23,919 bases of DNA, taken from positions 1-23,919 of IMG/VR virus record IMGVR_UViG_3300020401_000092; one strand, given 5' to 3'. Below are positions 1-23,919 of this stretch, piece by piece. This DNA is from a virus. Under the pieces are notes generated by a model, which was given only the letters and a program-made list of their open reading frames with translations, made no database searches and was not told where the DNA came from. Within the stretch, counting starts at the first letter, position 1, and each line of letters starts with the position of its first letter. The position numbers and the translations under genes are program-made.

Positions 1-778
1 TTGTCCAGTTGTTTGTGCCATCTCTTGCTGGTGCGGCGTTCACGCCACCTGACAAGATTTGGGTTTGCTCAACGAAGCGCACTGCTTCAAATCGACCAAC
101 TTCACCATTGGTAATCTTGCGATAACCAGTAGTTGTGTATTGATCGACAGACTCTAACTCATCTTTTAGATCACGAAACGTTGTAGGTCTTGCGATAGCG
201 ATGTAATCATCACCCTCGTAAGCTGGTATGTTTCGCTCTTTCATTAAGTCAGAAATCTTACGCACATGCGTTTTAGTCAAGCCAATGTCGTTGTTACCTG
301 TAGCGGTTCCATCTGTGTACAACGTACCAGTTGATGCCGCCGCACCTGTAGCAACATACTTCAGCGGTGTAAGCCTAAACTTAGCTTCTGCTTCAGTGTC
401 GAGGGTTTCACGACAATCTCTGGACAAAACATTTCTTGTTACGTCCATGACATTGTGCTTACCAAGCATATCAGTCAAGCTTGTAAACGGAACAGAGTTG
501 CCCCATTCAACAACCGTTGCTGTAGCTTGGTTGATTGTGAAGTTAGTTTCTGCAATCGCAGTTCCTTCAGTTAAGGTAGAACCACCAGTTGCAACCTTGG
601 AATAAACGTTCCATGTGACGGTTGAACCGTTGTTTAAACCTTTATCTGCGAAGTCTTTAGCATCGCAGAACTGACGAAATTTAGTAGACGCTCGTACTTC
701 CATGCGTAAAACTGAGGACAGTTCATCAGCATATAGATAGCCGCCAAGCGTATTGGTAGACCATAATTGTCCAGCCAT
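1..778 (-). CDS. Major capsid protein, N4-gp56 family (N-terminal part, cut by window edge)
   Basis: This is the shell subunit of the phage head. The frame is open from an ATG at 778 to the left edge, giving the first 259 residues with no stop. The protein starts MAGQLWSTNTLGGYLYADEL and later carries IARPTTFRDLKDELE followed by TNGEVGRFEAVRFVEQT. I recognise that block as typical of the N4-gp56 capsid family (HK97-like fold). A strong Shine-Dalgarno (AGGAGG, about 784-789) lies five bases before the ATG. The scaffold gene lies directly upstream, which is the classical scaffold-capsid order. The C-terminal part lies outside the window. The family call rests on remembered motif patterns, not on a search. 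Confidence 0.87.
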   Translation of the reverse strand, partial: MAGQLWSTNTLGGYLYADELSSVLRMEVRASTKFRQFCDAKDFADKGLNNGSTVTWNVYSKVATGGSTLTEGTAIAETNFTINQATATVVEWGNSVPFTSLTDMLGKHNVMDVTRNVLSRDCRETLDTEAEAKFRLTPLKYVATGAAASTGTLYTDGTATGNNDIGLTKTHVRKISDLMKERNIPAYEGDDYIAIARPTTFRDLKDELESVDQYTTTGYRKITNGEVGRFEAVRFVEQTQILSGGVNAAPARDGTNNWT

Positions 779-803
779 TTATGCCTCCTATTTCTGTTAG
801 GCG

Positions 804-1922
804 TTAATAAATGGGCAAATTCCTAGCTTCGCGTTCCTCACGAATAATCTCTGATTGAGTTTTAGGACGTGGAGTTCCACGACTAGGCGTTGCCGCGCTC
901 ACTTTTCGCGGTTGTTTTGCTGTGCCAGCCTTTCGGTTTTGCTTGTCAGCTAGACCGTCTGTCTGACCGTCTGAACGTCCATTGTACCAAGAACGAGTCT
1001 TAGCCCCACCATCCATAAGTAAATCCTGATATGATTTAACACCGTAACCAGCTTGTCGCGCTTCTCTATGGCGTTCCCACCACGATTGAATAGGCGCGGC
1101 GTTAAGTTGCTGTTCTGTATAACCTAAACTCATAAGATCTTCTTTTAAGCCTTGGTTAACAAAATTAACGGCGATAGATTGTAGGTTTGGATCTTCCTTG
1201 ATCTCTGGGTATTCAGTCAACGCATTGTTCAGCGCGGTTTGATGCTCTGTTTGCTCACGAACAATAGCCGCCGTCATTTGTGCAACTTGATTTGGGTTTA
1301 GTTGCTGTTGACCTTGACCACTGCCCCTAAGTTGTGTAACCGCTTCTCTAACTTGCGATTCATCGCCATACATAAAAGCATTTACAAGAGCGTCATCATC
1401 ATTGGTAGACGCTGGTTGTTGCTCTTGCACTGGCGCTTGCGGTTGTGCTTGCATTTGCTGTTGCTGTTCAAACTGTAATTTCAGTTCGTTAGCTTGGCGC
1501 AATGCCGCCGCCGCATCTTGAAATCGCTTGTCAGCCGCACGTGACTTTTGCGCTAATTTCAAAACTTCCGCTAATGGCTTACGTTCCTCTTCACCATCAA
1601 TGATAAGAGTATGTAAGTCATCGCCCTTAGAACTAGCTTCAGTTTTAGGCGTGGGTTGTTCAGAAGCTGACCGCCCTTGGGGTGGGTCTGCTTGCTGTTG
1701 ACCGTCCTGTTCCTCTGCTTCTTCTTCGGTGTTGTCATCAATCGCATCCAATGAGGGTAACGTTGATTCATTGTTTAGTTGTTGGCTTCGACGTGCCGCC
1801 ATTGCATCCTCAATATTATTGCGGTGCAAATCTTGTACGTCATACTCTGGCTTTTCAGCCGGAGCCTGTTCTGCCTCAACATTAACATCCTCATTATCGA
1901 GGGTAGTTTCTGTATCAGACAT
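804..1922 (-). CDS. Scaffolding / head assembly protein
   Basis: A 372-residue protein between the portal block and the capsid gene, the usual place for the internal scaffold that guides procapsid assembly. The N-terminal half is very acidic, the middle is rich in Gln and Ala with predicted helical or coiled segments (KSRAADKRFQDAAAALRQAN, then a Gln run), and the C-terminus is short and basic (SEIIREEREARNLPIY). Scaffolds often bind the coat through such a charged C-terminal helix. I chose the ATG at 1922 because AAGGAAAAGGA precedes it and a more upstream start (2012) would overlap the neighbouring gene by 56 bases. The assignment comes from position and composition. There is no conserved catalytic motif. 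Confidence 0.75.
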   Translation of the reverse strand: MSDTETTLDNEDVNVEAEQAPAEKPEYDVQDLHRNNIEDAMAARRSQQLNNESTLPSLDAIDDNTEEEAEEQDGQQQADPPQGRSASEQPTPKTEASSKGDDLHTLIIDGEEERKPLAEVLKLAQKSRAADKRFQDAAAALRQANELKLQFEQQQQMQAQPQAPVQEQQPASTNDDDALVNAFMYGDESQVREAVTQLRGSGQGQQQLNPNQVAQMTAAIVREQTEHQTALNNALTEYPEIKEDPNLQSIAVNFVNQGLKEDLMSLGYTEQQLNAAPIQSWWERHREARQAGYGVKSYQDLLMDGGAKTRSWYNGRSDGQTDGLADKQNRKAGTAKQPRKVSAATPSRGTPRPKTQSEIIREEREARNLPIY

Positions 1923-1956
1923 TCCTTTTCCTTGGTTAGAATTAAAGGCTTTCGCC

Positions 1957-2247
1957 CTACAAGTCCTCGACTTGTTCTGCCTCGACGATCTCACGGTAGG
2001 CTTGTCTGCCATCGTTTATGATCTGCTCGATGTCTTGTTGCATACAATCGAAACGTTTTATTTCGGCTTGTGTGCGTCTAATCTCTGATGCTTGTTGCTC
2101 TGGGCATAAATCAACCAGCTTTTCTTTTAACTCGTCAACACGCTCTACCATGCGCCCAAGCACATACTTGAATAACGGTGTCTCTAATTCTGCTTCTATA
2201 TCTGCGCCTAATCTAGCAAGGCCCAGCAAATCATCTTGTGGTGTCAT
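1957..2247 (-). CDS. Small helical head-region protein of unknown function
   Basis: A 96-residue, charged and almost entirely helical protein (for example GRMVERVDELKEKLVDLCPE, then RRTQAEIKRFDCMQQDIEQI), with no membrane segment or signal peptide. Its ATG overlaps the stop of the upstream virion gene by one base (TAATG), so it is translationally coupled to it, and the scaffold gene follows after 34 bases. The position between portal-side virion proteins and scaffold suggests a minor head or assembly role, such as a chaperone or connector factor. I do not recognise the family. Confidence 0.7.
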   Translation of the reverse strand: MTPQDDLLGLARLGADIEAELETPLFKYVLGRMVERVDELKEKLVDLCPEQQASEIRRTQAEIKRFDCMQQDIEQIINDGRQAYREIVEAEQVEDL

Positions 2248-3938
2248 TAAACCATATTAGGCGGTAATGTTGGCAATGGGTTAGCATCTAACTCTGGCGC
2301 TTGTGGCGGCATATAGTTAGGGTAGCTATCTGCTTGTGCTGGTGCTGACATTTCCTGTGATGAAAACAAAGAACTTGTTGGCAATGGCGCACCAGAGAAA
2401 AACAAATCAGGGAATTTTTTGAATAATTCTCTGCGCTCTTCCTCTGTGCCATATTTATAAATGTCTGTAATGCCGTGTCGCTCTAAAATAGCTAATGTTT
2501 GTGGAGACACTTCTTTTGGAACGATTGCGCCAGCAAACTCATCTAAACTTACAGCACGTTTTGGTTTGGCTTCAAAGTATTCTGTTATCATGTCTTTAAA
2601 ACCAGCCTTAAATGATTGCACATTTCCTTTTGCTATTTTTACTGCCTCATCGTAATCATCACCCAATAAGTCTTTAGCCCAACTAGGGTTTTTGTTGCTG
2701 GCTATATCTTCTAGAAAATCTTGTGCGCCTCTAAAGTTATCATTAAAATGTTTAGCCGCTAAATCCTCTATCGTGTGCGCCACATCACTATTAACGTAAT
2801 CTTTTAATTCCTCAAATTCTTGGCTAGAAACTAATAGATTTCTTTTCTCTTTTATTTCATCCAAAGTTTTAAACTTATCAAGCAACATTGCGCGGAGTCG
2901 ACCAGCGCCTAACATTCCACCTTTTTCAGTGCCTTTTTCAAATGCCTTGTCGCTTTTCATACGTTTCACAGCTTCATCTAACGTATACTCTGGAAATTTT
3001 CTTCTGTTTCCTGACGGCGTGAAAACGCCGCCTCTTGGCAGTATGCTTTTCCGTAACGTTCCATATTTACTTAAGCCATCAAAAGTATTTAAAAAATCTT
3101 CGTTGAAACGATTTTCACCTAATGCTTGCGATGCCGCTTGTTGTAAATCATAAAACTTATTGTAATCTTTAGGATTAATAGCGCCGCTTGCTACAGCCGC
3201 CTGTATCTGTTTCAAGGGTTTGTCAGCGTCTGCAATCGAATCATACATACCATGAAAGTAAGTTACATCATCTAAGTGGCTTAACATTGGATCATTTTGC
3301 AAAGCTTCAAACGATTCTTTATTATTTACAAAATCCTTAAAAAACACTTGTGGCTGTCTGCCTGTGTACGCATCTGCTGGGTAAACAAAATTTTGTGCAG
3401 ATGGTGTTGCCATGTCTTTACTTGCAACCAAACTTATATTTCCGAAATCTGTCAACGGTTCTTCTACTCGTGAAATTGCTAAAGACGGCATTGGCAAACC
3501 ACCAATTTCGTCAACAATGCGTAACGCTTGCGGGTTAATGTTGTGTTGAACGATCATAGGGTTAGTTACTGCTTCTTGCACCTCTGGCAACGCATTATCA
3601 CCTTGTCTTCTTAACGCACTCGACCCAAGCACCGCGCCCTGTGGCAACTTACTAATGATACCGCCTGCCATTGTGTTTATTGCTGGATTAGTTGCAAACA
3701 AACGCTCTAACCCTGACATATTTTGACTAGCAACTGGGTCTGTTGCCCTAGCATACTGCGCCATCATCTCTGGCAAACTAAAACCTTCTGCAACCGCCTG
3801 ACCACCTTGCATAACTGCTTGCAACAACGGCACTAACTGACCACCGCCTTGCGTTTGCGCCACTGGCACTTGCCCAGCAGTGTCATAAGCTATTAATTGT
3901 CTAGGTTGCACCCCTGCAACTGGCGGCAAATCGACCAT
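2247..3938 (-). CDS. Virion-region protein with a domain known from large polyvalent proteins
   Basis: A 563-residue protein whose ATG overlaps the portal stop by one base (TAATG). The first 60 residues are rich in Gly, Gln and Ala (QTQGGGQLVPLLQAVMQGGQ), as in internal head proteins. Residues about 128-200 carry a block I recognise from very large 'polyvalent' proteins of phages and conjugative elements: HNINPQALRIVDEIGGLPMP, SLAIS, DFGNISLV, and a YPADAYTGRQPQVFF-like end. Beyond it lies an unfamiliar, mostly helical and charged region ending in a Pro-rich tail. Location between portal and scaffold suggests a protein packaged in the head, perhaps injected with the DNA. No catalytic residues can be assigned. 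It could simply be a minor head protein. Confidence 0.65.
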   Translation of the reverse strand: MVDLPPVAGVQPRQLIAYDTAGQVPVAQTQGGGQLVPLLQAVMQGGQAVAEGFSLPEMMAQYARATDPVASQNMSGLERLFATNPAINTMAGGIISKLPQGAVLGSSALRRQGDNALPEVQEAVTNPMIVQHNINPQALRIVDEIGGLPMPSLAISRVEEPLTDFGNISLVASKDMATPSAQNFVYPADAYTGRQPQVFFKDFVNNKESFEALQNDPMLSHLDDVTYFHGMYDSIADADKPLKQIQAAVASGAINPKDYNKFYDLQQAASQALGENRFNEDFLNTFDGLSKYGTLRKSILPRGGVFTPSGNRRKFPEYTLDEAVKRMKSDKAFEKGTEKGGMLGAGRLRAMLLDKFKTLDEIKEKRNLLVSSQEFEELKDYVNSDVAHTIEDLAAKHFNDNFRGAQDFLEDIASNKNPSWAKDLLGDDYDEAVKIAKGNVQSFKAGFKDMITEYFEAKPKRAVSLDEFAGAIVPKEVSPQTLAILERHGITDIYKYGTEEERRELFKKFPDLFFSGAPLPTSSLFSSQEMSAPAQADSYPNYMPPQAPELDANPLPTLPPNMV

Positions 3939-6061
3939 TACATGACATTGACGTTGCTTGCATTAGGCATCAGTCGCGCTCTAGCTAAATCAAGTTTAAA
4001 TCCCTGCTCTGCAAGTGCGGCTTTGCCCTCAACATCCATCTGCGCTTTCTGTGCGTCCATCTGACCCTTCATCTGCGCTTCTGCTAATTTAACTTGTCGG
4101 TCTATATTCTTGTCTTTTACTTGACCCTGTAGTTGTTGGATAATCTGACCCATCTGGCCTAACTGCGCTTGTAGCTGTTGTATGCGTGGGTCTTCGCCCT
4201 GACCATCTTTAAAGTTCAAGAACCGTTGACCATCTTTGTATCCGGCCTTGCCGAATATCTCTGACGCTATCGCTTCCACGCCTGACGTTTCTAACACATT
4301 AGGCCCATACAATTGCACAAGTGGCGCTACAAGCTGACCAAACGTTTGCATAGCAAGCGCAAACTTGCGGCCCTGCATCAATGGATCTGTGCCGCCTATG
4401 CCTACGTTTACATTTACCGTTAACTCGCCCTGCAACAGATCGTCAGTGATCTGGTTTATGCCATACTTCTGAAACAAGTCTGCCTTTTCAGCCGCCAATG
4501 CTAGCACAACACTGTCAGTCTCATATGCTTGCTCTAGATGCACCATCTGACGCAATACAGGCTCGACAAACGACTCACTGAATACACGCAAGTCATATTC
4601 CATTAGCGTGTTGCTTTGCCCTGACAACATTGCCATGCCGCCAACTGTTTCATTCATACGGCGATTGGACTGGATACTGCTGTTGTTAAAGTTACCAGCT
4701 AGTTCGTCAAAATCTAGGTTGATCCTGTCTTGCTCTGCATAAGCTTGACTGTTAACTGGCGGTGGAGCCATCTCGATAACGTCAGTAGCTGGATCATCCA
4801 TTGTAATAACTTTAGCGGGTGATCTGTTCATCAATGCTGGCACAAGCGCCTTGTTACCACGCCTTACCTTGACCATCGGCGTTAGGCTGAACTTCAGTGC
4901 GTCCATGCGTAGGTTTGCCAAGTCGTTCGACTCTTGCTGTAGTGGCCCTAGCATCTCCACACGGCTTGATGGATATGGCTTAAACGCTTCGATGTTTGAG
5001 TAACCCACGACCACTGGCCTGTCACCGTTTTTGCAGTGTAAATACACTTCGCCAACTGGTGTTGGATCTGTCAGCATTGCCGCCGTTGCCAGCGTGTAAT
5101 AGTGGTAGTCTTGATCGCCGCGCTTTACAAAGTTTTCATGCACAAACACAACTTCGTAATCATCGATTGGTGCGTCTGTGTCACGTCTACTTGGCCCATC
5201 AAACATATTTCGTGCATCGTCCAAGTCAGCGGCATCTTCTTCTTTGCCTTGCTGTAGCGTTGCATCATCTAGTTCTTTCCATGCTGGCTGGCCTGTCTTG
5301 GGGTCTGCATCAACCATCATCTGCTTAACATCAATAGCAAACATAGGCCGTCTGACTATAAGATATGGGCTACTTCCAACAGGGTCTAGCCAATCAGCCG
5401 CTGGATCGAACAAAATGTTTTCTGGCTCTATTGGCTCTATGACAGGCTCATCTTTTACCACCGTCATGCGGGGCTGTACGTCAATATCACCTTTATCGTT
5501 GATAATAGGCATACCATTTTCGTCAGCTACCACCTCTTCACCGTCCTCTGCTTCAGCATAATGCCAGAAGATCTTGGCGGCTGTGATACCGTAAATATCG
5601 GCTGTCTGCCTTGCGCCAACGAGCAATCTAAACCAAGGTACTGTCTTTTGCAGTCTGTAATTTAGCAACTCTTGCATAATGCCAGCAGACGCTAACTGGT
5701 TAGGATCGTTGTCGTTTTGCGGCGTAATGTTTACAACGTCATTCGTGCTGAAAAACGCTTGTGCTGTAACTGCTTCGTTTTTCCTTACATATGACCTGAC
5801 CTTTGGCCTAAACAGTCTGGAACGGCGTTTAAATGCGTCTGAGTTATATTTTGACCCTGCTGGGTGTTCGTTGTTAAACAGATTGAGGTTGCGCTCCCAA
5901 TCATCCCTATGAGCCGCTTGCACATAGTCAACAGCATTGTCATAACAGCTACGGCTTAACTCTAACCAATCGGTGTCATCTTCTGGTGATAGACCTTCAC
6001 CATTGTCATCAACCTCGTAGTCCATAAGCTTTGAGTCGGCTGAACCGTCTGTAATACGCAT
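3938..6061 (-). CDS. Portal protein, P22-like
   Basis: The portal forms the dodecameric ring at one head vertex through which DNA enters and leaves and to which TerL docks. At 707 residues it matches the P22-like class in size. Visible marks are an N-terminal region starting from an acidic tail, RRSRLFRPKVRSYVRKNEAV near residues 83-102, a region with PENILFDPAADWLDPVGSS typical of P22-type portals, and a C-terminal Gln-rich helical 'barrel' (residues about 620-690, with QLQAQLGQMGQIIQQLQGQV). A Shine-Dalgarno AGGGA precedes the ATG. It sits downstream of terminase and small head genes and is coupled to the next gene by TAATG. The family call is by remembered pattern. Confidence 0.88.
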   Translation of the reverse strand: MRITDGSADSKLMDYEVDDNGEGLSPEDDTDWLELSRSCYDNAVDYVQAAHRDDWERNLNLFNNEHPAGSKYNSDAFKRRSRLFRPKVRSYVRKNEAVTAQAFFSTNDVVNITPQNDNDPNQLASAGIMQELLNYRLQKTVPWFRLLVGARQTADIYGITAAKIFWHYAEAEDGEEVVADENGMPIINDKGDIDVQPRMTVVKDEPVIEPIEPENILFDPAADWLDPVGSSPYLIVRRPMFAIDVKQMMVDADPKTGQPAWKELDDATLQQGKEEDAADLDDARNMFDGPSRRDTDAPIDDYEVVFVHENFVKRGDQDYHYYTLATAAMLTDPTPVGEVYLHCKNGDRPVVVGYSNIEAFKPYPSSRVEMLGPLQQESNDLANLRMDALKFSLTPMVKVRRGNKALVPALMNRSPAKVITMDDPATDVIEMAPPPVNSQAYAEQDRINLDFDELAGNFNNSSIQSNRRMNETVGGMAMLSGQSNTLMEYDLRVFSESFVEPVLRQMVHLEQAYETDSVVLALAAEKADLFQKYGINQITDDLLQGELTVNVNVGIGGTDPLMQGRKFALAMQTFGQLVAPLVQLYGPNVLETSGVEAIASEIFGKAGYKDGQRFLNFKDGQGEDPRIQQLQAQLGQMGQIIQQLQGQVKDKNIDRQVKLAEAQMKGQMDAQKAQMDVEGKAALAEQGFKLDLARARLMPNASNVNVM

Positions 6062-6071
6062 TTCTTATTCC

Positions 6072-6404
6072 CTACCAAGGACTCTTACTGGCTTCTTCAG
6101 CATATGCCGCCACGTCTACATTGCCACGCCGTAAATTGTGACGCTCTAGTATTTCGCCGCCAGCCCTCATTATTGCGTCTTCAAAAGTAACGCTAGGATC
6201 GTTTAAATTTATAAAGTAACCCATGTCTGCGCTCAATGCTGGGTTACGCACGATAGCAACAGCACCACGCACTGCAACTTGCCATCTATAACCTGTATAA
6301 TGCTTGTCAAGTTGTGCCGCCGCACGTGACGCCATATTCATCTCTGTCGGCGTAGGTACACCAGCTACATCACGATAGATCGTGACGTTTTCACTTCCAT
6401 CCAT
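6072..6404 (-). CDS. Hypothetical protein between packaging and portal genes
   Basis: A 110-residue protein from the ATG at 6404 (MDGSENVTIYRDVAG). A longer reading from 6485 exists, but it would lie almost fully over the upstream 59-residue gene, whose stop overlaps this start by 14 bases, so 6404 is preferred. The protein is soluble, mixed alpha/beta, with YRWQVAVRGAVAIVRNP in the middle and a charged C-terminal helix (ILERHNLRRGNVDVAAYAEE). The portal gene follows after 10 bases. I do not recognise the family. The position suggests a conserved minor head or assembly factor. Confidence 0.65.
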   Translation of the reverse strand: MDGSENVTIYRDVAGVPTPTEMNMASRAAAQLDKHYTGYRWQVAVRGAVAIVRNPALSADMGYFINLNDPSVTFEDAIMRAGGEILERHNLRRGNVDVAAYAEEASKSPW

Positions 6405-6570
6405 ACTTCTGCCCTGCACGTGGCTCACCTTGCACAAAGTAGCGGCCTGATTGGTCTGCATCATATGTGTCTGACGGCTTGCCAAACTTGTAGACCCAAG
6501 GGTAGTAGGCTTTTTCGTAAAAATCCCTGTCGGCCTCTAACACAAGCGACTTAAATGAAATGGTTGTCAT
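6391..6570 (-). CDS. 59-residue hypothetical protein
   Basis: A small ORF starting MTTISFKSLVLEADRDFYEK and ending QGEPRAGQKYGWK. It is aromatic-rich (six Tyr, two Trp) and soluble. Its ATG at 6570 forms an ATGA overlap with the stop of the upstream 14-codon ORF, and its stop overlaps the start of the next gene by 14 bases, which fits a continuous coupled late operon. The Shine-Dalgarno is weak (AAAGG about 14 bases upstream), so translation may depend on coupling. No family is recognised. Support is the tight packing and the absence of another coding option in this stretch. Confidence 0.55.
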   Translation of the reverse strand: MTTISFKSLVLEADRDFYEKAYYPWVYKFGKPSDTYDADQSGRYFVQGEPRAGQKYGWK

Positions 6571-6611
6571 TTCTTTTTCTTACCTTTGGTGTGTTTTTTT
6601 CCATACGGCAT
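6567..6611 (-). CDS. 14-residue Lys-rich micro-ORF
   Basis: The peptide is MPYGKKHTKGKKKK: eight of the fourteen residues are Lys or His. It starts three bases past the stop of the 44-residue basic gene and ends in an ATGA overlap with the next gene. Very short MPYGK-type lysine-rich ORFs occur, as I remember, near portal genes of some marine phages, but I cannot verify that here. It may encode a real DNA-contacting peptide or merely serve to couple translation. The Shine-Dalgarno is weak (AGAAAG). Confidence 0.35.
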   Translation of the reverse strand: MPYGKKHTKGKKKK

Positions 6612-6613
6612 TG

Positions 6614-6748
6614 TTATTTCTTTCTGCGTCTTAATTTAGTTTTCGTTGTTGTCATTGGACGGCTGTTTTGATACAGCGCCCTATCTTTAGTTGAAATAGC
6701 CCCCATTGGCCCTTTACGCTTTGTGGTTTTCTTTTTATACATTGCCAT
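6614..6748 (-). CDS. 44-residue very basic protein
   Basis: Starts MAMYKKKTTKRKGPMGAIST and ends in a second basic cluster (TKTKLRRRKK); about 16 of 44 residues are Lys or Arg. The ATG directly follows the TerL stop, and a good Shine-Dalgarno (GAGGA, seven bases upstream) lies in the TerL tail. The two basic ends around a short neutral middle look like a nucleic-acid binding peptide, for instance a packaged DNA-condensing or decoration factor. That is inference; no family is recognised. Confidence 0.6.
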   Translation of the reverse strand: MAMYKKKTTKRKGPMGAISTKDRALYQNSRPMTTTKTKLRRRKK

Positions 6749-8125
6749 TTAACTATCCTCGTAATAGTCGGTTTCGTAATAATGATCTTCGCTCACACGA
6801 TGATCAGGCGATGCAAACGTGAGTAAAAATGCGTCTGCTAGGTCTGGTGAGCCACCCAAACGTTGCTTTGTTTTATCTTTTGGTTCGACTTGTATTTTGC
6901 CGCTTGCTGTCATTGCATAACGTGGGGCTGTTAGCTCACCAATGAGGTCTGGATCATCAACCATTTTGCAGTCTCTGGCCTCTAACCATTCGCGGCCTTT
7001 AAACCACAATTCATCACGTAGCCGCATATATCTAGCCCTGACACTTGGGCTTTCTGCTACGTTAATTCCAATAGCTGGCAAATCCTCATCTTGCAAAATG
7101 TCAACCACGCCACTGCCTACGCCTATTGAGTCAATCAGTATTTTAGCTGGGCGCTCTGATGACGGCGTTTGCAAGTATTCGTCTATTACGATGCCAGCAA
7201 CTTGTGTCACTGACTTGTTACGCCAGCTTTTAACTGGCTCTAACATCACATTTCTTTGGCGCTTGGCTAAAGCTGTTTGATCATCACCAAACCTTGCTAC
7301 GTCTAGACCCCATGTGGGCTGACCCATCAGCGGCTCTACATCTCGACGTATAGCGGCCTCACAGAGCGACAAAGAGATAATTGCGTCATCTGATTGCTCT
7401 GGGAAGTCTCCAAGCACCCTGACGGCGTATATTGCGCTGTCAGCACCATACTTGCCCTTCATCTCTTCTATAAAACTTGGATCGACTCTTGTGCTATCGG
7501 CACAGCTAACACGCTTTGTCCACCAACTTGCTCTACGTGAATGAAACGCTTCGTAAAAATATCCTGATGTTCGTGTAGGGTTGCCAAGCATTAGGCTGAC
7601 TGCGCCTTTTGTACTCATTGCGCCTTGACCTACTTCGTAAATGATTTCTTCTACGCCGCTGGCCTCATCAACAACAAACAACATATTGTCCGAATGAAAA
7701 CCTTGAAAAGCTTCGCCGCTTGTTGCAGTTCGCGCCACAGCAAAAGCGTTATCAGGTCTGCTTTTTAAATAAAACCTAGTTGCGGTTAATTCAAACAAGT
7801 CTTTTAACTCTGTCGGCATTTTACGATGCCACGTTGCCAACTCTGCCCATAATATATCTTGCAATTGGTGTGCTGTTGGAGCCGTTACCGCGCACTTAGA
7901 TGGGCTACGTGTATAAAGCCACCAGAGTATTGACCAAGCCGCAAACGCCGATTTTCCTACACCATGACCTGATCTTATTGCTAATCTATCTTCAGTGCAT
8001 AGTGCCGTCAGTGCTTCCGCTTGCCATTTCTCCGGTGTCACTCCCAGCGTCTGTTCTACGAACATCGTCGGATTCTGAGACCATGCTCTGCCCAGCGTCT
8101 GCCACTGATCTTGTGAGCCATTCAT
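6749..8125 (-). CDS. terL: Terminase large subunit (TerL)
   Basis: The ATP-driven DNA packaging motor and nuclease, 458 residues. Walker A is SGHGVGKS (52-59), Walker B is MLFVVDEAS (148-156, Asp153 and Glu154), and the coupling motif is LMLGNPTRTSG (178-188). The RNase-H-like nuclease half shows Asp275 in GLDVARFGDD, Asp332 in ILIDSIGVGSG, and Asp428/Asp431 in SPDLADAF, so both enzymatic centres look intact. The N-terminus (VEQTLGVTPEKWQAEAL) matches the adenine-binding region of this family. The start at 8125 lies 134 bases inside the upstream terS-like gene; no strong Shine-Dalgarno is close, so coupling is likely. A later Met at residue 21 would remove little of the ATPase. Confidence 0.95.
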   Translation of the reverse strand: MNGSQDQWQTLGRAWSQNPTMFVEQTLGVTPEKWQAEALTALCTEDRLAIRSGHGVGKSAFAAWSILWWLYTRSPSKCAVTAPTAHQLQDILWAELATWHRKMPTELKDLFELTATRFYLKSRPDNAFAVARTATSGEAFQGFHSDNMLFVVDEASGVEEIIYEVGQGAMSTKGAVSLMLGNPTRTSGYFYEAFHSRRASWWTKRVSCADSTRVDPSFIEEMKGKYGADSAIYAVRVLGDFPEQSDDAIISLSLCEAAIRRDVEPLMGQPTWGLDVARFGDDQTALAKRQRNVMLEPVKSWRNKSVTQVAGIVIDEYLQTPSSERPAKILIDSIGVGSGVVDILQDEDLPAIGINVAESPSVRARYMRLRDELWFKGREWLEARDCKMVDDPDLIGELTAPRYAMTASGKIQVEPKDKTKQRLGGSPDLADAFLLTFASPDHRVSEDHYYETDYYEDS

Positions 8126-8375
8126 ATATTGAGCCGTTTACCTCTGCTTCTACTTTCTGTTCAACTGATGCTAACTTAGGATGTATATAAGGCGCGGCTG
8201 ACTTAGCCGCATCCATACGTGTATCAAATTCTTGCGTTGGGTCTCGCATAATATTTAACATGTACTCTAAAGGGGTTATCCCCTCTTCTGCACAACGGTT
8301 AGCTATCTCAATTGATTTGACGTTTTTACTACCTTTTTTTCGCCCAGAATTTGGCCTTGGGCCGCCATGTGCCAT
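7992..8375 (-). CDS. terS: Terminase small subunit-like protein (TerS)
   Basis: A 127-residue protein directly upstream of TerL. TerS recognises packaging sites on the DNA and regulates TerL. The N-terminal GGPRPNSGRKKGSKN, the ITPLEYMLNIMRDPT helix and the AAKSAAPYIHPKLASVE segment form the pattern I know from phage and GTA-like small terminases. The ATG at 8375 has AGAGGA five bases upstream. The last ~45 residues, rich in Ser, Asp and Gly, are encoded in a different frame over the first 134 bases of terL. That tail has no family look and may be a read-on extension. Confidence 0.8.
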   Translation of the reverse strand: MAHGGPRPNSGRKKGSKNVKSIEIANRCAEEGITPLEYMLNIMRDPTQEFDTRMDAAKSAAPYIHPKLASVEQKVEAEVNGSIYEWLTRSVADAGQSMVSESDDVRRTDAGSDTGEMASGSTDGTMH

Positions 8376-8412
8376 GATGTTCCTCTTGGTTTATAATTGG
8401 TTTTTTTTCAAG

Positions 8413-8604
8413 TCAGTGCATTGTTGCATCAACTGGTACGCACTCTTCACCTGCTAACATAGACGCATATTGTCTTGCCATTTCTTTGTCACTTGCGGCA
8501 AATCTTGTAACTTCGATCACAACCCACGTTCCATCCACGTGTTCCCAGACTGACACGTTGCCTGTTCCTATATCTGGATTGTTGAAATAATCTTGTATCT
8601 TCAT
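8413..8604 (-). CDS. 63-residue hypothetical protein, first gene of the late operon
   Basis: Starts MKIQDYFNNPDIGTGNVSVW and is a small soluble alpha/beta protein (VWEHVDGTWVVIEVTRFAAS followed by a helix with KEMARQYASML). I chose the ATG at 8604 over an in-frame start at 8616 because GGAAG sits five bases before it. The Shine-Dalgarno abuts the T-tract of the intrinsic terminator at 8614-8658, so expression of this gene depends on read-through of that terminator or on a start very close to it. Function unknown. It precedes terS by 38 bases. Confidence 0.7.
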   Translation of the reverse strand: MKIQDYFNNPDIGTGNVSVWEHVDGTWVVIEVTRFAASDKEMARQYASMLAGEECVPVDATMH

Positions 8605-8613
8605 AATTGCTTC

Positions 8614-8658
8614 CAAAAAAAAACGGCTGGCAGTGTTTGGGAGATGCTACCAGCCGTT
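8614..8658 (-). terminator. Intrinsic terminator / possible attenuator before the late operon
   Basis: Read on the minus strand, AACGGCTGG (8658-8650) pairs perfectly with CCAGCCGTT (8630-8622) around a 19-base loop and runs into a tract of nine T that ends at the ribosome binding site of the gene starting at 8604. The form is a classical rho-independent terminator. No promoter fits between the terminator and that gene. It either ends the leftward early transcript or acts as a gate that needs antitermination. Confidence 0.85.
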
Positions 8659-8831
8659 CAACAAAGGAGTGAAACGGCAATGTCAGTACCGCTTTGGTCT
8701 GCCAGACTCTGCCTGTGATTTATACACGTTCACTTTGGAGAAGTTACTTTTGGATTGTTACTGTCGGTGATATTAAAACAGGAGATCACATTGTATAAAA
8801 TGCACAAGGCAGAAATCTAACAGTGGAAATG

Positions 8832-8860
8832 ACTCTAATATCGAATTTTTAGTACGTCAA
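8832..8860 (-). promoter_or_regulatory. Candidate sigma-70 promoter reading toward the packaging genes
   Basis: On the minus strand: TTGACG (8860-8855), a 17-base spacer, then TAGAGT (8837-8832), which matches the consensus -10 at four of six positions. A start near 8825 would give a leader of about 165 bases before the terminator at 8614-8658. The rest of 8661-8830 holds no convincing gene: only a 12-codon plus-strand ORF with a good ribosome site (ATG at 8680) and an orphan copy of this phage's TTTGGAGAAG ribosome-site motif on the plus strand (8735-8743). Confidence 0.5.
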
Positions 8861-9261
8861 CCCACTTTCTGCACTAAATATTGTGCGTAACGGACGTTCA
8901 TTTTTCGTGTGCGTACCAAGCGTTGTCCCACTGTCCTTTGTAGATTTAAATAAAGTGGGAAATCTGGCACACTAAACGAAGAAACAGGGTGCCGTTTGTT
9001 AGGCACGTAAGCCAATTGTTTGAAGCCCCCCTTTTTGTGTTTCGATTTTATCTTTAGTGATAATTCCGTAAATTTTACGGTGAGTAAACGCCGACTCGCA
9101 AAGCGTTTACTGAAGCGGTTTTGACAGCGAAAAATTGCGAAAAGAAAACTATCTATCCCAGAGGTTTTTTTTAAAGCTTTCCATGCTTCATCTTCATTTT
9201 CTGCTTGAATGCAATCCGAAAAGTTTACACTAACGCTGACAGAATATTTTTTTTTCATCAT
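8857..9261 (-). CDS. Hypothetical small early protein with an odd basic tail
   Basis: A 134-residue ORF. The first ~35 residues (MMKKKYSVSVSVNFSDCIQA, then ENEDEAWKALKK) have the beta-strand plus helix form of many small phage proteins, and AAGGA lies five bases before the ATG. From about residue 40 the composition changes: it becomes strongly basic and poor in acidic residues (NRFSKRFASRRLLTVKF, RTVGQRLVRTRK). The DNA for this part contains two perfect inverted repeats (9066-9080 and 9084-9110). The real gene may have ended near residue 40-50 and been extended by a lost stop or frameshift. Function unknown. Confidence 0.5.
   Translation of the reverse strand: MMKKKYSVSVSVNFSDCIQAENEDEAWKALKKTSGIDSFLFAIFRCQNRFSKRFASRRLLTVKFTELSLKIKSKHKKGGFKQLAYVPNKRHPVSSFSVPDFPLYLNLQRTVGQRLVRTRKMNVRYAQYLVQKVG
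9066..9110. repeat. Two adjacent hairpin-forming inverted repeats
   Basis: CCGTAAA/TTTACGG around one base (9066-9080) and GTAAACGC/GCGTTTAC around 11 bases (9084-9091 with 9103-9110), three bases apart. Both arms are perfect. They lie inside the basic tail of the 8857-9261 reading frame. Neither is followed by a T-tract on the minus strand. They could be RNA-processing or protein-binding sites, or a remnant terminator. Confidence 0.55.
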
Positions 9262-9262
9262 T

Positions 9263-9574
9263 CTATCCTTGTCGAATTGCGGGTATATTGCGGTCTATAT
9301 ACCTTACAAATTCTACTCGACCATTTACGTGAGGCTTGCCATTCATAAAATCTTTTAACGCTTTTCGCGCATCCCTTAAATTAATACCTAAAATGATTGA
9401 ATTGGCTGGCATCCCAAGGTCTAACGCTTTGTTCCTTGCACCTTTGATAGTTTCACACCACTCAGTATCTGTTGGTTTTGAATTTTTGTATAACCAAACA
9501 GCGTCCACGTCACGATCTTGCTGGTAAATTTTATCCCAACGTTCGTCATTAAGAATTGCTTTGTATATCTTCAT
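9263..9574 (-). CDS. Hypothetical early protein, 103 residues
   Basis: Starts MKIYKAILNDERWDKIYQQD. It is a soluble alpha/beta protein with a central WLYKNSKPTDTEWCETIKGA and a second half containing NLRDARKALKDFMNGKPHVN. The purine-rich Shine-Dalgarno AGGGAGGGAAG upstream is among the strongest in the window, so it is probably well expressed early. Its start lies inside the 3' end of the ribbon-helix-helix gene (26-base overlap), so the two are co-transcribed. I do not recognise the family. Small early phage proteins of this size often act on host targets, but nothing in the sequence shows which. Confidence 0.7.
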   Translation of the reverse strand: MKIYKAILNDERWDKIYQQDRDVDAVWLYKNSKPTDTEWCETIKGARNKALDLGMPANSIILGINLRDARKALKDFMNGKPHVNGRVEFVRYIDRNIPAIRQG

Positions 9575-9728
9575 TAATCTTCCCTCCCTCTAATTTATCG
9601 CAATAATCGACCAATGCGTTTTTGATAAATTGCGCGGTTGTCATTCGGTGTTTCATTGCAAGTATACCCACGCGATTGTCCAGCGCTTCGTCAATGCGTG
9701 TTCCAACTGTAAATAGTTTCTCTTTCAT
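9549..9728 (-). CDS. Ribbon-helix-helix (Arc/MetJ-like) DNA-binding protein
   Basis: A 59-residue ORF reading MKEKLFTVGTRIDEALDNRV, then LAMKHRMTTAQFIKNALVDY. A short basic beta strand (KLFTVGTRI) is followed by two helices with the T-T-A-Q-F-I-K-N-A-L pattern typical of the second RHH helix. Such dimers insert their paired strands into the major groove and usually act as repressors. The C-terminal part overlaps the next gene by 26 bases. The upstream gene stops six bases before its ATG. It is a good candidate for a regulator of this early operon. No cognate antitoxin/toxin partner is evident; the next gene (103 residues) does not resemble a known toxin family. Confidence 0.65.
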   Translation of the reverse strand: MKEKLFTVGTRIDEALDNRVGILAMKHRMTTAQFIKNALVDYCDKLEGGKINEDIQSNS

Positions 9729-9734
9729 GTTGCA

Positions 9735-10040
9735 TTAATTCCAACTTAAGTCGTCTATTTCCCACTCATCTATGGTCTTTAGAGTGCGTTCTGTGGTTTC
9801 TACACTACCAAAATCGATTGAATTTAAATTAGTTACTTTTTTAATTTTTGCTTTACACCCTTCTTTTAATGCTTGCTCAACCTCTCCGTACCAATGCGAT
9901 GTATCGCCATCAACGGCAGACGGCAAGCTTAGTGTTTCCAGAACATCTTTTTTTGCAACTTGTACTTCAGCAAAATCTAGATTCTCAACAATCTCAATAG
10001 TAACAGTGCGTATCCGTTTTCCTGTGATGTTAAATTTCAT
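9735..10040 (-). CDS. Hypothetical early protein, 101 residues
   Basis: Starts MKFNITGKRIRTVTIEIVEN. The ATG at 10040 makes an ATGA overlap with the upstream stop and has GGGAAG in front of it, so I prefer it over an in-frame start at 10055. The protein is beta-rich at the N-terminus and acidic at the C-terminus (TIDEWEIDDLSWN). A second copy of the beta pattern (KAKIKKVTNLNSIDFG) may form the other half of a small sheet. No family recognised. It belongs to the leftward early operon. Confidence 0.65.
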   Translation of the reverse strand: MKFNITGKRIRTVTIEIVENLDFAEVQVAKKDVLETLSLPSAVDGDTSHWYGEVEQALKEGCKAKIKKVTNLNSIDFGSVETTERTLKTIDEWEIDDLSWN

Positions 10041-10261
10041 TCTACATCTTCCCATTCTAAATCTTCTAACTCTTCTTCCAACCCTTGTCGGCTGTTAGCT
10101 AAATCCTCACGTGCAAAGTCGAACACATTAGTCACGTTGCCAAAATCTTTGTCAGCTTCCACAAGATGATCACTAAGCTGTTGCAACAACGCCAGCGCCT
10201 CTTCTAATGCCTTGCGCCTTGCATTGTATCGGCAAGTCTGCCGCAATGTCGGGGCAATCAT
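10037..10261 (-). CDS. Small helical acidic early protein, 74 residues
   Basis: Starts MIAPTLRQTCRYNARRKALE. An N-terminal basic helix is followed by long acidic helices (EDLANSRQGLEEELEDLEWE), so a coiled-coil or partner-binding protein is likely. Both ends are coupled by ATGA overlaps: upstream with the 33-residue membrane peptide and downstream with the 101-residue gene. Function unknown. Confidence 0.65.
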   Translation of the reverse strand: MIAPTLRQTCRYNARRKALEEALALLQQLSDHLVEADKDFGNVTNVFDFAREDLANSRQGLEEELEDLEWEDVE

Positions 10262-10359
10262 TGAACTAACCCAAAAGCAACACCGTAAAAAAACATAAGG
10301 GCTGGTAGGCCGATCAATACGATCAGCCCCCCAATGATTTCACTTACTAAACGCCACAT
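10258..10359 (-). CDS. 33-residue single-helix membrane peptide
   Basis: The peptide MWRLVSEIIGGLIVLIGLPA continues to LMFFYGVAFGLVQ and is one long hydrophobic helix behind a short charged start. A strong Shine-Dalgarno (AAGGAG, eight bases upstream) and an ATGA overlap with the next gene support translation. Early phage-encoded inner-membrane peptides of this kind can serve in host takeover or exclusion of other phages; that is speculation here. Confidence 0.65.
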   Translation of the reverse strand: MWRLVSEIIGGLIVLIGLPALMFFYGVAFGLVQ

Positions 10360-10373
10360 TTTTTTGACTCCTT

Positions 10374-10697
10374 TTATAATATAAATATAATTGCGCGTTT
10401 ACCGACGGCTTGCCCCATCGACCACACGCTGTCGTTGTAGAAGTACGAGTAGGTGCTATCGTTTACTAAAACGCGATACCTCCCTGTCTCTTCGTTTCCC
10501 TCAAGTGTTCCTTGCACAGAAATCTGAGGCTCAAAATGCTTCCTCGAACCAAGTGCAATTTTGTCGTTCGCGTTGATAACCTTTGTCCACGAGACACAAA
10601 CTGTCTCACCAATAAGGCTACCTAGCTGTTTGTCAATAGCCTCTTGGCTATCTTTACCTACATCCAATGTGTAGGGCGCTTCCTGTATGTTAGCCAT
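10374..10697 (-). CDS. Hypothetical early protein, 107 residues
   Basis: Starts MANIQEAPYTLDVGKDSQEA. After a helical N-terminus it becomes beta-rich (GETVCVSWTKVIN, ISVQGTLEGNEETGRYRVLV, STYSYFYNDSVWSMGQ, then KRAIIFIL), resembling a small OB- or SH3-like barrel. A Shine-Dalgarno GGGAG precedes the ATG. Only 11 bases separate it from the upstream gene. A barrel fold could bind nucleic acid or a protein, but there is no diagnostic motif. Family not recognised. Confidence 0.65.
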   Translation of the reverse strand: MANIQEAPYTLDVGKDSQEAIDKQLGSLIGETVCVSWTKVINANDKIALGSRKHFEPQISVQGTLEGNEETGRYRVLVNDSTYSYFYNDSVWSMGQAVGKRAIIFIL

Positions 10698-10708
10698 TAT
10701 TATTCTCC

Positions 10709-10933
10709 CTACCTTTTCGCAATTTTGTTGAATTGTTCATTAAGCAACTTTGCTCTGTTGCCCATTGTGTCGCAAACGTGTGTCCACTTAGTTCCACTTT
10801 TGGCCCATACAGTGCGATTGCCACAACCAATGCGTGGCAGTTCGTCTTGTAAGTGTACCCACATAAAACGTGCGCCTTTTAAGGTTTTTGGTGGCTTCTT
10901 GCCATAAGCGTGTTTTGGCATTTTAAATTTCAT
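10709..10933 (-). CDS. Small basic early protein, first gene after the strong promoter
   Basis: A 74-residue protein starting MKFKMPKHAYGKKPPKTLKG, with GARFMWVHLQDELPRIGCGN and a second Cys in THVCDTMGNRAKLL. It is basic and has two Cys and two Trp outside the N-terminal tail. It has the recurrent ribosome-site motif TTTTGGAGAAG 11 bases before the ATG and lies about 30 bases below the near-consensus promoter at 10970-10998, so it should be among the first and most strongly expressed products. Function unknown. Confidence 0.7.
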   Translation of the reverse strand: MKFKMPKHAYGKKPPKTLKGARFMWVHLQDELPRIGCGNRTVWAKSGTKWTHVCDTMGNRAKLLNEQFNKIAKR

Positions 10934-10969
10934 CTTACAACTTCTCCAAAAGTTATTAACGATCTAAGA

Positions 10970-10998
10970 AGTATACTACACTTTTTACTAAATGTCAA
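10970..10998 (-). promoter_or_regulatory. Near-consensus sigma-70 promoter of the leftward early operon
   Basis: On the minus strand: TTGACA (10998-10993), exactly 17 bases, then TATACT (10975-10970). This is a perfect -35 and a five-of-six -10. The predicted start lies near 10963, giving a leader of about 30 bases before the gene at 10933. It would be recognised by host RNA polymerase at once after entry. Confidence 0.9.
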
Positions 10999-11026
10999 CT
11001 GCTGTAAAAAATAAAAAATTTGAAAA

Positions 11027-11078
11027 TTTCCGAAAACCACTGTATAAAGATGTTTAAGAACGTAGTGGTCTTTGGAAA
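11027..11078. repeat. Long imperfect inverted repeat upstream of the early promoter
   Basis: The arms TTTCCGAAAACCACT (11027-11041) and AGTGGTCTTTGGAAA (11064-11078) pair over 15 positions with one mismatch and one wobble, around a 22-base loop. The structure works on either strand. It lies between the last small minus-strand gene above and the promoter at 10970-10998. It could be the 3' end structure of the upstream minus-strand transcript, a small RNA, or an operator. There is no T-tract beside it. Confidence 0.6.
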
Positions 11079-11115
11079 CTCCCATAGATTTTAAATTTTG
11101 TTTACAGATTTGAAG

Positions 11116-11144
11116 ATGGGGGCGGTCTCAAACTTAGCCCCCAT
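11116..11144. repeat. GC-rich hairpin 3' of the 11160-11483 gene
   Basis: ATGGGGGC (11116-11123) and GCCCCCAT (11137-11144) form a perfect 8-bp stem, extendable by four pairs (one wobble) on the plus strand, with a 13-base loop. On the minus strand it lies 16 bases past the gene's stop and is followed by a T-poor TCTTCAAATCTG, so it is a weak terminator at best; it may protect the mRNA 3' end. Confidence 0.55.
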
Positions 11145-11159
11145 TTTCTATGTGAATTA

Positions 11160-11483
11160 TTATGCGCTTTTTGCGGCAAGCAATAACGACCTATCTACAG
11201 AAGCGGCAACAGGCTTAATGTTAACACTCGTAACGTCTTTTTTCGTCGTGTGCGCTCTAAGCAACTGACGTGACACGTGTTTATGGATCTCTTTGTTGTC
11301 CACCAATTTCCGCTGATGGGTGCGAACTTCGATTGTAGCTTTGTTGCCAATAATATTTACATTGCGACCACGTGCCTTAAATTCAGCGTGTATTTGGCGC
11401 TTACGTTCCGCAAGTTTTTTTATATCTGCATCTATGCTAACCAACTCATCAGCCATTGTTGAAAGGTACAATATATTTTCCAT
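11160..11483 (-). CDS. Hypothetical protein with N-terminal coiled coil, 107 residues
   Basis: Starts MENILYLSTMADELVSIDAD and continues as a helix (IKKLAERKRQIHAEFKARGR) that looks coiled, then a short beta unit (NVNIIGNKATIEVRTHQRK), then a basic C-terminal half (VSRQLLRAHTTKKDVTSVNI). The ATG at 11483 follows the recurrent ribosome-site motif TTTGGAGAAG; an upstream in-frame TTG lies inside that motif and is rejected. Its form, a helical hairpin plus basic region, recalls small phage nucleic-acid binding or host-interaction proteins, but no family is recognised. GC-rich hairpins flank it on both sides. Confidence 0.65.
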   Translation of the reverse strand: MENILYLSTMADELVSIDADIKKLAERKRQIHAEFKARGRNVNIIGNKATIEVRTHQRKLVDNKEIHKHVSRQLLRAHTTKKDVTSVNIKPVAASVDRSLLLAAKSA

Positions 11484-11503
11484 TATCTTCTCCAAAGATT
11501 TGA

Positions 11504-11518
11504 GGGGGCATAGCCCCC
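11504..11518. repeat. GC hairpin just upstream of a ribosome binding site
   Basis: GGGGGC (11504-11509), three-base loop, GCCCCC (11513-11518). On the minus strand it lies between the stop of the 59-residue gene and the TTTGGAGAAG site of the next gene, and is followed by TCAAATCT, the same octamer that lies near the hairpin at 11116-11144. A compact RNA stem there would affect mRNA stability or partial termination. Confidence 0.55.
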
Positions 11519-11524
11519 CCTTGT

Positions 11525-11704
11525 TTATAAAAGTTTCACTGTCTTTTTGATTTCTTCGATTAAGTAAGGTGCTATTGCATCGTTGTCGTTAGGGTAAGCT
11601 ACAAAAATGTCTCTCTTAGCAACCTTACACAAAGCGTCGAGGGCAATTTCTAATTGTGTGAGTTTTTCTAACTCGTTGATTAGTGGGGTTGGTACTGTGT
11701 TCAT
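11525..11704 (-). CDS. 59-residue hypothetical early protein
   Basis: Starts MNTVPTPLINELEKLTQLEI and has a helical N-terminus followed by KRDIFVAYPNDNDAIAPYLI and a C-terminal helix. I chose the ATG at 11704, preceded by the recurrent ACTTTGGAGAAAG ribosome site; an in-frame TTG at 11728 would place that site inside the gene. It is the first gene under the minus-strand promoter of the divergent control region, a position often held by a Cro-like or early regulator, but no HTH is visible. Confidence 0.6.
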   Translation of the reverse strand: MNTVPTPLINELEKLTQLEIALDALCKVAKRDIFVAYPNDNDAIAPYLIEEIKKTVKLL

Positions 11705-11735
11705 TTCTTTCTCCAAAGTAAGTAACAATTTAAGT

Positions 11736-11764
11736 AATATAATACACTTCTATATATGCTACAA
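11736..11764 (-). promoter_or_regulatory. Candidate leftward promoter of the divergent control region
   Basis: On the minus strand: TTGTAG (11764-11759), 17 bases, TATATT (11741-11736). The -35 lies inside the left arm of the inverted repeat at 11758-11778, so a protein bound there would block it. The predicted transcript starts near 11729, 25 bases before the gene at 11704. Confidence 0.55.
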
Positions 11765-11778
11765 GTTTTTTCTGTAGC
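11758..11778. promoter_or_regulatory. Candidate operator (inverted repeat) between divergent promoters
   Basis: GCTACA (11758-11763), nine bases, TGTAGC (11773-11778): a perfect 6-bp dyad of operator size, overlapping the -35 of the leftward promoter and ending four bases before the -35 of the rightward promoter. The likely binder is the HTH protein encoded from 11834. Single copy; no second site recognised near the promoters at 10970 or 14400. Confidence 0.5.
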
Positions 11779-11781
11779 TTA

Positions 11782-11810
11782 TTGCACTTTTTTTTATTTT
11801 AATTTATAAA
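11782..11810 (+). promoter_or_regulatory. Candidate rightward promoter for the small HTH gene
   Basis: TTGCAC (11782-11787), a T-rich 17-base spacer, TATAAA (11805-11810). Transcription would start near 11817, giving a very short leader with GGAGAG six bases before the ATG at 11834. Confidence 0.6.
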
Positions 11811-11833
11811 GATAAAAAACAATGGAGAGTTAA

Positions 11834-12022
11834 ATGCACCAATATGGCAAGAGGTTGCGGGATATGCAGATTCCGCAAAAGGATTTCAGTGCAAAAATAG
11901 GCGTGTCGTTACGTGCTTTGCAAAATGGTATGAAAACCGAAAACAAACGATATACAGCGTTAATTCACGCATTAGAACTAATGAGTGCGGAGAAGCGTGA
12001 CGAATGGTTAAAGCTTCCATAG
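11834..12022 (+). CDS. Small Cro/CI-like helix-turn-helix protein
   Basis: A 62-residue protein, MHQYGKRLRDMQIPQKDFSA, then KIGVSLRALQNGMKTENKRY. The HTH runs from about residue 12 to 35: Gln-Lys-Asp-Phe-Ser-Ala on helix 2 and Gly-Val-Ser-Leu-Arg-Ala-Leu-Gln-Asn as turn plus recognition helix, the XRE pattern. It is barely longer than the domain, like Cro. It is a lone plus-strand gene divergent from minus-strand early genes across a 130-base control region with a dyad, so autoregulation and control of the leftward promoter are likely. Its 3' end overlaps the converging 12008-12508 gene by 15 bases. Whether it maintains lysogeny is unknown. Confidence 0.78.
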   Translation: MHQYGKRLRDMQIPQKDFSAKIGVSLRALQNGMKTENKRYTALIHALELMSAEKRDEWLKLP

Positions 12023-12508
12023 GCTTGCCGCCTCATCCAAAGCCTGACGCAACAGCGACACTGGCGTATCTTTCGACCATTTCCAATTAAGCCTATGCGC
12101 CCACGTGGTTGCAAACTCACCATGACCACACACGCCGATTAGCACAGATGCTTGCCGCAACGTTAGACGCCCCAACACGTCACGCACTTGCTCCCTCGAA
12201 TAGACTTCATCATCTACCCCACCGCCTACTCCCGCACTTGCGCCATATCTCGCTGTGACCCTGTTTTGATGAACAGACCTGTAATAGTGTTGCCGAAAAA
12301 GGTTACCAGCTTCGTATTGTTTGTCAGTCAGCAAGCTTCGATGCAACATTACATCTAATGGGTGTTCATATCTCACACGGCGAACAGTCTGCACAGCCTT
12401 ACCGCCTTTAGGTTTAAACGCTACATCATCAACTGGACTATGTTGGCTTCTCTCTGGCGTTTCTCGTAACTCTGGCGGCTCTAATGCTTCTTTCTTTTTA
12501 CTCATCAT
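12008..12508 (-). CDS. DUF6456-like protein in the replication operon
   Basis: A 166-residue protein with a disordered charged N-terminus (about 1-45), then RRVRYEHPLDVMLHRSLLTD and KQYEAGNLFRQHYYRS, and a C-terminal helical part (DVLGRLTLRQASVLIGVCGH). The HPLD...L...QYEAG..FR..Y pattern resembles, from memory, the alphaproteobacterial/phage DUF6456 family, of unknown function and probably DNA-related. The start overlaps the DnaA-like gene's 3' end by 11 bases, and AAGG lies directly before. Being the last gene of the replication operon suggests a regulatory or replication-accessory role. Confidence 0.55.
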   Translation of the reverse strand: MMSKKKEALEPPELRETPERSQHSPVDDVAFKPKGGKAVQTVRRVRYEHPLDVMLHRSLLTDKQYEAGNLFRQHYYRSVHQNRVTARYGASAGVGGGVDDEVYSREQVRDVLGRLTLRQASVLIGVCGHGEFATTWAHRLNWKWSKDTPVSLLRQALDEAASLWKL

Positions 12509-13031
12509 ACCTTTCCAGATATATATGTTGTCGGCGTAAAATCCATGAATTTAGATTTTCTTCGATGACTTGTAACCGCTCTGCAAAGTCAGCATCTTGC
12601 ATAATTTTGTCTTTTATTACTTTTACACCATGCAAGACAGTCGTGTGATCACGCTCTAACATTCTGGCAATTTGTGTTACACCCATACTGCGACAATGTT
12701 TTTCAGCTAAATACATTACTACCTGACGTGGCAATGCAATGTGTGACGTTCTGTTTTGCAGATTGAAATTACACATTGGGTCTAAATCGAACTCTTGCGC
12801 CACAAACTCTTTAATCTGTGCAAACACTTCAGCCTCTTTGTAGCGTGTGTTGATAGCATGATTTAGTGATAGGTGAGGTTCTACGGCAAGCTGTTCTGAC
12901 AATTTGCTAACCAGCCACGCCGTCTTTTTGTCATCCATTGCGTAGTCAATAACAGGCTTCGCTTGGCCTTGTATAAAAATTTGTAGCCGTAACGGTTGAC
13001 CGCCGTGTTTTGGAAATACGTTTAATCGCAT
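12498..13031 (-). CDS. DnaA domain IV (DNA-binding) protein without the AAA+ part
   Basis: A 177-residue protein. Residues about 90-150 match the DnaA C-terminal DNA-binding domain: SHIALPRQVVMYLAEKHC, MGVTQIARMLERDHTTVLHG, VKVIKDKI. The DHTTV signature (128-132), which contacts the DnaA box, is intact. The N-terminal 85 residues (VFPKHGGQPLRLQIFIQGQA and a helical part) are not the ATPase and are unfamiliar. GAGG lies before the ATG; the gene overlaps the initiator's end by 10 bases. It may bind DnaA boxes on phage or host origins, aiding phage initiation or blocking host initiation. The domain assignment is firm; the role is inference. Confidence 0.82.
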   Translation of the reverse strand: MRLNVFPKHGGQPLRLQIFIQGQAKPVIDYAMDDKKTAWLVSKLSEQLAVEPHLSLNHAINTRYKEAEVFAQIKEFVAQEFDLDPMCNFNLQNRTSHIALPRQVVMYLAEKHCRSMGVTQIARMLERDHTTVLHGVKVIKDKIMQDADFAERLQVIEENLNSWILRRQHIYLERYDE

Positions 13032-13864
13032 TGTACCACCCTCATTTTTGTTTTTGCTTTCATCCTCACGACATTACTTGGCAAATTTGCACCCTCTGGC
13101 GCTTGTTGTATGAGCATCGTCTTTTCATTATCGGTTGCCTCATAAAAAGCTTGTTGGATGAGCCGTTCTTCTTGCAATCGAGTCTGATCAGTTGCCCACG
13201 GCTGTTTACCGATATTGCCATACTTCTCCCATTGTGCTTGCAATCTTTTAACAGCACTCGTCTTTTCGGTGTTTTCGTAAACGTCATTGCGCCAATAATC
13301 GCCATCCATCATTTGCTTCAGCCATGTTGCACAATGAGCGAAACTTTGCCAATCAGGTTTAGTTCTAATATATGCTTGCAAGTCACTCATAATTTTTTCT
13401 GTGGTTGTGCCTTTTTTTCGTGTTTTCACAAACCGTTGTCTGGCAGAATTTTTGTCACCCTTCTTGTTTGGATACTTACTGTAGAATTGCTCAAACTCTT
13501 CGTGCATTTTTTCTTGAACACTATTTATATTCTTATCTTGTTTCTTATCTTGTTTCTTAGAGTATAACTGTGAGACATCTGTTATCTCACCATGAGACTT
13601 CTGATGTCTCACTGTGAGACTTCTCCCATCATCCATAGGCAGGGTAATTGTGTAAGATGAACTGCGGCCTGTCTTCTCCCAGATGATGTAATTTCGTCTT
13701 TTCAAACTCTGTAAACACCTGTGTACCGTGGCGCGACTCAACCCTGTTTCTTCGGTTAGTGTGTCGATGGATGGAAACACGTTAGGCAGATGGCTTGCCA
13801 AAATTAACAGCGTCAACTTTTCGCTAGGCGGTAACCGTAAGTCACGAATAGTCGGCAATATCAT
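13022..13864 (-). CDS. Lambda-O-like replication initiator (winged-helix N-terminus)
   Basis: A 280-residue protein. Residues about 10-75 form a winged helix: LPPSEKLTLLILASHLPN, PSIDTLTEETGLSRATVHRC, LQSLKRRNYIIWEKTGRSSS. A hydrophilic linker (about 78-118) follows, then a domain with FEQFYSKYPNKKGDKNSARQ and FAHCATWLKQMMDGDYW, the C-terminal pattern of phage O-like/DnaT-like proteins that recruit helicase loading factors. The ATG at 13864 is fixed by an ATGA overlap with the upstream gene and by GGGAAG before it. The linker DNA carries 22-bp iterons and an AT-rich stretch, so the gene probably contains the origin, as in lambda O. No helicase or loader gene is seen in the window, so host DnaB loading is likely. 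Confidence 0.78.
   Translation of the reverse strand: MILPTIRDLRLPPSEKLTLLILASHLPNVFPSIDTLTEETGLSRATVHRCLQSLKRRNYIIWEKTGRSSSYTITLPMDDGRSLTVRHQKSHGEITDVSQLYSKKQDKKQDKNINSVQEKMHEEFEQFYSKYPNKKGDKNSARQRFVKTRKKGTTTEKIMSDLQAYIRTKPDWQSFAHCATWLKQMMDGDYWRNDVYENTEKTSAVKRLQAQWEKYGNIGKQPWATDQTRLQEERLIQQAFYEATDNEKTMLIQQAPEGANLPSNVVRMKAKTKMRVVQCD
13501..13636. other. Predicted phage origin of replication (iterons plus AT-rich region)
   Basis: Three direct copies of TGAGAC(A/T)TCT(G/C) start at 13571, 13593 and 13615, exactly 22 bp apart. The first two 22-bp units share 17 of 22 bases and each is a near palindrome (unit 2: TGAGAC, seven bases, GTCTCA); the third keeps only the left half. Beside them, 13501-13560 is 73% A+T by my count and contains a 12-bp tandem repeat. 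In the reading direction of the gene the order is winged helix, iterons, AT-rich DNA, C-terminal domain, the same as in lambda O. The role is inferred from that parallel. Confidence 0.7.
13531..13559. repeat. 12-bp tandem repeat in the AT-rich part of the putative origin
   Basis: Two and a half copies of TTATCTTGTTTC in a row. In the initiator it encodes KKQD repeated. All-pyrimidine-biased strand, low duplex stability; plausible melting element. Confidence 0.75.
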
Positions 13865-14181
13865 TTTATGCACTTCCCTTCCGTTTCCATGTATTTAATC
13901 ACCAGCGTCTTTTGATTTGGCTCTGTCACCGTCAACACCGTGTCGGGTGGCGCACCCTCTAAAATCTTTCTCACCCAAGCCAAGCCACCCTTCTTGCGCT
14001 TTTGCTCGTTAGGTAACTGTTTGCCGTTTGGGTAAGTAAGCCAATTATCATATGAATTTTTTGCGCCCAATTGTCCGGCTCGTTTGTCAACACGAAATCC
14101 TTTTACTCCAATCTTTTCAAATTGACGTAAAACTTTTTGCTCATCAGCATAGCCAAGTCTTGCGGCGCGACTTTTAGCCAT
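13861..14181 (-). CDS. PD-(D/E)XK-like protein, possible Holliday junction resolvase
   Basis: A 106-residue protein starting MAKSRAARLGYADEQKVLRQ. The pattern helix with Glu (14), G-R-V-D-K-R-A-G region, Asp45 in NSYDNWL, Glu59-Gln-Lys61 in PNEQKRKKGGLAWV, then a helix and a final strand (KTLVIKYME) follows small phage PD-(D/E)XK resolvase-like nucleases, which cleave branched recombination intermediates. The usual (D/E)VK is here EQK and the strand before it is Pro-rich, so activity is uncertain. The ATG at 14181 overlaps the HTH gene's stop by eight bases and the end forms ATGA with the initiator. Placement in the replication operon fits. Confidence 0.45.
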   Translation of the reverse strand: MAKSRAARLGYADEQKVLRQFEKIGVKGFRVDKRAGQLGAKNSYDNWLTYPNGKQLPNEQKRKKGGLAWVRKILEGAPPDTVLTVTEPNQKTLVIKYMETEGKCIK

Positions 14182-14383
14182 GCCACAACTCATCTACAAA
14201 AGTGTCGGCATCTTTAACTTTTTGCACTAACAACTTTTCTAACTGTTTTCGTGTTTTAATGCTTGCGGGTAAACCGCGATTTTTCCAGTGTGTAACAGCA
14301 GACGGCGTAACGCCTATCATCTCTGCAACCAACGAAACGCCGCCAAGTGCGTCAATAATTTTTCTGGCTAAGTAAACATCCAT
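14174..14383 (-). CDS. YdaS/Cro-like HTH protein, first gene of the replication operon
   Basis: A 69-residue protein, MDVYLARKIIDALGGVSLVA, then EMIGVTPSAVTHWKNRGLPA. The HTH (about residues 12-36: GGVSLVAEMIGVTPSAVTHW) and the following NRGLPASI are typical of the YdaS/Cro group that sits next to lambdoid replication operons. AGGTGA lies five bases before the ATG. It faces the plus-strand recombination operon across a 97-base divergent region, so it likely regulates itself and the rightward genes. This is the second small HTH regulator in the window and is unlike the one at 11834. Confidence 0.78.
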   Translation of the reverse strand: MDVYLARKIIDALGGVSLVAEMIGVTPSAVTHWKNRGLPASIKTRKQLEKLLVQKVKDADTFVDELWHG

Positions 14384-14480
14384 AAATCACCTGTATTACA
14401 TTTTGTTAAGTCTTTCAACCGTTATAACTTGTCACGTTACAAAAAGTAAAGTAAGGTGTAAAAAATTTTTGGAGAAGATT
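14384..14480. promoter_or_regulatory. Divergent control region between replication and recombination operons
   Basis: The 97 bases are AT-rich. A perfect 8-bp palindrome GTTATAAC (14421-14428) offers TATAAC as a -10 on both strands, but no good -35 lies 16-18 bases from it in either direction (plus: TTTTGT; minus: TACTTT). Promoters here may therefore need an activator, or the palindrome may be the operator of the HTH protein at 14383. The first plus-strand gene has the TTTTTGGAGAAG ribosome site at 14463-14474. Confidence 0.35.
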
Positions 14481-14669
14481 ATGACAAATAAACAAACGGA
14501 CGAACCGATATTATCACAAGCGACTATCGAAAAGATCAATAGTAAGCCGTATCCGTTAGGCCATTATGAAACAATCACAATGGAATGTTTGCGGCTAGTG
14601 GGTTTAACCAAAGAGTCAAAACGTTTTAAAAAGCTATGGGAAGAAATCAATGCGCCAACCAAGCGATAG
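14481..14669 (+). CDS. 62-residue hypothetical protein, first gene of the recombination operon
   Basis: Starts MTNKQTDEPILSQATIEKIN and is a charged, helical protein (ITMECLRLVGLTKESKRFKK). The ATG at 14481 follows the recurrent TTTGGAGAAG site; an in-frame ATG at 14403 has no ribosome site and would run through the control region. Its end overlaps the exonuclease start by 20 bases, so it may be an accessory of the nuclease. Family not recognised. Confidence 0.65.
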   Translation: MTNKQTDEPILSQATIEKINSKPYPLGHYETITMECLRLVGLTKESKRFKKLWEEINAPTKR

Positions 14670-15519
14670 AGTAGCGTCAAAAAACAACATCTATCTAGGT
14701 GCTTCTCTTGCCTACAGATTGATTAATATGAAAAATGGTTTGATGAATGCGTGGCTGGAATATACAGGGCGAAAAGAGCCAGAAGATTTGTCAACAAAAC
14801 TTAACGTCTTGATGGGCAGTCATACCGAAAGTCTTAATAAACGCTATTATGAGATGATGACAGGGTACGAATTTGCTGACAATGACGCATGGCGTAAAAC
14901 GTGGCGTGACAGACTCGAACTAGAAACACAACACCCTGACTATCCTTGGTTGTTAACCCACCCTGATCAATGGCGAATTGATGATGCTGGCAACATTGTA
15001 TTAGTAGACTTCAAGCATACAAACGAAAGAAAGTGGAGCAACAAAGAAGAGTTAGTAGATACTTACTCTGCACAAATGCAAATGCAAATGCTGGTTGCAC
15101 AAGCGGCTTTCGGAGTGCCAGTTACGCAATCGGAATTGTCAGTGTTTTTCGGAAACAGTAAATGGGATGTTATACCCATACCAGCGGAGCCGGACACACA
15201 GCAAAGCTTGTTATCGTTGTATAGAGGCTTTTATCAGCACGTTATGAACGATGAAGCGCCAGACGCTGATTGGGAACCTAAAATAAAAATTCCCAAAGTT
15301 GTGCCGCATCAAACCCGACAAATGCACCAAGATAACGAGTTTTGCGAATTAGCCGCGCAATGGGTACGCTACAAAGACAGTTACAAAGCGTTTAGCGCGA
15401 TAGACTCACAGCTAAAAGGCAAATTGAAAGACGATGACAAGGAAATATTCAACGATACTGTAAGGGTGTACAGAACAGGCGGGGGGCAACGCCGTATTAA
15501 ACTTTTGGAGAATGATTAA
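14650..15519 (+). CDS. YqaJ / lambda-exo-like recombination exonuclease
   Basis: A 289-residue nuclease of the PD-(D/E)XK superfamily that would resect double-stranded ends 5' to 3' and hand the single strand to the annealing protein. Landmarks are GSHTESLNKRYYEMMTG (56-72, Glu60), LLTHPDQWRIDDAGNI (101-116, with the metal-binding Asp106), LVDFKHTNE (118-126; Asp120-x-Lys122) and YSAQMQMQMLVAQAAFGV (139-156, the conserved Gln helix), all in the right order and spacing. GGAAG precedes the ATG, which lies inside the previous gene. Its stop overlaps the next start (TAATG), the usual coupling of exonuclease and annealase. Confidence 0.85.
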   Translation: MRQPSDRVASKNNIYLGASLAYRLINMKNGLMNAWLEYTGRKEPEDLSTKLNVLMGSHTESLNKRYYEMMTGYEFADNDAWRKTWRDRLELETQHPDYPWLLTHPDQWRIDDAGNIVLVDFKHTNERKWSNKEELVDTYSAQMQMQMLVAQAAFGVPVTQSELSVFFGNSKWDVIPIPAEPDTQQSLLSLYRGFYQHVMNDEAPDADWEPKIKIPKVVPHQTRQMHQDNEFCELAAQWVRYKDSYKAFSAIDSQLKGKLKDDDKEIFNDTVRVYRTGGGQRRIKLLEND

Positions 15520-16157
15520 TGGCAAACAATTCACCGCTAGAAAGTAGCGACAAACGGTTACGCGAGTTTTTACCATCTGACAGCGATTTTAGAGATGCTG
15601 TATGGCTTCATAAGCAAAGTGGTATGAAAATTATTAAGCACAAGTATTTAAAACAAATTGCGGGTCTGCAAAAGATCAAACCAATTCCAAGTAGCGTAGA
15701 TTTAAAGTTTTATCCAGAATTAAATAAAGCTACGTGTTTTTTGTCTGTAGAAAATGCAGAGGGCCAACAGTTTTGTTCAGTTGCAGAGGCAGATCCTAAA
15801 AACAATAAAAATGCTTATCCTGTGATGATGGCTTATAAGAGGGCTTTAGATCGAGCCATATTAGAAGCACTCAATTTGCAAGGGTTTTTCTACGCCGACA
15901 GTGAAATACCATTAACTGAAGAACAACCAGAAGCGGCGTCTAATGTTGAGTCTGGTTCTGCAACCAAAAACAAAGCAAGCAAACAAGTTTTGTCTATGCT
16001 AATTAATAAATTGCAACAAGCCCAAACGCTTGAAGCATTAGAAGCAAACAGGCAAGCAATTAAACAGATGGTTGAATTGGAATCTTTAACGCAAGAAGAT
16101 AAAGACGAATTAACCGCTGTATATAATACGTTACGGACAAGTAAAAAAAATGAATGA
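15519..16157 (+). CDS. Probable single-strand annealing protein (Rad52/Sak-like)
   Basis: A 212-residue protein coupled by TAATG to the exonuclease and followed by SSB, the position of a phage annealase. The segment AYPVMMAYKRALDRAILEAL (about 99-118) followed by FFYADSEIP resembles the YP..MA.KRA..RA.L...YSE.E block of Rad52/Sak-type proteins, which anneal complementary single strands as rings. The C-terminal ~50 residues (LINKLQQAQTLEALEANRQA) form the helical tail often found on phage annealases and probably binds the partner. The ribosome site is TTTGGAG. The exact superfamily (Sak, Erf, RecT) cannot be fixed by eye. Confidence 0.6.
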   Translation: MANNSPLESSDKRLREFLPSDSDFRDAVWLHKQSGMKIIKHKYLKQIAGLQKIKPIPSSVDLKFYPELNKATCFLSVENAEGQQFCSVAEADPKNNKNAYPVMMAYKRALDRAILEALNLQGFFYADSEIPLTEEQPEAASNVESGSATKNKASKQVLSMLINKLQQAQTLEALEANRQAIKQMVELESLTQEDKDELTAVYNTLRTSKKNE

Positions 16158-16353
16158 AAAACAAGCCAAAGAATTAATACAATTAAAACGTAAAATTGCA
16201 CAAGCGACAACCGCAAAACAATTTAACGCCGCCGCAACTTATGCTCTTAAGTGGGGCAAAGAAAATTTGTCGGCTGGTGACATAAATATGCAATCGATTA
16301 TTAAGCTTATCACAGAGCAAAAACAAATTTTGCAAAAACGAAAGGGTAAATAA
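16150..16353 (+). CDS. 67-residue hypothetical helical protein
   Basis: Starts [20 protein letters not shown] and is basic and fully helical ([35 protein letters not shown]). It overlaps the annealing protein gene by eight bases and ends two bases before ssb. Its Ser/Thr-poor, Lys/Gln-rich helices resemble the annealase C-terminal tail, so it may be a recombination accessory. Family not recognised. Confidence 0.65.
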
Positions 16354-16355
16354 AA

Positions 16356-16778
16356 ATGGCGGGATTAAACAAAGTCATGCTTATTGGAAATCTTGGGCGT
16401 GACCCAGAAGTTCGAGAATCAGATTTCGGAAGAGTGTGCAACCTAAACATTGCGACTAGCGAGTCTTGGAAAGACAAACAATCCGGCGAACGAAAAACAA
16501 AAACGGAATGGCATAAAGTTGTTATATATAATGAAGGTCTTGTGGGTGTAGCAGAGAGATTTTTGCAAAAAGGCTCAACCGTGTACATCGAAGGACAACT
16601 GCAAACACGCAGTTACGATAAGGATGGCGAAAATCGTTACATTACCGAAATAGTATTGCAAAAATATAAAGGGGAGTTAACAATGCTTGGAAAGAAAGAC
16701 TCGCCAGATGGCGGGTATCATGCGCCAATTGCGCCAAGCATGAGAAAGATAGAAACCGACGATGATTTTGATTTCTAA
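16356..16778 (+). CDS. ssb: Single-stranded DNA-binding protein
   Basis: A 140-residue bacterial-type SSB. The OB-fold start [20 protein letters not shown], the [20 protein letters not shown] block, [20 protein letters not shown] and the strand ITEIVLQ are all present (residues 4-112). A short linker leads to the acidic tip DDDFDF, the tail by which SSB recruits partner proteins. The linker is only about 25 residues, shorter than in host SSBs. It covers exposed DNA during replication and recombination and completes the exonuclease-annealase-SSB set. Weak AAGGG ribosome site. Confidence 0.95.
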
Positions 16779-16869
16779 GATTTTGTTGTCTTCGTTATCA
16801 CTCAACCAGCAAGAGAAAGAAGCAGTTTATTATTATATAGAAACGGTTAAACAAACAAAGAAAGGCTGA
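16762..16869 (+). CDS. 35-residue micro-ORF overlapping the end of ssb
   Basis: Starts [20 protein letters not shown] and ends [15 protein letters not shown]. It starts within the codons for the SSB acidic tip and runs on for 91 bases past its stop, filling most of the gap to the next ORF. A hydrophobic start and a polar helix follow. There is no clear ribosome site, so it may depend on coupling with ssb. Low confidence. Confidence 0.35.
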
Positions 16870-16872
16870 ACG

Positions 16873-16968
16873 ATGACAGGTGTTCAAATTCTAGCGTGGG
16901 CGTGTTTAATAACTTTTTATCTTTTAGCAATTTATGGCGGTTTAGTACAATCAAGTTCTGTGCATTAA
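16873..16968 (+). CDS. 31-residue single-helix membrane peptide
   Basis: MTGVQILAWACLITFYLLAI followed by YGGLVQSSSVH: one hydrophobic helix with a short polar tail. AAAGG lies seven bases before the ATG and the ORF starts three bases past the previous stop. Like the 33-residue peptide on the other strand (10258-10359), it is an early-expressed membrane peptide of unknown role. Confidence 0.6.
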   Translation: MTGVQILAWACLITFYLLAIYGGLVQSSSVH

Positions 16969-16980
16969 CTGGTAAGTAGT

Positions 16981-17214
16981 ATGGAGAAAAACGCCCAAGG
17001 GTGGTACGTCATTGCTGACAGTAAAAAGGTAGGACAGTTTGGATGGTTGCCCGAATATAATAAAGAGTTGCAAAAGTATCGGGGTTTGTCTGACGCTGGC
17101 ACTCATTGGGTAGTCACAAAAAAAATTAAACGTCATCATTACCAAATATGGGCAAAGAAAAAAGTTAGGGCAAGCAAGCCTCAACCTTGGTTTAATTTGC
17201 GGAGAATCAAATGA
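16981..17214 (+). CDS. Small basic aromatic protein, 77 residues
   Basis: Starts MEKNAQGWYVIADSKKVGQF and contains GLSDAGTHWVVTKKIKRHHY, QIWAKKKVRASKPQPWFNLR. It is very basic with five Trp, and a beta-strand pattern that could form a small nucleic-acid binding sheet. GGTAAG lies five bases before the ATG; its stop forms ATGA with the next gene. Family not recognised. Confidence 0.65.
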   Translation: MEKNAQGWYVIADSKKVGQFGWLPEYNKELQKYRGLSDAGTHWVVTKKIKRHHYQIWAKKKVRASKPQPWFNLRRIK

Positions 17215-17561
17215 TTTTAGTGGAAACTACTTTATACAAGGCGGCTGTCATTATAAGCTTTATTGCTAATATGGCGGTGCCAGAGATTAGAGAAGAAAAA
17301 CGCTTTACACTTGAAGATAGATTTGTTGACCGGCTTGAGTGCGTTGAGCAAGTACAACATTATTTACACGCTATACCTGATCACTTCATTACAGAATATA
17401 ATGTTAGAATTGAAGATCAATCTTGTTTCCCAGTCAAAATAAAGTATTACGTTTCGCCTCCTATTCCTCGTCAGCGTCCTTTTCATTTTGGCACTTGCAA
17501 GCACACGTTCTTGGGTTGCAATTACACTGGCAATCTTCACAAGTACATTTCTTTTCAGTAG
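17211..17561 (+). CDS. Hypothetical protein at the end of the recombination operon
   Basis: A 116-residue ORF starting MILVETTLYKAAVIISFIAN, joined to the previous gene by ATGA. The first ~85 residues look like a real soluble protein after a hydrophobic start (ECVEQVQHYLHAIPDHFITE, SCFPVKIKYYVSPPIPRQRP). The last ~33 residues (HFGTCKHTFLGCNYTGNLHK) are read antisense over the cysteine-rich gene at 17461-17607 and look unlike a conserved domain. Either the two genes truly overlap tail to tail or this ORF originally ended earlier. No terminator is visible between the converging operons. Confidence 0.55.
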   Translation: MILVETTLYKAAVIISFIANMAVPEIREEKRFTLEDRFVDRLECVEQVQHYLHAIPDHFITEYNVRIEDQSCFPVKIKYYVSPPIPRQRPFHFGTCKHTFLGCNYTGNLHKYISFQ

Positions 17562-17607
17562 TCACCACATATGCCTTTCTACCGTAATAACGTCGATGGT
17601 AATTCAC
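17461..17607 (-). CDS. Cysteine-rich metallothionein-like microprotein
   Basis: A 48-residue protein with eight Cys packed into residues 21-39: CTCEDCQCNCNPRTCACKC, i.e. four CxC pairs-like spacings, no Trp or Phe, an N-terminal basic/Tyr stretch (NYHRRYYGRKAYVV) and an acidic end (NEKDADEE). Such a pattern binds d10 metals (Zn, Cu, Cd) in metallothioneins; here this is inferred from the residues alone. The start is GTG at 17607, forming a GTGA four-base overlap with the endolysin stop, the same device as at 18776-18779, which strongly supports translation. It is the last gene of the lysis operon and lies antisense to the end of the plus-strand gene 17211-17561. Confidence 0.7.
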   Translation of the reverse strand: MNYHRRYYGRKAYVVTTEKKCTCEDCQCNCNPRTCACKCQNEKDADEE

Positions 17608-18050
17608 GATAAAAACAAACGGCGTTCATCCAATCGCCGTAGCTGTAGACCCTTGAGTTTGCGGCCCGACGCAAAACACCACTTAGGAAACTCATCAGCG
17701 GCCTGTTCATTGCGTTCTGCTAATATATGTTTACGGAGTGTAGACGCTTTTAGACTTCTGCTACCAAGATTATAACAAAAACTAACGAGTGCAGAGTATT
17801 GATTAACGTTCAAAAAGTGCAAAGGGATAAGTCTACTAACACTTTTTTCGTAACTGATTAGCTGTTGTTCAAGTAGGTCTAACGCTTCTTCTTGTGTAAC
17901 AGGCGGCGTATCTTTTGACACACGGCTACCATCCAGCAATCTAGTTGCTCCGTACCCAATCGTGAACACACCTCCGCTACAAATATATGGATCACTGCGA
18001 AAACCTTCCCACTTGCGAATTAGCGCTTTTCCTTCACTGTTCGTTTTCAT
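17604..18050 (-). CDS. Endolysin, GH24 muramidase (T4/P22-lysozyme type)
   Basis: A 148-residue peptidoglycan hydrolase that cuts the MurNAc-GlcNAc bond. The catalytic block KWEGFRSDPYICSGGVFTIG shows Glu15, Cys24 and Thr30 with E-x8-C-x5-T spacing, the E-C/D-T triad of this family; Cys in place of Asp is known in P22/R21-type enzymes. Also present are GYG after it and the NVNQYSALVSFCYNLGSRSL helix. No signal peptide or N-terminal SAR helix is seen, so it depends on a holin for release. I chose ATG 18050 (MKTNSEGKALIRKW); it overlaps the MscS-like gene by 17 bases. It ends in GTGA with the Cys-rich gene. Confidence 0.92.
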   Translation of the reverse strand: MKTNSEGKALIRKWEGFRSDPYICSGGVFTIGYGATRLLDGSRVSKDTPPVTQEEALDLLEQQLISYEKSVSRLIPLHFLNVNQYSALVSFCYNLGSRSLKASTLRKHILAERNEQAADEFPKWCFASGRKLKGLQLRRLDERRLFLS

Positions 18051-18369
18051 TGATTTGCTGGATAACACGGCTAATGTTCATAAAATCAAGACGGCTATTT
18101 GGCACGTGCCGCCATAACGTTTGACCGTCATGTTGCGTCTGAAATATTGTTTCATATAAACCGACTTTAATAATTAATGCTTGTTGTGTGCCGTCAATAA
18201 TTACCAAATCACCGCTATTGAAAGCTTCGCCCATGATAAATTTAACGCCACATAAAAAATTAGTTATTGCGTTTTTTAAAGCCAAACCGATTATCAACGA
18301 TAACGACAAGGCAAGAATTGGCGTTAGCCACACTGCTACATCTAGGCTTATTTTGTCTATCTGTTCCAT
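18034..18369 (-). CDS. Minimal MscS-like channel protein (pore helix plus beta domain)
   Basis: A 111-residue protein. Residues about 10-36 form a membrane helix (VAVWLTPILALSLSLIIGLA), followed by LKNAITNFLCGVKFIMGEAF, NSGDLVIIDG, and a beta domain ending in WRHVPNSRLDFMNISRV. This reproduces, in order, the MscS TM3 kink (GLALxxxxxNFxxGxxI), the xPFxxGDxVxI strand and the IPNSxLxxxxIxNxSR end. Known MscS proteins have two more helices and a C-terminal cage; both are missing, and the ORF ends soon after the motif. It lies directly upstream of the endolysin (17-base overlap) among lysis genes, so it may act as, or modulate, a membrane channel at lysis. Fold assignment is firm, function is inference. 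Confidence 0.82.
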   Translation of the reverse strand: MEQIDKISLDVAVWLTPILALSLSLIIGLALKNAITNFLCGVKFIMGEAFNSGDLVIIDGTQQALIIKVGLYETIFQTQHDGQTLWRHVPNSRLDFMNISRVIQQINENEQ

Positions 18370-18600
18370 TTAACATTTCCAACGCTTTCGGCTTAACCGT
18401 AATGGGCTGTTTGGATTTCTTGCAGACTTTGGAAACTTCTTCATCTGACCAGCACTACGCTTGCAATACGCCCTCTGACGTGCAGAGCCTTGCTTACCAA
18501 TTGTCGCGCCCTTTTGTCCATAACTGACTTTTCTAGTGCGGCCTGTTTTCGAGTTTTTGACAGTTTTAACCCTAGCCTTACCTTTTGCTGGCGTTGCCAT
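18370..18600 (-). CDS. Basic 76-residue protein of a widespread small phage family
   Basis: Starts MATPAKGKARVKTVKNSKTG, then RTRKVSYGQKGATIGKQGSA, and ends NPNSPLRLSRKRWKC. About a third of residues are Lys or Arg; there are two Cys (CKRSAG and the last residue). The start and the NPNSPxxLSRxxWKC end match, from memory, a small conserved family of environmental phages (possibly DUF6321). The ATG overlaps the upstream stop by one base (TAATG) and the stop abuts the MscS-like start. A nucleic-acid binding or virion-associated role is likely. Confidence 0.65.
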   Translation of the reverse strand: MATPAKGKARVKTVKNSKTGRTRKVSYGQKGATIGKQGSARQRAYCKRSAGQMKKFPKSARNPNSPLRLSRKRWKC

Positions 18601-18779
18601 TAGGCTCTTCTCGTTCTGCGCTTATTAGGTTTTTTTGCTGTTTTAGCCGCCGCTTTAAACGCTTTGTCAGTTGGCGCACCCTTACTGTTAGGTTTACGCA
18701 TCCTCTCTGGTTTTTTACCAGCCGCTTTTTGTGCTTTTATACGTTCTCTTTTTCTATGGATATTTCTGTAAAGACTCAC
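18600..18779 (-). CDS. Basic 59-residue protein with GTG start
   Basis: Reads (M)SLYRNIHRKRERIKAQKAAG, KKPERMRKPNSKGAPTDKAF, then KAAAKTAKKPNKRRTRRA. The pattern SLYxNIHxKRxRI...ERMRKPxSKGAPTxxxFxxAAKTAK is one I know from small phage proteins found near structural genes. GTG at 18779 forms GTGA with the upstream stop and has AGGGA six bases before it. 24 of 59 residues are Lys or Arg, so DNA or RNA binding is likely; function not established. With the next gene it forms a pair of basic proteins. Confidence 0.75.
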   Translation of the reverse strand: MSLYRNIHRKRERIKAQKAAGKKPERMRKPNSKGAPTDKAFKAAAKTAKKPNKRRTRRA

Positions 18780-18940
18780 TTTTTATCCCTTTCGTTCCAC
18801 AGTTGAAATAACGTTCGTACTTTTTCTTCCAGTACGTCCAAGCGATTAAACGCTTTAGCAAATAGAACAATAGCCGCCGTGACAGCCACAAGCACAGGCC
18901 AAATAGCGTTGAAAATATCCAGTAATGTTGCACCTTCCAT
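18776..18940 (-). CDS. 54-residue single-pass membrane protein
   Basis: Starts MEGATLLDIFNAIWPVLVAV, TAAIVLFAKAF is the rest of the helix (about 13-32), and an amphipathic charged tail follows (NRLDVLEEKVRTLFQLWNER). Helix plus short coiled coil is the design of holin-accessory and XhlA-like proteins in reverse order. Directly below the 3TM holin (five bases apart) and above two basic genes, with GTGA at its end. A lysis or envelope role is inferred. Confidence 0.7.
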   Translation of the reverse strand: MEGATLLDIFNAIWPVLVAVTAAIVLFAKAFNRLDVLEEKVRTLFQLWNERDKK

Positions 18941-18945
18941 TGCAA

Positions 18946-19395
18946 TTACCTTTTCTGAAACATACGACTGCCGAAATAGAAACTAATGATAGCCGCTAAA
19001 ATAGGGCTGTCTACTGATTCGTTCCATATTAAAGGCAATGCGTCAGCCGCCACAACACCGTTTGCCATAGCGTTCCATAAACACACGGCTTTAATTCCTA
19101 GATAAGCGCCAAGAAAAGCAAACGCTATTGTAGGCCGCACCATCGCCCTGTAAGTGCCAACCCAACCGTCATTCTTCTCATGCGCTTTACTGGCATACAA
19201 AGCTACCATCTCATTACTCATGCTTTCGACGTGCGCTTGCTCTAGTTGATACTTTGCCGTTTGCTCCGCAAGCTGGGCCTGTTTTTCGAGCATTGCAAGT
19301 TCATGGGCATTACTTTGTTTTTGTTCGAAGTAGCCAAGTATTTTTGGCAGAAAGCTAGTGCCAAAACCTAACAATGATCCAAGAATAGTGAGCAA
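18946..19395 (-). CDS. Holin, three-helix GTA type
   Basis: A 149-residue membrane protein. An N-terminal hydrophobic/amphipathic stretch (LTILGSLLGFGTSFLPKILG) leads into a long charged coiled coil (about 26-70), then VRPTIAFAFLGAYLGIKAVC and a last helix SPILAAIISFYFGSRMFQ. The VRP...AF...YL and final FxFGSR pattern fits, from memory, the GTA_holin_3TM family (PF11351), whose members open the inner membrane for endolysin release. The start is uncertain: no ATG is available; TTG 19395 is used here, but a CTG at 19413 would give LNWLSSLLTILGS, a very natural beginning. Neither has a clear ribosome site. Confidence 0.75.
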   Translation of the reverse strand: MLTILGSLLGFGTSFLPKILGYFEQKQSNAHELAMLEKQAQLAEQTAKYQLEQAHVESMSNEMVALYASKAHEKNDGWVGTYRAMVRPTIAFAFLGAYLGIKAVCLWNAMANGVVAADALPLIWNESVDSPILAAIISFYFGSRMFQKR

Positions 19396-19396
19396 G

Positions 19397-19528
19397 CTAC
19401 TTAACCAGTTCAGCTACGCCGACAAGAATTAAAAATCCAGCCACGCCAATACACAAAACTTTGCTCGTTTTTGTTTGCCTTTGCCACCACTCTTTAATGT
19501 CAGCGGCCAGTTCGTATACTTGATTCAT
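19397..19528 (-). CDS. 43-residue single-helix membrane protein
   Basis: MNQVYELAADIKEWWQRQTK followed by TSKVLCIGVAGFLILVGVAE, LVK. An amphipathic Trp-rich N-terminus precedes one helix. ATGA overlap with the upstream gene. It sits directly before the holin and may be an antiholin or holin-like partner; this is position-based. Confidence 0.65.
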   Translation of the reverse strand: MNQVYELAADIKEWWQRQTKTSKVLCIGVAGFLILVGVAELVK

Positions 19529-19749
19529 TTTTTCTTTCCTTTAAGTTTTTGCAGATTTGCGTGTATTACTTGTACTAATTCTTCTGCTTGTCGTTCATTA
19601 AACAACAGAGAACTGCTTTCTGTTTTTACCACCACGTTATCGCCGTCGACTTCTGCCCAGACGTTAGTTGTCTTTTTTGGTGTTGGTGGTGATCGGTAAC
19701 TTGGCCCTAGTTTTGTTAATACGTTCAACGCCTCTATTTCCTTTTTCAT
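19525..19749 (-). CDS. 74-residue hypothetical protein overlapping the nuclease-like gene
   Basis: Starts MKKEIEALNVLTKLGPSYRS, has a Pro/Lys linker (PPTPKKTT), a beta hairpin (NVWAEVDGDNVVVKTESSSL) and a C-terminal helix (RQAEELVQVIHANLQKLKGK). The ATG at 19749 is preferred over an in-frame start at 19791. It shares 86 bases out of frame with the 3' end of the nuclease-like gene. ATGA at its end with the 43-residue gene supports translation. Function unknown. Confidence 0.65.
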   Translation of the reverse strand: MKKEIEALNVLTKLGPSYRSPPTPKKTTNVWAEVDGDNVVVKTESSSLLFNERQAEELVQVIHANLQKLKGKKK

Positions 19750-20062
19750 GTAAATCAAATTCGCATACGACAGCGCCGTCAGTTCCAACAATCATACGCA
19801 CAACTTTTGCCGCTTTTTGCTCCGCAGTTAATGGTCTTGGCCCCGACCTTGTTTCAAGATTAACGGCTTTTACATCAATCAACAGAATAATTGGCTCACC
19901 AGCTATACCGCGCCGTTGGTAAGCAATTAAATCACAAAGCGATTGTTGACCAAGGTGTAAAAATACTTCGTATTTGCGTCTTGTTAAAAAAGCCGCCGCT
20001 GTTAATTCAGCCCACGTCCCAAGCCTATGCGCTTGATGACTTTTTATTTTGTTGTCTTCCAT
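19664..20062 (-). CDS. PD-(D/E)XK-like endonuclease (Hjc-like) in the lysis region
   Basis: A 132-residue protein. GTWAELTAAAFLTRRKYEVF (helix with Glu19 and strand), HLGQQSLCDLIAYQRRG (Asp44) and ILLIDVKAVNLETRSG (Asp63-Val-Lys65) give the E...D...(D/E)xK set and spacing of Hjc-type and restriction-like nucleases. The tail (about 105-132, THKKDN-like and basic) lies over the next gene and is probably dispensable. Its place among lysis genes is unusual. It could resolve DNA branches before packaging, degrade host DNA, or be a homing-type insertion. The family call rests on motifs only; no ribosome site is evident. Confidence 0.6.
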   Translation of the reverse strand: MEDNKIKSHQAHRLGTWAELTAAAFLTRRKYEVFLHLGQQSLCDLIAYQRRGIAGEPIILLIDVKAVNLETRSGPRPLTAEQKAAKVVRMIVGTDGAVVCEFDLHEKGNRGVERINKTRAKLPITTNTKKDN

Positions 20063-20069
20063 AAGACTA

Positions 20070-20285
20070 TTAGCGTATAGCTTCCCATACCCACGCTACA
20101 GCGCCAGCTAACAACACAAGCACACCGCCAAACCTTAACGCTACCCAGAAACCACCACGCGACATATTTAAGGCTTTTGTAAGCTGTGTGGTGTCTTTGC
20201 GTATTGCGGCTATGTCTTCTCGCATGTCGGCAATCGCCTGTTCTGCCTTACTCAACCGATCTCGTTCTTCCGGCGTCATGTTCAT
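20070..20285 (-). CDS. XhlA-like membrane-anchored protein (holin accessory)
   Basis: A 71-residue protein: an N-terminal coiled coil (MTPEERDRLSKAEQAIADMR, EDIAAIRKDTTQLTKAL), a short Gly turn, and a C-terminal helix (RFGGVLVLLAGAVAWVWEAI). This is the layout of XhlA/hemolysin-type phage lysis accessory proteins, which work with a holin at the inner membrane. The ATG forms ATGA with the secreted protein upstream. Confidence 0.7.
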   Translation of the reverse strand: MNMTPEERDRLSKAEQAIADMREDIAAIRKDTTQLTKALNMSRGGFWVALRFGGVLVLLAGAVAWVWEAIR

Positions 20286-20572
20286 ATTGCTGTCTTACCT
20301 AACAATTGAAACGTTCCGTTAATTCCTTGATCGACAATGCAAGAGTGCGAATTTGGCATATGAGCAACAGCGACCCAAGAACCGCTATCACCTTTTAACT
20401 GCATCCAGATTTCCGTTATGTGTCCACGATCTGACCAGCCTCTATAAACGCTCACCATGCCGTTATCTTTCAAAGATTGCACGAGCATTTCTCTGGGCGG
20501 GCATCCTACTTTTTCGGCTACAGCAAAATTTATAAAAAAGAAAAATGCCGCTAATGTAGCGGCTATTCGCAT
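20282..20572 (-). CDS. Secreted periplasmic protein of unknown function
   Basis: A 96-residue protein with a clear signal peptide (MRIAATLAAFFFFINFAVA, cut before EKVG). The mature part has two Cys (GCPPREMLVQSLKDNG and HSCIVDQG) able to form a disulfide, and GDSGSWVAVAHMPNSHSCIV. The CxPRE...L...GSW...V..P...xC.V pattern recalls small exported proteins of alphaproteobacteria and their phages. Coupled to the XhlA-like gene by ATGA. A spanin-like or outer-envelope role at lysis is possible, but there is no lipobox. Confidence 0.65.
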   Translation of the reverse strand: MRIAATLAAFFFFINFAVAEKVGCPPREMLVQSLKDNGMVSVYRGWSDRGHITEIWMQLKGDSGSWVAVAHMPNSHSCIVDQGINGTFQLLGKTAI

Positions 20573-20586
20573 TACAAACTCCTTCT

Positions 20587-22917
20587 TTAATAATTAGCTA
20601 AATCTAGTTCAGATTCTTGGTACTCTAAAGGCAACGGCTGTGCGCCAACAGATAATGTAGTTCTCGCATCTTTGCCTACTCGTAGACCAAGCTGTTGCGC
20701 CCCTTCTTCTATTTCCGGCGCTATTGCTCTCAATCGCTTAACAGCTTCTATCGCATCTAATCCCCTAACTTGCGTCAAGTATGTAGCAACTTCACCTAAA
20801 ACCTCGTCAACCTCATTTGTTAAATCGGACTTTCTTTTCCCTGTTACGCTCCTAACAATTTCTTTCACTGACTCAAAAGGGTTGCCGCTTAACGCCTGAT
20901 TCATCGCCCCTTCTTGCGTAAAGTTTTCTGTTTGTCCTTGCAATTCATTGCGTATATAAGTTTTGGAATTTTGTGCTAAATTTGCACGTGTTTCTAAAGC
21001 CCGCAAAGACCGCGAAAATTGTTTATTAAACCGTCTAAACAATTGACCGCCTTTTAATGGCCCATGCGCCGCCCGCAAAATATCTGCTAGTTTCTGTCTT
21101 GCGCCACGTGATGACAACGACTTAACTGCTTTGTATGCTTCTCTTGCATCTAAATTCACATCTGTCATAGCAAGTTCAACGTTTTCTAGCGAATCATCAA
21201 AAGCGTTACGCACTGCCTCTGCAACTTTTTTAGCTTCACCCTCACCCATTGTTTCTAATTGCTCGACCAAATCTCTACGCGATACATTTTTATTTAGAGC
21301 AGTCAAACCAAATTCATATGCTTCTCTATCTCGAATTACGCCCCCAGATAATTTCAATGCCTCTCTATAATCAGGGTTTGTTTTTTTCAAAATATTACGC
21401 ATTTGACTAACTAATTTTTTCAACGATGCGCCTTGTTGTTTGTACCCGCCCATAGCACCAGCGCCTTTAGTTGCATCGGCTAAATCGTTCAAACTTCGTG
21501 TTATATAATCTACCTCTCGCGTGTCGGGCATCCTACGGAAACCAATGACCTCACCAGCGTCATTAAATTGGAATAAATATTGTTGGCTAACTTGACCTTC
21601 TGTCCTCATCAACTCTGCGGCCTCGCTCAATGCTCTTCGCGGCACTTGGTTGACAATAAATTTTTCCAGTTGTTTGCCATCTGGTGTGGCGTAGTTTATC
21701 GGCGTAGCATAAGCTTTTCGGTAAGTCTCATCTATAACATCAGCAATAGGCTTACCATTTATTAACGTTTTATTAACGTCAGGCGTAAGAATTTCTGTCA
21801 TTGTGCCTTTTAACTCTTTGCCTGTTTGCGCGGCTCTGTTAGCTACAATATTACTTGCTTGTCTTGAAGCTGGGCCACCGCGATTTACTGCAACATCTAA
21901 TAACTGTGAAGCTGAAGGGCTAGTATCTGCTATGATGCCTGTATTTGTTTGATTTGGTGTTGACGGCGCACTTTTTTGCAATTCTCGTAAAGCGCCTCTT
22001 TCCAGCATATCATCATTTAACAAAACTCTTGACAACAATCTAAAAGCGGGTTCGCTCAAACCTTCGCGTCTAGCCGCAAGAAATGTTCTTGCTTTGTCAA
22101 CACCTTTAGACGCAACCTTGCCCAAGACAGGCGCAGTTGATCCTAGAACAGATCCAAGAACAGCGCCTTTTCCACCTTCTGCCGCACGATTTTCAAAACC
22201 ACCTTCGCCTTGATTAAATGCGTAAATACCTCCTTCTAATCCACCTATTCCCATTGCTTTAAAAATTTGATTGACCAGCGATGGATTTGTTCGCGCTAAG
22301 TCATCTAATTTTGTTGCAACTTGCGGCCCCAACTTATCTAACAAAGCTTTACCGCCTTGAGCAATTTTAGTTCCAGCTAAATAAAAAGTTGGTATTGCAC
22401 CAGCTATTTCACCACCATACGCTAACATAGGATTTGTTTCACGAAACTGCTCTACCTTTTGGCGCTCTTGCGCTAGACGTTGCTCATAGGCTTCGTTAAA
22501 ACCACTTTCACCACTTATAGCGTCTAATCCAGCAGTAAGACCGCCAACAATTTCATCACCTAAACCACCTGTTACACCTTGAAACACGCTTCTCGCTGTT
22601 TTCATTGGTACACTGTCTTGCGTTCCTGATGACGGTATTTCGCCAATTAGACGTTTTTGCGTTTGTTCTGGCGTTTCGCCCTCACGTGGTGCGCTTGCTT
22701 TTTGCCGCAAATATGCGCCTAACTCGTTGTCTTTGTATTGTGCTATTTGTTGTTCTTCTGGTGACAATGCGTCAAACATTCCGCGCATATGTTGTTCGCG
22801 TAATACTTGGTACTTGTCTTGCACTTCAACAAAATCTGGCGAACCTTCTTGTCCTTCATTTGCGACAAGCCAATCAGCATAAGCGTTCATTCGCGCTTGG
22901 TTTTCTTCTGACAACAT
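20587..22917 (-). CDS. Internal virion / DNA ejection protein
   Basis: A 776-residue protein, the longest in the window. Long helical, charged regions alternate with Gly/Ala-rich hydrophobic patches (FQGVTGGLGDEIVGGLTAGL near 113-132, AYGGEIAGAIPTFYLAGT near 165-182, MGIGGLEGGIYAFNQGEGGF near 221-240, GGKGAVLGSVLGSTAPVLG near 247-265), as in podovirus ejection proteins that form a channel across the envelope. A middle segment (NTGIIADTSPSASQLLDVAV, NRGGPASRQASNIVANRAAQ) resembles a block seen in such proteins, as I remember. ATG follows GGAATAAATAA and abuts the stop of the upstream virion gene. No enzymatic motif seen. Confidence 0.7.
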   Translation of the reverse strand: MLSEENQARMNAYADWLVANEGQEGSPDFVEVQDKYQVLREQHMRGMFDALSPEEQQIAQYKDNELGAYLRQKASAPREGETPEQTQKRLIGEIPSSGTQDSVPMKTARSVFQGVTGGLGDEIVGGLTAGLDAISGESGFNEAYEQRLAQERQKVEQFRETNPMLAYGGEIAGAIPTFYLAGTKIAQGGKALLDKLGPQVATKLDDLARTNPSLVNQIFKAMGIGGLEGGIYAFNQGEGGFENRAAEGGKGAVLGSVLGSTAPVLGKVASKGVDKARTFLAARREGLSEPAFRLLSRVLLNDDMLERGALRELQKSAPSTPNQTNTGIIADTSPSASQLLDVAVNRGGPASRQASNIVANRAAQTGKELKGTMTEILTPDVNKTLINGKPIADVIDETYRKAYATPINYATPDGKQLEKFIVNQVPRRALSEAAELMRTEGQVSQQYLFQFNDAGEVIGFRRMPDTREVDYITRSLNDLADATKGAGAMGGYKQQGASLKKLVSQMRNILKKTNPDYREALKLSGGVIRDREAYEFGLTALNKNVSRRDLVEQLETMGEGEAKKVAEAVRNAFDDSLENVELAMTDVNLDAREAYKAVKSLSSRGARQKLADILRAAHGPLKGGQLFRRFNKQFSRSLRALETRANLAQNSKTYIRNELQGQTENFTQEGAMNQALSGNPFESVKEIVRSVTGKRKSDLTNEVDEVLGEVATYLTQVRGLDAIEAVKRLRAIAPEIEEGAQQLGLRVGKDARTTLSVGAQPLPLEYQESELDLANY

Positions 22918-23919
22918 TTATTTATTCCGTGGTTTGAAATTTACAATTCTATCAGCTTTAGATAAATTGTTCTCGCTATTAACAGTAACAGCGTTTTCTA
23001 AATCGGCTCCTGATTTCCCACCAATTTCCATTGCTTTAGCGCGGTTTCTAGCAATGACTTCTGTAAGCAATTGTTTAAAATCTCGCAATTGCCTTTTTAA
23101 AATTTGTGGATCGCCGAAAGGGTTCATGCGACCATGTGCATCACGTAACAATTGCAAGTCAGCGTCTGACGAGTTACCCAATGCGCCGCCTGTTGGGCTG
23201 TCTCTTCTCATTTGTTGCAGTGAGTCGGAGGAAATGAAAGAACCAATTCCAGCAACCGTATTCTGTAACGTTTCAGCAGTAGATGTAGGAATGTTTGAAA
23301 AAATTTTGCCGCCAAGACCTGAAGTAATATTCATGCCAGCAAATGTGGCGGGATTATCAAGTAATTTTAATGTTAAATTTATATCCCTAAAAACAGGGCG
23401 AGATCTATCAAGTTGCGTTTGTAACGATTGCTTTTCTTTCCTATCTGCTTTGTTTGTTACCCCACCCATACGCACACTTTCAACGCTTACTATATTACCG
23501 TTTTCATCGTATGTCGGTTTGTAGAAATAACCATCGGGCGGCGTTGGCAGTTTAACTTGATCACCAATTTTTATGTTAGTGCCGCCTTTATTGATTTTTG
23601 CAAAATCTTCGATAGACCCTTTATATCCAAACCTCAATGCGTCTTGATAACCTTTGAGCAAATTAGATCTAGTGTCTTTTGGCATACCACTAGCTATTAA
23701 GTTTCCTTCCGCATCTTTAACAACTTCACCCATACGAAGGTTATAAGTGGTAGGCTCTTTCATCGCAAAAGTGTTGTAAATTTTAAACGCTTCATCATAA
23801 TTGCCAGATTGTTGATAGCGCCGTATAGCGTTTTGCGCTTTGGGTGGTATTCCCTCTGCTTCCATTTTGTTTATTTTTTTAGATGGTCTTGCTACTGGTG
23901 TTGGCGCGGTTGTAGGAAT
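22918..23919 (-). CDS. Virion structural protein (N-terminal part missing, window edge)
   Basis: The frame stays open to the right edge: 18 codons (IPTTAPTPVARPSKKINK) precede an internal ATG at 23865 without a stop, so the gene very probably starts beyond the window. It shows an N-terminal Pro-rich linker, a short helical unit (RRYQQSGNYDEAFKIYNTFA), a strand-rich segment (GGTNIKIGDQVKLPTPPDGY), a hydrophobic region (LLDNPATFAGMNITSGLGGK, IFSNIPTSTAETLQNTVAGI) and MRRDSPTGGALGNSSDADLQ, a block I associate with phage internal or tail-linked virion proteins (TGGALG..SD..L). It lies directly upstream of the ejection protein, so a partner in the injected complex is likely. Confidence 0.65.
   Translation of the reverse strand: MPTTAPTPVARPSKKINKMEAEGIPPKAQNAIRRYQQSGNYDEAFKIYNTFAMKEPTTYNLRMGEVVKDAEGNLIASGMPKDTRSNLLKGYQDALRFGYKGSIEDFAKINKGGTNIKIGDQVKLPTPPDGYFYKPTYDENGNIVSVESVRMGGVTNKADRKEKQSLQTQLDRSRPVFRDINLTLKLLDNPATFAGMNITSGLGGKIFSNIPTSTAETLQNTVAGIGSFISSDSLQQMRRDSPTGGALGNSSDADLQLLRDAHGRMNPFGDPQILKRQLRDFKQLLTEVIARNRAKAMEIGGKSGADLENAVTVNSENNLSKADRIVNFKPRNK

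Follow-up and report, generated by a model that had tools for sequence, protein, structure and literature searches.

The marine viral contig analysed here (IMG/VR record IMGVR_UViG_3300020401_000092, 23,919 nucleotides, hereafter the window) encodes, within its lysis cassette, a minimal MscS protein of 111 residues made of the TM3 pore helix and the beta domain. As judged by sequence comparison, this protein belongs to a recurrent and conserved phage family of the same architecture, a truncation that has been described as restricted to microsporidia (PMC11262690). The homology to MscS, the truncation, the selection acting on the gene and its linkage to lysis modules in multiple lineages were all established computationally. 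We give somewhat less than even chances to the reading that this phage-specific protein is an accessory pore, predicted to lie in the inner membrane, which takes part in the timing of lysis. The data suggest that phages may have reused the core of a pressure channel to help control the moment at which infected cells burst.

Fold and boundaries of the window protein

The gene, assigned by sequence profile, AlphaFold model and Foldseek, lies on the minus strand at positions 18034..18369, with its ATG at 18369 and its stop at 18034. The 111-residue ORF of the original prediction was recovered at exactly these coordinates, the strand being minus; frame 1 of the plus strand over the same interval is rich in stop codons and is not the coding strand.

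The Pfam profile PF00924 matched the window protein at 19.9 bits (E 7.9e-4), the curated cut-off being 20.2, and relatives at 99% and 81% identity passed this cut-off with 20.4 and 24.8 bits; L002, L003 and L004 stand above it. In a sequence search of the PDB, the 18 best matches of the window protein were all MscS-family channels. A profile of five other MscS proteins scored it at 45.2 bits, whereas 10,000 shuffles reached at most 13.9 bits and none of the other ORFs of the window (190 in all) exceeded 5.0 bits, and hhalign aligned the window family (A1) with the same profile at an E of 8.5e-11. The profile of the wider phage family (A6) retrieved only MscS-family chains from the PDB, with weak scores (best E 0.0048). 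The window protein is homologous to MscS at the domain level (TM3 and beta domain), and these values bear out the earlier claim that the pore helix and the beta domain of MscS extend over nearly the full ORF.

AlphaFold2, run on an eight-sequence alignment, gave a model (pLDDT 77, pTM 0.57) which presents one long helix followed by the beta domain. The predicted helix comprises residues 2-47 (TM3a/TM3b; 18229..18366, minus strand, from the AlphaFold secondary structure) and the beta domain residues 54-102 (18064..18210, minus strand, from model and alignment), with the signature D59-G60, E73 and W86. Comparison of this model with the PDB, which had been put forward as a check of the MscS-like TM3/beta fold, found that fold: the 50 best structural matches all belong to the MscS family, the top one being the open form of E. 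coli MscS (E 1.9e-5). The eight-sequence alignment took in other MscS proteins, so that this evidence for the fold is not fully independent. When only close relatives were supplied, the model was poor (pLDDT 54), the order of helix and strands was similar, and the best Foldseek match, weak at an E of 0.14, was again an MscS-like channel, AtMSL10.

In the alignment, the first residue of the ORF falls at the TM3 boundary and the last one just past the beta domain. TM1 and TM2 and the C-terminal alpha/beta cage are absent, as the original prediction had stated for the outer helices and the cage, and the protein has one hydrophobic segment. The gate positions L105 and L109 of E. coli MscS fall in the alignment columns of L25 and L29 of the window protein, which are hydrophobic in 14/14 family rows, and positions 24 and 28 are occupied by small residues in all 14. 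These 14 rows represent 13 distinct sequences; D59-G60, E73 and W86 are invariant among them, and each has K or R at positions 32 and 43. None of the 15 rows of other MscS proteins used for comparison shows E73, W86 (part of an insertion of three residues) or a basic residue at position 43. Two residues of E. coli MscS thought to be structurally important, P129 and G143, are replaced in all family rows, so the pore may gate or conduct in a way unlike MscS.

Between the window gene and that of L002, dN is 0.011 and dS 0.49; against L004 (81% identity), 4 second-position and 56 third-position differences were counted, dS being saturated in this pair. Purifying selection on the MscS ORF is strong, and the gene is maintained. 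We rejected the idea of a passenger, that is, a functionless and decayed fragment of a host mscS, on these grounds and on those of its recurrence in about six lineages. The missing TM1, TM2 and cage would fit such a fragment, but the lineages share boundaries and derived residues and show tight gene overlaps, and, together with the selection, this brings its probability close to nil.

Gene order and proposed division of labour in the lysis cassette

The genes of the cassette run in one direction, in the order 149-aa holin-like ORF, 54-aa single-TM ORF, 59-aa basic ORF, 76-aa basic ORF, MscS and endolysin. The holin-like ORF (18946..19395, minus strand, TTG start) matches phrog_6637 with an E of 6.1e-20 and the Pfam family GTA_holin_3TM (PF11351) with an E of 0.0027, at 18.7 bits, below the cut-off of 24.8. 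The listed function of phrog_6637 is unknown, and its members adjoin GH24 endolysins in most of the surveyed loci. The weak GTA_holin_3TM match together with this GH24 neighbourhood indicates that phrog_6637 is probably a holin family, and we infer the companion ORF to be a holin.

The 54-aa ORF (TM54; 18776..18940, minus strand), relatives of which also adjoin MscS in L149, L162 and L165, is followed by two very basic ORFs with no assigned function, one of 59 aa (18600..18779, minus strand, phrog_16028) and one of 76 aa (18370..18600, minus strand). Thus the run of membrane genes seen by the original prediction holds for the holin-like and single-TM ORFs upstream of MscS, and is interrupted by the two basic ORFs that intervene. 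Small, very basic ORFs recur in lysis cassettes, in combinations that change from one to the other (window 18370-18779; L008:5406-5854; L149:2946-3634).

The stop of the 76-aa ORF abuts the MscS start in a TAA-ATG junction, and at its other end the MscS gene overlaps that of the GH24 endolysin. When ATG at 18050 is taken as the endolysin start, the endolysin (148 aa, assigned by Pfam and PHROGs) lies at 17604..18050 on the minus strand and the overlap is 17 nt (18034..18050, minus strand); with GTG at 18068 as start, the endolysin has 154 aa and the overlap is 35 nt. The overlap with the endolysin start that had been noticed from the letters is borne out with either codon. The 17-nt overlap is consistent with translational coupling, and the RNA fold at the MscS/endolysin junction gave no signal above shuffles.

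The endolysin matches Pfam Phage_lysozyme with an E of 3.5e-35 and phrog_7 (endolysin) with an E of 1.4e-46, and E15-C24-T30 occupy, in the alignment, the positions of the E-D-T triad of GH24. A cysteine stands at position 24, where the triad aspartate is expected; the L019 relative has an aspartate there. In the hydropathy profile of the endolysin, no 19-residue window reached a mean of at least 1.6 and no hydrophobic N-terminal segment was found. A pinholin was rejected as a candidate, given that the endolysin has no SAR or signal segment in this profile.

Considering that the endolysin has no hydrophobic N-terminal segment, a large hole would be needed for its release. A pore of the size of that of MscS is of the order of 1 nm and should not pass the endolysin; this, together with the separate holin-like gene, leads us to read the MscS protein as accessory, and the hole through which the endolysin escapes is probably not made by it. 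The original prediction had proposed a mechanosensitive holin. A membrane protein in the lysis module it is, but a holin in the strict sense is weakened by the separate holin-like gene and by the non-SAR endolysin. Nor is it the only holin candidate, a separate 3-TM holin-like gene being present in the window and in 17 of the 20 relative contigs examined.

For the accessory pore, we infer topology, oligomeric state, conductance and effect on lysis timing as follows. The protein would insert in the host inner membrane with its N-terminus outside and its beta domain in the cytoplasm, a topology predicted from how TM3 is oriented in MscS and from the basic character of positions 32 and 43. It would assemble in a ring, expected to be a heptamer, through the small-residue face of TM3 and contacts of the beta domain. 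The resulting leak of ions or solutes, possibly dependent on tension or voltage, would help to set when the 3-TM holin triggers, and the leak, a depolarisation or a contact could bring triggering forward or put it off. Release of the endolysin would occur through a hole made by the separate holin and not by the MscS protein. In a more far-reaching form of this proposal, which we consider quite unlikely, the TM3-beta ring would be a physical sensor of lysis, opened late by tension or voltage, that triggers or restrains the companion holin; if this were true, the mechanical condition of the cell would decide when lysis occurs in several marine phage lineages.

Elsewhere in the window, a 177-aa ORF (12498-13031, minus strand) contains a DnaA C-terminal DNA-binding domain (PF08299, E 1.6e-15). 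It is too short to hold the DnaA ATPase and is possibly a phage replication or decoy protein.

Lineages of the family and other occupants of the slot

An endolysin profile retrieved 80 loci from IMG/VR, and 19 of these encode a relative of the window protein (107-115 aa, except that an upstream start extends one ORF call to 125 aa). One further relative, L165 (116 aa), was obtained when bacterial genomes were scanned with an MscS-family profile. Its contig, which was placed in the bin of a Pirellulales MAG (station ALOHA), bears an ORF that by eye resembles a phage integrase, and its gene order (holin-like, TM54, MscS, lysin) is that of the window minus the two basic ORFs. No further match was found in 199 genomes from the class of this MAG, and a first scan of genome contigs found no relative.

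In total there are 20 relatives of 107-116 aa, almost all from uncultured viral contigs, which by tree and gene order form about six lineages. The contigs within a lineage are near-copies, so the number of lineages is the honest count. The proposed search of environmental phages for this ORF beside GH24 lysins therefore has a positive outcome, the ORF recurring in about six lineages with holin-like and GH24 genes.

Most relatives overlap the GH24 endolysin gene, the 3-TM holin-like gene or both, and the gene orders vary. MscS overlaps the lysin in the window type and, by 14 nt, in L165. It lies between the holin-like gene and the lysin in L123/124/125/127, overlapping both as the ORFs are called, and overlaps the holin-like gene by 4 nt in L143/150/154/156/158/159/161. 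In L149/162 it is located 0.6-0.9 kb downstream of the lysin and has a 4-nt overlap with a TM54-type gene, and in L140/144/164 about 1.5 kb separate it from the holin-like gene and the lysin, which lie downstream. Since most relatives were gathered around lysins, nearness alone is partly a product of construction; the start-stop overlaps, and L165, which was found by an MscS profile and not by a lysin, are free of this lysin-centred sampling.

In the tree, a branch supported at 100/100 separates the phage family from ordinary MscS and from the short viral MscS proteins L029 and L033. The latter two (L029:4078-4473 and L033:5625-6191) are cage-less viral MscS proteins of 131 and 188 aa, well above the Pfam cut-offs, encoded on unrelated viral contigs and not beside a GH24 lysin; they came from a DNA-pattern search that otherwise gave mostly full-length MscS of host-derived look. 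A 378-aa MscS recorded for Microcystis phage MaAM05, whose gene lies between purB and glgX, was left out because it is full-length and its sequence is probably bacterial. MscS matches in short 'phage' records of Salmonella, Listeria and faecal origin were left out as probable host contamination.

Identity between the lineages of the family is 22-42%. This value bears on the explanation that the phage protein is a dominant-negative subunit, which would enter host MscS heptamers and disable or lock them, blocking pressure relief at lysis. TM3 and the beta domain are common to both proteins, and both make subunit contacts in MscS. However, identity to E. coli MscS is about 25% over the modelled overlap, the 3-residue insertion and other derived features make mixed rings unlikely, and the identity between lineages is unlike that of a protein that tracks a host channel. 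We hold this explanation to be very improbable.

In the nearest sister phages, the slot before the lysin holds an unrelated protein of 92-95 aa that combines an EF-hand-like loop with two TM segments (92-94 aa in L008:5851-6135, L010:5639-5923, L011:6824-7102, L013:7090-7374 and L014:6824-7108). The sequence of the loop is DRDGDGIISAEE, with a Pfam EF-hand score under the cut-off, and homologues of the protein adjoin endolysin genes in the cultured Roseobacter phages CRP-9 and CRP-207. From these features, it could be a calcium-responsive membrane protein of lysis. MscS (19) and this two-TM protein (16) never occur together in the 80 loci, for which the chance would be 0.008 if the loci were independent, which they are not. 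No MscS was found elsewhere in eight records that have none in the slot, searched whole (15-51 kb), nor by Pfam in a set of 18 records.

In favour of the accessory pore count the MscS homology and fold, the strong selection, the retained hydrophobic gate with small residues still at 24 and 28, the tight overlaps in several lineages and gene orders (L165 included), and the presence of a different two-TM protein in the same slot of sister phages, never together with MscS. Against it count the many related lysis loci that do without MscS, the holin-like gene abutting the lysin directly in 38 of the 80, and the distance of MscS from these genes in L140/144/164 and in L149/162.

The same loci bear on an antiholin-like partner, a non-conducting TM3-beta ring or monomer that would delay triggering by binding, at the membrane, either the 3-TM holin or the endolysin. 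Antiholins are often small membrane proteins beside the holin (PMC7182436), the MscS gene adjoins or overlaps holin-like or lysin genes, and E73 and W86, invariant in this family only and located outside the pore, suggest a phage-specific contact. Nevertheless, the gate positions and small packing residues are kept beyond the needs of a mere anchor, and the family is missing from many loci with the same holin family, so that we regard a partner of this kind as rather unlikely.

We are similarly doubtful of an osmotic safety valve, that is, a channel which would vent solutes late in infection and prevent the cell from bursting before the virions are ready, where the wall is weak or the outside salt low. 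This would agree with the known role of MscS, with the retained hydrophobic gate positions and with the other osmotic genes, including MscL, that are carried by estuarine and coastal viral contigs (PMC13288924). On the other hand, TM1 and TM2, the tension sensors in MscS, are missing, the gene overlaps lysis genes rather than being isolated or placed among early genes, and there are sister phages without any MscS gene.

Comparison with known systems

For the accessory pore, the interest lies in an ion-channel core placed within phage lysis cassettes, where the control of holin triggering is poorly understood. At 107-116 residues, the family is also a natural channel core in which the capacities of an MscS pore lacking sensor helices and cage can be studied, and it gives an annotation signature for proteins that are mostly under the Pfam cut-off and have no significant PHROGs family (best E 0.005, scattered). 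A tblastn search of 50,697 phage records with the window protein, L154, L125 and L140 retrieved nothing at E <= 1. In the openly accessible literature, we found no paper that connects MscS or a mechanosensitive channel with phage lysis, and in this scope the earlier statement that no phage lysis system of this kind has been described holds.

Among phage proteins, gp51 of Paraglaciecola phage PANV1 has an HHpred match to MscS and was reported without a lysis role (PMC9239159), and three BFVD proteins of 104-138 aa (A0A516MLU7, A0A1B1IQW5 and A0A516LVN0) have an MscS-like predicted fold (E <= 1e-4); these four may belong to the phage MscS family. For MscL, viral genes are reported from coastal waters (PMC13288924). 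The closest known relation of the companion holin-like ORF, whose PF11351 match is below the cut-off, is the family of ICP1 TeaA, a GTA_holin_3TM holin for which a nearby membrane antiholin, ArrA, tunes lysis timing (PMC7182436).

E. coli MscS (PDB 4hwa, 2vv5) is the best structural match of the phage protein; unlike it, it has TM1, TM2 and a large cytoplasmic cage and does not present the W86-type insertion, and its Q112, like P129 and G143, is replaced in the phage family. The MscS of Trypanosoma cruzi (PDB 9bgq, 174 aa; structural match E 1.1e-3) is a small protein solved as a heptamer, but it is longer than the phage protein, eukaryotic and without a link to lysis. The nearest in architecture is MscS2 of the microsporidian Nematocida displodere, which, like the phage protein, is an MscS cut to a TM3-like helix and the beta domain. 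Its authors considered the N-terminal truncation to be, to their knowledge, unique to microsporidia (PMC11262690). MscS2 differs in being a gene of bacterial origin in a eukaryotic parasite, associated with no virus or lysis module. Its cryo-EM structure is a heptamer with a central pore (PMC11262690), which shows that TM3 and the beta domain alone are able to form such a ring.
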